A stretch of DNA of 64,000 bases from Larsenimonas suaedae (GTDB lineage Bacteria > Pseudomonadota > Gammaproteobacteria > Pseudomonadales > Halomonadaceae): assembly GCF_023712105.1 (NCBI RefSeq), contig NZ_JAMLJI010000001.1, forward strand, positions 62,001 to 126,000, in the 5' to 3' direction. Every line of letters begins with the position of its first letter. Within the stretch, counting starts at the first letter, position 1. The position numbers and the translations under genes are program-made. Under the pieces are notes generated by a model. The model was not told the origin of the DNA. It saw nothing but the letters and a program-made list of their open reading frames with translations, and searched no databases. Below, piece by piece: positions 1 to 64,000 of this stretch.

Positions 1-2207
1 GGCATCTCTTCGAGCAGCTTGTTGTAGCGCTGCAGCGGGTTATCCCGGTTGCCGTCTTCCCATGTGTCCCAGGTCAGCTCGGTCAATCGGCTGCGCAGTG
101 GCGTATCACTTGAAATGGCCTGTGCGATGCTCCGGGCGTCGTCATCCTGCGGCGGGCGATGGCGACGGCCACGCGGGAAGATAATGACCTTGAGCGCGCG
201 GGCCATGGTTCGGTTCGGCAGATTGGCGAGAAACTCGATCAGCGCCTTTTCGGCCAGATAGAACAGGCGCATGAGGCTGAAGTCCAGAAGCGTTCGCTCG
301 CCGTCGACCAGCGTTCGTTCGTCAGCCTGTTTGATGACCATCGATGCCAGATAGAGATTCGACAGCACGTCGCCAAGCCGGGCCGAGAGCATCTCGCGGC
401 GCTTGAGCTGGCTTCCAAGTGAACCCATGGCTGCATCGGCGCACAGGGCGAAGGCCGAGCTCAGGCGGTCGATGGCGCTGACGTGCGGGGCAAGTACAGC
501 GTCGAATTCCCGATGCTTCCGTGAAATCCCAAGGCCCTGGATCAGGCTGCGAGCGGCGTTGCCGGCGACGAACCCGAGGTGGCTGAAGACGGCGCCATCG
601 AAGCCGATCAGGTCGTCCTCATCCTTGGCGGCCAGTTCTTTCAGAACGTAGGGGTGGCAGCGGATGGCGCCCTGGCCAAAGATCATCAGACTTCGGCCCA
701 TGATGTTGGCGCCCTCGACCGTGATCAAGACCGGCGTGGCGGCAAAGGCAAGGCCGATGTAGTTGCGCGGGCCGAGCGTGACGGCGCGGCCGCCGTGGAC
801 GTCCATGGCGTCGATCATGATCTCACGCGCCATTTCGGTCAGATGGGTCTTGAGAATGACCGAGGGCACTGCCGGCTTTACGCCGTGATCGATCATGTTG
901 GCGGTGTGCATCACCGCGGCCTGGGCGATGTAGGCGCGGCTGGCGATTCGGGCCAGCGCTTCCTGAACGCCTTCCATTTCCGCGACCGGCTGATTGAACT
1001 GACGGCGAATGCGGGTGTAGCCGCCGGCGAGGCCGACCATGTAGCGGCCTTCACCGCTGGAGCCTGAGGGCAGGGTAATGCAGCGTCCGATCGAGAGGCA
1101 CTCGACCAGCATGCGCCAGCCCTGGCCGGCCATGTCCGGGCCGCCGATGATCCAGTCAAGCGGGATGAATACGTCCTTGCCGCGGATCGGACCATTCATG
1201 AAGGGGCTGCCGATGGGGTGGTGGCGCCGACCGATCGCCATACCCTCGGTTTCGCGAGGGATAAGGGCGCAGGTGATGCCGATGTCTTCCTGCTCACCGA
1301 GCAGGTGGTCGGGGTCAAACATTCGGAACGCGAGCCCGACGACTGTCGCGATCGGGGCAAGCGTGATCCAGCGCTTGTCGAAGGTAAGGCGAATGCCCAG
1401 GCGTTCTTCGCCGTCGAACAGTTGTCGGCAGACAACACCGACGTCCGGAATGGAGGTCGCATCACTGCCTGCACGGGGCCCGGTCAAGCCAAAGCAGGGA
1501 ATTTCCCGGCCATCGGCCAGGCGGGGCAGGTAGTGATTTTTCTGCTCGTCGGTGCCGTACTTCATCAAGAGTTCGCCTGGACCGAGCGAGTTGGGCACGC
1601 CCACGGTCACCATCAGGGTCTCATCGATCGAGAGCTTTTGAAGCACCGCCGATTGCGCCCGCGCCGAAAAGCCGAGCCCGCCGTACTCCTTGGGAATAAT
1701 CATGCCGAAAAAGCGTTCTTTTTTCAGGTACTCCCAGAGTTCGGGAGGGAGGTCGGCCCGTTCACGTGAAATTTCCCAGGCATTGCACATGCTGGCGGCA
1801 ACCGAGCACTGATTATCCAGAAAAGCCTGCTCGTCATCGGTGAACTCGGGCAGACGCTGTTCGCGAAGCCGCTTCCAGTCGGGTTGTCCACTGAACAGCT
1901 CGCCGTCCCAGAATACGGTTCCAGCTTCGAGCGCAATACGCTCGGTGGGCGATACCCGCGGGGCGACCTGCTTGAACAGGCGGAAAAGGCGAGGGGTCAG
2001 CCAGTGCCGGCGCACGTTCTTGAGCCCGCACACGGCAAGCACCAGACCGATGATCAGCCAGAGCACACCGATGACCCAACAATGAAGGATCAGGGCAAGG
2101 GCACCTGCACCTAAGAAAAGCGCCATCTGGGGTTTGGCACCGAGCTCGCGGGCCATCATCCAGAGACTGAGGCCAAGCGTTGCCACGAAAATGAGGGCGG
2201 TTGTCAT
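1..2207 (-). CDS. fadE: Acyl-CoA dehydrogenase FadE, C-terminus cut by window edge
   Basis: This is the N-terminal 735 or so residues of a FadE-type acyl-CoA dehydrogenase, the FAD enzyme that performs the first oxidation of beta-oxidation. The frame is open from the ATG at 2207 to base 1, so the C-terminus lies outside the window. E. coli FadE has 814 residues. Residues 1-50 contain two hydrophobic segments, as expected for the membrane-anchored long form, followed by a linker with FWDGELFSG and then the dehydrogenase domain (FFGMIIPKEYGGLGFS). An AAGGAG ribosome site lies 6-7 bases before the start. A PsrA-type palindrome sits 20 bases upstream, suggesting fatty-acid-responsive repression. 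The gene is transcribed away from the bet operon, behind that operon's terminator. Confidence 0.9.
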   Translation of the reverse strand, partial: MTTALIFVATLGLSLWMMARELGAKPQMALFLGAGALALILHCWVIGVLWLIIGLVLAVCGLKNVRRHWLTPRLFRLFKQVAPRVSPTERIALEAGTVFWDGELFSGQPDWKRLREQRLPEFTDDEQAFLDNQCSVAASMCNAWEISRERADLPPELWEYLKKERFFGMIIPKEYGGLGFSARAQSAVLQKLSIDETLMVTVGVPNSLGPGELLMKYGTDEQKNHYLPRLADGREIPCFGLTGPRAGSDATSIPDVGVVCRQLFDGEERLGIRLTFDKRWITLAPIATVVGLAFRMFDPDHLLGEQEDIGITCALIPRETEGMAIGRRHHPIGSPFMNGPIRGKDVFIPLDWIIGGPDMAGQGWRMLVECLSIGRCITLPSGSSGEGRYMVGLAGGYTRIRRQFNQPVAEMEGVQEALARIASRAYIAQAAVMHTANMIDHGVKPAVPSVILKTHLTEMAREIMIDAMDVHGGRAVTLGPRNYIGLAFAATPVLITVEGANIMGRSLMIFGQGAIRCHPYVLKELAAKDEDDLIGFDGAVFSHLGFVAGNAARSLIQGLGISRKHREFDAVLAPHVSAIDRLSSAFALCADAAMGSLGSQLKRREMLSARLGDVLSNLYLASMVIKQADERTLVDGERTLLDFSLMRLFYLAEKALIEFLANLPNRTMARALKVIIFPRGRRHRPPQDDDARSIAQAISSDTPLRSRLTELTWDTWEDGNRDNPLQRYNKLLEEM

Positions 2208-2227
2208 AGAGCACTCCTTGGATCGAA

Positions 2228-2243
2228 TCAAACGACCGTTTGA
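2228..2243. promoter_or_regulatory. Probable PsrA operator upstream of fadE
   Basis: A perfect 16-base inverted repeat, TCAAACGACCGTTTGA, lies 20 bases before the fadE start. Its core CAAAC-N4-GTTTG matches the published Pseudomonas PsrA consensus (C/G)AAAC-N2-4-GTTT(G/C). PsrA is the TetR-family long-chain fatty-acid-sensing repressor of beta-oxidation genes. Binding by PsrA is inferred from motif and context; psrA itself is not in the window. Confidence 0.7.
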
Positions 2244-2325
2244 ATGCACTGTAGTCGAGGATAGACCGCGAAACCAGCCCTGCTAAAGATGTATAAAGTT
2301 TCTAATACGCGCAATCACGAGGCGT

Positions 2326-2350
2326 AAAAAAGCCCGCACATGGCGGGCTT
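2326..2350 (-). terminator. Rho-independent terminator after betA
   Basis: Read on the minus strand, a 7-bp stem (AGCCCGC with GCGGGCT, 5-base loop) is followed directly by six T residues, 20 bases after the betA stop. It ends the betIBA transcript before fadE. Confidence 0.85.
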
Positions 2351-2369
2351 GGTCGGCATGCTGACGGCA

Positions 2370-4058
2370 TCAGCTTTGGCGCTTGGGCGTGCCGCGTGCC
2401 GGGCGGCCGTCGGCCTTGAAGTAGGGCGCGTCGGATTTCGGCAGCGGCTGGCGGCCACGCACCTTATCGGCGAGCTTTTCCGCCATCATGATTGTGGTGG
2501 CGTTCAGGTTGCCGGTCACGATCACGGGCATCAGCGAGGCGTCGATGACGCGCAGACCCTCCATGCCGTGCACCTGGCCATCGGCGTTGACGACGGCCAT
2601 GTCGTCATCGCCCATTTTGCAGCTGCCACAGGGGTGATAGGCGGTCTCGGCGTGCTCGCGTACGAACGCATCGAGGGCCTCATCGCTTGTGACGTCGGCG
2701 CCCGGGGAAATTTCAGGGCCACGGAATTCATCCATCGCCGGCTGATTGATGATGTTCCGGGTCAGACGGATCGCGGCGCGAAACTCTTCCCAGTCGCGCT
2801 CTTCGGCCATGTAATTGAACAGAATGCTCGGCGCGGCGTGCAGGTCTCTTGAGCGCAGTTTGACGCGGCCACGGCTGTTGGAGCGCATTGAGCCTACGTG
2901 GGCCTGAAATCCGTGGGCTTCGACCGCGCTCTTGCCGTTGTAGCTGATGGCAATCGGCAGGAAGTGGTATTGCAGGTTCGGCCACTGTTCACTGTCATCG
3001 CTTCGAATGAACGCACCGGCTTCGAACTGGTTGCTGGCGCCGATGCCCTGGCCTTTTACCATCCACTCAAGCCCGATCTTTGGCTGGTTGTACCACTTGA
3101 GCGCCGGGTAGAGTGAAATCGGTTTCTTGCACTCGTACTGAATGTACATCTCCAGGTGGTCCTGAAGGTTCTTGCCAACGCCTGGCAGTGCATGAACGAC
3201 ATCGATGTCGAGTTCCTTGAGCCAGTCCGGGTCACCGACGCCTGAGCGCTGAAGAATCTGGGGCGAGGCAATGGCGCCGGCGCACAGGAGCACTTCCTTG
3301 CGGGCGCGCACTTCGTGCTTGTCGCCTTTTTGCTCATAGGCCACGCCAACGGCGCGTTTGCCCTCGAACAAAATGCGATCGGTCGTTGCGTGCACCTCAA
3401 TGGTCAGGTTATCGCGGCCCTTGGCCTGATCGAGGTAACCGCGCGCGGTCGAGGCGCGCCGCCCGTTCGGCGTGGTGGTGCGGTCCATCGGGCCGAAGCC
3501 TTCCTGCTGCTGGCCGTTGAGGTCATCGGTTTCGGGATAGCCCGCGTCGACACCTGCCTGAACAAACGCGTGAAACAGCGGGTTATTGCCCGCTTTCGGT
3601 GTGGCAACACTTACCGGGCCATCGCCGCCGTGATAGTCGTTGGGGCCGATGTCGCGGCTTTCCGCCTTGCGGTAGTAGGGCAGGCAATCGGCGTAGGTCC
3701 AGTCGGCAAGGCCTGGCTTCTGGGCCCAGTTGTCCAGATCCATGGCGTTGCCACGGATGTAGCACATGCCGTTGATCAGCGAGGAGCCACCAAGGCCCTT
3801 GCCGCGACCACACTCCATCCGGCGATTGTCCATATGGGGTTCCGGGTCGGTCTCGAACGCCCAGTTATAGCGCTTGCCTTGCAGCGGGTAGGCGAGTGCT
3901 GCCGGCATCTGGGTGCGAAAATCGAACCGGTAGTCCGGGCCGCCGGCTTCGAGCAGCAGAACGGTCACGTCCTTGTCTTCGGTCAGCCGGGTGGCAAGCA
4001 CGTTGCCGGCCGAGCCGGCCCCAATGATGATGTAATCGAATTCCTGGCGATCTGCCAT
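2370..4058 (-). CDS. betA: Choline dehydrogenase BetA
   Basis: This GMC-family flavoprotein (562 aa) oxidises choline to betaine aldehyde at the inner membrane, the first step of glycine-betaine synthesis. The N-terminal FAD site [13 protein letters not shown] is at residues 10-22. The GMC signature [14 protein letters not shown] (about 84-97) and the C-terminal catalytic region ([11 protein letters not shown], later [13 protein letters not shown]) are all present. Length matches E. coli BetA (556 aa). It is the last gene of betI-betB-betA, 87 bases after betB, and a terminator follows. Its presence fits a halotolerant organism that converts choline to a compatible solute. Confidence 0.96.
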
Positions 4059-4145
4059 AAAGGGATCCCTCTTTATCAGGTCGTCGGTTCGTTCAGACGA
4101 GTGTGGCCGGGGCAGCCGTGCTGCGCCGGCCTCATGGCGATGGGC

Positions 4146-5615
4146 TTAGAACGCGGATTCGAACGGGCCCATCTCGATCTGAACCGATTTGATGCGGGTG
4201 TAGTGGCCGAGGGTAACCAGTCCGTTCTCGCGTCCCACGCCGGACTGCTTGTAGCCGCCGACCGGCATCTCGGACGGAGAGTCACCCCAGGTGTTGACCC
4301 AGCAGATACCGGCTTCCATTTGGTGGATTACCCGGTGGGCGCGGTTGAGGCTTTCGGTGAAGACGCCTGCGGCCAGGCCGTACTCGGTGTCGTTGGCGCG
4401 GCGAATCACTTCGTCCTCGTCCTCAAAGCTCAGTACCGACATGACCGGGCCGAAAATCTCTTCACGCACGATGCGCATGTCGTCGGTGCAGTCGGTGAAG
4501 ATGGTCGCCTCGACGTAGGCGCCCTTGGCGAAGTCGCCGTCGGTCATGCGGTTGCCGCCGGTCAGAAGACGCGCGCCTTCCTGCTTGCCGAGCTCCATAT
4601 AGGACAGGACTTTTTCCATGTGCTCGAAGCTGACCAGCGGGCCGAAATTGGTCGTGGCGTCGAGCGGGTCGCCGGCCTTGATGTTCTTGACGCGCTCAAG
4701 CAGCTTTTCCTCGAACGCGTCCTTGATGCTGTGCTCGACAAACACGCGTGTGCCGTTGGTGCAGACCTGACCGGTCGAGTAGAAATTGGCCATCATGGCG
4801 CCATCGACCGCACGGTCGAGATCGGCGTCGGCAAACACCAGAAGCGGCGACTTGCCGCCAAGTTCCATGGTGACTTCCTTGAGCGAGGAGGACGCCGAGG
4901 ACGACATGACCTTCTTGCCGGTGCCGACTTCGCCGGTAAAGGAGATCTTGTCGATGCCCTTGTGTTCGGTCAGCATCGCGCCGACGCGGCCATCCCCATG
5001 CACCACGTTGAAGACGCCCGCAGGTAGGCCGGCTTCTTCGAAGATATCGGCCAGTTTCATTGCGGTCAGCGGCGTGACTTCGCTGGGCTTGAAGATCATG
5101 GCGTTGCCGGTGGCAAGGGCAGGTGCCGATTTCCAGCAGGCGATCTGGATCGGGTAGTTCCAGGCGCCAATGCCTGCGCAGACGCCAAGCGGCTCGCGCC
5201 GGGTATAGACAAAGGAGTCTTCGCGCAGCGGAATCTGCTCGCCTTCGACCGCAGTGGCAAGACCTGCGTAGTACTCGAGCGCGTCGGCACCGGTGACGAT
5301 GTCCACCGCGGTGGTCTCGCTCATGGCCTTGCCGGTATCGAGGGATTCGAGCTTGGCAAGCTCATCGTTTTGTTCGCGAAGCAGGGCGACGGCGCGACGA
5401 AGAATGCGTGAGCGCTCCATGCCGGTCATGGCACGCCAGACCTTCTGGCCTTCTCGGGCAGCGGCGACAGCGCGGTCGACGTCCTGCTGAGAGGCTTGCT
5501 GTACGGTCGCAAGCACTTCGCCGGTGGCCGGGTTGATCGTCTCGAAGGTTTCGCCGGATGTGGCGTCGACCCGTTCTCCGTTGATGTAGAGTTTCTGAGT
5601 CTCGAAAACGCTCAT
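4146..5615 (-). CDS. betB: Betaine aldehyde dehydrogenase BetB
   Basis: This NAD(P)-dependent aldehyde dehydrogenase (489 aa, the usual BetB length) converts betaine aldehyde to glycine betaine. The ALDH glutamate motif MELGGKSPL lies near residue 250. The catalytic cysteine motif [11 protein letters not shown] is near residue 285, and EEIFGPV is near 385. The start codon overlaps the betI stop codon in an ATGA arrangement, so betI and betB are translationally coupled. It works on the product of the downstream betA gene in the cytoplasm. Confidence 0.96.
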
Positions 5616-6268
5616 GAGATGCTCTCCTTTGAGGGATGTCGGTGGGCGGTCGCTGATGTGGGGCGAGTGCCCCTGTTGGCGGTCGACGCCGTTAGTTTTT
5701 CATCGATATAGTCGAAGGCTATGTGAATGGCGCGCTCGGCATTAAGCCCCTCTGGGGCAAGCGCACCTCTGAGCCACAGGCCGTCGATCAGGGCCGCAAG
5801 GCCACGAGCGGCCTCCTGGGCATCGCGCCGTGGCATATGTTTTCGGAACTGGCAGCAGAGGTTCGAATAAAGCCTGCGGTCGTTGACCCGCTGAAGACGC
5901 ATCAGGTCGTCCCGGTGCATGCTGGTCGCCCAGAACGCGAGCCAGGTTTTCATGACCGAGCGGCTGACCTGGGTATCATCGAAGTTGGCCTCGACGATGG
6001 CGCGAAGATGCGCCTTGGCATCCGATGTGCCAAGCGCACGGCGGCGAGTGCTTACAGTGGCGCCGAGCTCTGCAAGAATAAACCGCATTGTGGCCTCAAG
6101 TAGGCCATCCTTGCCGCCGAAGTAGTGGCTGATGATGCCGGTCGACACGCCTGCGGTCCGGGCAATACGTGCGATGGTCGTATCGGCGAGCCCCGCTTCA
6201 TCGATGGCCTGCATCGTGGCCTGGATGAGCTGGTGGCGCCGGATGGGTTCCATTCCAACCTTGGGCAT
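5612..6268 (-). CDS. betI: TetR-family choline-responsive repressor BetI
   Basis: BetI (218 aa) represses the bet genes and is relieved by choline. The N-terminus [15 protein letters not shown] is the conserved BetI start. It is followed by a TetR helix-turn-helix, [24 protein letters not shown], written here only as positions about 27-50. I chose the ATG at 6268 rather than one six codons upstream because it matches the family N-terminus and has an AGGAGAG ribosome site six bases before it. It is the first gene of the operon, with a BetI-type palindrome 63 bases upstream. Confidence 0.95.
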
Positions 6269-6319
6269 GCGAACTCTCCTGAGCATCCTGCGGCTAAAAG
6301 GTGGTCGGGCTAAAGGATC

Positions 6320-6347
6320 AGTCTATCAATTTTTATTGAACATTCAA
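6320..6347 (-). promoter_or_regulatory. Candidate sigma-70 promoter of betIBA
   Basis: On the minus strand a -35 element TTGAAT (6347-6342) and a -10 element TAGACT (6325-6320) are separated by 16 bases. The transcript would start near 6313, giving a leader of about 45 bases before betI. The -35 box lies inside the BetI-type palindrome, as expected for repression by steric block. Confidence 0.6.
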
Positions 6348-6352
6348 TTAAA
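6331..6352. promoter_or_regulatory. Probable BetI operator
   Basis: The core ATTGAA-CA-TTCAAT is a perfect 14-base inverted repeat, and T/A symmetry continues on both flanks. It resembles the known BetI binding motif built on ATTGAAC/TTCAAT half-sites. It overlaps the candidate -35 box and lies directly upstream of betI, which supports autoregulation. Confidence 0.75.
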
Positions 6353-6422
6353 AAAGAGGCCTCCTTTCCGGCATACTAACGTCAAAACGGTCAGTGCAGT
6401 GGGGCACTTCGCCGTTCGTGTT

Positions 6423-6456
6423 TTCATCGCCTATTCGTTCGTATCTTCATCGCCTA
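6423..6456. repeat. Pair of 11-base direct repeats upstream of betI
   Basis: TTCATCGCCTA occurs at 6423-6433 and again at 6446-6456, a 23-base period that puts both copies on nearly the same DNA face. The 6353-6512 stretch between the bet promoter and the tRNA promoter holds no gene that I can support. Confidence 0.4.
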
Positions 6457-6512
6457 CTAGAAACCCTAGCAGACGCACGCCGTCTTTTTATGTGCGCTTA
6501 TACATCGAGGGC

Positions 6513-6540
6513 TTGCACTATCGTATCAAGCGTGTAGAAT
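6513..6540 (+). promoter_or_regulatory. Promoter of tRNA-Met
   Basis: TTGCAC (6513-6518) and TAGAAT (6535-6540) are spaced by 16 bases. A GC-rich discriminator, as is usual at stringently controlled stable-RNA promoters, leads into the tRNA at 6552. Confidence 0.65.
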
Positions 6541-6551
6541 GCGCGCCGTTG

Positions 6552-6628
6552 TTGGCTACGTAGCTCAGCTGGTTAGAGCACATCACTCATAATGATGGGG
6601 TCCCCTGTTCGAATCAGGGCGTAGCCAC
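6552..6628 (+). tRNA. tRNA-Met (CAT), elongator
   Basis: This 77-base cloverleaf has acceptor GGCTACG/CGTAGCC, a CAT anticodon in the loop CTCATAA, a TTCGAAT T-loop and an encoded CCA end. The G1-C72 acceptor pair and the close match to E. coli metT-type genes show an elongator rather than initiator tRNA. An identical copy lies inverted at 16303-16379. Confidence 0.97.
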
Positions 6629-6668
6629 CACACTGACGTAGAAAAAAGGTTTCAAAAGCATAAGAGGG

Positions 6669-6696
6669 TTGACCTCTTCCTTGAAATCCTTATACT
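6669..6696 (+). promoter_or_regulatory. Promoter of the tRNA-Asn pair
   Basis: TTGACC (6669-6674) and TATACT (6691-6696) are spaced by 16 bases, followed by a GC-rich discriminator. The first tRNA-Asn begins 22 bases after the -10 box. Confidence 0.75.
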
Positions 6697-6718
6697 ACGC
6701 CGCGTACTTAAAGGTTGT

Positions 6719-6794
6719 TCCCCGATAGCTCAGTTGGTAGAGCAAATGACTGTTAATCATTGGGTCACAGGTTCGAGTCCTGTTCGGGGAGCCA
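6719..6794 (+). tRNA. tRNA-Asn (GTT), copy 1
   Basis: This is a 76-base cloverleaf with acceptor TCCCCGA/TCGGGGA, anticodon GTT in the loop CTGTTAA, and an encoded GCCA end. It is followed 25 bases later by an identical copy, so the two are probably made as one precursor. Confidence 0.97.
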
Positions 6795-6819
6795 TTTAAC
6801 GTACACTGCACCAAGTTGT

Positions 6820-6895
6820 TCCCCGATAGCTCAGTTGGTAGAGCAAATGACTGTTAATCATTGGGTCACAGGTTCGAGTCCTGTTCGGGGAGCCA
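6820..6895 (+). tRNA. tRNA-Asn (GTT), copy 2
   Basis: All 76 bases match copy 1, including the encoded CCA. The 25-base spacer contains no promoter, so it probably shares the promoter at 6669. Confidence 0.97.
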
Positions 6896-6928
6896 CCTTC
6901 TAGATCGCATGATCTTTCTTGTTTTCAC

Positions 6929-6960
6929 TGAGCCAACGTTTGTTGCGTCTCGGTTTTTTT
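6929..6960 (+). terminator. Weak candidate terminator after tRNA-Asn
   Basis: CAAC-GTTT-GTTG, extended by GAG/CTC across an internal loop, precedes GG and seven T residues. The stem is poor but the T tract is clear. The remaining bases to 7175 form the upstream region of the ABC operon, with no confident promoter seen. Confidence 0.4.
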
Positions 6961-7175
6961 GCGTTTGGTACTTTCCTCCTTTTCTATAACGTGCGGGTCA
7001 TTTTCAATGACGCCGGGCGCGTGTTCTCTCGCCATTTTCATGGCTCATGACGCTTTCCTGATTCCTTTTGTCGCGAGACAGCTACGACCTTTGACTAAGT
7101 CGCTTCACGTAGCGTTTTCCGATTTGGTTATGATATAACGTTTTCGCGTTTTTCAGGGTTCATCGGGAGTCTTCT

Positions 7176-8018
7176 TTGACATCATCAGCATACGACTCGG
7201 TTCTCGAGGTCGAGGATCTTTGTATCCATCTGGGCGGTCGTATGGTGGTAGATCATCTGACCTTTCGGCTCGGGGTGGGGGAGCGCATGTGCCTGCTTGG
7301 CCCATCCGGGTCGGGAAAATCCCTTACCGCACGTGCGCTGCTTGGCCTTTCATCGCCTCGGGCGTCGGTTTCGGGCGCGATCCGAATCAACGGCATCGAT
7401 GTCAGTGCGCGCAAGGCAATGCAGCGCCCTGAAACGGCTCGCGTCGGCATGGTGTTTCAAAACACCCAGGCGGCCCTGAACCCGCTGGTCACGGTGGGCG
7501 CTCAGCTGCGCGCCCCATTTATCCGTTTTCACGGCATGAGCCAGCGTGATGCCCAGCGGGCGGCGATTGAGCTGTTGGGGCGGATGAGGGTCGAGGCGCC
7601 CGACCAGGTCGTGCAACGAAGTTCCGGAGAGCTTTCCGGCGGGCAGCGTCAACGTGTTTGTCTCGCACTGGCGCTGGCCTGCCGACCCTCACTTCTGGTT
7701 GCCGATGAGCCGACCACTGCGCTCGATGTGCTCGCACAGGCGGACGTGTTGAGCCTGCTTTCCGAGTGCACCGGTACCGATGCCACGCCGTCACTGCTGT
7801 TCATTTCACATGACATGAGCGCCGCCGCAAGGCTTTGTGATCGTGCGGTCATTCTTGATGAAGGGCGTCTGGTCGAGGAGGGGGCGCTCGAAAAGATCAT
7901 GGCTCGGCCTTCCCACCGGTTTTCGAAGTCATTGGTTGACGCGATCGAGCGTCACGCGGTGCCGGCCGCACGGAGCAATGGCCTCGAGGCGTTTTCGGGG
8001 TGTGCATGCCACATCTAG
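7176..8018 (+). CDS. Peptide/nickel-family ABC importer ATPase (DppD/NikD-like)
   Basis: This 280-aa nucleotide-binding protein energises import by the following genes. It has Walker A GPSGSGKS (about residues 38-45), signature LSGGQRQR (about 152) and Walker B LLVADEPTTALD (about 172). The start is TTG at 7176, supported by a GGGAG ribosome site six bases upstream and the lack of a better ATG. It is slightly shorter than DppD (327 aa), with a short C-terminal extension where the oligopeptide family carries its C-terminal domain. It overlaps the next ATPase by 13 bases. Substrate cannot be read from this subunit. Confidence 0.88.
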   Translation: MTSSAYDSVLEVEDLCIHLGGRMVVDHLTFRLGVGERMCLLGPSGSGKSLTARALLGLSSPRASVSGAIRINGIDVSARKAMQRPETARVGMVFQNTQAALNPLVTVGAQLRAPFIRFHGMSQRDAQRAAIELLGRMRVEAPDQVVQRSSGELSGGQRQRVCLALALACRPSLLVADEPTTALDVLAQADVLSLLSECTGTDATPSLLFISHDMSAAARLCDRAVILDEGRLVEEGALEKIMARPSHRFSKSLVDAIERHAVPAARSNGLEAFSGCACHI

Positions 8019-8848
8019 GCAGGCTTAACGATGACGGTTCGTTGCTCAAGGTCGAGGCGCTTGAGAAGCATGTCACGCTGCCGGGCCCGTTCTGGGCTAA
8101 AAAAGCGCGGCGGCGTACGCTCGATTCCGTCAGTTTCAGTATCTTTCAAGGCGAGCTCATCGGGCTGGCCGGGGTGTCCGGTGCCGGCAAGACCACGCTT
8201 TTGAACTTGATGCTGGGCCTTGACCGCGCCGATGCCGGGCACGTCATATGCGAAGGTCAGCTCATAAGGCCTGGCTCTGCGCGCGCGCTGCGCTGGTATC
8301 GACGCGCCGTTCAATACATCCCGCAAGACCCCGCGTCATCGCTTGACCCGCGCATGACGGTCAAGGCGTTGATTCGCGAACCGCTCAAACGGCTCAAGAT
8401 CAAGGCCGATCATGCGGCCCGTATTGACGAGGCGCTCGAGCAGGTTGGCCTGTCACCGGAATTTTTGAGCCGCCGGCCTGATGAGCTCTCGGGCGGGCAG
8501 GCCCAGCGTGTGGCGATTGCCCGCGCCATCGTTGTGCGCCCGAAACTGTTATTGGCTGACGAGCCGTTAAGCGGGCTCGACCTGCCAATGCAGGCGCACA
8601 TCACGGATGTATTGAAGCGCCTCAATCACGAGGCCGGCATCGGGCTTTTGCTCATTTCCCACGATCTATCGGTGGTATGCCGCTTGTGCCAGAGAACAAT
8701 CATTCTTGATCGCGGCGCCATCATCGAAGACCGCCCGACGCCCGAGCTTTTTGATGCCCCGGGGCACGAGCGAACGATTGCACTGATCGATGCCGCAGCG
8801 GGGCACCGGTCAAGCGCAGTGAATGCCCAACCGTTTCCCTTTACGTGA
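8006..8848 (+). CDS. Peptide/nickel-family ABC importer ATPase (DppF/NikE-like)
   Basis: This second ATPase (280 aa) of the heterodimeric motor has Walker A GVSGAGKT (about residues 50-57), signature LSGGQAQR and Walker B LLLADEPLSGLD. The ATG at 8006 was preferred over the GTG two codons upstream. Either start lies inside the end of the first ATPase gene, giving coupled translation. NikE/DppF-like proteins pair with the preceding subunit. Its stop is 25 bases before the binding-protein gene. Confidence 0.88.
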   Translation: MPHLGRLNDDGSLLKVEALEKHVTLPGPFWAKKARRRTLDSVSFSIFQGELIGLAGVSGAGKTTLLNLMLGLDRADAGHVICEGQLIRPGSARALRWYRRAVQYIPQDPASSLDPRMTVKALIREPLKRLKIKADHAARIDEALEQVGLSPEFLSRRPDELSGGQAQRVAIARAIVVRPKLLLADEPLSGLDLPMQAHITDVLKRLNHEAGIGLLLISHDLSVVCRLCQRTIILDRGAIIEDRPTPELFDAPGHERTIALIDAAAGHRSSAVNAQPFPFT

Positions 8849-8873
8849 CGACTCTACAGGAGAGCAAGCCAAG

Positions 8874-10403
8874 ATGTTTCGAGCCCATTCACTGTTTCGC
8901 AGTGCGTTGACCCTGCCTGCCATGGCGCTATCGGTTGCGATGCTTGCCGGCTGCCAGCAGGACGAGGCCGATGAGACTAAAACCGAGGCTCAGGCGGATC
9001 AGCGCATTCGGGTGGCCATGCTTCAGCCGCCGCGCTCCGGGCTCAACCCCTTGACCGACGATGCCTTCAAGCTCTCGCGCTGGAGTACAGCTGAAACGTT
9101 GGTGCGTCTTAACAAGCAGGGCGAGCCTCAGCCGTTTCTTGCAACGAACTGGACGCGGGTCGACCCGAACACCTGGCGGTTCGAGCTTCGAGACAATGTG
9201 CTATTTCACGATGGCACACCGTTGACCGCCAATCAGGTACGCGCTGCCTTGACCGCAGCCATTCACGCCTCGCCCAAGCCACGGATTCTCGATGGTGTAT
9301 CGATGCAGGTCGAGGCTGACGGCGAGAACGCCGTGGTCGTTCGTACCGAGGACGCAGACCCGCTCGTGCCCAACCGGTTGTCCAGCCCGCAGCTCGCGAT
9401 TCTGGCGGCCAAGGCTTATGGCGATGACGGGCGCGTCAACCCGATCGAGGCGGGCACGGGCCCGTTCGTACTGAAGGAAATCAATGGCACTCAAAGCGCT
9501 CGGCTCGACCGGTTCGACGGGTACTGGGGCGATAAGGCCAAGCTTTCTGGTATCGATGCCGATTACGTGCCGGACGGCACAGCGCGCGGTGCGGCGCTTC
9601 GCACCGGGGAAGCCGATGTGGTCGAGGCTGTGCCGGTCTCACAGGTGGCCTTGATCGATCAGGCGCTGGTGCACGAGGTGCCGATGCCGCGTACCAACAC
9701 GCTTTATCTCAATACCCGCACCGGTGCGTTCATGTCACCGGAAATGCGTGCGGCAGCGCGGGAGGCGCTCGACCGGGCAGCAATCGTTCGCACTGTCTAT
9801 GAAGGTCGCGCCGATGAGGCCAGGGGGCTGCTCGGCCCGGCGCTTGACTGGGCCGACGGCCTGCGCACGCCCATCGAGCGGCCACAGGCGGCGGACCCAG
9901 GCGGCGCGCAGATTACGCTTGGTACCTTTACCGACCGGGCAGAGCTTCCGGAAGTGGCGGTTCTTCTGGAGCAGCAGTTAGAGGCGGCCGGGTTCGAAGT
10001 GCAGCAGGAAGTGCGTCAGTACGCGCACATCGAATCGGACATGCTGGCCGGCAAGTTCGATGCGTTCATTCTCTCCCGCGCCACCATGCTCGATTCAGGC
10101 GACCCGGTAGCGTACATGTACAGTGATTTTGCCTGTAATGGGTCGTTCAATATTGCGCAGCTGTGTGATCCGCGTATCGATGCCGCGCTCGAACGCGCCG
10201 CTGACCTTGAGCCCGGCCCGGAACGGCGCCAGGCCATCATCGAGGCCGAGGCGGCAATCCTTGCAACCGATGCAGCGGTACCGATGCTGCATGAGCGGGT
10301 AATCCAGGGCGAGTCGACACGGGTGCGCGGTGCGGTGCGCGACCCGCGTGAGCGCGAGCTCATCAACGAGCACACCCGGTTTGTCGATAATGGCTCAGAT
10401 TGA
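8874..10403 (+). CDS. Family 5 substrate-binding lipoprotein (peptide/nickel type)
   Basis: This extracytoplasmic solute-binding protein (509 aa, SBP_bac_5 family) has a lipoprotein signal ending in the lipobox LAGC (Cys near residue 24). It is therefore probably tethered to a periplasmic membrane face. The ATG at 8874 follows an AGGAGAG site and gives a proper signal peptide; upstream in-frame residues do not. The body shows family 5 features (AETLVRLNKQGEPQPFLATNW, TWRFELRDNVLFHDGTP, each cited as short motif). Sequence style is closer to NikA/CntA than to OppA, but the ligand (peptide, nickel or metallophore) is uncertain. Its end overlaps the permease start by 14 bases. Confidence 0.85.
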   Translation: MFRAHSLFRSALTLPAMALSVAMLAGCQQDEADETKTEAQADQRIRVAMLQPPRSGLNPLTDDAFKLSRWSTAETLVRLNKQGEPQPFLATNWTRVDPNTWRFELRDNVLFHDGTPLTANQVRAALTAAIHASPKPRILDGVSMQVEADGENAVVVRTEDADPLVPNRLSSPQLAILAAKAYGDDGRVNPIEAGTGPFVLKEINGTQSARLDRFDGYWGDKAKLSGIDADYVPDGTARGAALRTGEADVVEAVPVSQVALIDQALVHEVPMPRTNTLYLNTRTGAFMSPEMRAAAREALDRAAIVRTVYEGRADEARGLLGPALDWADGLRTPIERPQAADPGGAQITLGTFTDRAELPEVAVLLEQQLEAAGFEVQQEVRQYAHIESDMLAGKFDAFILSRATMLDSGDPVAYMYSDFACNGSFNIAQLCDPRIDAALERAADLEPGPERRQAIIEAEAAILATDAAVPMLHERVIQGESTRVRGAVRDPRERELINEHTRFVDNGSD

Positions 10404-12177
10404 GCAACCCGCACTCGGTGTTGAACCGACAGCGCCCACGTCGCCCAAGGCGACGTGGCGGTTCGATGGCCGGGCATTGATTCCAGCGCTTTCAAGGTTT
10501 GTGACCCTGGGAGCTGTCATTGTGTTGGTTGGGCTGCTGCCATGGCTGTCCGGCCGTGATCCGGCGCTCAGTATCTTGCGTGCACGTGCGGGTGATCAGA
10601 ACCCCACCGAGGAAGCGCTGGCCTCGATTCGGGCTCAGCTCGGACTTGATATGGGCCCCTTTGAAAAGCTTCAGAGTTGGCTGGTTGGCTTGATGCATGG
10701 CGATGCCGGGACGTCCTGGATTTCAGGCGGGCCTGTTCTACCCGGCATGCTGAGCGCCGCCCAGGTCTCTTTGGTGCTGATGGGGTCAGCGCTTGTGGTT
10801 GCGCTGGTAACGGCCGTGCTGATCTGTCTGCCGGCCATGAAGCGTGGGCTTGCGGGAGAGCCATCCTCCAGCTCGGGCGCCGTCGGTGCGGCCATTACGG
10901 CATTGCCTGAGTTTCTATTGGCCTCCCTGTTGCTCGTGGTGTTTGCGGCATGGCTTCAGTGGTTGCCGCCCTACGGCTGGGGTGAGGTTCGACATGCAGT
11001 GCTGCCGGCGCTTGCGCTTGGGCTGCCGGCCGGCGGATTATTGGGGCGGCTCTTCAGTGACGCGCTGACCGCGGCCTTTTCAGAGGCCTGGGTCGCGACC
11101 TGGCACACGGCCGGTTTCACTCGGCGCCAGATCGGCAGGGCTGCGCTCATGCGAACGCTTCCAAGTCTCATGCCGCAGATCGGGCTTGTCATTGTCGGGC
11201 TGACCGGTGGCGCCATTGCGGTGGAGCAGGTGTTTTCCATCCCGGGGCTTGGGCGGGCAACGCTTGGGGCGGCCTCGGCGCAGGATCTACCGGCGTTGCA
11301 AACGGGCATTCTGATTCTACTGGGCCTTGCGGTCATGCTTGGTGGCGCGGCCAATCTCGTTCGAACGCTTTTATTGGGGCGGGCGCTTCAAGCCGGTTCG
11401 ATGCCGGTTGCCCCGGAGGCTGGCCTCGCTGGCCGCGGGCGCTGGGTCGTGCCGGCGCTTGCCGCTGCGCTCCTAGTGATTGTGGTGGTTGCCGGACTCG
11501 GGCGAGACCCGATGCTCTCGAATTACCTGCGCCTTCAGCCGCCAAGCCTTGCGTTGCCGCTCGGGGCTGACGGTACAGGCCGGGATATTTTAGCGCGCAT
11601 CAGTCACGGGGCGGTGTCGACCATCGGCATGGCGCTGGTCACACTCTTGATCACATTCGTGGTCGGGGTGTTCATCGGGCTGATGCCGCGCGTTGCGGCC
11701 GGGCCGATCGAGGTCACCAATGCAACGCCACCAGTGATCGCCGGGCTGATCGTGGCCGGTATCATGGGGCCGAGCGCGAGCGGGGCGGTGCTCGCCGTGA
11801 CCGCCGTGACCTGGGCGCCGCTGGCGGCGCATACGTCTGCGCTGGTGACAGAGGTGATGGGTCAGGCGCACGTTCGAATCACGCCCATGCTTGGGGTCGG
11901 CCGGTGTCGTCTCGTTAGTCGCTATCTGCTGCCGGCCATCATCGTGCCGGTGTTTCGCCATGCGATGCTTAGGCTTCCCGGTACGGCGCTTGCGCTGGCG
12001 GCGCTTGGCTTTCTCGGTCTCGGGCCGCGTCCGCCAGAGCCTGAATGGGGGCTTTTATTGTCGGAAAGCATGCCGTACCTGGAACGCGCGCCGTGGGCGG
12101 TTCTGGTGCCATCACTCGCGCTTGTGTTGATGTCGGTGTTGGCGGTGTCCCTCTCTCTTATCGGTCGTCGGCGCTAG
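10390..12177 (+). CDS. Fused ABC permease, DppB-like plus DppC-like halves
   Basis: This single 595-aa protein contains both inner-membrane permease subunits of a peptide/nickel-type importer. Residues 1 to about 335 match the DppB/NikB type: extracellular loop region, then EAWVATWHTAGFTRRQIG as coupling loop and VEQVFSIPGLGR. From about 360 onward it matches DppC/NikC: the LGADGTGRDILARISHG motif, a second coupling region, then FLGLGPRPPEPEWGLLLSE near the end. The junction is a short proline/alanine/glycine linker around residues 340-360. Normal subunits are separate genes of about 300-340 aa. No frameshift or stop separates the halves, so the fusion is real in the sequence given. Confidence 0.85.
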   Translation: MAQIEQPALGVEPTAPTSPKATWRFDGRALIPALSRFVTLGAVIVLVGLLPWLSGRDPALSILRARAGDQNPTEEALASIRAQLGLDMGPFEKLQSWLVGLMHGDAGTSWISGGPVLPGMLSAAQVSLVLMGSALVVALVTAVLICLPAMKRGLAGEPSSSSGAVGAAITALPEFLLASLLLVVFAAWLQWLPPYGWGEVRHAVLPALALGLPAGGLLGRLFSDALTAAFSEAWVATWHTAGFTRRQIGRAALMRTLPSLMPQIGLVIVGLTGGAIAVEQVFSIPGLGRATLGAASAQDLPALQTGILILLGLAVMLGGAANLVRTLLLGRALQAGSMPVAPEAGLAGRGRWVVPALAAALLVIVVVAGLGRDPMLSNYLRLQPPSLALPLGADGTGRDILARISHGAVSTIGMALVTLLITFVVGVFIGLMPRVAAGPIEVTNATPPVIAGLIVAGIMGPSASGAVLAVTAVTWAPLAAHTSALVTEVMGQAHVRITPMLGVGRCRLVSRYLLPAIIVPVFRHAMLRLPGTALALAALGFLGLGPRPPEPEWGLLLSESMPYLERAPWAVLVPSLALVLMSVLAVSLSLIGRRR

Positions 12178-12535
12178 TTTCAGTCGGCGTCAGGCGCCGA
12201 GCGCTGTTTTCTGCCTTTCTTATGCTGAAACCGTCACAGCGTTCTGGCGGCCTGTACTGTTTCAGCGTATAACGCCTCCATTGTGCCCCGTGCGCCTCAA
12301 GGCGAGGCGTATTCCGTCATACCGCGTCCTGCACGTTGAATGGATCGGCATCGTTTGATTCGCCATTGTGGCTATACTTGGATGATCCTCTCCTCGGTCT
12401 TTTCATTTCATCCTGGAAGGGTAAGCGTTATTGCATCGATCTTGGCGCCTGGCTTGAAGGGTGTGCCGCGTGGCCGGGGTATTGAGGGTGTGTGGTTATT
12501 TCAATGTTGTTTTAAAGAAGGTGGTCCAGGGGCGT
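12178..12535. other. Intergenic stretch with one inverted repeat
   Basis: No gene is supported here. GCTGAAAC (12224-12231) and GTTTCAGC (12259-12266) form an 8-bp inverted repeat around a 27-base loop just after the permease stop. It could end the importer transcript but has no T tract. A TATACT sequence at 12373-12378 may be the -10 box of the small gene that follows, though no good -35 box accompanies it. Confidence 0.4.
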
Positions 12536-12733
12536 ATGTCTCGAGAACATACCTTGTCAGCCAAGGAAAAGTGGGCGCTGGACGCCCAGCTGGGTGAGCT
12601 GCTTCGAGGAATGGAGCGCACGCATGAGGCGTCGAAACAGGGGTTTCAACAGCGCCTTGAGGCGCTGATGGCCCACTACAAGCTGAGCCGAGATGATGTG
12701 CTTGGTATCGTGAAGTGGATCGAGTGTCATTGA
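12536..12733 (+). CDS. Small conserved-looking protein of unknown function
   Basis: This 65-aa protein starts MSREHTLSAKEKW and ends VKWIECH. I do not recognise a family. It is predicted to be largely helical, charged and soluble, with no signal peptide or membrane segment. A purine-rich stretch (CAGGGGC) lies just before the ATG at 12536. An upstream in-frame ATG at 12461 would add 25 residues that look like noncoding sequence. A strong terminator 17 bases after the stop supports a real transcription unit. Residues 9-40 look amphipathic and might form a coiled coil or small helical bundle. Confidence 0.6.
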   Translation: MSREHTLSAKEKWALDAQLGELLRGMERTHEASKQGFQQRLEALMAHYKLSRDDVLGIVKWIECH

Positions 12734-12750
12734 TCGGATGCCGATCAACG

Positions 12751-12782
12751 AAAAAAGCCGCTGACGTGTCAGCGGCTTTTTT
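12751..12782. terminator. Bidirectional terminator between the small gene and prc
   Basis: A perfect 15-bp stem with A6 on one side and T6 on the other (AAAAAAGCCGCTGAC, then GTCAGCGGC and T tract) lies between two converging genes and can stop transcription both ways. Confidence 0.93.
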
Positions 12783-12801
12783 GTGGCTCTACGCCAGACC
12801 G

Positions 12802-14844
12802 TTAGTGCTTGAGCATGGTGCTGTAGTCAAGCAGGATCGCGGCGCTTTCATTGAGCTCGGCCTGGTCGATCGGCGTGTCGTCCTCTTCCTGATCACGGCT
12901 GTCGGTCCAGTCGGCGATCTCTTCAAGGCCGAGTGCTCGGCGGCGCTGGTTCTCGAGTGAGAGCTGTTCTGCTTCGCGCGCGTTCATTTCCTTCTGCCGC
13001 TGTTCCTTGTTGAGGCTGACGGAGTTGGTCTGTTCGCGGAGTTTCGTGGCGAGCTTGGCTTCCTGTTCCAGATAGCGGAAGTTGGGGTTGGTGCTGACCC
13101 GCTCCTGGTGAGCCTTCTCAAGCGCGGTCAGATACTGGCCCGGGTCGCCGTAGCGGCGGTAGTTGACCGAGCGTACCGTATCCCAGGGCAGAGCGTTATC
13201 GAGTGCGCTTTCACCAATGTCGCTTTTGTCCACCAGACTCGGGAAGCTGATGTCCGGCATTACGCCCTTGAGCTGGGTGCTCTTGCCGGTGATGCGGTAG
13301 AACTTGGCGCGAGTCATCTTGAGCTCGCCGTGACTGAGATCCGACAGGGTCTGAACGGTGCCCTTGCCAAACGTCTGGGTGCCGATGATCAGCCCGCGGC
13401 CATAGTCCTGAATGGCGCCGGCAAAGATTTCAGACGCCGAGGCCGAGAGCCGGTTCACAAGCACGGCCAGCGGGCCGCTGTAGGCCACGCCCCGGTCGGT
13501 ATCACCATAGAGGCTGATGCGCCCGCGTGCGTCACGGACCTGCACGGTGGGGCCGCGATCGATGAACAGGCCGATCATCGAGTTGGCTTCCTGCAGGGCG
13601 CCGCCACCGTCGTTTCGAAGGTCGAGCACGATGCCCTGAACGTTCTGGGCCTTCAGTTTGTCGATAAGCTTGTGCACATCGCGCGTGGTGCTGCGGTAAT
13701 CCTTCTTGCCGGCTTGCCAGGCTTCGAAATCGACGTAGAAGGCGGGCACCTTGATCACGCCGATCTTGACCGGCTGACCGTCTCGCTCGAGTGTGATGAC
13801 CTGGCTCTGGGCCGCCTGATCTTCCAGCTTGACCGTGTCACGCTTGATTTCGATCACATGCGTCTGCGTTACGTCCACGGCCTTGGCCGGGATGATTTCA
13901 AGGCGAACGGTCGACCCCTTGGCGCCGCGAATCAAATCGACGACGTCATCGAGGCGCATGCCGATCACGTTGGTCATGTCGCCGGTCTTGCCCTGGCCGA
14001 CTGCAACGATGCGATCGGCGGGTTTGAGATCACCTGCCTTGTCGGCGGGGCCGCCCGGCACCAGGCTTGCCACCTTGACGTATTCGCCCTCGTTTTGAAG
14101 CAGGGCGCCGATGCCTTCCAGCGAGAGTTTCATCTGGATATCGAACGATTCGCCCTGGCTTGGCGAAAGATACTCGGTATGCGGATCGACCGAGCCGGTC
14201 GCGGCGCTCATGATGACGCTCAATACATCTTCTGAATTGGTCTGCTGCACCCGCTTCAGCTGGTTGGTGTAGCGTGACTTCAGCTGCTTCACGATATCAT
14301 CATCGGCGGTTTTCGAAAGTGACATGGTCAAAGCCGAGTTCTTGAGCCGCTTGTCCCAGAGGTGATCAAGGGATTCGGTATCATGGGCCCAGTCACTGTC
14401 TTCGCGGTCGATCGCCATGCGCTCAGTGGTCGAGAAATCAAATGCGGGTTTGTCGTCGAGCGTCTTGATGATGTAGTCAAGGCGCGCCTCGAGCCGCGTC
14501 TGGAAGAGGTTGTAGAGCGCGTAGAGCTCATCGAGGTCGCCCGAATCGATGTCGTCGCCAAAGCTTTGAGCCAGGCCACTGAAACGATCGATGTCGCGCT
14601 GAAGCAGGTAGACGTGCTGCGGATCAAGAAGGGTCAGAAGGCGCTCGAAGGCCTTTTCCGACCAGGCCTGGTCAAGCGTGACGTCATCGTAGTGACCGTA
14701 GCGGAGCGCCTCGCTTACGTCGCGGGCGGCCTGCCTTTGATCCTCGTCAGGCGTCAATGCCTGCGAAGCGGCCATGCTTGGAATCGCAACGGCCAGCCAG
14801 AGTAGGGCAATAGCCATGTAGTGGGCGACTGCACGTGGGGTCAT
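12802..14844 (-). CDS. prc: Tail-specific periplasmic protease Prc (Tsp)
   Basis: This S41-family serine protease (680 aa; E. coli Prc has 682) degrades periplasmic proteins from their C-terminus and processes cell-wall enzymes. It has a signal peptide (residues 1-26, ending SMAASQA), a PDZ domain around 240-320, and the catalytic Ser-Lys dyad: NRLSASASE near residue 468 and TFGKGTVQ near 493. A C-terminal domain rich in charged helices follows. I chose the ATG at 14844, which has AGGAGAG eight bases upstream; an ATG 11 codons earlier has no suitably spaced site. It converges on the small gene across a shared terminator. Confidence 0.95.
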   Translation of the reverse strand: MTPRAVAHYMAIALLWLAVAIPSMAASQALTPDEDQRQAARDVSEALRYGHYDDVTLDQAWSEKAFERLLTLLDPQHVYLLQRDIDRFSGLAQSFGDDIDSGDLDELYALYNLFQTRLEARLDYIIKTLDDKPAFDFSTTERMAIDREDSDWAHDTESLDHLWDKRLKNSALTMSLSKTADDDIVKQLKSRYTNQLKRVQQTNSEDVLSVIMSAATGSVDPHTEYLSPSQGESFDIQMKLSLEGIGALLQNEGEYVKVASLVPGGPADKAGDLKPADRIVAVGQGKTGDMTNVIGMRLDDVVDLIRGAKGSTVRLEIIPAKAVDVTQTHVIEIKRDTVKLEDQAAQSQVITLERDGQPVKIGVIKVPAFYVDFEAWQAGKKDYRSTTRDVHKLIDKLKAQNVQGIVLDLRNDGGGALQEANSMIGLFIDRGPTVQVRDARGRISLYGDTDRGVAYSGPLAVLVNRLSASASEIFAGAIQDYGRGLIIGTQTFGKGTVQTLSDLSHGELKMTRAKFYRITGKSTQLKGVMPDISFPSLVDKSDIGESALDNALPWDTVRSVNYRRYGDPGQYLTALEKAHQERVSTNPNFRYLEQEAKLATKLREQTNSVSLNKEQRQKEMNAREAEQLSLENQRRRALGLEEIADWTDSRDQEEDDTPIDQAELNESAAILLDYSTMLKH

Positions 14845-14956
14845 CAATGATGCTCTCCTGGTTTCATGTACACTCATTCCTCAGACGGTTCCTCTTGCTC
14901 AATGTCGGGCATCGGCTAATTCATGCAACGTTATGCAAAAGATAGAGGCGTTTTTT

Positions 14957-16249
14957 ATGGTTTCAGTTTCCCAGGTACAAGATCAGCTGTGTGAGTTCTT
15001 GGACGCATCGCCGACCGCTTGGCACGCCACCCGCAACATGACTGACATGCTTGCGCGCTCAGGGTATCAGGCATTGGACGAGCGGTCAGCCTGGACACTA
15101 ACACCGGGTGGCCGCTATTACGTGACGCGAAACGACAGCGCAGTGATTGCCTTCCAGGTACCGACGGGCGGGCTTGATGGCTTTCGCATGATGGGGGCGC
15201 ATACGGACAGTCCTTGTCTGCGGCTCAAGTCAGACCCCGTTCAGCGTTCGCGCGACTGGCTGCAGTTCGGAGTCGAAGTCTATGGAGGTGTCTTGCTGGC
15301 ACCGTGGTTCGATCGTGATCTGGGGCTTGCCGGACGCGTGCATGTGCGGCGCAGCAATGGAAAAGTTGAAGGTATCCTAATTAATACCAATAAGCCAATT
15401 GCCATCATACCTTCGCTGGCCATCCATATGGACCGAGAGGCCAACCAGAACCGCTCCTTCAATGCCCAGACGCAGATGGCTCCCGTGGTCTGGCAGGGCG
15501 CTTGCGCCGATGATAACCCCTTGCTGAGCCTGATAAAGACGCAAGCTGGCGCCGATATCGAGGCTATTCTCGGGCATGAGCTTTGCCTCTATGACACCCA
15601 GCCGGCCGGTCGGATCGGAGGTGAGGGTGGGCTGATCGCAAGTGCGCGCCTCGATAATCTGCTCTCATGCTTTTGTACGACGTCGGCGATGGCGGCGCTG
15701 GAGGGCGATCAGGCGGTGCTTCTGGTGGCCAACGATCATGAGGAAGTGGGCAGTGCCAGCGCCAGTGGTGCTCAGGGATCATTTCTGCGTGATGTGCTTT
15801 CGCGCATCAATGAGTCAAGCGTCGGGCTTGGCGGCAGTGAGGGGTTTGTCCGAATGATTCAGAGCTCATGCATGGTCTCCTGCGATAACGCGCATGCGCT
15901 GCATCCGAACTACCCGGACAAACACGACCGTAACCATGGGCCGGCGATCAACGGCGGGCCTGTGATCAAGGTCAATGCCAATCAACGGTATGCGACCAAC
16001 AGCGCAACCGAGGCCCTATTCCGTGATGCCTGCGAACGCGCTGAAGTGCCAGTGCAGTCGTTCGTGACGCGAGCGGATATGGGGTGCGGCAGTACCATTG
16101 GGCCGATTACGGCAACAGAGCTTGGTATTCCAACACTGGACGTCGGGCTGTCTCAGTGGGCGATGCACTCGGTGCGTGAGACTACCGGCGCAAGAGATCC
16201 GGCGCACCTGATTGCTGCCCTGGGCGCGTTCTGCAAACCGAATGAATGA
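14957..16249 (+). CDS. apeB: M18 aspartyl aminopeptidase
   Basis: This is a zinc aminopeptidase of family M18 (430 aa) that removes N-terminal acidic residues from peptides in the cytoplasm. Metal-binding and catalytic motifs are visible: GAHTDSPCLRLK (residues about 79-90), NDHEEVGSAS, and a C-terminal SQWAMHSVRE. The start at 14957 gives the usual MVSVSQVQ N-terminus and has AGAGG eight bases upstream; an ATG eight codons earlier is less likely. It diverges from prc and is followed by a strong terminator shared with the tRNA-Met on the other strand. The name apeB follows gammaproteobacterial usage. Confidence 0.93.
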   Translation: MVSVSQVQDQLCEFLDASPTAWHATRNMTDMLARSGYQALDERSAWTLTPGGRYYVTRNDSAVIAFQVPTGGLDGFRMMGAHTDSPCLRLKSDPVQRSRDWLQFGVEVYGGVLLAPWFDRDLGLAGRVHVRRSNGKVEGILINTNKPIAIIPSLAIHMDREANQNRSFNAQTQMAPVVWQGACADDNPLLSLIKTQAGADIEAILGHELCLYDTQPAGRIGGEGGLIASARLDNLLSCFCTTSAMAALEGDQAVLLVANDHEEVGSASASGAQGSFLRDVLSRINESSVGLGGSEGFVRMIQSSCMVSCDNAHALHPNYPDKHDRNHGPAINGGPVIKVNANQRYATNSATEALFRDACERAEVPVQSFVTRADMGCGSTIGPITATELGIPTLDVGLSQWAMHSVRETTGARDPAHLIAALGAFCKPNE

Positions 16250-16269
16250 TGAGCCAATCAGCAGGCAAT

Positions 16270-16297
16270 AAAAAACCCGCCAGAAGGCGGGTTTTTT
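16270..16297. terminator. Bidirectional terminator between apeB and tRNA-Met
   Basis: A perfect 12-bp stem (A6 CCCGCC, loop AGAA, GGCGGG T6) sits between the aminopeptidase gene and the converging ychF/tRNA-Met unit. Confidence 0.95.
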
Positions 16298-16302
16298 AAA
16301 TT

Positions 16303-16379
16303 TGGTGGCTACGCCCTGATTCGAACAGGGGACCCCATCATTATGAGTGATGTGCTCTAACCAGCTGAGCTACGTAGCC
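16303..16379 (-). tRNA. tRNA-Met (CAT), elongator, second copy
   Basis: The sequence is identical over all 77 bases to the gene at 6552-6628, with CAT anticodon and encoded CCA. It lies 46 bases after ychF on the same strand, the same place as in Pseudomonas aeruginosa as I recall it, so it may be processed from the ychF message. The terminator at 16270 follows immediately. Confidence 0.97.
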
Positions 16380-16425
16380 GTAACGGGTGCAGACTATACG
16401 GACGCCCCCGTTTCAAGTCAAGTAC

Positions 16426-17517
16426 TTAAACGTTGAACCGGAAGTGGATCACGTCGCCGTCCTTGACAATGTAGTCCTTGCCTTCAAGGCGCCATTTACC
16501 GGCTTCCTTGGCGCCGGCTTCGCCGTTGTAGGCGATGAAATCGGCGTAGGAGACAACTTCGGCGCGAATGAAGCCTTTCTGAAAATCGGTGTGAATCACA
16601 CCGGCGCCCTGAGGCGCGGTAGAGCCTTTCGGGACCGTCCAGGCGCGCACTTCCTTGACGCCCGCGGTGAAGTAGGTCTCGAGCCCGAGCAGGTCATAGC
16701 CTGCACGAATGACGCGATCAAGGCCCGGCTCGCTCATGCCGAGTTCATCCAGAAACATGGCGCGCTCATCGTCTTCGAGTTCGGCGATTTCGGACTCGAG
16801 CTTATTGCAGACCGGCACCACGATAGCGCCTTCTTCTTCGGCAATGCCCCGCACGATGTCGAGGTAGGGGTTGTTGTCGAACCCGTCTTCATTGACGTTG
16901 GCGATGTACATGGTCGGCTTCAGGGTCATGAAGCCGTAGCTCTTGATGAGCTGAAGTTCATCGGCGGTCAGCGAGAAGCTTCGAAGCGGCTGACCTTCGG
17001 CCAGATGTGGCTGAATCTTTTCAAGCACGGCCTTGGTGGCGATGGCGTCCTTGTCGCCGCCCTTGGCGGTGCGCGCCAGGCGCGTAATGCTGCGCTCGAC
17101 GCTGTCCAGATCCGCAAGCGCCAACTCGATGTTGATCGTTTCGATGTCGGCTTTCGGGTCGACCTGATTGGCCACGTGAATCACGTTGTCGTTGTCGAAG
17201 CAGCGTACGACATGGGCGATGGCGTCGGTTTCACGAATGTTGGCCAGAAACTGATTGCCAAGCCCTTCACCCTTGGACGCACCGGCGACCAGACCTGCGA
17301 TGTCAACGAACTCCATGGTCGTCGGAACCACTTTTTCCGGCTTTACGATGGCGGCCAGAGCCTCCTGGCGCGGGTCCGGGACCGGGACGATGCCCGTATT
17401 GGGTTCGATGGTGCAAAAGGGGAAGTTTTCGGCGTCGATGCCGGATTTGGTCAGCGCGTTGAAAAGCGTCGACTTGCCGACGTTCGGTAGTCCGACAATG
17501 CCGCAGTTGAAACCCAT
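16426..17517 (-). CDS. ychF: Ribosome-binding ATPase YchF
   Basis: YchF (363 aa, standard length) is an Obg-family P-loop protein that prefers ATP and binds the ribosome. It is linked to stress responses. G1 GLPNVGKST is at residues 9-17, G3 DIAG near 70, and a C-terminal TGS domain includes [10 protein letters not shown]. It follows pth by about 43 bases and is the last protein gene of the block that starts at the TPR lipoprotein. A GAC-rich leader with AGGAT precedes the ATG. Confidence 0.96.
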
Positions 17518-17560
17518 GGTGTCATCCTGTCGTTCGAATCGCCTGATGCGATGTGCTGGA

Positions 17561-18142
17561 TTATTTGATGCTGTGCAGCTGACTCATGGCGCGTGCCGAA
17601 TCGCCCTGAAGCAGCAGGGGCAGGACATTGATCGACGCATCGATGGCGTCATCGATTGACTGTCGCTCGGCTTTTCCGGGGGCGCTGAGTACATGATTGG
17701 TGACCAGCTTGGCGTTGCCCGGATGATCGATGCCGAGCCGCAGGCGCATGAACTCGCGATCGTTGCCTTGGGCGCTGATGATGTCTCGAAGTCCGTTGTG
17801 CCCGCCATGGCCGCCACCTTGTTTCAGGCGCGCCTGACCCGATGGAATATCGAGCTCATCATGGGCGACAAGAAACGCAGATGTTGGAAACTTGAAGAAC
17901 TTGGCCAGAGACGAGACCGCCTGGCCGCTGCGGTTCATGAACGTCGTGGGCACCAACAGGTGCAGCTCATGCCCTTGATAGGTGATCTTGGCGTACTGCC
18001 CGAAAAATTTCTTTTCAGGTCGCAAGGGCGTGTTGCACGCCCTTGCGAAAGCCTCGATAAACCAGGCACCTGCATTGTGGCGGGTATGCTCGTACTGTTG
18101 GCCCGGGTTGCCCAGGCCGATCAGGGCTCGAATAGCCGTCAT
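17561..18142 (-). CDS. pth: Peptidyl-tRNA hydrolase
   Basis: Pth (193 aa) recycles peptidyl-tRNA released from stalled ribosomes. Family motifs are [17 protein letters not shown] near the N-terminus (with the catalytic His of TRHN around residue 22), NRSGQAV, and HDELD followed by [11 protein letters not shown]. It lies 20 bases downstream of rplY, the usual rplY-pth-ychF order, and the two are probably cotranscribed. Confidence 0.97.
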
Positions 18143-18162
18143 GCAGGTGTCCTGTTGGTTTA

Positions 18163-18804
18163 TCAGTCTTCGGTGGTGGTGCTTTCGGCGTCGTCGCCTT
18201 CGCCGTCACCTTCCGTGCCCTTGTCGGCATGGGTGATGCTGACGATGCCGTAGTCGGACTCTTCGCCATGGGACAGGGCGACCAGCGTCACGCCTTCCGG
18301 CAGCGGGATGTCGGACAGGTGCAGCGTTTCACCAAGGCCAAGACCGGCAACGTCGACTTCCAGGTATTCCGGCAGATTCTGCGGCAGGCAGCTGATTTCG
18401 ACGTCGTTGTTCAGAACGTGCAGTACACCGCCTTCATCCTTGACGCCCTTGCAGGCTTCATCGTTGGCGAAGTGCAGCGGAACGGTCGTGGTCAGCTCAT
18501 GCGTGTCGTCGACGCGCATGAAGTCGGCGTGAGTGATCAGCGGCTTGTACGGGTGACGCTGCAGGTCACGGATGACCACGCTTTCTTTCTGGCCGGCGAT
18601 GTCGAGAACAACGACTGAAGAGAAGAACGACTCACTTTCGATGGCCTTGTAGAACGACGGCTTATCGATGGCGACCGGTTTCGGGGCAGTTTCACCACCG
18701 TAGATGATGGCCGGTACGACATCGCCCTGACGACGCAGGCGGCGGCTCGCACCTTTCCCCAGGTCGCTGCGATCTTGAGCTTTCAATGTGAACTGATTTG
18801 ACAT
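18163..18804 (-). CDS. rplY: Ribosomal protein bL25, long CTC form
   Basis: This 213-aa protein is the long (CTC-type) form of bL25. The N-terminal domain (about residues 1-95, beginning with [17 protein letters not shown]) binds loop E of 5S rRNA. The C-terminal beta domain (about 96-185) is absent from the short E. coli protein, and an acidic tail ([15 protein letters not shown]) follows. The leader contains a long hairpin (18835-18873) and a small CTCT/AGAG hairpin at the ribosome site. Autogenous control of rplY by L25 is known in E. coli relatives; the extension to this leader is inference. Confidence 0.96.
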
Positions 18805-18834
18805 GGTGTAGTTACTCTTTAAGAGGTAATGAAC

Positions 18835-18873
18835 ACGAATACGGATGCCCGCGACCAGGTCATCCGTATTCGT
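18835..18873 (-). promoter_or_regulatory. 13-bp hairpin in the rplY leader
   Basis: ACGAATACGGATG and CATCCGTATTCGT form a perfect 13-bp stem around a 13-base loop, ending 30 bases before the rplY start. No T tract follows, so it is not a standard terminator. It lies between prs and rplY and may be a processing or L25-control element. Confidence 0.55.
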
Positions 18874-18906
18874 CGCTTTGGCGCAAATGCGCCTATCGAT
18901 CAGTGA

Positions 18907-19848
18907 TCAATGAAACATGGCACTGACGGATTCTTCGTTGCTGACGCGACGGATCGCCTCGGCAATCAGCCCAGCCATGCTGAGCTGGCGAATCTTGCCG
19001 CTTCGGCGGGCGGCTTCGGACAGCGGGATAGTATCCCCAACGACCAGTTCGTCAAGCTTGGACTGGGTGATGTTATCGACCGCGGGGCCGGACAGGATCG
19101 GGTGGGTTGCATAGGCGACAACCCGGCGCGCCTGGTGCTCCTTGAGCGCCTCGGCGGCCTTGCAGAGTGTGCCTGCGGTATCGACCATGTCATCGACCAG
19201 AATGCAGGTCCGGTCCTTGATCTCGCCGATGATGTGCATGACCTGGGCCTGGTTGGCCTGCGGGCGACGCTTATCGATGATGGCGAGATCGGTATTCAAC
19301 TGCTTGGCGATGGCGCGAGCGCGGACAACGCCACCGACATCGGGCGAGACCACGACGATGTCGTCGTAGTTCTGGCGTTCGATGTCGTCGAGGAGAATCG
19401 GCGAGCCGTAGACATTATCTACCGGGACATCGAAAAAGCCCTGGATCTGGTCGGCGTGAAGATCCATGGTCATGACGCGGTCGACGCCTGCCTTGACCAT
19501 CATGTCGGCCACGACCTTGGCCGAGATCGGGACGCGCGCGGAGCGAACGCGGCGGTCCTGGCGGGCATAACCGAAGTAGGGAATGACCGCGGTGATGCGC
19601 GTGGCCGAGGCACGACGCAGGGCATCGACCATCAGGATCAGTTCCATGATGTTGTCGTTGGTCGGGGAGCAGGTCGACTGCAGAATGAAGACGTCCTTGC
19701 CGCGAACGTTTTCATTGATCTCGACGGCGATTTCTCCATCGCTGAACTGGCCGACTGTTGCATGGCCCAATCGGTTGTCGAGGCATTCTGCAACTTTGCG
19801 GGCGAGTTCGGGGTTGGCATTCCCCGCGAAAACCATCAGTTTAGACAC
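18907..19848 (-). CDS. prs: Ribose-phosphate pyrophosphokinase
   Basis: Prs (313 aa) makes phosphoribosyl diphosphate from ribose 5-phosphate and ATP for nucleotide, histidine and tryptophan synthesis. The class I motifs are present: [22 protein letters not shown], and the PRPP-binding loop [10 protein letters not shown] near residue 220. It lies between tRNA-Gln and rplY, as in pseudomonads. Confidence 0.97.
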
Positions 19849-19924
19849 GCGTGGCCACCTTTGGACGCTAGTGGAAATCGTAGAGAAATCAGAGCAAGAA
19901 CGACTGAGTCAGACGCCATTGAAA

Positions 19925-19999
19925 TGGCTGGGGTACCAGGACTCGAACCTGGGAATGCCGGTACCAGAAACCGGTGCCTTACCACTTGGCTATACCCCA
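19925..19999 (-). tRNA. tRNA-Gln (CTG)
   Basis: This 75-base tRNA has acceptor TGGGGTA/TACCCCA, anticodon CTG within the loop TTCTGGT, and an encoded GCCA end. It sits 21 bases after ispE and 76 before prs, inside the operon, so it is probably released by processing of the shared transcript. Confidence 0.96.
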
Positions 20000-20020
20000 A
20001 CACGTCGTCTGCCAGTCACA

Positions 20021-20887
20021 TTACCCAACCTTGTTTAAGGCAATGTGAAGGGGAGAAGTATTCAAGCCGTTAGCAATAAACGCCTGCCACTGCTGACGGT
20101 CACTGCGGGCGTCACGCTCCTGCTGAATACGGCGCAGAATGTTATCGGCCTCCTCATGCGACGTCAAGGGGCAGAACACGCATCCGCCGGTGCCGGTCAG
20201 TCGGGCGGGCCCGAAAGTTGAGAGCCAGGCAAGGGCGTCATCGATGGCCGGATAGTGCGCACAAACGATGGCCTCGCAGTCGTTGTCAGGGCGCAGGAGC
20301 GCCTCATCCATGGAAAGCATCGGGGTTGTCCGTGGCAGATCCGGAGCGCCGAATACGGTTTTGGTCGATACCTGAGGCCCTGGATGAAGCACGATGTAGG
20401 GCACTTCAGGAAGATCGATCGCGGTCAGACGCTCACCGACGCCTTCGGCAAAGGCGCTTCGGCCACGAACGAACACGGGCACGTCGGCCCCAAGTGTCGC
20501 GCCCAGTTCTGCAAGCGTTTCAAGAGAGAGGTCGAGTTGCCATAAGGCGTTCAGCCCGAGCAGGGTCGTTGCCGCGTTCGAACTGCCGCCGCCGATGCCG
20601 CCGCCCATCGGCAGGCGCTTTTCGAGCGAGATGCGTGCGCCCTGGGCGCAGCCGGTGTGCCTGCGCAGAAGCTCTGCAGCCCGAATGATCAGGTTGTCGT
20701 GCTCTGCAACCCCCTCAAGCGCCGGGGTGAGCGTAAGCTCAAAGCCGGATGCGGCCTCAAAGGTGAGCGTGTCGCCGTAATCGAGCAGTTGAAACACGGT
20801 CTGAAGCAGGTGGTAGCCGTCATCACGGCGACCTGTGATATGAAGCATCAGGTTGAGCTTGGCCGGGGCCGGCAGGGTGAGACTCAT
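20021..20887 (-). CDS. ispE: 4-diphosphocytidyl-2-C-methylerythritol kinase
   Basis: IspE (288 aa) phosphorylates CDP-methylerythritol in the MEP pathway to isoprenoids, the precursor route that also feeds the crt operon and ubiquinone. GHMP-kinase motifs are PAPAKLNLMLHI at the N-terminus and PMGGGIGGGSSNAA (ATP loop, near residue 95), with TGTGGCVF near 250. The ATG at 20887 overlaps the lolB stop as ATGA and gives the family N-terminus MSLTLPAPAKLN. Confidence 0.96.
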   Translation of the reverse strand: MSLTLPAPAKLNLMLHITGRRDDGYHLLQTVFQLLDYGDTLTFEAASGFELTLTPALEGVAEHDNLIIRAAELLRRHTGCAQGARISLEKRLPMGGGIGGGSSNAATTLLGLNALWQLDLSLETLAELGATLGADVPVFVRGRSAFAEGVGERLTAIDLPEVPYIVLHPGPQVSTKTVFGAPDLPRTTPMLSMDEALLRPDNDCEAIVCAHYPAIDDALAWLSTFGPARLTGTGGCVFCPLTSHEEADNILRRIQQERDARSDRQQWQAFIANGLNTSPLHIALNKVG

Positions 20888-21501
20888 TTGCCGGCCTCGG
20901 GCTGCCATTTTGTCACGATCATGACCACGCGCAGCTCACCCTGAATCATGCTGATGCGTCCGGGCAGCCAAAGGCTGTCGACATTGGTCCATTTGCTGTA
21001 GGTGATCGTCCAGCCATCCTGTTCAAGCGTTTTGGGGAAGCCAAGTTCATCGCGCTCGATGTTGCTGTCCGAGTGTGGTGCCGGCTCGGCCTTGACCCAG
21101 TGATCGAGTGCCGAGACCGGCAGTGACCAGCCAAGCCGTGACTGCATCAGCGCCTCGGGCGAGGGCGCGCTGAAGGTGCCCTCACTGTTGCTCAGGCTGA
21201 CGTTTCCGGGTTCACCGTCAAGCGTCGTACGGCCTGCACCGAAGGGGCCCGTCAGCAGCATTCGGTAGTGCGTGCCCGCTTGGGTCCAGTCCAGGTTGGC
21301 GCTTTGGTGGGTGTCGGGCGCGCTCAGCGCGACCTTACCCATCAGAGTCCAGGCATCAAGCGCCTCGATCTGGGTCTGCTGACTTTTCCAGTCACCGATG
21401 TGTCGGGTGCCGTTGGGCCCCGGGGCCTGGGTTGCACAGCCGGCGATCAGGGCAAAGGCGGCAATAACCATCAGTCGTCGCATGGGGAGGTCGCTTCTCA
21501 T
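20884..21501 (-). CDS. lolB: Outer-membrane lipoprotein receptor LolB
   Basis: LolB takes lipoproteins from the carrier LolA and inserts them into the outer membrane. It is itself a lipoprotein, with lipobox IAGC (Cys at residue 22 if the first ATG is used). Length (205 aa) matches E. coli LolB (207). The region WTLMGKVALSAPDTHQSANLDW, cited as starting near residue 50, fits the family. The true start may be the second ATG at 21483; neither has a strong ribosome site. It follows the TPR lipoprotein by 13 bases and couples to ispE. Confidence 0.92.
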   Translation of the reverse strand: MRSDLPMRRLMVIAAFALIAGCATQAPGPNGTRHIGDWKSQQTQIEALDAWTLMGKVALSAPDTHQSANLDWTQAGTHYRMLLTGPFGAGRTTLDGEPGNVSLSNSEGTFSAPSPEALMQSRLGWSLPVSALDHWVKAEPAPHSDSNIERDELGFPKTLEQDGWTITYSKWTNVDSLWLPGRISMIQGELRVVMIVTKWQPEAGK

Positions 21502-21514
21502 GAGTCAAGGTGAT

Positions 21515-23224
21515 CTAGAGGGTAAGGTCGGGATAGCGTGACAGCAAGTCGTTTAACGCAGGCGTTTCATCAAAGCGCTGTAGGGCGTCGTCGAGCAGGC
21601 GTCGTGCCTGAGGCCGGTGATGATCAAGCCACAGGGCCTCGATGAGGTGTGAAGCGATCTCATCGTCTGGCGCGTCCATGTAGGCACGCTTCAAGAGCAA
21701 AATGCCATCCCGGTACCGTTCGGCCTTGATGTAGGCCCACCCTAGGCTGTCCTGGATCGCGGGGTGGTCCGGCGCCAGACGGTGGGCCTGCTCGAGCAGG
21801 GCTGTGCCTCTGGCTAGATGGGGCGTTCGAGTGACAAGCGTGTAGCCGTAGGCATTGAGCACCCGAGGGCTTTCGGGCGTGCGCTCAAGGAGCGCATCAA
21901 GTTCGGCAAGCGCTTTTTGAACCCGACCATGATCGAGTGCGTGCATGGCCTTTGTGTAGGCCAGTTCGTCTCGATGCTCGGGCATCTGCTCGATCAGTTC
22001 GTCGAGCCGACGATCGGCGGCCGAAAAGGGGGATAGCCGATCGAGCAGGTCCAGTTCGATGTCGACAAGGTCGAGCCAATAGTCGGGATGGGCCTGCTGT
22101 TGTTGCTGGATCAGAAGAATCGCCCGGTGAGGATTGGTGTGCTCAAGCAGCACGTCAATGCCTTGCCGGCGCGAGGCGAGAAACAGCGGGCCTTCCGGTA
22201 CCGCTAAAAGCGCAGTCAGCGCACGTTCGGGTTCATCGCTTGCGATGTGGAGTCGAGCAGTCAGGACGTCAGTAATCCCCTGGTCGCGTTCGTTTCGCGC
22301 GGCGCGGGCCTCAACCACCTTGAACCCAGTCTCGATGGCGCGGTGTCGAATGGCTTCATCGATCAGGGCGGTGTGAAGTTCGGTGTCGTCGGGGCGAAGT
22401 GCCACCAGTCTCTGGGCTGCGGTAGAGGCTGTCGCGACGTCCTGCTGGGCGAGCGCGCTTTGCGTCAGCGCAAGCCAAAGGCGCGCGTCGCTTGCGTCGC
22501 GTTTGACGCCCTCTCGGGCAGCCTGCTCGGCGCGTCCGGTATCCCCCCGCGCCTGATGATACAGCGCACTGATCAGCCAGAATTCGGGCACCGGCCCCAG
22601 GCCGTGCGCGCGCATGAGTTCGGCCGCGGCGGCGTCAAGGCGCTCTGCGCGGACGTTGGCAAGGATGAGTGCAAGTCGTGCGTCGTGATCGTCCGGGTGC
22701 GTGCCGAGGTGGCGTGACAGTTCCGGAATCAGGGTCTCGGGCGGTGCGCCGCGCTGAATCAGGTAGTCGATGAAATCGACCAGCGCGTACTCCGGGGGCG
22801 GCGTCGGGCTTTCCCTCAAGTGAATCAGCGCATCGAGCGCTGCCGGCCAGTTTTCCTGCGTGCTGTAAAGGTCAGCGAGAATCTGCCAGGGGGTGCTTTT
22901 CTCTGGTGCGGCTTCGGACCATAGCTCTGCGCTTTGTAAAAGAAGCGTTTCATCGCTGCTCTGGCTTGCAAGTTCCGTGGCGCGCTCGAGCAGTGCGGCG
23001 GACGGCGTATGGCGGTTTTGGGTCAGATAGGCCTTCGACCCGCCGGTGAAGTCGCCGCGCCTTGCGGAGAGTTCGCCGGAAATAAGGGTCGCGAGGGCGT
23101 TGGCCCGGGGTGAGGCGTAAGTGTCGTCTGCGGGTTCGCGCGAGGTCGAAAGCGGGGCGCAGCCGCTCAGTGCAGCGCCCAGGCCAATAGCGATTATAGG
23201 AAAGAATAATGTGCGAGCCCGCAT
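21515..23224 (-). CDS. TPR-repeat lipoprotein upstream of lolB
   Basis: This 569-aa protein has a lipoprotein signal (lipobox LSGC, Cys at 22). The mature part is mostly helical tetratricopeptide repeats, seen for example in WYIKAERYRDGILLLKRAY-like units near the C-terminus (cited as LGWAYIKAERYRDG). Homologues sit next to lolB and opposite hemA in pseudomonads (PA4667 type, by memory). The exact function is not established. The context suggests a role at the outer membrane. A GGGGCG site lies just before the ATG, and it diverges from hemA across a 272-base gap. Confidence 0.85.
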   Translation of the reverse strand: MRARTLFFPIIAIGLGAALSGCAPLSTSREPADDTYASPRANALATLISGELSARRGDFTGGSKAYLTQNRHTPSAALLERATELASQSSDETLLLQSAELWSEAAPEKSTPWQILADLYSTQENWPAALDALIHLRESPTPPPEYALVDFIDYLIQRGAPPETLIPELSRHLGTHPDDHDARLALILANVRAERLDAAAAELMRAHGLGPVPEFWLISALYHQARGDTGRAEQAAREGVKRDASDARLWLALTQSALAQQDVATASTAAQRLVALRPDDTELHTALIDEAIRHRAIETGFKVVEARAARNERDQGITDVLTARLHIASDEPERALTALLAVPEGPLFLASRRQGIDVLLEHTNPHRAILLIQQQQQAHPDYWLDLVDIELDLLDRLSPFSAADRRLDELIEQMPEHRDELAYTKAMHALDHGRVQKALAELDALLERTPESPRVLNAYGYTLVTRTPHLARGTALLEQAHRLAPDHPAIQDSLGWAYIKAERYRDGILLLKRAYMDAPDDEIASHLIEALWLDHHRPQARRLLDDALQRFDETPALNDLLSRYPDLTL

Positions 23225-23312
23225 TTTCGCCCCGTATATTGAAAGATCAGAATGCTTTGGCGGTGGTGCGTCATCGCGTCAACATTACGGCATCCCAAGG
23301 ACACGCACGCTA

Positions 23313-23321
23313 TGGTAGAAT
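23313..23321 (+). promoter_or_regulatory. Candidate extended -10 promoter of hemA
   Basis: TGG followed by TAGAAT (23316-23321) fits an extended -10 element; the -35 region is weak. It would give hemA a leader of about 170 bases. The rest of the divergent gap (23225-23496) shows no gene. Confidence 0.4.
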
Positions 23322-23496
23322 GTCCGCTATTTTTCAAGAGCGGGGGCTTGACGTTGCTCCCGATGAGCCGATGATGAATATCTTTTCGAGGGCCGCCATT
23401 CCCGAGACCGGTGAGGAAATTTCTCGCAGTGAACGGTCTGACCGGGGTGAGGCTGGATCGTCTCCCACGACTCGGCGCTTTGAACGACAGGCTACT

Positions 23497-24774
23497 ATGA
23501 CGCTTCTCGCACTGGGGATCAATCACAGAACGGCAGCGGTGGATGTGCGCGAAAAGATCGCGTTTTCACCGGTCGAGCTGCAGGATGCATTCGTCGAGCT
23601 GGCCGCGCTCGAGGGCATCAAGAGCGCCGTGGTTCTGTCGACCTGCAACCGTACCGAAATCTACTGCATGCTCGCGCATCCCGATGGCGAAGGCGCGATC
23701 ATCGACTGGCTGAGCGCCTACCACGGTGTACCTGCCAATGACATTCTCGAATGCAGCTACAGCTATGTCGGAAGCGACGCCGTTCGCCACCTGATGCGGG
23801 TGGCGTGTGGCCTCGACTCGATGGTGCTCGGCGAGCCCCAGATCCTCGGTCAGATCAAGGACGCCTATCAGAAGGCGCGCTACCACGAAGCCGTTCATGG
23901 GGAGCTCGACCGGCTCTTTCAGCATACCTTTTCGATCGCGAAGCAGGTGCGCACCGACACCGATATCGGTGAGCATCCGGTGTCGATCGCCTTTGCCGCG
24001 GTCAATCTGGCCAGTCGCATTTTCGACGACTTCACGCGCTCGCGGGCGCTGTTGATCGGTGCCGGTGAGACCATTGAGCTGGTCGCGCGCCATCTGCGCG
24101 AGGCGGGCATACAGGGCGTGATCGTTGCCAATCGCACCCAGGAGCGGGCGCAGACGCTTGCGGACGAAGTCGGTGGCGTCGCGATCAGCCTGGAAGAGAT
24201 TCCGTCCGCGCTGACCTGTGCCGACATCGTGATTTCCTCCACCGCAAGCCCGCTGCCGATTCTCGGCAAGGGCATGGTCGAGGGGGCGCTCAAGGCGCGC
24301 AGGTATCGGCCCATGTTCATGGTCGACATTGCCGTGCCGCGAGACATCGAGTCTCAGGTCGGTGATCTCGATGACGTCTTTCTCTATAGCGTCGATGACC
24401 TTCATGAGGTGATCGAGGAAAACCGACGTCAGCGCCAGGCCGCCGCCGATCAGGCCGAGGCGATCATCGCGGACGGTGTGGATACCTGGCAGCACGAGCG
24501 CCGCGTTCGAAGCGCCGGCCAGATGATCAAGCAGTACCGACTTCAGGCCGAGAGCTTGCGCCGCACCTCCGAGGAGCAGGCGCTTCAGCAGCTGGCTCAG
24601 GGCCAGCCTGCCGAAGAAGTCATCCGACGTTTATCGCATCAACTCAGCAACAAGCTCTTGCACGGCACCACCAAACGGCTGCGCGACGCCTCGGGGGCCG
24701 AGCGACACGACCTCCTGCTGGCTGCCGAAGAGCTGCTGCTGGACCCGCTAGAGGCAGAACAGGACCCGTCATGA
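23497..24774 (+). CDS. hemA: Glutamyl-tRNA reductase
   Basis: HemA (425 aa) reduces glutamyl-tRNA to glutamate-1-semialdehyde, the committed step of the C5 tetrapyrrole pathway. The N-terminus [13 protein letters not shown] and the catalytic-cysteine motif STCNRTE (Cys near residue 50) are typical, followed by an NADPH-binding domain with LLIGAGE. The ATG at 23497 follows GACAGG and matches the family start; the long open frame upstream is not homologous. The stop overlaps prfA by ATGA, so heme and release-factor synthesis are coupled as in E. coli. Confidence 0.97.
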
Positions 24775-25862
24775 AAGCATCGCTGCGCCAGCGTCTCGAT
24801 TCGTTCGATGAGCGCTTCGAGGAGCTGTCGGCTCTTCTCTCCGACCCCGATGTGATCGGTGATCAAAAATCGTTTCGAGCCTATTCCCGCGAGTACGCAG
24901 ACCTCGAGTCTCTGGTCGAGGCCTGGAGCCGTTATCGCGGTCTTGAAAGTGACCGTTCGGCGGCCGAAGCCATGCGCCACGACGATGACGCCGACATGCG
25001 TGCCATGGCCGAAGACGAGCTTCACGAACTGGATGCAGCGCTTGATGCTCAGGAAACCACGCTCAAGAAGCTGCTGGTGCCGAAAGACCCCAACGATGAG
25101 CGGAGCGTGTTCCTCGAGGTGCGCGCCGGCACCGGCGGTGACGAAGCGGCGCTCTTCGCAGGCGATCTGTTTCGGATGTATTCGCGCTACGGCGAACTTC
25201 AGGGCTGGCGGGTCGAGATCATCAGCCAGAGTCTTGGCGAGCACGGGGGCTACAAGGAAGTCATCGCGCGGCTCTCCGGACAGGGGGTATACGGCCGGCT
25301 GAAGTTTGAGTCCGGCGCCCACCGGGTGCAGCGGGTACCGGCCACCGAGTCCCAGGGCCGTATCCATACCTCGGCCTGTACGGTTGCCGTCATGCCCGAA
25401 GCCGACAGCGTCGATGATGTGGAACTCAACGCATCCGACCTTCGCGTTGACACCTTTCGTTCGAGCGGCGCAGGCGGCCAGCACGTCAATACCACCGACT
25501 CGGCCATCCGCATTACGCACCTGCCGACCAACACGGTGGTTGAGTGCCAGGACGAGCGCTCCCAGCACAAGAACCGCGCAAAAGCGATGTCACTGCTGGC
25601 GGCGCGACTGAAGCAGTCGGCCGAGAGCGCCCAGCGCCAGCAGCAGGCCGATGAGCGACGCTCGCTGGTGGGTTCGGGCGATCGCAGCGAGCGCATTCGC
25701 ACCTACAATTTTCCGCAGGGGCGCGTGACCGATCACCGCATCAACCTGACGCTCTACAAGCTCAATGACATCGTGGCCGGGACCGAACTCGGTGAAGTCA
25801 TCGATGCACTGGTTCAGGAGCATCAGGCCGACCAGCTTCTGGCCATGCAGCAGGCGTCCTGA
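24771..25862 (+). CDS. prfA: Peptide chain release factor RF1
   Basis: RF1 (363 aa) releases peptides at UAA and UAG codons. The stop-codon recognition tripeptide PAT is visible in [14 protein letters not shown], and the catalytic GGQ is in [10 protein letters not shown] near residue 235. Translation is coupled to hemA by a 4-base overlap. The downstream prmC product methylates the GGQ glutamine. Confidence 0.98.
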
Positions 25863-25863
25863 G

Positions 25864-26724
25864 GTGGCGTTGCTGAGAGTCGATGAGGCACTCGAATGCG
25901 CCGCGACCCGCCTGCGCGACCGCTCCGAGAGCGCCCGTCTTGACGTGGAAGTGCTGCTTGCCCATGTGCTGGGTAAAACGCGGACCTGGCTCTACACCTG
26001 GAACGACCATGTGCTGACCCAGGCCGAGTTTGAGACGTTCGAGGCGTTGATTCAGGCGCGGTCTAACGGCGAACCGGTGGCCTATCTCACCGGCCAGCGC
26101 GAATTCTGGGGCCTGATGCTCGACACCAACGCCAGCACCCTGATTCCAAGACCCGATACCGAAACGCTGGTTCAGTGCGCCCTGGATGTGATGCATGCGC
26201 CCACGGGCTGCGTGCTTGACCTGGGCACCGGCACCGGCGCCGTTGCACTGGCGCTCAAGAGCGAGCGCCCCGGCTGGCAGGTGAGCGCGGTGGACCGAGT
26301 CGATGGCGCAGTGGCGCTTGCCCACGAAAATGCCCGGCGCCTGGGGCTTGAGATTGCGGTCACGCAAAGTGATTGGTTCAAGGCGCTTGCAGGCGAGCGC
26401 TTCGACCTGATTGTCTCCAACCCCCCCTACATCGATGCAAACGATGCCCATCTCGAGCGCGGTGATGTGCGCTTCGAGCCCCATTCGGCCCTGATCGCGT
26501 CGAACGAGGGGTACCGGGATCTCGAGTATCTGATCGAGCACGCCCGGGCGCATTTGAACCCTCAAGGCTTTTTGATGCTCGAGCATGGGTTCGCGCAGGG
26601 TGAGCGCGTTCGAGGGGCGTTCGAGCGCATGGGCTACTCGGCCATTGAAACGCTCAAGGATCTTGCCGGTCAGCCGCGGGTCACGCGCGCGCTCTGGCCG
26701 GCGCGCAAGGAGGCGAGTGAATGA
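25864..26724 (+). CDS. prmC: Release-factor glutamine methyltransferase PrmC
   Basis: PrmC (286 aa) uses S-adenosylmethionine to methylate the GGQ glutamine of RF1 and RF2. It shows the SAM motif VLDLGTGTGAVAL (near residue 118) and the catalytic NPPY motif (SNPPYIDAND, near residue 185). I chose the GTG at 25864, one base after the prfA stop. The open frame extends upstream into prfA but those residues are not part of the family. The stop overlaps moeB by ATGA. Confidence 0.95.
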   Translation: MALLRVDEALECAATRLRDRSESARLDVEVLLAHVLGKTRTWLYTWNDHVLTQAEFETFEALIQARSNGEPVAYLTGQREFWGLMLDTNASTLIPRPDTETLVQCALDVMHAPTGCVLDLGTGTGAVALALKSERPGWQVSAVDRVDGAVALAHENARRLGLEIAVTQSDWFKALAGERFDLIVSNPPYIDANDAHLERGDVRFEPHSALIASNEGYRDLEYLIEHARAHLNPQGFLMLEHGFAQGERVRGAFERMGYSAIETLKDLAGQPRVTRALWPARKEASE

Positions 26725-27476
26725 ACGACCAGGAGCTTTTGCGTTACAGCCGCCACATCATGCTGCCTCAGGTCGATATCGACGGTCAGGATCGGCTGCT
26801 CGGCGCGCACGCGCTTATCATCGGCGTCGGCGGGCTGGGGTCGCCGGCAGCGCTTTATCTGGCGGCAAGCGGGGTGGGGCGGCTGACGCTGGTCGATGAC
26901 GACGTCGTCGAGCTGACCAACCTTCAGCGTCAGATTGCTCATACCGAGGCTGCGCTGGGTGAGACCAAGGTGGCCTCTGCCTGTGCGCGCGCCAAGGCGC
27001 TGAACGGCCAGTGCCTCATCGAGACGGTGCAGGTGCGCCCCGATGCGGCGCGTCTTTCCGAGCTTGTTCGTGCAGCGGACGTGGTGCTTGATTGCACCGA
27101 CCGGTTTTCAAGCCGCTACGCCATCAATCGTGCCTGCCTCGAGACTGACACGCCGTTGGTCTCCGGTGCGGCCATTCGCTTTTCGGGCCAGCTTGCAGTG
27201 TTTGATTTTCGCGCCCGCGAGACGCCCTGTTACGCCTGCCTTTACGGGGACGATGGCAGCGATGAGGCACTTAGTTGCGCGGAAAGCGGTGTGATCGCGC
27301 CACTGGTCGGCGTGATCGGCACCTTTCAGGCCCTCGAGGCGGTCAAGCTTCTTGCCGGCGCTGGCACGCCGGCAAAAGGGCTTTCAAGTTTCGATGGCCT
27401 GACCGGCGAGTGGCGTCAGTTCGACGTCCCGCGTGATCCTGAATGCCCGGTGTGCGCCGCGCGTCGACCTGCCTGA
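26721..27476 (+). CDS. moeB: Molybdopterin-synthase adenylyltransferase-like protein (MoeB/ThiF family)
   Basis: This 251-aa E1-like enzyme adenylates the C-terminus of a small sulfur-carrier protein (MoaD or ThiS). ATP-binding motif GVGGLGSPAALYLA lies near residues 35-48, NLQRQI near 68, and zinc-binding CxxC pairs CYAC and CPVC near 177 and 245. It follows prmC with a 4-base overlap, the same order as in Pseudomonas. Whether it serves molybdopterin, thiamine or both cannot be told from sequence alone. Confidence 0.9.
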   Translation: MNDQELLRYSRHIMLPQVDIDGQDRLLGAHALIIGVGGLGSPAALYLAASGVGRLTLVDDDVVELTNLQRQIAHTEAALGETKVASACARAKALNGQCLIETVQVRPDAARLSELVRAADVVLDCTDRFSSRYAINRACLETDTPLVSGAAIRFSGQLAVFDFRARETPCYACLYGDDGSDEALSCAESGVIAPLVGVIGTFQALEAVKLLAGAGTPAKGLSSFDGLTGEWRQFDVPRDPECPVCAARRPA

Positions 27477-27557
27477 TCGGGGCGCTGCCGGCCCTGATGT
27501 AAACGACATTTTCGCGTTTGCGCTCATCGCGCCCGCTACAAGGAGTGGTCTGCCATC

Positions 27558-28835
27558 ATGTCTGTTGCACTCGATTCCTACTACGCAGATAGCGTGCGTG
27601 TGCCGTTCGAACCAACGCCTGCGTTTTCGGGCGAACTCGAGGTCGATGTCTGTGTGGTGGGCGGCGGCGTCAGTGGCTGTTCGACGGCGCTTCATCTGGC
27701 GCGTGCCGGCTTCCGCGTTGCGTTGATCGAGGCCTTTCGAATCGGTCATGGCGCCTCCGGGCGCAGCGGCGGTCAGATTCTTCCAGGCTTTGGTACGGAC
27801 ATGAGCGTGATCGAGGCGCAGGTCGGTCTTGAAGACGCGCGAACGCTCTGGGCGCTCAGCCGTGAGGCGCTTGCGCTGACCGAGTCCTTGATCGACACCC
27901 ACGCCATCGACTGTGATTATCGCCGCGGCTACGTGCACACCGCGTTGAAACCGCGTCACGAGCGTGCGCTCAAACAGTGGCAGGCAACGCTTGCCGGGCG
28001 TTATGGCTATGAGGGGCTTGAGTGGCTCGATAAGGCGTCGCTTCAAGAGCGGGTCGTGACCGAGGCGTATACCGGCGGTCTGTTCGAGCCGGAAGCGGGG
28101 CACCTGCATCCGCTCAACTATACGCTTGGCCTTGCGCGGGCGGCGAAGGCGGCCGGGGTTCAGGTGTTCGAACACGCTCCGGCCGAGCGAATCGAACGCG
28201 GTGAGCCTTGCCGTGTGCATACCCCTTCAGGCACTATCCGCGCCCAGCGTACGGTGCTGACCGTGAACGCCTATCATGTAGGGCTGGTGCCGGAAGTGGC
28301 CTCAAAGATCATGCCGGTTGCCAACTACATCATCGCGACCGAGCCCTTGAGCGAGGCGCAGGTGGCAAACGTTCTGCCGCAAAACGATGCGGTGTCCGAT
28401 GCCAATTTCGTGCTGGATTACTACCGACTCTCGGGCGACCGGCGTCTTCTTTATGGGGGGCAGGTCAGCTACGACGGACGTGAACCGAGGCAGTTGCTGC
28501 CCCGGATGCAGGCCAAGATGGCTGAGCTTTTTCCGGTGCTCAAGGGCGTTGCCATCGACTATCGGTGGGGCGGCGATGTGGCGATCACCCGAAACCGGGC
28601 ACCGCATTTCGGTGTGATCGACCAGACGCTTTATTTTGCCCACGGCTATTCCGGGCACGGCATGGCGTTGGCGGGGCTTGCCGGCAAGCTGCTGGCCGAG
28701 GCCATCGAGGGTCGCTCCGAGCGGTTCGAGGCGTTCGCGCGCCTGACCCATCGCGATTTTCCCGGTGGCCGCCGTTTGCGAACGCCGCTACTGGTGCTGG
28801 CAACGTCGTTTTACAAGCTGAAGGATCGACTGTAG
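27558..28835 (+). CDS. puuB: Gamma-glutamylputrescine oxidoreductase-like FAD enzyme (PuuB type)
   Basis: This 425-aa DAO-family flavoprotein has the FAD motif VVGGGVSGCSTALHLA (about residues 34-49), GASGRSGGQ near 72 and a C-terminal GYSGHGMALAG. The overall pattern (YYADS...EVDVCVVGGG, LLYGGQVSYDGREP) is the PuuB pattern. PuuB oxidises gamma-glutamylputrescine to the aldehyde. It opens the putrescine cluster and lies upstream of a puuA-like ligase. AAGGAGTGG is 11 bases before the ATG. A glycine or D-amino-acid oxidase of the same family is the alternative reading, but context supports PuuB. Confidence 0.86.
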   Translation: MSVALDSYYADSVRVPFEPTPAFSGELEVDVCVVGGGVSGCSTALHLARAGFRVALIEAFRIGHGASGRSGGQILPGFGTDMSVIEAQVGLEDARTLWALSREALALTESLIDTHAIDCDYRRGYVHTALKPRHERALKQWQATLAGRYGYEGLEWLDKASLQERVVTEAYTGGLFEPEAGHLHPLNYTLGLARAAKAAGVQVFEHAPAERIERGEPCRVHTPSGTIRAQRTVLTVNAYHVGLVPEVASKIMPVANYIIATEPLSEAQVANVLPQNDAVSDANFVLDYYRLSGDRRLLYGGQVSYDGREPRQLLPRMQAKMAELFPVLKGVAIDYRWGGDVAITRNRAPHFGVIDQTLYFAHGYSGHGMALAGLAGKLLAEAIEGRSERFEAFARLTHRDFPGGRRLRTPLLVLATSFYKLKDRL

Positions 28836-28891
28836 CGATTCGGTACGACGATGCCGGACGATCTGTTTTGAAACGAGGTATAACTGAGACA

Positions 28892-29980
28892 TTGGCCAAC
28901 GAATCAACCGCCCGAAAAGCGTCGTCCATCACGCTTGAAGGGGTCGAAAAATCCTTCAGTCGGGAGGCGATCGCGCTCGACGGGGTCGACCTGACCATCA
29001 AGGCCGGCGAGTTCTTTACGCTGCTCGGCCCCTCCGGCTGCGGCAAGACCACGCTTTTACGCATTCTGGCCGGGCTCGATACACCCAACGCCGGGGTGGT
29101 GTCGATCGGTGGGGTCGATGTGACCGCGGTGCCGCCGCACAAGCGAAGCGTCAATACGGTCTTTCAGTCCTACGCGCTTTTCCCCCACTTGAGCGTCGAG
29201 GACAACATCGGCTTCGGGCTCAAGATGCAGGGCGTCGACAAGGCCGAGCGCACCCGCCGGGTGCGGGAGATGGCCGAATTCATCAAGCTGAGCCCGCTGC
29301 TCTCCCGGCGCATTCACCAGCTTTCCGGCGGCCAGCGTCAGCGCATTGCGCTTGCCCGTGCACTGGTGTGCGAGCCGGATGTGCTCTTGCTTGACGAGCC
29401 ACTGTCGGCGCTGGACGCCGGGCTTCGTGGCCAGCTTCAGGTCGAGCTTCAACGCATTCAGCGGCGTCTTGGCATGACGTTCGTGTTCGTGACCCACGAT
29501 CAGCAGGAAGCGATGGTGATGTCCGATCGCATCGCGGTACTCAACGACGGCAAGATTCAGCAGCTCGATACGCCCAGAGCCGTGTTCGAGCGCCCGGCCA
29601 ATGCGTTCGTTGCCCGCTTCATGGGGCATTCGAACCTGCTCGAGATCAAGCGCCGCGGTGCCGACCGGCTCGACACCGCGATCGGGCCGCTTACGCTTCC
29701 GGCCGACGCCGAGCACATGAACGACGGCGATCTGGTGCTGATTCGCCCGGAAACCATCGAACTCGGTGACGATGCGCTCGGCCAGCCCAATCGATTCGAC
29801 GCCACTGTGGTCGAGAGTTTTTACCGCGGCAGCCACTTCGAATACCGGCTTCAGGTCGAGGATGTGGCGCTGACGGCGTTCAGCAGCAATCAGGGCCAGA
29901 AGCTCTTTGCAGCCGATGATCGCGTGCCGATCAGCATCTCGCCTTCGGATCTGATGACCGTACGCGGTGAGGGCGGCTGA
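28892..29980 (+). CDS. potA: Polyamine ABC transporter ATPase (PotA/PotG type)
   Basis: This 362-aa ATPase has Walker A GPSGCGKTT (about residues 45-53), the Q-loop VFQSYALFPH, signature LSGGQRQR, Walker B LLLDEPLSALD, and a C-terminal TOBE regulatory domain (about 280-355). Length agrees with PotA/PotG (378 and 377). The only sensible start is TTG at 28892; no ATG occurs before the conserved domain. GAGG is 13 bases upstream, so initiation may be weak. The permease gene follows after two bases. Confidence 0.9.
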   Translation: MANESTARKASSITLEGVEKSFSREAIALDGVDLTIKAGEFFTLLGPSGCGKTTLLRILAGLDTPNAGVVSIGGVDVTAVPPHKRSVNTVFQSYALFPHLSVEDNIGFGLKMQGVDKAERTRRVREMAEFIKLSPLLSRRIHQLSGGQRQRIALARALVCEPDVLLLDEPLSALDAGLRGQLQVELQRIQRRLGMTFVFVTHDQQEAMVMSDRIAVLNDGKIQQLDTPRAVFERPANAFVARFMGHSNLLEIKRRGADRLDTAIGPLTLPADAEHMNDGDLVLIRPETIELGDDALGQPNRFDATVVESFYRGSHFEYRLQVEDVALTAFSSNQGQKLFAADDRVPISISPSDLMTVRGEGG

Positions 29981-29982
29981 CG

Positions 29983-30903
29983 ATGAGCAAACGGCCCTTT
30001 GAGCGCTCGGTTCGCCAGCTCCGCTTTCGTGAAACGCGCCATCTTTTACTGACCACGCTGCCGGGCGCGTTCTGGATCGTGCTCTTTCTGGTGCTGCCGA
30101 GCCTTTATCTGGTGAGCATGGCGTTTCTGACCAATGGCACCTACGGCCAGCCAAGCCTGCCGTTGACCTTCGATGCCTTTCGCCAGCTGGCAGGCTTCGG
30201 GTTTCTGGGCTGGAGCCCGGGCAATCTTTACACGCTGCTGCGCTCTCTCTGGCAGACAGTGGTCGCGACCGCGCTGGTGGTCGTGATCGCCTATCCGATC
30301 GCCTATTACATCACCCTGTGTCGGCAATCCCTTCGGCCGATCATGCTGCTTCTGGTTGTCGTGCCGTCCTGGACCAATCAGGTCATCCGGGCCTTTGGGT
30401 GGATGAACCTGCTGGCACCGGATACGCCGCTTTCAAACCTTGCGCAGTCGCTTGGGCTGATTGCCCCGCACATGGGGCTCTTTCCGTCGAGTTTTGCCGT
30501 CACCCTTGGCCTGATCTATAACTTCCTGCCGTTTATGGTGCTGCCGCTGTACGCTGCGTTCGAGAAGCTCGACACCACCCTGGTCGAGGCCGCCCGCGAC
30601 CTCTACGCCTCGCCGCTCAAGGCGTTCTGGGTGGCGGTCTTCCCCCAGACGCTGCCTGGCCTTCTGGCCGGCATCGTGCTGGTGGCGGTACCGGCGTTCG
30701 GCATGTACGTGGTGCCGGAGCTTCTGGGCGGTGGGCGTTCACTGATGATCGGCAATCTGGTGGCCTCGCAGTTCGCCGGGGGCTCCAACTGGCCCTACGG
30801 GGCGGCGGCCTCGCTCCTGATGCTGGTGGCGACGCTTCTGGGAATATTTCTGCTGAGGCGGCTTGGCCGGCGCGCAGGTGGCGGTGAGGAGGTGGTCATA
30901 TGA
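29983..30903 (+). CDS. potB: Polyamine ABC permease (PotB/PotH type)
   Basis: This 306-aa inner-membrane permease has about six transmembrane segments. The coupling-loop EAA motif LVEAARDLYASPLKAFWVAVFPQT (cited from EAARDLYASP near residue 206) is characteristic of the polyamine and spermidine family. Its stop overlaps the next permease start by ATGA. It forms the channel with the following gene product. Confidence 0.92.
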   Translation: MSKRPFERSVRQLRFRETRHLLLTTLPGAFWIVLFLVLPSLYLVSMAFLTNGTYGQPSLPLTFDAFRQLAGFGFLGWSPGNLYTLLRSLWQTVVATALVVVIAYPIAYYITLCRQSLRPIMLLLVVVPSWTNQVIRAFGWMNLLAPDTPLSNLAQSLGLIAPHMGLFPSSFAVTLGLIYNFLPFMVLPLYAAFEKLDTTLVEAARDLYASPLKAFWVAVFPQTLPGLLAGIVLVAVPAFGMYVVPELLGGGRSLMIGNLVASQFAGGSNWPYGAAASLLMLVATLLGIFLLRRLGRRAGGGEEVVI

Positions 30904-31709
30904 CGTCGCCCTCACTGAAGCGCAGCCTGGCCTGTCTCTGGTGGGTATTGATGGCGTTTTTGTACCTGCCGCTTGCAGTGGTGGTGCTGTTTTCCTTCAA
31001 CTCGATCAATAGCTCGGCGCTGTTCGAGTCGTTTTCGCTGCGCTGGTACGAGCGGCTCTGGGGCAACGAGCAGATCATGGCCTCGCTCGGCCACAGCCTG
31101 GTGCTTGCGATCATCTCGTCGGTCACTGCGGTCGTTATCGGCACGTTGATGGGCTACGGGCTCTATCGCCACCGGGCGCGCCGGCTAGGTTGGCTGATCG
31201 TTTTGATCTATCTGCCGATCGTGATGCCGGACATCGTGTTCGGCATTTCGAACATGACCTTCTTCGTGCGGATAAGTAGCCTGACCGGCTGGCTGTCGCC
31301 GGGGCTTGGGACCATGGTGCTCTCGCATGTGACGTTTCAGATTCCCTTCGTGGCGCTGATCGTCTACTCACGCTTTGTGGGGCTTGATGCCACGCTGTTC
31401 GATGCCGCAAAAGATCTCTACGCGTCGCCGTTTGATCGGGCGCGCCATTTCATCGTGCCCTCGATCAAGCCGGCGCTGGTGTCGGCCTTTTTTCTGTCGT
31501 TCACGCTTTCGATCGACGATTTCGTGATCAGCTTCTTTACGGCAGGTCCTGAAAGCTCGACGCTTCCGATCTACATTTGGGGCGCGATTCGAAAAGGGGT
31601 GACGCCCGAGATCAACGCCATTGCGTCCTTGATGATTGCAGCGGTCGCGGTCGCGGCGGTCATCAGCCTTGCCTTCACGCGCTCAAAAGGTTCAGACGCC
31701 TCCAGGTGA
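30900..31709 (+). CDS. potC: Polyamine ABC permease (PotC/PotI type)
   Basis: This 269-aa permease (PotC is 264 aa, PotI 281) has about six transmembrane segments. The N-terminal motif VLFSFNSINSS and the coupling loop DAAKDLYASPFDRA, followed by SIDDFVISFF, are strong family marks. It is coupled by four bases to the preceding permease gene and followed by the first binding-protein gene. Confidence 0.93.
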   Translation: MTSPSLKRSLACLWWVLMAFLYLPLAVVVLFSFNSINSSALFESFSLRWYERLWGNEQIMASLGHSLVLAIISSVTAVVIGTLMGYGLYRHRARRLGWLIVLIYLPIVMPDIVFGISNMTFFVRISSLTGWLSPGLGTMVLSHVTFQIPFVALIVYSRFVGLDATLFDAAKDLYASPFDRARHFIVPSIKPALVSAFFLSFTLSIDDFVISFFTAGPESSTLPIYIWGAIRKGVTPEINAIASLMIAAVAVAAVISLAFTRSKGSDASR

Positions 31710-31755
31710 GGCCCTCAACATAACAATCACAGTATTCGATACAGGGAGCATTTCG

Positions 31756-32820
31756 ATGAACCGACGCATGTCCTGGCCCGCGTTTCTCGCCGGCGGACTC
31801 TTGTTTTGCGGCTCCGCCTTCGGGGCGACGCAGAAGCTTTATCTGTTCAACTGGACCGAGTACATGGACCCGGACATCATCAAGGCGTTCGAGTCGAAGT
31901 ACGACGTTGATGTGGTCGAAAGTCATTTTGGCTCGCTTGCCGAAATGTACGCCAAGCTTCAGGCCGGGGGCGACGCCCAGTACGACGTTATCGTGCCCTC
32001 GAACTACTTCGTGCCGCGCCTGATCAAGGCCGGGCTCGTGCAGCCGCTCGAGCTCGACAAGGTTCCGAACATGGCCAACGTGATGGACAAGTTCCAGCAC
32101 CCAAGCTATGACCCGGGGCAGGCGTACTCTGCGCCGTATCAGTGGGGCACGACCGGCATCGTCTACAACACCAAGGCCTACCCCGATGCACCGGCAAGCT
32201 GGTCGTTGATCTTCGATCCCGAGCAGACGGGCGGTCAGCCGTTTTCGATGATGACCGACGGTCAGGTCATGATCGGTGCGGCGTGCGCCTATCTCGGCAA
32301 GGGCTATCAGTGCACCGACCGCAAGAGCTGGGCCGAGGCCGCCAAGCTGCTTTTAAAGACCAAGCATCGCGATAACTTTACAGGCTTTGTCGATGGCACG
32401 CCGGCGCTTCCGCAGATGGCCCGCGGCGTGACTCAGGCTGCGCTGACCTTCAACGGCGATTATCTGCTCGACAAGGCCGAAAACCCCGATGGGTTCAAGT
32501 ACCTCGAGTACGTACTGCCGGAGGAAGGCAGTGAGCTTTGGGTCGATGTCATGATGATTCCCAAGCGCGCGCCGCACCCGGAGCTTGCCAACGCGTTCAT
32601 CAATTTCATTCTGGACGCGAAGGTCGGGGCGCAGCTTTCGAACTACAACTACTATTCGACGCCGAACAAGGCCGCTGTGCCACACCTGGACCCCGAGCTT
32701 CAGGTGCCGCCGGCGATGCCGACCGACGAGCAGATGGCGAAGCTTTATTTCACACCGAGCCTGGACGGCGAGGCGCTTCAAACCTTCCAGCAGATCTGGA
32801 GCGAAGTGCAGTCGCGTTGA
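31756..32820 (+). CDS. potD: Periplasmic polyamine-binding protein 1 (PotD/PotF type)
   Basis: This 354-aa secreted binding protein has a signal peptide (residues 1-25, ending SAFGA), then KLYLFNWTEYMDPD, the conserved start of PotD/PotF proteins. PYQWGTTGI and a GDY motif (NGDYLL) lie in the ligand-binding halves. Two Cys in ACAYLGKGYQC may form a disulfide. The ATG at 31756 follows AGGGAG seven bases upstream; longer frames extend back into the permease gene. A terminator follows, so it ends the first part of the cluster. Putrescine is the likeliest ligand from context. Confidence 0.88.
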   Translation: MNRRMSWPAFLAGGLLFCGSAFGATQKLYLFNWTEYMDPDIIKAFESKYDVDVVESHFGSLAEMYAKLQAGGDAQYDVIVPSNYFVPRLIKAGLVQPLELDKVPNMANVMDKFQHPSYDPGQAYSAPYQWGTTGIVYNTKAYPDAPASWSLIFDPEQTGGQPFSMMTDGQVMIGAACAYLGKGYQCTDRKSWAEAAKLLLKTKHRDNFTGFVDGTPALPQMARGVTQAALTFNGDYLLDKAENPDGFKYLEYVLPEEGSELWVDVMMIPKRAPHPELANAFINFILDAKVGAQLSNYNYYSTPNKAAVPHLDPELQVPPAMPTDEQMAKLYFTPSLDGEALQTFQQIWSEVQSR

Positions 32821-32829
32821 GTCGTCGAA

Positions 32830-32853
32830 GGGGCCGTTTGGCCCCGTTTTTTT
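32830..32853 (+). terminator. Terminator between the transporter and the puuA-like gene
   Basis: GGGGCC, loop GTTT, GGCCCC, then G and seven T residues start 10 bases after the binding-protein stop. It would lower puuA transcription from upstream unless read through. Confidence 0.85.
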
Positions 32854-32871
32854 GGTCGGATGGGCGGGGTT

Positions 32872-34239
32872 ATGACGTTAAAACACACCACTGATTTGAA
32901 GGCCTGGTTCGAGCAGCACGGCATTACCGAAGTGGAATGCCTGGTCAGTGACATGACCGGTGTACTCAAGGGCAAGATCATGCCTGCGGGCAAATACCTG
33001 AATGCCGGGCGCCCGAGGCTTCCGGATTCGATTTTCATCCAGACCGTGACCGGCGGCTACCCGGACGACGACGCACTCAGGTTCTGGAACCCGGCCGAGC
33101 TCGACATGCAGCTGGTCGCAGACCCATCTGCGGTCTATCTGGTGCCGTGGGCAGCCGACCCCGTCGCCCAGATCATTCACGACTGTTACTACCTCGATGG
33201 CTCGCCGGTGGAGATCGCGCCGCGTTACGTGTTAAAGCGCGTGCTCGAGCTTTATGAGGCCAAGGGCTGGAAGCCCGTCGTGGCGCCCGAGGTCGAGTTC
33301 TATCTGGTCAAGAGCAATACCGACGCCGATTATCCTCTGGAGCCGCCGATCGGGCGCTCCGGGCGCCAGGAAAGCGGGCGTCAGTCCTACAGCATCGATG
33401 CAGTCAATGAGTTCGACCCGCTGTTCGAGGACATGTACGACTTCTGTGAGGCCGAAGGGCTCGACATCGACACCCTGATTCATGAGGAAGGCGCCGGGCA
33501 GATGGAAGTCAACTTCCAGCACGGCGACCCGTTGATGCTTGCCGATCAGGTGGTGATCTTCAAGCGCACCCTGCGAGAGACCGCGCTGCGCCACGGCATG
33601 TACGCAACCTTCATGGCCAAGCCCATGGCCAACGAGCCGGGCAGCGCGCTGCATCTGCACCAAAGCCTTTGGGACTTGAGTGGCACGCGCAACCTGTTTG
33701 CCGATGACACGGGAGAGCCGAGTGCGCTGTTTCTGAACCACGTGGCGGGGCTTCAGCGCTATCTGCCCGAGGCGCTGCCGCTTGTTGCCCCCAATATCAA
33801 CTCCTACCGCCGGTTCATGCCCAGCGGCTTCAGTGGCTCGGCGCCGACCAACGTCGAGTGGGGATTTGACAACCGTACCGCGGGCCTTCGGGTGCCGGTC
33901 GGCTCGGCTCAGAGCATGCGGGTCGAAAACCGCTTGCCCGGCGCCGACGCCAATCCGTATCTGGCGATGGCGGTATCTCTGGCCTGCGGGTATCTGGGCA
34001 TGGTCGAAAAACTCGAGCCGCGTGCGCCCTTGAGCGGGTCGGCGCTCGACAGCGAAAGCTCGGTGCTGCCCAACGATGTAGGCCCGGCGCTCGAGCGTCT
34101 GGAGCGCAGCAGTGAGCTGACCGAGGTGCTGGGCGAGCGCTTCATGAAAAACTATCTTGCGGTGAAGCGGGCCGAGCATCAGGCCTACTACCGAGTGATC
34201 AGTTCCTGGGAGCGCGAGCATTTGCTGCTTCGAGTGTGA
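32872..34239 (+). CDS. puuA: Gamma-glutamylputrescine synthetase-like ligase (PuuA type)
   Basis: This 455-aa glutamine-synthetase-family enzyme would join glutamate to putrescine using ATP, the first step of the gamma-glutamyl pathway whose second step is PuuB. Family motifs include EVEFYLVKSN, GAGQMEVNF, a substrate-binding region ALHLHQSLWD and NSYRRFMPSGFSGSAPTN near residue 305. N-terminal LVSDMTGVLKGKI is typical of PuuA rather than GlnA. ATG at 32872 follows a GGCGGGG stretch; an ATG four codons earlier sits right after the terminator. It could also be another amine gamma-glutamyl ligase. Confidence 0.87.
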   Translation: MTLKHTTDLKAWFEQHGITEVECLVSDMTGVLKGKIMPAGKYLNAGRPRLPDSIFIQTVTGGYPDDDALRFWNPAELDMQLVADPSAVYLVPWAADPVAQIIHDCYYLDGSPVEIAPRYVLKRVLELYEAKGWKPVVAPEVEFYLVKSNTDADYPLEPPIGRSGRQESGRQSYSIDAVNEFDPLFEDMYDFCEAEGLDIDTLIHEEGAGQMEVNFQHGDPLMLADQVVIFKRTLRETALRHGMYATFMAKPMANEPGSALHLHQSLWDLSGTRNLFADDTGEPSALFLNHVAGLQRYLPEALPLVAPNINSYRRFMPSGFSGSAPTNVEWGFDNRTAGLRVPVGSAQSMRVENRLPGADANPYLAMAVSLACGYLGMVEKLEPRAPLSGSALDSESSVLPNDVGPALERLERSSELTEVLGERFMKNYLAVKRAEHQAYYRVISSWEREHLLLRV

Positions 34240-34345
34240 TCCGTGAGCGCGTCGAGCGGGCCCGGACCCCACTGCGACCACAACAATTTTCACGTTAACC
34301 ACCAAAGCGACAACAACGAAAACGAAAACAACCACAAGGAACACG
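34240..34345 (+). other. A/C-rich leader upstream of the second binding protein
   Basis: From about 34276 to 34340 the plus strand is almost free of T and built from AAC/AAA/ACC words, an abrupt change from the GC-rich neighbours. The run includes AACGAAAACGAAAACAACC. Such unstructured leaders often help ribosome entry; the AAGGA site follows it. Confidence 0.4.
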
Positions 34346-35413
34346 ATGGTGATATCTCGATTCAAGGGTGTATTCATGTGCGCGGCACTGGCGATTTCCG
34401 TGCCGTCGATGGCCGCACCCAAGACACTGACCTTGTTCAACTGGACGGATTACCTGCCGCCGACGGTGCTCGATGAATTCGAGCAGCGCTTCGATGCGCG
34501 TGTCGTCCAGAATTACTATAACTCCAACGCCGAAATGTTTGCCAAACTGCAGGCTGGCGGCGACCGCCAGTACGACGTGGTGTTTCCATCCGGCTATTTT
34601 GTGGACCGGCTGAAGCAGGCCGACCTGGTTCAGCCCCTCGACGCTTCGAAACTACCGAACCGCACGCACCTGCTCGAGGAGTTCAAGGACCCAAGCTACG
34701 ACCCGAGCGGACGCTACAGCATGCCGTATCAATGGGGCGTGACCGGTATTGCCTACGACGCCAGTGCGCTGCCCGAATTGCCGCACAGCTGGGGGGCGCT
34801 CTTTGATGCCGATGCCAACCCGGACCGACCGTTCGGCCTTCTAAAGGGCGACGGCCAGTTCACTCTCTCCTCGGCGTGCGCCTATCTGGGCAACGGCTTC
34901 GATTGTCCGGCGCGTCAGGCGTGGATCGATGCGGCTAAAGTGGTCCAGCCCACCATGAAACGGCCCAACTACGTCGGGTTTGTCGATGCGCTTGCCGCGC
35001 TCGATCAGCTGAGCCGTGGTGTAATCGATGTGGGCGTGGTCTATAACGGCGATTATGCCCGCAAAAAGGCCGAATCCCCCGAGGCGTTCAAGAACATCGC
35101 GTTTTTTGTGCCCAGCGAGGGCAGCCAGCGCTGGGTAGATACGATGGTCATCCCGAAGCACGCACCCAACCCGGAATTGGCTCATCAGTTCATCAATTTT
35201 TTAAGTGAACCGGGCGTTGCTGCCCAGATCTCCAACTGGACGTTTTACTCCTCCCCGAACAAGGATGCGCTCGACGCCCTCAAGCCGATTCTTCGCTCGG
35301 CGCCGGTGATGCCGGACGCGGCCGTGCGTGAGCGGCTCAAGTACACGGCCTCGCTTGACGCCGAGACCCTTCAGTTCGTACAGCAGCTCTGGACCGAGCT
35401 TCGCGCGCGCTGA
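34346..35413 (+). CDS. Periplasmic polyamine-binding protein 2 (PotD/PotF type)
   Basis: This 355-aa paralogue of the upstream binding protein has a signal peptide (residues 1-23, ending SMAA), then LTLFNWTDYLPP, PYQWGVTGI and VVYNGDYAR. It shares ACAYLGNGFDC and WVDTMVIPKHAPNPELAHQFINF (cited in parts) with protein 1, so the two arose by duplication. Sequence divergence suggests a different polyamine or affinity, sharing one permease. An AAGGA site precedes the ATG. Its stop codon is only 19 bases from that of crtY on the opposite strand. Confidence 0.87.
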   Translation: MVISRFKGVFMCAALAISVPSMAAPKTLTLFNWTDYLPPTVLDEFEQRFDARVVQNYYNSNAEMFAKLQAGGDRQYDVVFPSGYFVDRLKQADLVQPLDASKLPNRTHLLEEFKDPSYDPSGRYSMPYQWGVTGIAYDASALPELPHSWGALFDADANPDRPFGLLKGDGQFTLSSACAYLGNGFDCPARQAWIDAAKVVQPTMKRPNYVGFVDALAALDQLSRGVIDVGVVYNGDYARKKAESPEAFKNIAFFVPSEGSQRWVDTMVIPKHAPNPELAHQFINFLSEPGVAAQISNWTFYSSPNKDALDALKPILRSAPVMPDAAVRERLKYTASLDAETLQFVQQLWTELRAR

Positions 35414-35436
35414 GCCAAATGCGTACTGACGCTCAG
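35410..35436. repeat. Inverted repeat spanning both convergent stop codons
   Basis: CTGAGC (35410-35415) and GCTCAG (35431-35436) contain the TGA stops of the binding protein and of crtY. A 15-base loop separates them, and there is no T tract, so termination here is uncertain on both strands. Confidence 0.5.
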
Positions 35437-36566
35437 GGCCGGTTGTTTGCCGTGAGCGTTCGTGCCGCGCTTTCAAGAAACGGCGCGAGCGGGAGGGCGG
35501 TCATGATGCGGACGACGTCAAGTGGTGTCGGGCGGCCTGCAAGAAAGCGGATCACCCGCTCGGCGGGCAATCGGTCGAAGAGTCGAACGTAGCAGTCCGG
35601 GCCGAGCGTCGGATGGCGCGAGAGCGCCGTCATGAAGGTGCGATCGAGCCACTCAAGGCCTTTTGAGCGCGCAGGAGGGCTCGGTGGTTGGCTGGCCTCC
35701 AGCGCTTCTCGGCACTCGCGGGCCCAGCGCTGAATGGCGTGAAAGGCGTAGCCGGTGGCCGGGCGCATGGCGCCGCCGGCGGTGCCGGCCGGGTGAATGC
35801 GTGCGCTGCCGCGCTGCCAGGCCGGGGCCATCGGAAGGCTCCCGCATTCGCGTCGGAGCACGTCAACCTCGCCGAACCGCTCGGCAACGTGCTGGGCGAG
35901 CGCCTGTTCCAGCTGGTCGAGCGGCACGGGCGTGCGTGCAAACGAGGTCCATTCGACCAGCGCCCGACGCTCATCGATGGGCAGGGTATAGACGAACGCC
36001 AGGGTGTCACGGGTCGGTGCGGGCGTGACGCTGAAATTCATCAGCTCAGCCTGCTCTAGGGCGCCTGTTCGAGGGGTGTCGATCACCCAGCCGGCAAAAT
36101 CCTGCCACCGCCAGGGGGCATTCAGTCGCTTGGGCGTGGGCAGGGTGGTAATGACCTGACGCGCCAAAAGCGTCTCGCCGCTATCGAGTGTGATCGCGAC
36201 GTGGTCATCGTATTCGACAAGAGCATCAACCCGGGCGCCGGTTCTGAGCGTTAGGCGTTCATGGGCGGCGATGGCGTTGAGGCAGGTGTCGTAGAACCGC
36301 CCGGCATCGATCATTTCGTAGGCAATGGATGAGCGCACGTTCGCGCGATGCTCGCCGTTTTCAAGCCCCCACCTTGACCAGCGGGCGACCACGCAGTCAT
36401 CGAAGGCGTGGGGCTCCAGCGGCCAGCCGCACCAGGTACGATCCTCCCGGTAGGTCGATCGCGCCTCGATGATCAGCGTCGAGGGCGGGTTAGCGGCGCG
36501 GGTCGCCAACTGATGGGCAAGGCTTAGCCCGGCGCAGCCGCCGCCCAGAATGACAAGCTCTAGCAT
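35433..36566 (-). CDS. crtY: Lycopene beta-cyclase CrtY
   Basis: This 377-aa FAD-dependent cyclase has the N-terminal Rossmann motif VILGGGCAGLSLAHQL (about 4-19), ARSTYREDRTWCGW near residue 38, and GGAMRPATGYAFHAIQRWA near 270, the bacterial CrtY pattern. It would add beta-ionone rings to both ends of lycopene, giving beta-carotene. It overlaps crtB by seven bases and ends the crtE-crtI-crtB-crtY operon. No hydroxylase (crtZ), ketolase (crtW) or glycosyltransferase gene follows. Confidence 0.92.
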   Translation of the reverse strand: MLELVILGGGCAGLSLAHQLATRAANPPSTLIIEARSTYREDRTWCGWPLEPHAFDDCVVARWSRWGLENGEHRANVRSSIAYEMIDAGRFYDTCLNAIAAHERLTLRTGARVDALVEYDDHVAITLDSGETLLARQVITTLPTPKRLNAPWRWQDFAGWVIDTPRTGALEQAELMNFSVTPAPTRDTLAFVYTLPIDERRALVEWTSFARTPVPLDQLEQALAQHVAERFGEVDVLRRECGSLPMAPAWQRGSARIHPAGTAGGAMRPATGYAFHAIQRWARECREALEASQPPSPPARSKGLEWLDRTFMTALSRHPTLGPDCYVRLFDRLPAERVIRFLAGRPTPLDVVRIMTALPLAPFLESAARTLTANNRP

Positions 36567-37483
36567 GGCGGGTTGGTGCCGGGAAGCCCTGTCAGATGGC
36601 GATGCAGTTCGCGGTCGTGTACCGGGCGGTGAGCCGGCGTGACGCCGCCACTGCCGGTCAGACTCTTGAACGCAAGGGCGAATTTGCCGCGAAGTGGCAC
36701 GTACGCGCGGGCATGCCAGTACTGGCCATCTCGGGCGCGAAGCCGGGTGCCGATGCCGCGATAGACTTCGGCGGCGACCTGGATCGCACGGCGGTTGCGT
36801 TTGGGAATCTCGGTAAACCCATCGGCGCCGCTTTGGTAGTACCGCTCGGCCAGGTCAAGCAGGGCCAGGTCGGCGCGGGCGGCCGTGGGCGCAAGGGCCT
36901 CATCGGGGCTGATCAGCGCCTTTGGCGGCGCGTCGGCCACCCAGTCTCCCGGCACGTAGCGCCGCTTGAGCGCGCCATCTTCTGAAATGTCTCGAGCAAT
37001 ATTGGTCAGCTGCATTGCGATGCCAAGGTCGATCGCATGGGGCCAGGCCGAGCTTGGGGCACCAATCAGCGGCGCCATCATCACCCCGACCGTGCCGGCC
37101 GCGCCGTAGCAGTAGCGCAGAAGCTCGGTGTCATCTTGAAGACACAGGTTTTCATCAGCGTCCTGGGTGAGCGTGTCGATCAGGGCGCTGGCTGCATTCA
37201 GGTTGAGCCCCCGGCGGTGGGCGAGGTCTTTCAGGATGCGCACCACCGGGTCCGGGTCCTCTTTCAAGGAGTCGTGCAGTAGCCTGTTCTGAATGTGGCG
37301 CAACCGGTCGCGGGCCTGCTCGTTTTCCCTGGGCGTTGGCATGTCTTCATCGGCAAGATCGTCAAGGATGCGACAGGCCGCGTAGAGGCTGGCGGCGTCG
37401 TGTGCGTCTTCCTTGCGCAGCAGATGACTTGCAAACCAGAACGACTTGCCGTGCTTGGCCAGTAGCGTCTTCGCATCATCCAT
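36560..37483 (-). CDS. crtB: Phytoene synthase CrtB
   Basis: CrtB (307 aa) condenses two geranylgeranyl diphosphates to phytoene, the first C40 step. It has the squalene/phytoene synthase features KSFWFASHLL, the first Asp-rich site CRILDDLADE (near residue 39), GIAMQLTNIARDISEDG (second site, near 155) and a downstream RRYVPGDW. It overlaps crtI by eight bases and crtY by seven. Confidence 0.95.
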   Translation of the reverse strand: MDDAKTLLAKHGKSFWFASHLLRKEDAHDAASLYAACRILDDLADEDMPTPRENEQARDRLRHIQNRLLHDSLKEDPDPVVRILKDLAHRRGLNLNAASALIDTLTQDADENLCLQDDTELLRYCYGAAGTVGVMMAPLIGAPSSAWPHAIDLGIAMQLTNIARDISEDGALKRRYVPGDWVADAPPKALISPDEALAPTAARADLALLDLAERYYQSGADGFTEIPKRNRRAIQVAAEVYRGIGTRLRARDGQYWHARAYVPLRGKFALAFKSLTGSGGVTPAHRPVHDRELHRHLTGLPGTNPPC

Positions 37484-38951
37484 CGGGCGACTCCTCGGCC
37501 ATCAGGCGCTCGACCACCTTGGCGCTTGAGACTACGCCGGGCAGCCCCGCACCCGGGTGGGTGCCTGCGCCAACCAGATAGAGCCTGTCGAGGGCCTCGC
37601 TCTTGTTGTGAAAGCGAAACCAGGCCGATTGCCTGAAAAGCGGTGCGATCGAGAAACCACTGCCGTGCTCGCTTAGATAGCGAGTGCCGAAATCGGCAGG
37701 GGTCATGTGGAACTGGGTGGCGATGTGGTGTTCAAGGCCGGGCAACAGCGTTTTGGAAAGTGAGGCGATGATTCGCTCGGCCAATCGAGTGCCTTCCTGG
37801 GCCCAGTCGATGTCGCCCTGCAGGTTCGGCACCGGCGCGAGAATGTAGAACGAGTCGCAGCCAGGGGGAGCGAAACTTTCATCGGTGGCGGTCGGGCGGT
37901 GAACGTAAAGCGAGACATCCTCGTTCAATACATGATGATCGAAGATGTCAGCCAGCAGCGTCTTGTACTGCTCACCGAACCAGATGGTGTGGTGGGCCAC
38001 GTCCGAATAGCGTGCATCGACCCCCAGATACAACACGAACAGGCCCATGGAATACTTGGCTGCCTTGAGCTTCAATTTGGGCAGCGCCGGCAGGTTCGGC
38101 GTCATGTGCTTGTAGAGGTAGGCGGCGTCGGCGTTGGCGATGACCCGATCGGCCTGACGAGTGCTGCCGTCCTCGAGTACGACCCCGGTGACCCGTCGTC
38201 CTTGCGCTTGAAGCCGACCTACGCTTACCCCGGTTTCGATGTGGATGCCTTCCTCGCGCATGAGCTGCTCGAGCGCGCCGACCAGTGCGCCGGTGCCGCC
38301 CCGGGGAAACTGAACGCCCCATTTGCGCTCAAGGTACGGAATCAGCGCATAGATGCTGGTGGTCTTGAACGGGTTACCGCCCACCAGCAGCGGCGGAATT
38401 GAAAAGGCCTTTCGAAGTGAGGGATCTTCGAGGTAGTGGCTCACCATGCCCCAGACGGAACGGTGGCTCTTGAGCCGCACCAGCGCCGGAATCTGGCGCA
38501 CCATGGTGCTGAATCGGTGGAAGGGCTTGTCGGCAAGCTCGGTGAAGCCGACGTCGAAAATGGCCTTCGAATGCTCAAGCAGACGCGTGTAGCCGTCGAC
38601 ATCACGCGGGTTGAAGCGGGCGATCTGCTCGAGCGTGTCGTCGAGGTCTGCCCCGTATCGAAAGCGACGGCCGTCCTGAAAGTAGAACTCGTACCAGGTG
38701 TCCAGGTCGATCATCTCGACGTAGTCGCTCAAGCGCTTGCCGAAGAGCTCAAACAGTTCCTCGAACATGAAGGCGGCCGTGATCACGGTCGGGCCGGCGT
38801 CGAATCGGTAGCCCTTGTCTTCAAACACCTGAGCGCGCCCGCCAAGGGCATGGCCACGCTCTAGAAGCGTGACGTCGTGGCCGAGCTTTCGGGCTCTGAG
38901 CGCAGCGGCCATGCCGCCGAAGCCGCCGCCGATAACCAGCGTGTGTGTCAT
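37476..38951 (-). CDS. crtI: Phytoene desaturase CrtI
   Basis: CrtI (491 aa) is an FAD-dependent desaturase. It has the N-terminal dinucleotide motif VIGGGFGGMAAALRARKLG, then FDAGPTVIT near residue 52, and the C-terminal CrtI signature LYLVGAGTHPGAGLPGVV near residue 465. With a beta-cyclase downstream, it most likely makes four desaturations to lycopene; three-step products cannot be excluded. Its start overlaps the crtE stop by ATGA. Confidence 0.96.
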   Translation of the reverse strand: MTHTLVIGGGFGGMAAALRARKLGHDVTLLERGHALGGRAQVFEDKGYRFDAGPTVITAAFMFEELFELFGKRLSDYVEMIDLDTWYEFYFQDGRRFRYGADLDDTLEQIARFNPRDVDGYTRLLEHSKAIFDVGFTELADKPFHRFSTMVRQIPALVRLKSHRSVWGMVSHYLEDPSLRKAFSIPPLLVGGNPFKTTSIYALIPYLERKWGVQFPRGGTGALVGALEQLMREEGIHIETGVSVGRLQAQGRRVTGVVLEDGSTRQADRVIANADAAYLYKHMTPNLPALPKLKLKAAKYSMGLFVLYLGVDARYSDVAHHTIWFGEQYKTLLADIFDHHVLNEDVSLYVHRPTATDESFAPPGCDSFYILAPVPNLQGDIDWAQEGTRLAERIIASLSKTLLPGLEHHIATQFHMTPADFGTRYLSEHGSGFSIAPLFRQSAWFRFHNKSEALDRLYLVGAGTHPGAGLPGVVSSAKVVERLMAEESPDG

Positions 38952-39844
38952 GACGTGACGTTCTCCCAGACGGTCAGGCGGGTGTGAAGGCGCTCAATTT
39001 CACGGTGCAAGGGGTGTTCGGCGCCAAAGGGTAGTGTGTCGGTGATGGTCCGAGCGGTCTCAAGGGCGTCGAGCGCGAACATGAGGGTCGAGTGGTGGGG
39101 GCTCTGATCGTTTGCTCGGCGCAGACGATGCACCAGATTATCGCTGTAGCCGTGTTCCAGGTCGCTCTGATCGTCTTCCAGGTCGTCGGCGATCTGATAG
39201 GCCAGCGCGAAATGGTCGGCGGCCTGTCGGGCAGCTGCGAGGGCGGGGTCGTGACCGCTCAACAGCAGCGGGGCCGTAAGGGCAAGCTCGATCAACGGCG
39301 CAGTCTTTCCGATGGCAATGGCGCGATAGCTTTCAAAGTCGTCGTCGCTCGGCGCACTGAATTCTGCGGCCTGCCCGCGAATGGTGGCGCGCACGCACTG
39401 ATGGATCATTGCGATCAACCGGGGCAGGCGAGGGGCGTGGTCGGCCAGCCGCTCGAGGCAGCCATAGGCGGCTGAAATGTGCAGGTCTCCCACACACAAA
39501 GCGACGTCCGGTGAGAAGGCGTACCAAAGGCTTGATTGGCCGCGACGCTCGCGGTCGCGATCCTGCACGTCGTCGTGGATCAGCGAGGCGTTGTGCAACA
39601 GCTCCGGAACCAGCGCAAGCGTGGTGGCCTGTTTCTGTGAAAAGCCGAGCTGGCGCGCACTTTCGAACCCGAGCCGGGCGCGCATCATGCCGCCGAGAGC
39701 GCTCAGGTGATGCGTGCAGGCGCGGTCGACCACGTTGTCGCGTGCGCGCTCGCCCAGCAGTTGCTCCCGCATGGCGCGAGACAGCAAGTCACTCGATGGT
39801 GATGGCTCGGCGGACATCGACGCATGAAGCGGCGGAGAAATCAT
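38948..39844 (-). CDS. crtE: Geranylgeranyl diphosphate synthase CrtE
   Basis: CrtE (298 aa) extends farnesyl diphosphate to C20. It has the first aspartate-rich motif DDVQD (near residue 91, in LIHDDVQDRDRERRG) and the second DDLEDD (near residue 220). The first ATG (39844) is used here; a second ATG nine codons later cannot be excluded. It starts the crt operon in the 114-base gap after gatB. Two other isoprenoid trans-prenyltransferases (IspA, octaprenyl synthase) are expected elsewhere, but the operon context makes CrtE the better name. Confidence 0.93.
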   Translation of the reverse strand: MISPPLHASMSAEPSPSSDLLSRAMREQLLGERARDNVVDRACTHHLSALGGMMRARLGFESARQLGFSQKQATTLALVPELLHNASLIHDDVQDRDRERRGQSSLWYAFSPDVALCVGDLHISAAYGCLERLADHAPRLPRLIAMIHQCVRATIRGQAAEFSAPSDDDFESYRAIAIGKTAPLIELALTAPLLLSGHDPALAAARQAADHFALAYQIADDLEDDQSDLEHGYSDNLVHRLRRANDQSPHHSTLMFALDALETARTITDTLPFGAEHPLHREIERLHTRLTVWENVTS

Positions 39845-39907
39845 GAACGAAACGGTCCCATCCTGCGGTAGTGTTATTGTCGACGCAGCAGTATAGACAC
39901 CAAACGA

Positions 39908-39940
39908 TGGCCCTGCCGGACCGAGAGGCTGACAGGGCCA
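39908..39940 (-). terminator. Probable terminator after gatB
   Basis: TGGCCCTG and CAGGGCCA form an 8-bp stem with a 17-base loop, 18 bases after the gatB stop. The T tract on the minus strand is weak (CGTTTGG). The crtE promoter should lie in 39845-39907, where a TATACT -10 (39895-39890, minus) has no clear -35 partner. Confidence 0.5.
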
Positions 39941-39958
39941 GTTTCCAGGGCGCGGTGC

Positions 39959-41413
39959 CTAGAGCAGTGCGTCCAGCTTCTGTTTGAGAAGTTGGTTGAC
40001 CTGCTGGGGGTTGGCGGTGCCCTTGGAGGCCTTCATGGCCTGACCGACGAAAAAGCCGATCATCTTGCCGCGCTTGTCCGGTTCGGCGTCCTTGTACTGG
40101 GTGACCTGAATCGGGTTGTCGGCGATGACCTGATCGACCACGGCCTCGATGGCAGCGGTGTCGGTGACCTGCTTGAGTCCCTTGGCCTCGATCACTTCAT
40201 CGGCGGTCTCAAAGGTGCGCGACCACAGTTCGGCAAAGACCTGTTTGGCGGCCTTGCCGTTGATGGTGTCGTCCTTGAGCCGCAAAAGCAGATCGCCCAG
40301 CTGTTCGGCCGACACCGGGCTTTGGGTAATGTCGAGGTTTTCCTTGTTGAGTCGACCCGACAGCTCGCCCTGAACCCAGTTGGCGGCAAGTTTGGCATCG
40401 CTACAGCGCGTGTGAACCTGCTCGAAGTATTCCGCCATGGCGCGGGTCGCGGTCAGTACCGCTGCGTCATAGCTTGAAAGCCCGAGCACCTCCTTGAAAC
40501 GCTGGCGCTTTTCCGCCGGCAGCTCCGGCAACAGCGTCCGCTGATGATCGACGTAGGCCTGATCGAGCATCAGCGGCAGCAGGTCCGGGCAGGGGAAGTA
40601 ACGATAGTCGTTGGCTTCCTCCTTGGTGCGCATGCTGCGGGTTTCATCACGGTCGGGGTCGAAAAGCCGGGTTTCCTGAACCACGGTGCCGCCGTCTTCG
40701 AGCAGATCGATCTGGCGCTCGACCTCGACCTCGATCGCGCGCTCGATAAAGCGGAACGAGTTGACGTTCTTGACTTCGGCGCGGGTGCCGAAACTTTCCT
40801 GACCTTTCGGGCGCACCGAGACGTTGACGTCGCAGCGCATCGATCCTTCGTTCATGTTGCCGTCGGAAATACCCAGGTAAGTCACCAGCGTGTGCAGGGC
40901 GCGCACATAGGCAGAGGCTTCCTTGGGCGAGCGCATGTCGGGCTCGGAGACGATTTCAAGAAGCGGCGTGCCGGCCCGGTTCAAATCGATGCCGGTCTGG
41001 CTGTGAAAGTTTTCATGCACCGATTTACCGGCGTCTTCCTCGAGGTGGGCGTGGTGAATGCGCACGGTGTGCGTGCTGCTGTCCTCGAGGGTGATCTCGA
41101 CTTCGCCGGCGCCCACGATGGGCTGACCCATCTGGCTTGTCTGATAGCCTTTCGGCAGGTCCGGGTAGAAGTAGTTCTTGCGATCAAACACCGAAATTTC
41201 AGGAATCTCGGCATCGATGGCAAGCCCGAAACGCACGGCCATGGCAACGGCATTTTCGTTGAGTACCGGCAACACGCCCGGCAGGCCCAAATCGACGGCG
41301 CAGGCCTGGGTGTTTGGCTCGGCGCCATAGGCGGTCGAGGCGCCTGAAAATATCTTGGACTGAGTGGCCAGCTGTACGTGGACTTCAAGCCCGATTACGG
41401 TTTCCCATTGCAT
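39959..41413 (-). CDS. gatB: Aspartyl/glutamyl-tRNA amidotransferase subunit B
   Basis: GatB (484 aa) is the tRNA-binding kinase subunit of GatCAB, which amidates misacylated Glu-tRNA-Gln and Asp-tRNA-Asn. Its N-terminus has [15 protein letters not shown], and motifs [29 protein letters not shown] and [11 protein letters not shown] follow; a C-terminal YqeY-like tRNA domain ends the protein. It is 19 bases after gatA. The presence of gatCAB suggests that Asn- or Gln-tRNA may be made by transamidation. Confidence 0.97.
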
Positions 41414-41432
41414 TGATGATGCTCTCCTTCGC

Positions 41433-42881
41433 TCAGGGCAGGTCGGGCTGGCGGGTGTGCCAGTCGGTCGCTTGCTGGTATTGGTGCGCCACGTTCAAAA
41501 GGTGCGCCTCGCCGAAATGGGGGCCGAGAATCTGAAGCCCGACCGGGCTGCCTTCATGAAAGCCTGCCGGCACGCTGATGCCTGGAATGCCGGCCAGGTT
41601 AATGGCGATGGTGTAGATGTCCTGCAGATACATCTGTACCGGGTCGGCCTTGTTGCCGAGCGCGAATGCGGTGGTGGGCGCGGCCGGGCCCATCAGCACA
41701 TCGACCTTCTCGAACGCGTCCAGGAAGTCCTGTCGAATCAGGCGGCGGACCTGCTGGGCCTTTTTGTAGTAGGCATCGAAAAAGCCTTCGGACAACGTGT
41801 GCGTGCCGATCAGGATACGACGCTTGACCTCTTCCCCGAACGCCTCGGCGCGCGAGCGCTTGTAAAGATCCATCAGATCCTGAGGGTCGTCACAGCGGTG
41901 ACCGAAGCGGACGCCATCATAGCGAGACAGATTCGAGGAAGCCTCGGCCGGCGCGATGACGTAGTAGGCCGGTACCGCGTGCTGCGTGTGCGGAAGGCTT
42001 ACATCGATCACACTGGCGCCGAGGGATTCGTAGACCGCGATCGCCTCGCGCACGGCGCGTTCGACGCCTTCATCAAGACCGTCACCGAAATACTCGCGGG
42101 GAAGACCGATCTTCAAGCCCTTGAGCGGTGCGTCAAGCGATTGGGTGTAGTCGGGAACCGCCCGTGAAACGCTGGTGGAGTCTCGGGGGTCGTGGCCGGC
42201 CATGGCGTTAAGCAATAGCGCGCAGTCTTCCGCGCTTCGAGCCATCGGCCCGCCCTGATCGAGGCTTGAGGCGTAGGCGATCATGCCGTAGCGCGAAACG
42301 CGCCCGTACGTCGGTTTTAGGCCGGTAATGCCACAAAACGCCGCGGGCTGGCGGATGGAGCCGCCTGTATCGGTGCCGAGTGCCGCCGGAGCAAGGCCCG
42401 CCGCGACAGCGGCGGCCGAGCCACCGGAAGAGCCACCGGGTACCAGGTCGGTGTTCCAGGGGTTTCTGACCGGGCCATAGAAGCTGGTTTCATTGGAAGA
42501 GCCCATCGCGAACTCATCCATGTTGGTCTTGCCGAGGTTGACAGTACCGGCAAGTTCGAGCTTTTCAACAACGGTTGCGTTGTAGGGCGCCTTGAAATTG
42601 TCGAGCATCTTCGAGCCGCAGCTGGTGCGGATGTCTTCGGTGCAGAAGATGTCCTTGTAGGCCAGCGGCACCCCCGAGAGGATACCGGCCTGCCCGGCGG
42701 CGCGCTGGGTATCGGCGGCGTCGGCCCGGGTGAGCGCGCGTTCGCCGGTGACGGTGATGAAACTGTTGAAGCGTGAGTCGTATTTCTCGATGCGCTCGAG
42801 AAAGTGCTGCGTCAATTCGCGGCTTGAAAACTCACCCTTGGCAAGCCCTTGGGCGATCTTGGCAAGCGTCAGGTCGTGCAT
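41433..42881 (-). CDS. gatA: Aspartyl/glutamyl-tRNA amidotransferase subunit A
   Basis: GatA (482 aa) hydrolyses glutamine and channels ammonia to the B subunit. The amidase triad is visible: Lys of PLAYKDIF (near residue 78) and the serines of [12 protein letters not shown] and [12 protein letters not shown] (near 150-180). I chose the ATG at 42881 ([12 protein letters not shown]), the family start, with AAGGAG 12 bases upstream; upstream residues in the frame are not conserved. It is the middle gene of gatC-gatA-gatB. Confidence 0.96.
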
Positions 42882-42943
42882 GAGGGGAGCGAACTCCTTG
42901 GCAAAACGGCAGTGAAATGAAAGTTGTACGAGTGAGGCGGTGG

Positions 42944-43231
42944 TTACTCGACCACGCGCGGCACCAGGTAATAGCCCTGTGACACGCTCGGGGCGCACGC
43001 CTGGAACGCCTCGCGGCGGTCAGGCTCGATCGCCTCGTCGGCGCGAAGCGGCTGAGTGGCATCCAGCGGGTGGGCGAGCGGGGCAACGCCTTCGGTGTCG
43101 ACGCCTTGCAGCGCGTCGACCATCTCGAGAATGCGGGACAGGTCGCCAACGTAGCGCGTGGCATCCGCATCGTCGATGCCGAGCCGGGCCAAATGCGCCG
43201 CGCGCAAAACATCAGCATGTTCGATCGCCAT
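42944..43231 (-). CDS. gatC: Aspartyl/glutamyl-tRNA amidotransferase subunit C
   Basis: GatC (95 aa) is the small subunit that stabilises GatA. It shows [14 protein letters not shown] near the N-terminus, [18 protein letters not shown] near residue 38, and the C-terminal [12 protein letters not shown] at 43231 has AGGAG six bases upstream; a longer frame begins in noncoding DNA. It is the first gene of the operon and diverges from mreB across a 186-base gap. A weak promoter (TTCAAC-18-TAGACT, minus strand) may lie just upstream. Confidence 0.95.
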
Positions 43232-43408
43232 GAGGACTCCTGAATGGTTCTGGCAAGGATGGAAACTCTGAAATAGTCTAAGTCGATAAACGTGAACGGT
43301 TGAAAAAGGTACCATAACTGACGAGAGATGGCAGGCGTGCTTGCTTGCCGCATCGGGGTGGCGATGATACCGTTCGCATCTGCATAGGTTACGGTCTGGA
43401 CTAGGTGA

Positions 43409-44455
<1,047 letters not shown>

Positions 44456-44527
44456 GCATGACCGGCAGCCGATGCTGCCTGATAACGGGAGGATGGGGCG
44501 ATCAAGCCGCTGTTTCTGGAAGGGCCA

Positions 44528-45427
44528 GTGCCTGGGTACCGCATGCTGCTGTGTGCGGTGCTCTCACTGGCGCTTATGTTTGCAGATCATCGATTCGAGT
44601 GGATGAGCCAGGTTCGCCAGGAAACGGCCACGCTTGTGTCTCCCATTCAGTGGGTGGTCAGCCAGCCCGCACAGGGGCTTACATGGCTTTCGACGGTGCT
44701 CAGCAGCAAGGACGCCCTGATCAATGAAAATCAGGCGCTTCGCAACAAGCTGCTGATCCTTTCCCAACGCAATCAGCGAACAAATAGCCTGGTCGAGGAA
44801 AATACGCGCCTGCGCGCACTGCTCAACGCCACGCCCCGCAGCAACATAAGCTACGTGACGGCCGAGCTCATGATGCTCGACAACGACCCGTTCGTGCAGC
44901 ATATGATCGTCGACCGTGGTCAGGATGATGGTATCTATGCCGGGCAGCCCGTGGTGGACGCCTCCGGTCTTGCCGGCCAGGTTATTTCGGTGTCCCGCTT
45001 TACCAGCCGGGTGTTGCTGGTGACCGATGCCAACAGCGCCGTACCCGTGCAGGACAACCGCAACGGCCTACGCTTCATCATCCAGGGCAATGGCCAGGAT
45101 GAGTGGCTCAACCTCCAGCACGTACCCAATAACGCAGACATCAAGGTCGGCGACCTGCTGGTAACGTCCGGGTTGGCGTCCAGGTTTCCCGAAGGGTATC
45201 CGGTTGCGCGAGTGAGTCGAGTTGAGCTCAACGATGGTGGGCCGTTCGCAACGGTCGAGGCGGCCCCGGTCGCGCAGCTCAATCGCAGCCGGCATTTCCT
45301 GATGCTGTTCGCCCGCGAAGCGCTTAAAGCCCAGACCGTCATACCGGATGCGTTGATCGATACCGCGCGTCGGGTCAGCGGGCTGGAGGTGCTTGGAAAC
45401 GAGGCCGAGGACATCGATGCGCCTTAA
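44528..45427 (+). CDS. mreC: Cell shape protein MreC
   Basis: MreC (299 aa from the GTG at 44528) is an inner-membrane protein that binds MreB, PBP2 and lipid II machinery. It has one N-terminal membrane segment (MLLCAVLSLALMFAD), a coiled coil (about 60-105, NENQALRNKLLILSQRNQR region) and a periplasmic beta domain. The reading frame continues upstream to an ATC at 44501 that would give IKPLFLEGP, close to the usual MreC start MKPLF-x-x-GP, and it sits eight bases after GGGAGG. GTG is kept as the conservative start; the ATC alternative is described under findings. Confidence 0.93.
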   Translation: MPGYRMLLCAVLSLALMFADHRFEWMSQVRQETATLVSPIQWVVSQPAQGLTWLSTVLSSKDALINENQALRNKLLILSQRNQRTNSLVEENTRLRALLNATPRSNISYVTAELMMLDNDPFVQHMIVDRGQDDGIYAGQPVVDASGLAGQVISVSRFTSRVLLVTDANSAVPVQDNRNGLRFIIQGNGQDEWLNLQHVPNNADIKVGDLLVTSGLASRFPEGYPVARVSRVELNDGGPFATVEAAPVAQLNRSRHFLMLFAREALKAQTVIPDALIDTARRVSGLEVLGNEAEDIDAP

Positions 45428-45890
45428 TCTCTTTATCTGGATTTCCATGCTGCTGGCCCTGGGGCTTCAGGTCATGCCGCTGCCCGATGCCTGGCTGATC
45501 TGGCGGCCGAGCTGGCTCGGGCTGATGCTGGCCTACTGGTGTCTGACCAAGCCTTCTCGGGTGGGGGTCTTCCATGGCTTTGTATTCGGGCTTTTGCTTG
45601 ATCTGCTTGAAGGCACCACCTTTGGTCATAACGCCTTTTTGCTGTCGCTTTTGGCCTATCTGGTGCTGCTTTTGTATCAGCGGCTTCGTATCTATTCCGT
45701 CTGGCAGCGCGCCGGCATGCTCGTGGTCGTACTCGGGCTTATTCAACTGCTTGATCAGTGGCTGCGGCTGGTGTTCGGGGCGCAGGTTCTTCATATCGAA
45801 TTCGTTTACTCGGCCATCATCGGCGGCGTACTCTGGCCGTGGTGGTATACGCTGATTCATCTGATTCAACGCCGATTTACCGTGGGGTAA
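45417..45890 (+). CDS. mreD: Rod shape-determining protein MreD
   Basis: MreD (157 aa) is a small membrane protein with about five to six transmembrane segments that works with MreB and MreC. FVFGLLLDLLEGTTFGHNAF near residue 50-70 (cited as DLLEGTTFG) is the family motif. The ATG at 45417 has GAGG eight bases upstream and overlaps the mreC stop by 11 bases; the frame upstream belongs to mreC shadow. maf follows after five bases. Confidence 0.95.
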   Translation: MRLNLFIWISMLLALGLQVMPLPDAWLIWRPSWLGLMLAYWCLTKPSRVGVFHGFVFGLLLDLLEGTTFGHNAFLLSLLAYLVLLLYQRLRIYSVWQRAGMLVVVLGLIQLLDQWLRLVFGAQVLHIEFVYSAIIGGVLWPWWYTLIHLIQRRFTVG

Positions 45891-45895
45891 CCGTC

Positions 45896-46486
45896 ATGAC
45901 AACGATGCCACTCTGGCTGGCTTCAGGGTCGCCACGCCGCAAGGCGTTGCTTGCCGATATTGGCGTGCAATGTGAGGGGGAGGGCGTCGATATCGACGAA
46001 ACTCCGCTCGAGGCCGAAGGCGGCTGCGCCTACGTGAGCCGACTGGCCGCTCAAAAGGCGTCAGTGGCCCACGAGCGCCACTCCGACCGAATCATTCTGG
46101 GGTCGGACACCGCGATCACACTGGATGGCGAGATCCTTGGCAAGCCTTGCGACCGTGCCGACGGGCTTGCCATGCTCAAGCGTCTGTCCGGTCGTCGCCA
46201 TACGGTGATGACTGGGGTGGCTGTCATTGGGCCCGCAGGGCTTTTATGCGACGTGGTCAGTACCGAGGTCTTTTTCCGCCGCCTGACCGACGAGGAGTGC
46301 CAAGCTTACTGGGACACCGGCGAGCCGGTCGACAAGGCCGGAGGCTATGCGATTCAGGGGCTTGGCGCCGTGTTTGTCTCGCGCATCGAAGGCAGCTATT
46401 CCTCGGTGGTCGGGCTGCCGCTTTGTGAGACGGCAGCGCTTCTGGCCCAGCAGGGCGTGCCTGTCTGGCAGGGCGTCGATGAGTGA
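45896..46486 (+). CDS. maf: Maf-family nucleotide pyrophosphatase (YhdE type)
   Basis: This 196-aa Maf/HAM1 fold protein hydrolyses non-canonical or excess nucleoside triphosphates, most likely dTTP and UTP by its place between mreD and rng (YhdE). It has LASGSPRRKALLADIG at residues 8-23 and GSDTAITLDGEILGKP near 68. The start ATG at 45896 gives the conserved N-terminus; earlier in-frame residues lie within mreD. Its last bases overlap an in-frame ATG of rng. Confidence 0.93.
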   Translation: MTTMPLWLASGSPRRKALLADIGVQCEGEGVDIDETPLEAEGGCAYVSRLAAQKASVAHERHSDRIILGSDTAITLDGEILGKPCDRADGLAMLKRLSGRRHTVMTGVAVIGPAGLLCDVVSTEVFFRRLTDEECQAYWDTGEPVDKAGGYAIQGLGAVFVSRIEGSYSSVVGLPLCETAALLAQQGVPVWQGVDE

Positions 46487-46502
46487 GCCAACGGAGCCTG
46501 GT

Positions 46503-47972
46503 ATGAGCGGTGAAGTCCTGATCAACCTGACCCCGATGGAAACGCGGGTTGCCGTGGTTGAAAACGGCGTGCTCCAGGAAGCGTTCGTCGAACGCAGTCG
46601 CCGCCTCGGGATCGTGGGCAATATCTACAAGGGCACCGTGGTGCGGGTGCTTCCAGGCATGCAGGCGGCGTTCATCGACATCGGTCTTGAACGTGCGGCG
46701 TTCATTCACGCCCATGATGTCATGCCGCCCAATACGCCAAGCGACAAGCAGCAATCAATCAGCCAACTGCTCCACGAGGGGCAGCCGCTGGTTGTTCAGG
46801 TCAACAAGGACCCGATCGGCACCAAGGGCGCACGGCTGACCACTCACCTCTCGATTCCATCGCGGTACCTGGTCTACATGCCGGATTCGCATCACGTTGG
46901 CGTTTCTCAGCGCATCGAGGATACCGAGGAGCGGGACCGGCTGAAGGCGATCGTCGATCAGGTTCACCGTGAAGACGACGCGTCCGCGTACGGCGGGTTC
47001 ATTATTCGAACCGCCGCCGAGGGAGCCAGTGCCGATGAGCTTCGAAACGACATCCTCTTTTTGAAACGCCTTTGGGCAAAGCTCGATGAGCGTCGTCACC
47101 GGGACTCAAAAGACGGCGGCGGCGTGATCTATGGCGATCTGCCGCTGTTCATGCGCACCCTTCGTGACGTGATGCGCGATGACATCGAGCGTGTTCGCAT
47201 CGACTCCCGTGAAAACCATGTGCGCCTCATGGAATTCGCCGAGGAGTTCATGCCGGATCTGGTTCAAAAGATCGAGTATTACCCCGGTGAACGGCCGATC
47301 TTCGATCTGTTTTCGGTCGAGGACGAGCTGCAAAAGGCGCTTGAGCGCAAGGTTCAGCTCAAGTCCGGCGGCTATCTGATCATCGATCAAACCGAGGCCA
47401 TGACCACGGTCGACGTCAATACCGGTGCGTTTGTCGGCCACCGCAACCTCGAAGAAACCCTGTTCAAGACCAATCTCGAAGCAGCGACGGCCATTGCCCG
47501 ACAGCTGCGCCTTCGAAATCTTGGTGGCATCATCATCATCGATTTCATCGACATGGAAGACGTCGAGCATCGGCGTCAGGTGCAGCGGGTGCTTGAAAAG
47601 GCCCTTGAGCGTGACCGGGCCAAGACCAAGCTCACGGGCGTGACCGAACTCGGACTTATACAGCTCACGCGAAAACGCACGCGCGAAAGCCTCGAGCAGG
47701 TGCTGTGCGAACCCTGCCCGATCTGTCAGGGCAGAGGCTCGCTCAAGACGCCGGAAACCGTGTGCTATGAAATCTTTCGTGAAATTCTTCGCGAAGAACG
47801 CGCCTATGGGCCGGACACCTACATGGTGCTGGCCTCTCAGGGCGTGGTGGATCGCCTGCTTGACGAAGAATCCACCGCCGTCGCGGATCTTGAAGCGTTT
47901 ATCAATAAACCCATTCGGTTTCAGGTCGAGCATCATTACAGCCAGGAGCAGTACGACATCGTGCTGATGTAG
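46503..47972 (+). CDS. rng: Ribonuclease G
   Basis: RNase G (489 aa, the same length as E. coli) trims 16S rRNA 5' ends and degrades some mRNAs. It shows an S1 domain (about 39-120, GNIYKGTVVRVLPGMQAAF), catalytic-site motifs DQTEAMTTVDVNTG (near 302) and IIDFIDM, and the Zn-link CEPCPICQGRG near 405. ATG at 46503 aligns with the E. coli start (MSGEVLINLTP against MTAELLVNVTP) and has GGAG seven bases upstream; an ATG at 46479 is an alternative. yhdP begins after three bases. Confidence 0.96.
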   Translation: MSGEVLINLTPMETRVAVVENGVLQEAFVERSRRLGIVGNIYKGTVVRVLPGMQAAFIDIGLERAAFIHAHDVMPPNTPSDKQQSISQLLHEGQPLVVQVNKDPIGTKGARLTTHLSIPSRYLVYMPDSHHVGVSQRIEDTEERDRLKAIVDQVHREDDASAYGGFIIRTAAEGASADELRNDILFLKRLWAKLDERRHRDSKDGGGVIYGDLPLFMRTLRDVMRDDIERVRIDSRENHVRLMEFAEEFMPDLVQKIEYYPGERPIFDLFSVEDELQKALERKVQLKSGGYLIIDQTEAMTTVDVNTGAFVGHRNLEETLFKTNLEAATAIARQLRLRNLGGIIIIDFIDMEDVEHRRQVQRVLEKALERDRAKTKLTGVTELGLIQLTRKRTRESLEQVLCEPCPICQGRGSLKTPETVCYEIFREILREERAYGPDTYMVLASQGVVDRLLDEESTAVADLEAFINKPIRFQVEHHYSQEQYDIVLM

Positions 47973-47975
47973 TTT

Positions 47976-50900
47976 ATGGGAGCGATTCAGACCCTGGTTC
48001 GGATTCTCGGCGGGTTGACGGCGGCGGTGCTGGTGATCTGTGCGATCGGTATCTCCGCGCTTCGCCTCGGTGTCCTGGGCCTGCCGGTGATTCAGCCGAT
48101 GGTGCTCAAGACCCTTGGCGTACCCGACGACACCTATCTAAGCGCGAAGGACATCTCCTTTCGGTTCGTGGGCTTTGACCCTCGGCTGGTGTTCGATGAC
48201 CTGACGCTTGCACAGCCTGCCACCAAGACGCATCCGGCCCGCCCGCTGTTGACGATCGACAGCTTCACCGCGCGCATCGATTCGATGGCTTCCTTGCAGG
48301 AAGGCGCGCCGGTACTCGGGCGGCTCGATATCGCCTCACCCTCGGTGCATTTCTACCAGGACAGCCAGGGCCGTTGGCCCTGGCAGCGCTCCAGCGCGAC
48401 ATCCTCGACCAGCGGGTTTTCGATCGAGCGTCTCAATGCCTGGGCCACGCTCTTGTCCCGTCAGCGCTTCAATATCGATAACGCCCATGTGCATTTTCAT
48501 GCCCCGACCGCAACCACGGAGCTGACGCTGCCGACCGTGGCGCTGCATCGCGCCGGTAATGACTATCAGCTCGAAGCGCTTGGTCATGTGGGCGATGCGA
48601 CGAGTGACGGCGTACGGCTGGTGGCCCGCCTGCCGGACACCGGACGTCAGCTCGACGGCAAGCTTCAACTGACGGTTCAGGCCGAGCAGGCCCTCCCGTT
48701 ATTGAATACCCTCTTTCCCGCAAGCCCGGTCACGCCGACCGACGGCCGGGGCAACATGACGCTTTGGGCGCAGTGGGCCAAGGGCGAGCTGGTCGGCGTT
48801 CAGGGCGTACTCGATGTGCCGCGGCTCTCACTCGATAACGATCAGGGTGTGTTCGATGTGAATGCCCTTGAAGCCAAGTGGGCCTTCACGCGCGAGGCGA
48901 GCCACTGGCAGGGAGCGCTGTTCGATCTTTCCGGCCACCTGGCCGGCAAGGAGGCGGCTGTGCTGCCGTCGCGGGTCGCGCTGAGCGCCTCCGAGGGCTT
49001 CGACGATCTCACGCTCCGGCTGCCCGGGTTTGCGCTGGATGGCCTGAACACGCTCTGGCCGATTCTGCCGGAAGGAACGTTGCGTCAGGCACTGACCACC
49101 ATGGCGCCGCGGGGGCAGGTCACCGGACTCGAGCTTCATTACGACAAGACCTGGCACATCAAGGCCGGTGCACGCGATGTGCACCTGGACCCCTGGCAGG
49201 GCGGGCCGGGTGGCGGTCCGCTCGATCTGTGGGTGGCGGGGCGTCTGGACGCCGGGACCGTCGAGTTTGCGATGGACAAGGGGCGAATGATGCTCCCGAG
49301 CGTGTTCGAGCAGGCGATGACGCTCAATGAGGTGCGCGGGGCGATCGACTGGACGAACGCCGATCATCGCTGGCGCTTTCAAAGCACGCGCTTCAAGGCG
49401 CGTCGACAGGGCGCGGACGTGACCGGCACGCTCACGGCAACCGTTCCGGAGCGCGGGCCGCAAACGCTTGCGCTGTCGCTCGATGCCCGAGACATCGTGG
49501 CCAAAACGCCAGCACAGTGGCTGCCGCTCAACGCGCTGGACCCAGGCGTTTCGACCTGGTTCAGGGAGAATCTCAAGTACGGTGAGATCCCACGGGCCGC
49601 GCTCTCGATGGCGCTGACGTTTAACGACGATAAAAAGGACCGTGATCAGATCCATCTGGATATGGACATCAGGAATGCGCGGTTTGCCTACGTAAAGGGC
49701 TGGCCGGCGTTGACCGAGGTGGATGGCCACGTCGTGCTCGACAACGATCAGTTCGACGCAACGATTGCACACGCCAATCAAAATGGGCTTGAAACGACGA
49801 GCGGTGAGGCTCACTACCGTGACAACGTGTTGACGGCCAGCGCTCGTGTTTCCGGCAACGCCTCGAACGCGCTTTCGTTTTTGCAGCAGGCGCCGCTCGA
49901 GGCGTCACTGTCCCAGAGCCTTGCGCAGTGGCGCACCTCCGGCCCCATTCAGGGCGACATCACGGTACGCGTGCCGATGAGCGAGGAGGGCACCGCCGAC
50001 ATTCAGGTCAAGGGCGCCATCGCACGGGGGCGGTCTCTGTTTCTGCCCGCGGACATCACCACCACCGACATCGCCGGGTCGTTCAAGTATCACCACCATG
50101 ATGACGTTGACGAACTGCTCGGCACATTCACGGGGCAGGTGTTCGAGGATCAGGTCAAGGTAAAGGTGGACCTGGCTCATAATCTGGTCACGTTTGACGG
50201 GCGCGCTCATGCCAATGGGGTGGCAGGCTGGCTCGGCCTCGATGGATTGACCAAGAGCATCGATGGTGCTTTCAACTACCGCGCCGCGTTGCACCTGAAA
50301 GACAGTGGCCCGGTGCTGACATTGAGCTCGCCGATGACCGGGCTTGTCGTCGACCTGCCGCCGCCCTTTGCCAAGCTGGTCGACCGCCCGGCGCCGCTTG
50401 ATATGCAGATGGATTTTGGTAACGGCAGTGGCGAACTGACGTTCGAGGACCGTGTGCATGCGCGCTGGCGTCACAGCGATGCCCAGGGCCAGGTGTGGCT
50501 CGAGCATTGGCCGAGTGACCCGGAGTGGCCATCGTCGGATCACTGGTACGTGAACTGGGACGCCGATGCGCTGTCGCCGGGTGCCTGGGTGGAACCGCTG
50601 TCCCAGATTTCACTGACACCCCGCGCCGCAGCGTCTTCCGAGGCCGGCGATGATGCATTCGGCAGCAGCGTGCGCCCGTTCAACGAGCTTCTGGGCGCTG
50701 TGCGCCTCAACGCCGGGTGCCTTGAAATCAAGGGTGAGTGCCGGGGGCCTCTGGCCCTGATGGCGGTGCCGGATGGGGCGACCTGGGTCACCAAGCTGCG
50801 CTCCGAGCTTGCCACCGGGACCGTGCGCTGGTCGCCAAGTGGCTATCCAACGCCGGTGGATGCCCGACTTGATGTGCTGAACGTGGACCGAGTGCTCGAC

Positions 50901-51842
50901 ATTGGCACCGACGCCGCCGACAACGACTTTGCACCGCATTTGCCGCAGCGTGTGTACTCGCTTTTGGACCCCGATGGCAGCGCGGATACCGGTTCGACTA
51001 CCGAGGCGCTGCCGTACTCCAAGGCGATGGCAGGCGTTCCGGCCGGCCAGCTTTTTGTCGATACCCTGATCTACAACGGTCACAAGGCCGGACCGTTGAC
51101 CACTCGGTGGCAAAGTGACGCCTCGGAGTTGCGGCTTGACCCGCTCGAGGTGGTTCTGCCGGGCTCGACATTCAATGGCGCGCTGACCTGGGCCGATGTC
51201 GGTGAACGCAGCCTTACGCGAATGGAGGGGCGCATTACCAGCAAGGATCTTGCCGATACGGTGACCCTTTTTACTGAAAAGCCGGCGCTTCATACCGATT
51301 CAGCCACGTTCAACGCGCGCGTGGCGTGGCCTGGCGCGCCCTGGCAGGTCGAGCTCGGCCAGATGGGGGGGCACCTGCGTCTGGATACCGGGCCTGGCCG
51401 CTTGACGGCGGTCAACTCGACGTTTGCGAAGGTGCTGGGTGCCGTCAATCTCGACAATTTGATGCGCCGTCTGGCGCTCAATTTCTCGGATCTGACGCAA
51501 AAGGGGGTGGCCTTCAAGCGCATTCATGGTGCCGCCAGTCTCTTGAACGGCCGGCTTGTGACCGATTCCCCGGTGGTTATAGATGGTACAGCGACGTCGT
51601 TTACCGTCGATGGCCAACTCAGCTTTATTCAGCAGACCATCGATGCCCGGCTTGGCGTCACTGTGCCGGTCACGCAGAACCTGCCGCTGGCGGCGTTTGC
51701 CATCGGCGCGCCTCAGGTTGGTGGCGTGCTATGGTTATTTCATGAACTCTTCGAGGGATGGCTCAATGACGTCTCTCAAATTCATTACCGTGTGCGCGGG
51801 CCGTTCGGTGCGCCGCACCTTAGTTTGGAAAGTGCCGAATGA
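47976..51842 (+). CDS. yhdP: AsmA-like phospholipid transport protein YhdP
   Basis: YhdP (1288 aa; E. coli 1266) is an AsmA-family protein with one N-terminal transmembrane segment (residues about 13-35) and a long periplasmic beta groove that helps move phospholipids to the outer membrane. DUF3971-type sequence runs through the middle and the C-terminus ends in an AsmA-like region ([19 protein letters not shown], in short). It is translated right after rng and its stop overlaps tldD by ATGA. Its partner role beside TamB and YdbH is known only from E. coli. Confidence 0.93.
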
Positions 51843-53293
51843 ATGCGATGACGCAGGATTCACTCAGCCAGGCCACCGATATCTTGCTGACGCCCTATGG
51901 CCTGTCGCGTGAGACGCTTGACGAGGGGCTCGGCCATGCGATGGGCGCTGGCGTCGATTTCGCCGACGTCTTTCTGCAGCGCAGCTGGCGAGAGTCATGG
52001 ACGCTCGAGGACGGCGAGGTCAAGGAAGCCGGTTTCAACATCGACGGCGGCATGGGGATTCGTGCCCAAAGTGGTGAAAAGACCGGTTTTGCCTACTCCG
52101 ACCAGATCAGTAAAGACGCCTTCATGGACACCGGGCGTACGGCCAGCCGAATCTCACGCAGCGGTCAGTCAGCGCAGCTGGCGACTTCTCGACCGGTACA
52201 GGCCACCGCCTTTTATGGCCCGGCCAACCCACTTGAGGGGATGGGCCCCGATGAGAAAGTGGCCATGCTTCAGCGCGCCGATAAGATCGCACGGGCCTGC
52301 GATCCTGCCGTCAAGCAGGTGACAGTATCGCTTTCGGCGGTGTATGACGTGGTCATGGTGCGGGCAAGCGATGGCACACTCGCCGCCGATCTTCGTCCGT
52401 TGGTGCGCTTCAATGTATCTGTGATTGCCAGCCGAGGCGGCCGGCGCGAACGTGGCAGTGCCGGCGGCGGTGGCCGCTTCAGCCTGTCGGAATTCGTACG
52501 CGACGACGTGGCCGAGCGCTACGCCCGTGACGCGGTGCGGCAGGTGCTGGTCAATCTTGATGCAGAAGACGCGCCCGCCGGGCAGCTTCCAGTTGTGCTG
52601 GGGCCCGGGTGGCCGGGCGTGCTGCTGCATGAGGCGGTAGGGCATGGCCTTGAGGGTGATTTCAATCGCAAGGGCAGCTCCGCCTTTTCGGGCAAGATCG
52701 GCGAGCGGGTGGCGGCGCCTGGCGTGACCGTGGTGGATGACGCCACGCTTTCCAATCTCAGAGGGTCGCTGTCTGTCGATGATGAGGGGACGCCCGGCGC
52801 GTACACGCCCTTGATCGAGGATGGCATCCTAACCGGCTACATGCAGGACAAGCTCAACGCGCGCCTGATGGGGATGGCCCCGACCGGTAACGGGCGGCGC
52901 GAATCCTACGCGCACCTGCCGATGCCCCGGATGACCAACACCTACATGCTTGACGGTGGTCATGCGCCGGACGAGATCATCGAAAGCGTCAAGCATGGGG
53001 TTTACGCCGTAAGCTTCAGCGGTGGTCAGGTCGACATCACGTCCGGCAAGTTCGTGTTTGCGGCAAGTGAGGCGTACATGATCGAAGACGGGCGTGTGAG
53101 CTACCCGATCAAGGGCGCGACCCTGATCGGCAACGGTCCCGAGAGCATGCAGCGTATCTCGATGATCGGCAACGACATGGCGCTCGACAAGGGCATCGGC
53201 GTGTGTGGCAAGGAAGGTCAATCGGTGCCGGTTGGCGTCGGCCAGCCCACGCTGAAGCTCGATGAGATCACCGTGGGTGGCACGAAGTCTTAA
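51839..53293 (+). CDS. tldD: Metalloprotease subunit TldD
   Basis: TldD (484 aa) is the zinc-bearing subunit of the TldD/E protease that trims unfolded or modified peptides such as microcin B17 precursor and CcdA. The zinc motif HEAVGH (HEXXXH form, near residue 263) lies in a conserved stretch [18 protein letters not shown]. Its partner subunit, pmbA (tldE), follows after yjgA on the other strand. The stop is only five bases from the converging yjgA stop, with no terminator. Confidence 0.97.
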
Positions 53294-53298
53294 CCGGT

Positions 53299-53796
53299 TC
53301 AGGCGTCGCGAAGCAGTGCAAACAGCTTGCGGGCACTGGTGGGTGGCTTGCCGTTGTCCCGCTCGCGTTGTGCGTTGCGTACCAGCTGGCGAAGCTTTTG
53401 CAGGTCAACGTTCGGGTAGTGCTTGACGAATTCAGTCACGGCCGGGGTTCCTTCGGACACCAGGCGGTCACGCCACTGCTCGAGGCGGTGGAACTCGCGG
53501 TCGCTGGCCTGTTTGCGCTGATCGAATTCCTCGAACTTGGCTTCGATCGCGTCAATGTCTTCATGGCGCATGACCTTGCCGATGTATTGCATGTGCCGAC
53601 GGCGCGCCTCGCGCGATGAAATGCGACCCATTTCCTCGATGGCGGCCCACATATCCTCGGACAGCGGCAGTTCGCGCTGCTGAACCGGCCTCAGCGCCAG
53701 GATGCGATCGCCCAGTGCCTGCAGGGCAAGCATGGCGTTCTTGCGTTGGGTCTTGCTTTGAAATTCGTCGTGGTCGGGGGGGAGTTCGCTCGACAT
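53299..53796 (-). CDS. yjgA: Ribosome-associated protein YjgA (DarP, DUF615)
   Basis: This 165-aa protein of the DUF615 family assists late assembly of the 50S subunit. It has FQSKTQRKNAMLALQALGDR near residue 12 and a C-terminal LRQLVRNAQRERDNGKPP. Length fits DarP (183 aa in E. coli, shorter here). It lies between tldD and pmbA on the opposite strand, the typical neighbourhood. The start ATG is 69 bases from pmbA, with divergent promoters expected between. Confidence 0.94.
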   Translation of the reverse strand: MSSELPPDHDEFQSKTQRKNAMLALQALGDRILALRPVQQRELPLSEDMWAAIEEMGRISSREARRRHMQYIGKVMRHEDIDAIEAKFEEFDQRKQASDREFHRLEQWRDRLVSEGTPAVTEFVKHYPNVDLQKLRQLVRNAQRERDNGKPPTSARKLFALLRDA

Positions 53797-53865
53797 GATT
53801 CATCCAGTCAATCAGAGTGCGCGCAGTATACCAGTACAGGCGCGGCAGGTATTAGGAGTTCGTTC

Positions 53866-55203
53866 ATGAGCCAGGTATTTGATATCGACGCACAGGAAGC
53901 GGCGCTTAAGCGTCAGGCCGAGCTGGCCCTCGAACATGCCAGACAGCATGGTGCAACTGCCTGTGAGCTCAGCGCGGCAGTCAGTCAGGGGCTGGAGGTC
54001 GATGTTCGCTTCGGTGAGGTGGAAACCCTGGAGCTTGCCCGTGATCAAGGCTTTGGCATCACGGTCTACGTTGGCCAGCGCAAGGGCAATGCCTCGACCA
54101 GCGATGCAAGCGAGCGCTCCATTCGGGAAACGGTAGAGAAAGCGATCGATATCGCGCGTTTTACCGGAGAAGACACTCATGCAGGGCTTGCCGACATCGA
54201 GCGCATGGCGACCGACTTTCCGGATCTCGAGGTCCATCACCCGTGGGCGCTTGACCCTGACGAGGCCGCCGATCTGGCTGCACGGTGCGAGCGGGCGGGC
54301 CTTGCGGTCGAGGGTATCAGTAACTCCGAAGGCGCACACCTGAGCACCGGCGAGGGGGTGACCCTCTACGCCAACAGCCATGGTTTCATGGGGACTCAGC
54401 GTGGAAGCCGGCACAGTCTGTCGTGTGTTTTGATTGCCAGAGACGATGCCGGCATGCAGCGCGACATGGATTACAGTTCTACGCGCCATCCATTTTTACT
54501 TCGCTCCCCCGAAGACATCGGTCACCGTGCGGCCGAACGCACGCTTGCGCGACTTGGCGCGCTCAAGGCGCCTTCAGGCACCATGCCGGTCGTGTTCGCG
54601 CCGAGCATGGCCAAGGGATTGATCGGGCATTTTCTCAGCGCCATCGCCGGCGGCGCCCTTTATCGGGAATCCTCGTTTCTGTGCGACCGGCTGGGCGAGT
54701 CGCTGTTTCCCGAGTGGTTTTCGCTGGGGGAACGGCCGCGTATCAAGGGCGCGATGTCAAGCGCGGCCTTCGATGGCGAGGGGGTCGCGACGCAGGACAA
54801 TGACTTCGTGAAGCAGGGCCGGCTTTCAAGCTACATGCTTTCAAGTTACAGCGCACGGCGTCTGGGACTTGAATCGACCGGCAATGCCGGCGGTGCCCGT
54901 AATGTGCGCATCGATGCGCCCTTGACCGACTACAACGCGCTGATCGGTGGAATCGAGCATGGGGTTATCGTGACTGAATTGATGGGGCAGGGCATCAACA
55001 CGGTGACCGGTGATTATTCCCGTGGCGCCTCGGGCTTTTTGATTAAAAATGGCGCTATTGCAGGGCCTATCGAAGAGTTTACGGTGGCCGGCAATCTGAG
55101 CGGCATGTTCGCCTCTCTTGCAGGGCTTGGCGATGATCTCGATACCCGCGGCAGTATTCATACGGGAAGCTGGCGGGTCGATGGCATGACTGTCACGGGT
55201 TGA
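53866..55203 (+). CDS. pmbA: Metalloprotease subunit PmbA (TldE)
   Basis: PmbA (445 aa) is the non-catalytic partner of TldD. It lacks the HEXXXH zinc motif, as expected, and has GFGITVYVGQRKGNASTSD near residue 60 and a C-terminal GDYSRGASGFLIKNG. The ATG at 53866 follows TTAGGAG at the right spacing; the ORF extends upstream only through noncoding sequence. A terminator follows the stop by 25 bases. Confidence 0.96.
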   Translation: MSQVFDIDAQEAALKRQAELALEHARQHGATACELSAAVSQGLEVDVRFGEVETLELARDQGFGITVYVGQRKGNASTSDASERSIRETVEKAIDIARFTGEDTHAGLADIERMATDFPDLEVHHPWALDPDEAADLAARCERAGLAVEGISNSEGAHLSTGEGVTLYANSHGFMGTQRGSRHSLSCVLIARDDAGMQRDMDYSSTRHPFLLRSPEDIGHRAAERTLARLGALKAPSGTMPVVFAPSMAKGLIGHFLSAIAGGALYRESSFLCDRLGESLFPEWFSLGERPRIKGAMSSAAFDGEGVATQDNDFVKQGRLSSYMLSSYSARRLGLESTGNAGGARNVRIDAPLTDYNALIGGIEHGVIVTELMGQGINTVTGDYSRGASGFLIKNGAIAGPIEEFTVAGNLSGMFASLAGLGDDLDTRGSIHTGSWRVDGMTVTG

Positions 55204-55228
55204 GTCGCGGTGAAAGAGGGATGTGGGA

Positions 55229-55261
55229 GACCACGCTGCCTATGCAGCGCGGTCTTTTTTT
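55229..55261 (+). terminator. Terminator after pmbA
   Basis: GACC-A-CGCTGC, loop CTAT, GCAGCG-C-GGTC form a 10-bp stem with one A/C mismatch, followed by seven T residues. Confidence 0.9.
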
Positions 55262-55264
55262 GCA

Positions 55265-56623
55265 TTAGCTTAAATAGACCAGACTCGCGAGGCCGAGAAA
55301 CGACAGAAAGCCGACGACATCGGTGACCGTGGTGAGAATGACGCTTCCGGACAGTGCCGGGTCGATCTTGAGTTTTTTGAGCACCACCGGCAGAAGCGTA
55401 CCGACAAGTGACGCCACGACCAGATTGATAATGATGGCAAGCGCAATAATGATGCCAAGCATGCGGTCATCGAACCAGACCAGTGCCAGAAGCCCGACGA
55501 CCACGGCCCACAGCGCGCCGTTAAGTAGCCCGACGACCAGCTCACGGCTGATAAGCCAGCGAATGTTGTTGCCCTTGACATGGCCAAGCGCGATGCCTCG
55601 AATCAAGACGGTCAGGGTTTGAGAGCCGGCAATGCCCCCCATGCTGGCAACGATCGGCATCAGTACGGCAAGTGCGGTGATTTTCTGGATCGTGCCTTCA
55701 AACATGCCGATGACGGACGAGGCGAGAAAGGCCGTCAACAGGTTGATGCCGAGCCACACCGCGCGACGCCGGCTGGTACGAAGCGCCGGAGCGAAGGTGT
55801 CTTCTTCTTCATCGAGACCGGCCATGCTCATGACAGTATGTTCGGCGGTATCACGAATGACATCGACTACGTCATCAATGGTGATGCGGCCAAGAAGTTG
55901 GCCCTGCTCGTTAACGACCGGCGCCGAAATGAGGTCGTGGCGTTCGAACAGCTGGGCCACTTCGTCTTCGGGGGTCATGGCGTCAAGGCGCGTGAACTCG
56001 GTGTCCATGACCTCGCGGACGGTCATGCCGGGGTCTGAGACCAGCAGTTCATTCAAATAGAGCCGGCCGACCAGCACGTCGCTTCGGGTCACGACCCAAA
56101 GTGCATCGGTCGAGTGGGGCAGTTCATCGTGGCGGCGGATGTAGCGCAGCACGACGTCGAGCGTGATGTTGGGCCGAATGGTGATGGAGTCGATGTCCAT
56201 CAAGCCGCCGGCGGTATCCTCTGGATAGGACAGCACAGTCTCGACCCGGTGGCGCTCCTGGGCCTCCATCGAGTCGAGGACCTGCTGAATGCTGTAGGTC
56301 GGCAACCGTTGCAGCAGATCCGCCAGATCGTCGGTGTCCAGATTTTCGGTGGCAGTCAGAAGGTCCTGGGCGCTCATGCGCTCCAGGAATTCCGTCTGTA
56401 ATTCTTCACTCAGATAGAGAAGAATTTCACCCTGGGTTTCGGTGTCGATCTGCTGCCACAGGAATTCGCGCTCACGTGGCGGTGTCGATTCGAGTGCGTG
56501 GGCGACCTCGGCCGGGACCATGGTCTGGTTCAGCAGCCGACGTATCTGATCCACGGCGTCCCGCTCGAGCGCTCCATGCAGTTTGTCCAGATGATCGGCG
56601 TTATCGGCCAGGTCGTGACTCAT
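55265..56623 (-). CDS. mgtE: Magnesium transporter MgtE
   Basis: MgtE (452 aa) is a Mg2+ channel gated by cytoplasmic Mg2+. It has an N-terminal superhelical domain (about 1-130, with DLADLLQRLP), two CBS domains (about 135-255) and five transmembrane segments (about 285-450), including the pore helix motif MPIVASMGGIAGSQT near 335. It converges with pmbA across the terminator and follows ptsO by 65 bases; the two may form one unit with ptsO. Confidence 0.96.
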   Translation of the reverse strand: MSHDLADNADHLDKLHGALERDAVDQIRRLLNQTMVPAEVAHALESTPPREREFLWQQIDTETQGEILLYLSEELQTEFLERMSAQDLLTATENLDTDDLADLLQRLPTYSIQQVLDSMEAQERHRVETVLSYPEDTAGGLMDIDSITIRPNITLDVVLRYIRRHDELPHSTDALWVVTRSDVLVGRLYLNELLVSDPGMTVREVMDTEFTRLDAMTPEDEVAQLFERHDLISAPVVNEQGQLLGRITIDDVVDVIRDTAEHTVMSMAGLDEEEDTFAPALRTSRRRAVWLGINLLTAFLASSVIGMFEGTIQKITALAVLMPIVASMGGIAGSQTLTVLIRGIALGHVKGNNIRWLISRELVVGLLNGALWAVVVGLLALVWFDDRMLGIIIALAIIINLVVASLVGTLLPVVLKKLKIDPALSGSVILTTVTDVVGFLSFLGLASLVYLS

Positions 56624-56688
56624 GGAACTTCCTCGGCGTGAGTGAAAGGGAGGGAAAGGGTTAGGGCGTGTCTATCGGTGCGGCGGTG

Positions 56689-56958
56689 TCAGGTCTCTTC
56701 ATCGAAGCGGGCGTCGAACATGGCTTCGATCGCGGCCAGGGCCAGGGTCTCGTCACTGCCGTCAACTTCGACGACAAGTGGTGTGCCGCACGGTGCCGCC
56801 AACATCAAAAGCGCCATGATGTTGTTGGCGCGCGCGCTGTGATCGTCACGATAGACGGTTACCGTACTCTCGAACGTGGCGCAGCACTGTACGAGTTTGG
56901 TCGCCGCGCGGGCATGCAGACCACGCTTGTTGGTAAGCGTCAGCTCACGGCGAATCAT
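56689..56958 (-). CDS. ptsO: Nitrogen PTS phosphocarrier NPr (HPr family)
   Basis: NPr (89 aa; E. coli 90) passes phosphate from EI-Ntr to EIIA-Ntr. The phosphorylatable histidine is in GLHARAA. I chose the ATG at 56958 because it places this histidine at position 15, the HPr-family number, and gives N-terminus MIRRELTLTNK. An ATG six codons upstream is less likely. The start lies inside the end of rapZ (14-base overlap), so the two are translationally coupled. EI-Ntr (ptsP) is elsewhere. Confidence 0.94.
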   Translation of the reverse strand: MIRRELTLTNKRGLHARAATKLVQCCATFESTVTVYRDDHSARANNIMALLMLAAPCGTPLVVEVDGSDETLALAAIEAMFDARFDEET

Positions 56959-57844
56959 TCGGTGGCTCGCTGTCATTGAGCAGGGTCTGAACGCTCATTT
57001 CGCGATGTCGCAGTCGAACCGTCGGAAACTGCTCGGCAAAGTGGGTGGCTACGCGCTCAGCCAGATAGACCGAGCGGTGCTGCCCGCCGGTACAGCCGAT
57101 GGCGACCGTAAAATAGCTGCGGTTGCTCTTGCTGTAGGACGGCAGCCAGCGCTCGAGCCAGCCGACGATGTCGTCGCGCATGGCCGCCACTTCGTCATGA
57201 GATTCCAGAAAGTGGATCACTTCCTGGTCGCGGCCGGTATAGCCCCTGAGCGCCGGCACCCAGTAAGGGTTGGGCAGTGAGCGCGCATCGAAGACGGTAT
57301 CGGCGTCAAGCGGTACCCCGTGCTTGAACCCGAAGGACTCGATCGTGAGCGTCATCTGCTTGCTGGTGTGCTTGGCGACCTGGCTTGCGATCTGGTTGCG
57401 CAGTTCGTGTACCGACTGGTCAGTCGTGTCGATCACGAGATCCGCCGCGTTGCGAATGGGGGCGAGGTAGCTCTGCTCGGAATCGATGGCTTCGGCAAGC
57501 GTCATCTGGCTTGCGCGCGTAAGCGGGTGACGACGACGGGTGGCGGCGTAACGTTCGAGCAGGGAGCGGGCATCCGCGGTTAGATAGACGACCTGCGCAT
57601 CGATGCGCTTGGACAGATCAGCCAGAAGCTCTGGAAAGCGCTCAAGCGCCTTGGGCAGATTTCTGGCATCGATGCTGACGGCGATGCGGCGTTGGCTGAC
57701 GCTTCCGGTATCGAGTTCATCAATGAGCGGGGCCAGCAGCGTGGCCGGGAGATTGTCGATCGCATAGAACCCCAAGTCTTCCAGCGCTTGAAGAGCTACG
57801 GATTTTCCTGAGCCTGAGCGTCCGCTTATGATGACCAACTGCAT
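56945..57844 (-). CDS. rapZ: RNase adaptor RapZ
   Basis: RapZ (299 aa) is an N-terminal P-loop protein that in E. coli guides RNase E to the GlmZ small RNA, tuning glucosamine-6-phosphate synthase. It has Walker A GRSGSGKS at residues 8-15, DNLPATLL near 32, and the C-terminal glucosamine-6-phosphate-sensing region GCTGGQHRSVYLAE near 245. It lies between ptsN and ptsO, as usual, and overlaps ptsO by 14 bases. Confidence 0.95.
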   Translation of the reverse strand: MQLVIISGRSGSGKSVALQALEDLGFYAIDNLPATLLAPLIDELDTGSVSQRRIAVSIDARNLPKALERFPELLADLSKRIDAQVVYLTADARSLLERYAATRRRHPLTRASQMTLAEAIDSEQSYLAPIRNAADLVIDTTDQSVHELRNQIASQVAKHTSKQMTLTIESFGFKHGVPLDADTVFDARSLPNPYWVPALRGYTGRDQEVIHFLESHDEVAAMRDDIVGWLERWLPSYSKSNRSYFTVAIGCTGGQHRSVYLAERVATHFAEQFPTVRLRHREMSVQTLLNDSEPPNDSP

Positions 57845-57849
57845 GGAAA

Positions 57850-58320
57850 CTAGGCCTTTTGTTGTTGGGCGATGAGATCAACCAGCGTCTCGTGTAGCTC
57901 ACGCTGACTGTGAGTGTTCCTTAACGTGTGTCGATTGTCGCTGTCGTTGAGAAGCTCGGCGATCTGCCCAAGCAGGGTCAGATGAGTATCTTCGGCTTCT
58001 TCCGGTACCAGCAGTACAAAGATCAGATCAACCGGCTCGCCGTCGATCGCGTCGAAATCGATCGGTTCGGCCAGGCGAATGAAGCTTGCAACCGGGACCT
58101 TGCAGTGTGGGTTGCGGGCATGCGGAATTGCGACGCCGTTGCCAACGCCGGTACTGCCGAGCCGTTCTCGACCGATCAGTCTGGAAAAGACTTCCTGATC
58201 ATCAAGGCTTGGAATGTTTTGCGCGATAAAGGTGCTGAAAAATTCCAGCACCCTTTTTTTGCTCCCGCCCTTGACGTCAAAGAGCGTGCGTTCGGGCGGG
58301 AGAAGCTGGTCGAGCGTCAT
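57850..58320 (-). CDS. ptsN: Nitrogen PTS EIIA component PtsN
   Basis: EIIA-Ntr (156 aa) is a PTS protein with a regulatory role in nitrogen, potassium and stress responses. The active-site histidine is in VAIPHARN (near residue 67). LLPPERTLFDVKGGSKKRVLEF starts the protein. It follows hpf by 12 bases and precedes rapZ by five, in the canonical rpoN-hpf-ptsN-rapZ-ptsO order. Confidence 0.96.
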   Translation of the reverse strand: MTLDQLLPPERTLFDVKGGSKKRVLEFFSTFIAQNIPSLDDQEVFSRLIGRERLGSTGVGNGVAIPHARNPHCKVPVASFIRLAEPIDFDAIDGEPVDLIFVLLVPEEAEDTHLTLLGQIAELLNDSDNRHTLRNTHSQRELHETLVDLIAQQQKA

Positions 58321-58332
58321 AGATATTGGGTC

Positions 58333-58635
58333 TCAGCGTGCGCCCTGAGCGCGCGCCTGGGCTTTTTCTTTGTGCTTCACGAGCTGGCGGTCAAGCTTGT
58401 CTGCCAGTGCGTCGATCGCCGCGTACATGTCGTCGTGGGCGGCTTCGCCATGAAGTTCTGCGCCGCTTGCATGCAGGGTGCAGGCGGCAAGTTGGCGTTC
58501 CTTCTCAACCGAGAGCGTCACTTGAACGTTGGTAATGTTGTCGTAGTGGCGCTCAAGACGTGACAGTTTCTGATTAACGTAGTCTCTGAGGGCGTCAGTC
58601 AGTTCAACGTGATGTCCGGTGATATTGACCTGCAT
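58333..58635 (-). CDS. hpf: Ribosome hibernation promoting factor, short form
   Basis: HPF (100 aa, short type) binds the small subunit and promotes 100S dimers in stationary phase. It begins MQVNITGHHVELTDALRDYV and carries the conserved EAAHDDMYAAIDALADKLDRQL (cited as DDMYAAID near residue 69). GGAGAATGCC, with GGAGAA as ribosome site, is immediately upstream. It lies 81 bases after rpoN. Confidence 0.96.
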   Translation of the reverse strand: MQVNITGHHVELTDALRDYVNQKLSRLERHYDNITNVQVTLSVEKERQLAACTLHASGAELHGEAAHDDMYAAIDALADKLDRQLVKHKEKAQARAQGAR

Positions 58636-58716
58636 GGCATTCTCCTTTACCCACGGGTTGACACTTCGATTGTAACCTTTTTTGCGCTAAAACAAACCCT
58701 TGTGTTGATTGGGCGT

Positions 58717-60153
58717 CTAGGCAAGGCGCTTGCGTTCACTGGACGAGGGAATACCCAGCGCTTCCCTGTATTTGGCCACGGTCCGACGGGCGACCTTGAT
58801 GCCCTGTTGATCAAGAAGTTCCACCAGCTTGGCGTCGGAAAGCGGCTTTCTGGTCGGCTCTTCGCTGACGTATTTCTTGATGCGTGCGCGGATGGCAACT
58901 CCCGAATGAGCATCTCCATCCTGCCCTGTGCCGACCTGGCTTGAAAAGAATAGCTTGAGTTCGACGACTCCGCGCGGTGTGTGCAGGTATTTTTGCGTGG
59001 TAACCCGGGAGATGGTGGATTCATGCATATCCACTGCCTGGGCAATGTCGGCGAGCGTGAGCGGGTTGAGGCCGGCTTCGCCGTGTTCGACGAAGCCGGG
59101 CTGACGCGCAAGGATTTCCTGCCCAACCTTGAGTAAGGTCTCGTTGCGACTGGCGATGCTTTTAAGCAGCCATTTCGCGTCCTGCAGGTGCTGCTTGAGA
59201 AAGGTGTTGTCCTGGCTTTGGTCGGCGCGCTTGATCAGCGCACTGTACTGCGCATTGAGCTGCACTCGAGGCAGGGCATCTTCATTGAGATCGACCCGCC
59301 AGCCTTGTCTGGTGTCGTGGCGCATGATCAGATCCGGAATCACGTAGTGATTGCGTGCGCCGCCGAACCGGCGTCCGGGTTGAGGGTCGAGTGACTGGAT
59401 CGTTTGAATGATCTGCTCGAGCTGCTCATCATCAACGCCCAGTCGACGCTTCAAGCGCTTGTAGTCACCGCCGGCCAGTGCCTCCAGGAACTGGCGAATA
59501 AGCCGCCGCGTCTGGGCAAGCAGTGGCGTGTCGCCAGAGCGTTGATCGAGTTGAAGCAGCAGGCACTCTTGAAGGTCGCGCGCGAATAAGCCACCAGGCT
59601 CACACTGCTGCATCAGCTGCAATGTGCGTTCGAGTTCGTCCTGCTTGAAATTAAGTGTCGGAAAGTGATGGGTGAGCTGCTGACCAAGCTCGTCAAGGGG
59701 CACGCTCAGCCGGCCGGTGTCGTCGAGCGCATCGATCAGGTAGTCGGCGATCAGACGTGACCGGTCATCAAGGTCAATCAGGCGAACCTGGTCTCGAACG
59801 TGGTCCTGAAGCGTAATCTCTAAGCTGTTGCGTTCGATGCCCGGTGCCTCATCCGAGGGCGTCTGAGTGCCCAGGCTTCCGGGGCCAATGTCCTGGTAGG
59901 TATCGCCCCAGTCACTGTCGTGATCGAGGGTGTCCGGGATGCTTTCTGCCCAATCGGCCTCAGGCTCGGGCGAGGCGTCGTGTTCCTCGAACGCTTCCTG
60001 CTGCTCGAGCATGGGGTTGCTTTCGAGGGCCTGCTGAATTTCCTGACGAAGATCGAGCGTAGAGAGCTGCAGCAGGTGGATAGCCTGCTGCAGTTGGGGC
60101 GTCATCGTTAAATGCGCGCCGACTCTGAGCTGCAGTGAAGGTTTCATCGTCAT
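58717..60153 (-). CDS. rpoN: RNA polymerase sigma-54 factor
   Basis: RpoN (478 aa; E. coli 477) directs RNA polymerase to -24/-12 promoters activated by enhancer-binding proteins. The glutamine-rich activator-response region I is at residues 1-50 (TMTPQLQQAIHLLQLS), an acidic region II follows (about 55-110), and the RpoN box ARRTVAKYRE is near residue 458. Start may instead be the second ATG (60147), which gives the usual MKPSLQL. A near-perfect -24/-12 sequence lies upstream (60229-60245). Confidence 0.97.
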   Translation of the reverse strand: MTMKPSLQLRVGAHLTMTPQLQQAIHLLQLSTLDLRQEIQQALESNPMLEQQEAFEEHDASPEPEADWAESIPDTLDHDSDWGDTYQDIGPGSLGTQTPSDEAPGIERNSLEITLQDHVRDQVRLIDLDDRSRLIADYLIDALDDTGRLSVPLDELGQQLTHHFPTLNFKQDELERTLQLMQQCEPGGLFARDLQECLLLQLDQRSGDTPLLAQTRRLIRQFLEALAGGDYKRLKRRLGVDDEQLEQIIQTIQSLDPQPGRRFGGARNHYVIPDLIMRHDTRQGWRVDLNEDALPRVQLNAQYSALIKRADQSQDNTFLKQHLQDAKWLLKSIASRNETLLKVGQEILARQPGFVEHGEAGLNPLTLADIAQAVDMHESTISRVTTQKYLHTPRGVVELKLFFSSQVGTGQDGDAHSGVAIRARIKKYVSEEPTRKPLSDAKLVELLDQQGIKVARRTVAKYREALGIPSSSERKRLA

Positions 60154-60228
60154 ACGGTCTCGGCGTGATCGAATCGGGCGTTACGCTATCGGCGCACTTG
60201 GCGCCTTGCAAGCCAAAGGCGCGCCGCC

Positions 60229-60245
60229 AGCAAGAATCATGCCAA
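60229..60245 (-). promoter_or_regulatory. Near-consensus sigma-54 (-24/-12) promoter upstream of rpoN
   Basis: On the minus strand the 17 bases TTGGCATGATTCTTGCT match the sigma-54 consensus TTGGCACG-N4-TTGCT at every fixed base except one C to T. The GG and GC pairs are separated by exactly 10 bases. Transcription would start near 60218, 65 bases before rpoN, in the gap after lptB. Function is inferred. Confidence 0.65.
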
Positions 60246-60274
60246 AAACTCAAGGGTGCTGTCGATGCGTTGGA

Positions 60275-61009
60275 TCAAAGCTTGAATTCGTGGCCCAGGT
60301 AGACATCACGCACATGTTGATTGGCCAGTATGGCCTGGGCGTCGCCTTCAGCGATGATCTGACCGTCGCCCACGATGTAGGCGTTGTCGCAGATATCGAG
60401 GGTTTCACGCACGTTGTGGTCAGTGATCAAGACGCCAATACCGCGCGCCTTCAGCTGGCGGATGATGCTTTTGATGTCGCCAACCGAGATCGGATCGACG
60501 CCTGCAAAGGGTTCGTCGAGCAGGATGAAGTCGGGCTCTGTGGCAAGCGCTCGCGCGATCTCGACCCGGCGACGTTCGCCGCCGGAGAGGGCCATGCCCA
60601 TGTTGTCCCGAATGTGGGTGACGTTGAACTCGTTCAGAAGTTCTTCAAGACGAGCGAGACGTGCCTTGCGATCCAGGTCCTTGCGGGTTTCAAGAATGGC
60701 CAGAATATTGTTGGCAACGCTCAGCTTTCGAAAGATCGAGGCTTCCTGCGGTAGATAACCGATGCCTGCCCGGGCGCGCTTGTGCATCGCGAGCCGGGAG
60801 AGGTCATGGTCATCAATGGCGATGGTCCCGGCGTCGGATTGGATCAGGCCGACGATCATATAAAACGAGGTCGTTTTACCCGCGCCATTGGGGCCAAGCA
60901 GACCGACGATTTCGCCCTGAGAGATCGACATGCTGATGTCGTGCACGACGCGGCGGCCCTTGAAGCTTTTCGCAAGGTTGGCCACGGAAAGGGTTTTTAA
61001 GCTGCTCAC
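60275..61009 (-). CDS. lptB: LPS export ATPase LptB
   Basis: LptB (244 aa) is the ATPase of the LptB2FGC complex that extracts LPS from the inner membrane. It has Walker A GPNGAGKT (about residues 39-46), Q-loop YLPQEASIF, signature LSGGERRR and Walker [12 protein letters not shown]. It overlaps lptA by four bases (ATGA) and is the last lpt gene before rpoN, the conserved order. Confidence 0.97.
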
Positions 61010-61566
61010 TGGTCGTTACTCGCACTGCTGTTGGGGGTCAGCGTCATTTCAACGCGACCGTCCTTGGCCTGGTTCTGGTTCTGGTTCTGGTTCGCGTTTG
61101 AGCGGCTACCACGGGCATTGACCTGTCGCTTGTCCAGAAAGTACTCGACGTAGGCACCGTTGAAGGTGTCGGGTGCCTGAATCAGCTTGGCATTGCCGAT
61201 GAGTTCGACCCGGCGCGAGGCGGCGTGATAGATCACGGTGTCGCCCCAGCCTTGAACCTTGGCGTCCTGCTGATTTGGCTTTTGTTCCAGGTACGCGCGC
61301 GTCCCTTGTCCGCGGGCCGTGACGCTTGAGACTTCACCGTTGCTGCCGCGCTTGATGTCGACCCGATGCGCTTCGAGCTTCATCGACCCCTGGGTCATGT
61401 CGACGTTGCCGGTGTAGATAGCGGTGCCGGCACTGTCGTCGAGCTTGAGCTGATCGGCGCTCACGTGGATGGGCTGTCTGGCATCCGATGGCAGTGCCCA
61501 GGCGCTGGCAGCCATCAGTGAGCAGGCTGAAATAACGGCCAGGGTGCTTAGTCGTCTGGTGATCAT
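61006..61566 (-). CDS. lptA: LPS transport periplasmic protein LptA
   Basis: LptA (186 aa) forms the periplasmic bridge that carries LPS to LptDE. It has a cleavable signal (residues 1-24, ending AWALP) and an OstA/LptA beta-jellyroll domain (about 32-145, [21 protein letters not shown] region). The C-terminus carries an unusual asparagine-glutamine run encoded by four tandem hexamers at 61069-61092. It is 23 bases after lptC and couples to lptB. Confidence 0.96.
61069..61092 (-). repeat. Four tandem AACCAG hexamers in lptA
   Basis: CTGGTT repeated four times on the plus strand encodes Asn-Gln repeats in the C-terminal tail of LptA. Changes in copy number would keep the frame. Confidence 0.85.
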
Positions 61567-61589
61567 CGAGCTGTCCTTTTAAAGCGCGG

Positions 61590-62165
61590 TTATCGGGTCG
61601 GAGGGTACGAGCCTGTGACGTTGCCATTGAGTGTGGCCTGATTCTTGTCGATCCAGGCATCAAAGCGGTTGGCGACGGTTTTTTCCTGGCCTCGAGTAAA
61701 GGTCGAGCGATCATCGCTCCAGGCATGGCTGTCATGTTGGGTGTAATGGATGGTCTGGGTCGACAGGGTCCAGTCGCTGCTTGGCTGGTGCAGTCGCGCC
61801 TTGCCGTCGAGGGTGATGCGTGACCCGCTACCTTCCACGCGGCCGCGTTCGGCGCTGCCGAGCCAGGTCTTGTTCTGGTCGTTGGTCCATTCGAGCTCCG
61901 GGGTGACGGCGCGGGTGATGTCGTCGTTCGGCGTATGAGTCAGCCGCGGAGATTTCAAAACCTGGTAGGGAGCGCCTTCGGTATTGAAGCGGGTAAAGGT
62001 CACGCCTTCGAGGTAATAATCCGGTTCGCCATTATCGCTGGTGGGCGCTGGGCCGACCGCCGTGAACTGATCGCGCTGCTCGATCAGGGCCATGACACCG
62101 CCAACAACGATCAGTACCAGAAACAGCCAGACTTTCGGCGTGATGCGTGAGAGCAGAGATCCCAT
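61590..62165 (-). CDS. lptC: LPS export protein LptC
   Basis: LptC (191 aa; E. coli 191) is a bitopic inner-membrane protein that passes LPS from LptB2FG to LptA. It has one N-terminal transmembrane helix (about residues 10-27, KVWLFLVLIVVGGVMAL) and a periplasmic jellyroll domain with PDYYLEGVTFTRFNTEG near residue 48. It starts three bases after kdsC ends. Confidence 0.95.
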   Translation of the reverse strand: MGSLLSRITPKVWLFLVLIVVGGVMALIEQRDQFTAVGPAPTSDNGEPDYYLEGVTFTRFNTEGAPYQVLKSPRLTHTPNDDITRAVTPELEWTNDQNKTWLGSAERGRVEGSGSRITLDGKARLHQPSSDWTLSTQTIHYTQHDSHAWSDDRSTFTRGQEKTVANRFDAWIDKNQATLNGNVTGSYPPTR

Positions 62166-62168
62166 TCG

Positions 62169-62759
62169 TTACTCCTTCGGCGTGTCGTCGGTTGCAAGGT
62201 AGCGGCGCATGGTCTCGGGCCACTGGCCCTTGGCGTCAACGATCAGTTCACACAGCTCGCGAACGGCGCCATAACCGCCTGCCCGCTGAGTGACGACATC
62301 GGCGTTTTCCTGAATGTAGGTCGGTGCATTGGGCACGCTCACACCAAGGCCCGACTTCATGATCGCTTCAAGGTCCGGCAGGTCATCACCGCAGTAGGCC
62401 AGTTCTTCAGGGCCAAGGGCCAGGTCACTGGCAAGGGCGCTCAGGGCCTGCCACTTATCATCTCGGCCCATGATGAGGTGTTTGATGCCAAGCTCTCCCA
62501 CCCGTCGCTCGACCATCGGGGAGGTGCGTCCGGTAATAATGGCGACCTCGATGCCGAGTGCGAGCAGCATCTTGATGCCGACGCCATCCTGGGTATGAAA
62601 GGCCTTGGCTTCGACGCCATTGGCGTCGTAGTACAGTCGGCCATCGCTCAAGACGCCATCGACATCAAGGGCGAGAAGCTGAACCGAGCGTGCGCGGGCG
62701 CGTTGTCGGTCAGAGAGCGGCAGTGTCGCCGAAGGCCGGTTGGGTGTGCTTGGCGTCAT
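62169..62759 (-). CDS. kdsC: Kdo-8-phosphate phosphatase
   Basis: KdsC (196 aa) is a HAD-family phosphatase that releases Kdo for LPS. The HAD motif DVDGVLSDGRLYY (nucleophile Asp near residue 33), ITGRTS (motif II) and YCGDDLPDLEAI (motif IV) are all present. It lies between kdsD and lptC, the standard Kdo-LPS cluster. Confidence 0.96.
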   Translation of the reverse strand: MTPSTPNRPSATLPLSDRQRARARSVQLLALDVDGVLSDGRLYYDANGVEAKAFHTQDGVGIKMLLALGIEVAIITGRTSPMVERRVGELGIKHLIMGRDDKWQALSALASDLALGPEELAYCGDDLPDLEAIMKSGLGVSVPNAPTYIQENADVVTQRAGGYGAVRELCELIVDAKGQWPETMRRYLATDDTPKE

Positions 62760-62782
62760 GAAATAGGGAGCCTTTGAGTGGG

Positions 62783-63766
62783 TTAAACGACGCCATGCGT
62801 CAGTAGGTCGTGCATGTGGAGCACCCCGATGGGCCGGTCACTGTCATCGATCACTGCAAGTGCTGAAATTCGGTGCTGCTCGAGAATATTGAGAGCTTCG
62901 GCAGCGAGAAGGCCTGCGTGCACCGTATAGCCGCCGACGGTCATGACGTCGTCGATCGTCAGCGTGCGCAGCGAGTCGTGCTGATCGATGGTGCGACGCA
63001 GGTCACCATCGGTATATACACCAACCAGGATTTCGTTCTCATCAATGATGCAGGTAAACCCGAGCCCCTTGCGTGATATCTCGCCCAGCGCCTCGGAAAG
63101 CATCGTGCCCGATCGAACCAGCGGCAGTTGATCGCCCTTGCGCATCACATCATCAACCGTCAGGAGAAGTCGTTTGCCGAGACTGCCACCTGGATGAGAG
63201 AGAGCGAAATCCTCGGCGCTAAAGCCGCGGGCCTCGAGCAGTGCAATGGCAATGGCGTCGCCCATGGCAAGGGCTGCTGTCGTTGACGAGGTTGGTGCAA
63301 GATTCAACGGGCAAGCTTCCTGATCGACGCCCACATTGAGGTGGATGTCGGCGTGTCTTGCAAGCGTGGAATCATCCCGGCCGGTCAGTGCAAGCATCGG
63401 AATGTTGCGGCGCTTTAAAACCGGCAGCAGGGCGGTAATTTCATGCGTTTCCCCTGAATTCGACAGCGCCAGAAGCACATCGTGCGGCGTCAGCATGCCA
63501 AGATCGCCATGGCTTGCCTCGGCCGGGTGCATGAAAAAGGCGGGTGTGCCCGTACTTGCAAGCGTGGCTGCCATCTTGTGCGCGATATGGCCGGATTTTC
63601 CCATTCCTGTTACCACGATGCGTCCCTCGCAGGCCAGAAGCCGCTGACAGAGCGTGTCGAATCGGGTGTCGAGCTTCTCGATCAACTGGCCCAGGGCGCG
63701 CTGTTCAAGGTCGAGCGTACGGTGTGCGCTTTTGATGAACGAAAATTGTGCAAGTGGCTTTGGCAT
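62783..63766 (-). CDS. kdsD: Arabinose-5-phosphate isomerase KdsD
   Basis: KdsD (327 aa; E. coli 328) interconverts ribulose 5-phosphate and arabinose 5-phosphate, the first step of Kdo synthesis. It has an N-terminal SIS sugar-isomerase domain (VTGMGKSGHIAHKMAATL near residue 51, ASHGDLGML near 85) and two C-terminal CBS domains (about 205-325). I chose the ATG at 63766, which gives MPKPLAQFSF and the right length; an earlier in-frame ATG adds 18 unconserved residues. The ribosome site is weak. It diverges from mlaF. Confidence 0.93.
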   Translation of the reverse strand: MPKPLAQFSFIKSAHRTLDLEQRALGQLIEKLDTRFDTLCQRLLACEGRIVVTGMGKSGHIAHKMAATLASTGTPAFFMHPAEASHGDLGMLTPHDVLLALSNSGETHEITALLPVLKRRNIPMLALTGRDDSTLARHADIHLNVGVDQEACPLNLAPTSSTTAALAMGDAIAIALLEARGFSAEDFALSHPGGSLGKRLLLTVDDVMRKGDQLPLVRSGTMLSEALGEISRKGLGFTCIIDENEILVGVYTDGDLRRTIDQHDSLRTLTIDDVMTVGGYTVHAGLLAAEALNILEQHRISALAVIDDSDRPIGVLHMHDLLTHGVV

Positions 63767-63951
63767 TTCAAATCCATGACCATGAGTAAATGCACGCTGG
63801 CGTTTTGGCCGCGTGCGCACCTAGGGTATTAAACGAAGGAGCGTTGGCAAGTGCAACCTCGATGCCCTTGCATGCGTTTGAACACTGGCCCTTGCGTAGG
63901 GGGTTAGGATACGATGTTCGATAATTATCATTGACGGCAGTTTGGGAGTCC

Positions 63952-64000
63952 ATGAACGACTCGAATCTTGTTGAAGTAGAGGATTTGCATTTCTCGCGCA
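63952..64000 (+). CDS. mlaF: Start of MlaF, phospholipid-transport ATPase, cut by window edge
   Basis: Only the first 16 codons are present (MNDSNLVEVEDLHFSR), followed by the window edge. The sequence resembles the start of an ABC ATPase. A GGGAG site lies five bases upstream, and the position divergent from kdsD is that of mlaF in gammaproteobacteria. MlaF energises the MlaFEDB complex that keeps outer-membrane lipid asymmetry. The identification rests mainly on context. Confidence 0.75.
   Translation, partial: MNDSNLVEVEDLHFSR

Follow-up and report, generated by a model that had tools for sequence, protein, structure and literature searches.

A conserved candidate sigma-54 site beside a sigma-70-type promoter upstream of rpoN in Larsenimonas suaedae and other Halomonadaceae

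Introduction

Is rpoN, the gene for sigma-54, placed under the control of its own product? The question is raised by a -24/-12-like sequence in the lptB-rpoN gap of Larsenimonas suaedae, described from a 64,000-nucleotide stretch of its genome (hereafter the window, in whose coordinates all positions are given). The level of sigma-54 in the cell is often regarded as constant. That a self-binding site has been kept next to the housekeeping promoter throughout a family suggests feedback on this level, and with such feedback sigma-54, known as an activator-dependent factor, would also be a repressor.

The rpoN locus and its predicted sigma-54 site

The features of the locus are as follows, all on the minus strand:

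58717-60153, minus: rpoN, encoding sigma-54, 478 aa, intact (Sigma54 AID, CBD and DBD domains; NF004595 above cut-off)
60154-60274, minus: lptB-rpoN gap, 121 bp, with both promoter elements inside
60183-60188, minus: sigma-70-type -10 hexamer TAGCGT (predicted start ~60176, leader ~22 nt)
60206-60211, minus: sigma-70-type -35 hexamer TTGCAA (spacer 17 here; promoter type present in 78/79 family loci)
60245-60229, minus: predicted sigma-54 -24/-12 site TTGGCATGATTCTTGCT (predicted start ~60218; from sequence and family conservation)
60275-61009, minus: lptB, upstream neighbour of rpoN on the same strand (TIGR04406 LPS_export_lptB above cut-off)

The predicted site thus lies directly 5' of an intact rpoN and on the same strand, the product of which matches all three Pfam sigma-54 domains and is 97% identical to the RpoN of Larsenimonas salina, the nearest named relative. 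Its last base is 76 bp from the rpoN ATG (60153); it departs from TTGGCACG-N4-TTGCT by a single C to T, and the spacing from GG to GC is exactly 10 bases, within the pattern TGGCAY-N5-TTGC. With transcription starting 12 nt past the GC, at 60218, the predicted leader would be 65 nt, predicted sigma-54 leaders ranging from 50 to 106 nt across the family. The earlier note on this DNA had given the same sequence, position, single substitution and spacing, as well as a start at about 60218 and a leader of about 65 bases, and all of these were recovered on the minus strand. Regarding the coding start, two in-frame ATGs are present at the beginning of rpoN (60147-60153, minus strand); translation may start at the ATG at 60147, 6 bases after 60153, with the more usual RpoN N-terminus MKPSLQL. 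A terminator reading of the gap was dropped, as no terminator-like site was found in 60100-60400.

In the window, TTGGCATGATTCTTGCT is the sole match at one mismatch or fewer. At two mismatches or fewer, 11 matches were counted for a chance mean of 14.45, so there is no excess, and TGGCAYRNNNNTTGCW gives 5 matches genome-wide vs. 2 for a reversed-pattern control. Judged from one genome alone, the rpoN site is no more than suggestive.

Conservation of the site across the Halomonadaceae

The comparison was extended to 79 lptB-rpoN loci of the family, near-identical copies from L. salina and the most divergent genera being set apart. The strict motif TGGCAY-N5-TTGC is present in the gap of 76 of these 79 loci, vs. 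a mean of 0.12 loci in dinucleotide shuffles of the same gaps (2/79 at most) and no match on their opposite strand. These 76 loci are related by descent and hence do not amount to 76 independent events. Around the site, the flanking columns average 0.14 bits, and the length of the lptB-rpoN gap varies from 104 to 411 bp among the loci with the site; because the flanks have diverged and the spacings shift, the site was evidently retained while its surroundings changed. In addition, columns lying outside the search pattern fit the sigma-54 consensus: TGGCAY is followed by G in 63/76 loci, and TTGC by A or T in 73/76. The presence of the motif upstream of rpoN in relatives, which the earlier note had proposed as a check and whose absence from close relatives it had counted towards refutation, is thus borne out well beyond the shuffled expectation. 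This conservation strongly supports the Larsenimonas site as a genuine sigma-54 -24/-12 site of rpoN's own. Chance occurrence or unselected inheritance of the motif was rejected on the strength of its conservation amid diverged flanks.

Among the divergent genera set apart, g3 and g22 keep the site, and no sigma-54 site was found in the gap of g5 (about 20 bp long) and g24. Additional loci fetched later agree, bar one loss (L184). In all, the strict site is gone in L062, L064, L088 and L184. Of note, the loci where the sigma-54 site is lost or lacking (L062, L064, L184 and L068-L072) include some from small genomes and some with gaps of only 19-45 bp.

An adjacent sigma-70-type promoter

Directly downstream of the sigma-54 site stands a promoter-like element, TTGCAA-N17-TAGCGT, which the earlier note had overlooked. 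Counting against it, its -10 hexamer matches TATAAT poorly and is absent from the list returned by a simple promoter scan. The same type of promoter, mostly TTGCAN and TANNNT with a spacer of 17 or 18, is found in 78/79 family loci. When a stricter form (TTGYMN-TANNGT) was tried with spacers from 13 to 21, it matched only at 17 (66 loci) and 18 (6 loci), the figure for shuffles being 0.12. The element persists in the four loci devoid of the strict sigma-54 site (L062, L064, L088 and L184); because it is kept where that site is lost, this sigma-70-type promoter is probably the main promoter of rpoN.

From the predicted sigma-54 start to the predicted sigma-70 start, the distance is 26-46 bp in every locus, however much the length of the lptB-rpoN gap varies; it clusters at 26, 32-36 and 44-46 bp, and is about 42 bp in Larsenimonas. 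Two loci scored at 64 bp have at 46 a further site that starts with CGGC. No clean pattern of helical phasing emerged from these inter-promoter distances and their clusters.

How the site may act on rpoN

The reading preferred here is negative autoregulation, in which rpoN is transcribed by a sigma-70 polymerase and its expression is lowered through competition from sigma-54 holoenzyme sitting at the upstream site; we hold it to be somewhat more probable than the other readings taken together. The sigma-54 holoenzyme forms closed complexes that await an activator. Basal expression of rpoN would be supplied by the sigma-70-type promoter (start ~60176). Once sigma-54 is plentiful, its holoenzyme would occupy the upstream site as a closed complex, unable to melt DNA alone, and this idle complex would impede the binding of sigma-70 polymerase at a promoter whose start is some 42 bp away, whereby the level of the rpoN product would become self-limiting. 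Such hindrance is expected because starts 26-46 bp apart hardly allow two polymerases, the sigma-54 site falling within the likely reach of sigma-70 polymerase on rpoN. In Larsenimonas, occlusion may be partial, the sigma-54 site being located upstream of the -35 hexamer and not on top of it. What the comparison shows is the sequence and its conservation, the second promoter-like element and the geometry of the two; what we infer is threefold, namely that sigma-54 binds the site, that this binding represses, and that the site is not normally switched on by a dedicated activator. The earlier note had proposed autoregulation and left its sign open; the part concerning a sigma-54 site of rpoN's own is strongly supported, with 76/79 loci behind it, and the anatomy of the gap favours the negative, closed-complex version.

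The opposite sign, positive autoregulation, would have an enhancer-binding protein (NtrC and GlrR being general candidates) fire the sigma-54 promoter under some condition and add a longer rpoN transcript to that from the sigma-70 promoter. The near-consensus site, its exact spacing and a plausible leader of 65 nt, inside the family range, are all compatible with a working promoter; the genome has genes for four clear enhancer-binding proteins, namely GlrR, NtrC and NorR (NCBIfam models) plus one beside type VI secretion genes, and sites of like quality precede hcp and hmp, which are likely activated sigma-54 targets. Activator sites may be degenerate, absent or situated inside lptB. However, palindromes for NtrC, GlrR and NorR (GTCA-N3-TGAC), which can be degenerate, were each found in 0/79 loci within 450 bp upstream of rpoN, no 7-mer upstream of the site is common to more than 8/75 loci, and activation does not require the constant nearness to a sigma-70 promoter. 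A looser GT-N7-AC pattern matches 78/79 loci and is uninformative, and lptB codons, inspected for constraint that an activator site might have left, gave no clear signal, being too few. On this evidence, activation is rather unlikely. Negative autoregulation is preferred because the two promoters are close and no conserved activator palindrome was found in the 79 loci.

The two modes could also be combined, the site repressing the sigma-70 promoter as long as no activator is active and switching to sigma-54 transcription when one is. Both elements are indeed conserved together and the sequence is compatible with activation, but, as for activation, no conserved activator site was found in the 79 loci (7-mers in 8/75 loci at most), and we consider this dual control quite improbable. 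Lastly, the motif might be bound by some other regulator, or be a functionless sequence passed on by descent; its half-elements 12 bp apart could fit a dimeric regulator; against this, the motif is asymmetric and directional (0 opposite-strand matches), its unsearched columns fit the sigma-54 consensus and its flanks hold only 0.14 bits, and we give this reading very little credence. The order of preference is thus negative autoregulation, then activation, then both, then something else.

Tandem sites in other genera

Larsenimonas rpoN has a single sigma-54 site. Nine other genera, with 18 of the 76 loci between them, have an additional sigma-54-like site upstream of the first at an offset of exactly 18 bp, and no other offset occurs in more than three loci; the loci with the 18-bp tandem before rpoN are L012-L014, L018-L021, L025, L026, L029, L030, L034, L048, L049, L078, L083, L089, L095 and L097. 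When 275 family genomes were searched for two such sites separated by any gap of 0-14 bases, 30 matches were obtained, 26 of them with the 18-bp shift and every one of these upstream of rpoN (18 placed there by position and 8 by fetching the locus). The remaining four are repeats of other periods and do not lie at rpoN. One could go further and view the whole arrangement in Halomonadaceae as a dedicated self-titration operator that sets the sigma-54 level. Its one or two overlapping -24/-12 sites would then be less a promoter than a place where idle sigma-54 holoenzyme can settle, and the doubled site would act as a dose sensor particular to rpoN, since the 18-bp tandem occurs only there in the 275 genomes; this proposal is speculative and, in our opinion, unlikely. 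Loci with no site, with one, or with two 18 bp apart, in front of the same sigma-70 promoter, form a natural series in which the way holoenzyme occupancy tunes a promoter is directly testable.

Other families and known systems

Outside the family, in the same order, a relaxed -24/-12 motif is present in the gap of 24/57 loci (12/30 families), where shuffles give 0.24; as there are 6 on the opposite strand, a few of the 24 may be accidental. Several of these families have the -12 element and the sigma-70 -35 element at one and the same place, and the two promoters overlap or abut in other families too, at different spacings. Closeness of the two predicted promoters is thus recurrent across families, although its geometry differs. 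In one family, the gap site is CAGGCATATAATTTGCT, which contains TATAAT; its LptB is closest to chain 5x5y, which we take to be a Pseudomonas protein, the family then presumably being Pseudomonadaceae. Pseudomonas has the gene order lptB-rpoN like Larsenimonas, with CAGGCATATAATTTGCT in the gap of the presumed Pseudomonas loci. There the -24/-12-like site itself contains TATAAT, whereas the Halomonadaceae site is closer to consensus and stands just upstream of TTGCAN-N17-TANNGT.

The rpoN autoregulation described by Kohler et al. in 1994 in P. putida was reportedly negative. In P. aeruginosa, RpoN was found bound upstream of rpoN in vivo by ChIP-seq (PMC8855297), and for self-regulation of rpoN in Pseudomonas that paper cites Kohler 1994 (P. 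putida). In the distant Rhizobium etli, rpoN1 is cited, in PMC3916325, as negatively autoregulated, which resembles the control proposed here except that this bacterium has two rpoN genes. Regarding competition between holoenzymes, it was demonstrated for sigma-54 and sigma-70 of E. coli at other promoters, in vitro with purified components (Schaefer 2015, PMC4551910), all the repressive sigma-54 sites having a C at -12 (PMC4551910), and sigma-54 repression of a sigma-70 promoter was proposed for pilE in Neisseria (PMC6755734). As at rpoN here, these cases have a -24/-12 site, with C at -12, that a bound sigma-70 polymerase would likely cover; the targets are other genes, whereas the predicted target here is rpoN itself. 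A 2025 survey of sigma-54 regulons reported rpoN as enriched among predicted targets in gamma-proteobacteria, autoregulation being inferred by position-specific matrices (PMC12316311); its main text includes no case from Halomonas or Chromohalobacter, and no mention of an adjacent sigma-70 promoter or the 18-bp tandem was found in the survey. The literature search, confined largely to papers outside subscription, returned no paper joining Halomonas, rpoN, sigma 54 and promoter. The statement in the earlier note that no description existed in this group is thus uncontradicted, though its novelty is lessened by the precedents in Pseudomonas (PMC8855297) and by the inference for gamma-proteobacteria as a class (PMC12316311). 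Self-regulation of rpoN is of a kind already known; what is new, as far as found, is the family-wide composite rpoN promoter and the 18-bp tandem in nine other genera.

Other candidate sigma-54 sites in the genome

Three of the five genome-wide matches to TGGCAYRNNNNTTGCW are at plausible sigma-54 targets: besides rpoN, these are hcp, encoding the type VI secretion tube, with a match 64 bp before the ATG, and hmp, encoding a flavohaemoglobin and located beside norR, with a match 54 bp before the ATG. The other two lie within a coding sequence and between two AraC-type genes, respectively. The small set of activators suggests a small sigma-54 regulon in Larsenimonas. The good -24/-12 sites for hcp and hmp are at 1501-1516 (minus strand) of the extracted loci L003 and L005 of this genome, and the good match between the divergent AraC-type regulator genes is at 1501-1516 (minus strand) of L004, also from this genome. 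The contig with hcp also carries, some 20 kb away, the gene for the type VI-linked enhancer-binding protein (L164).
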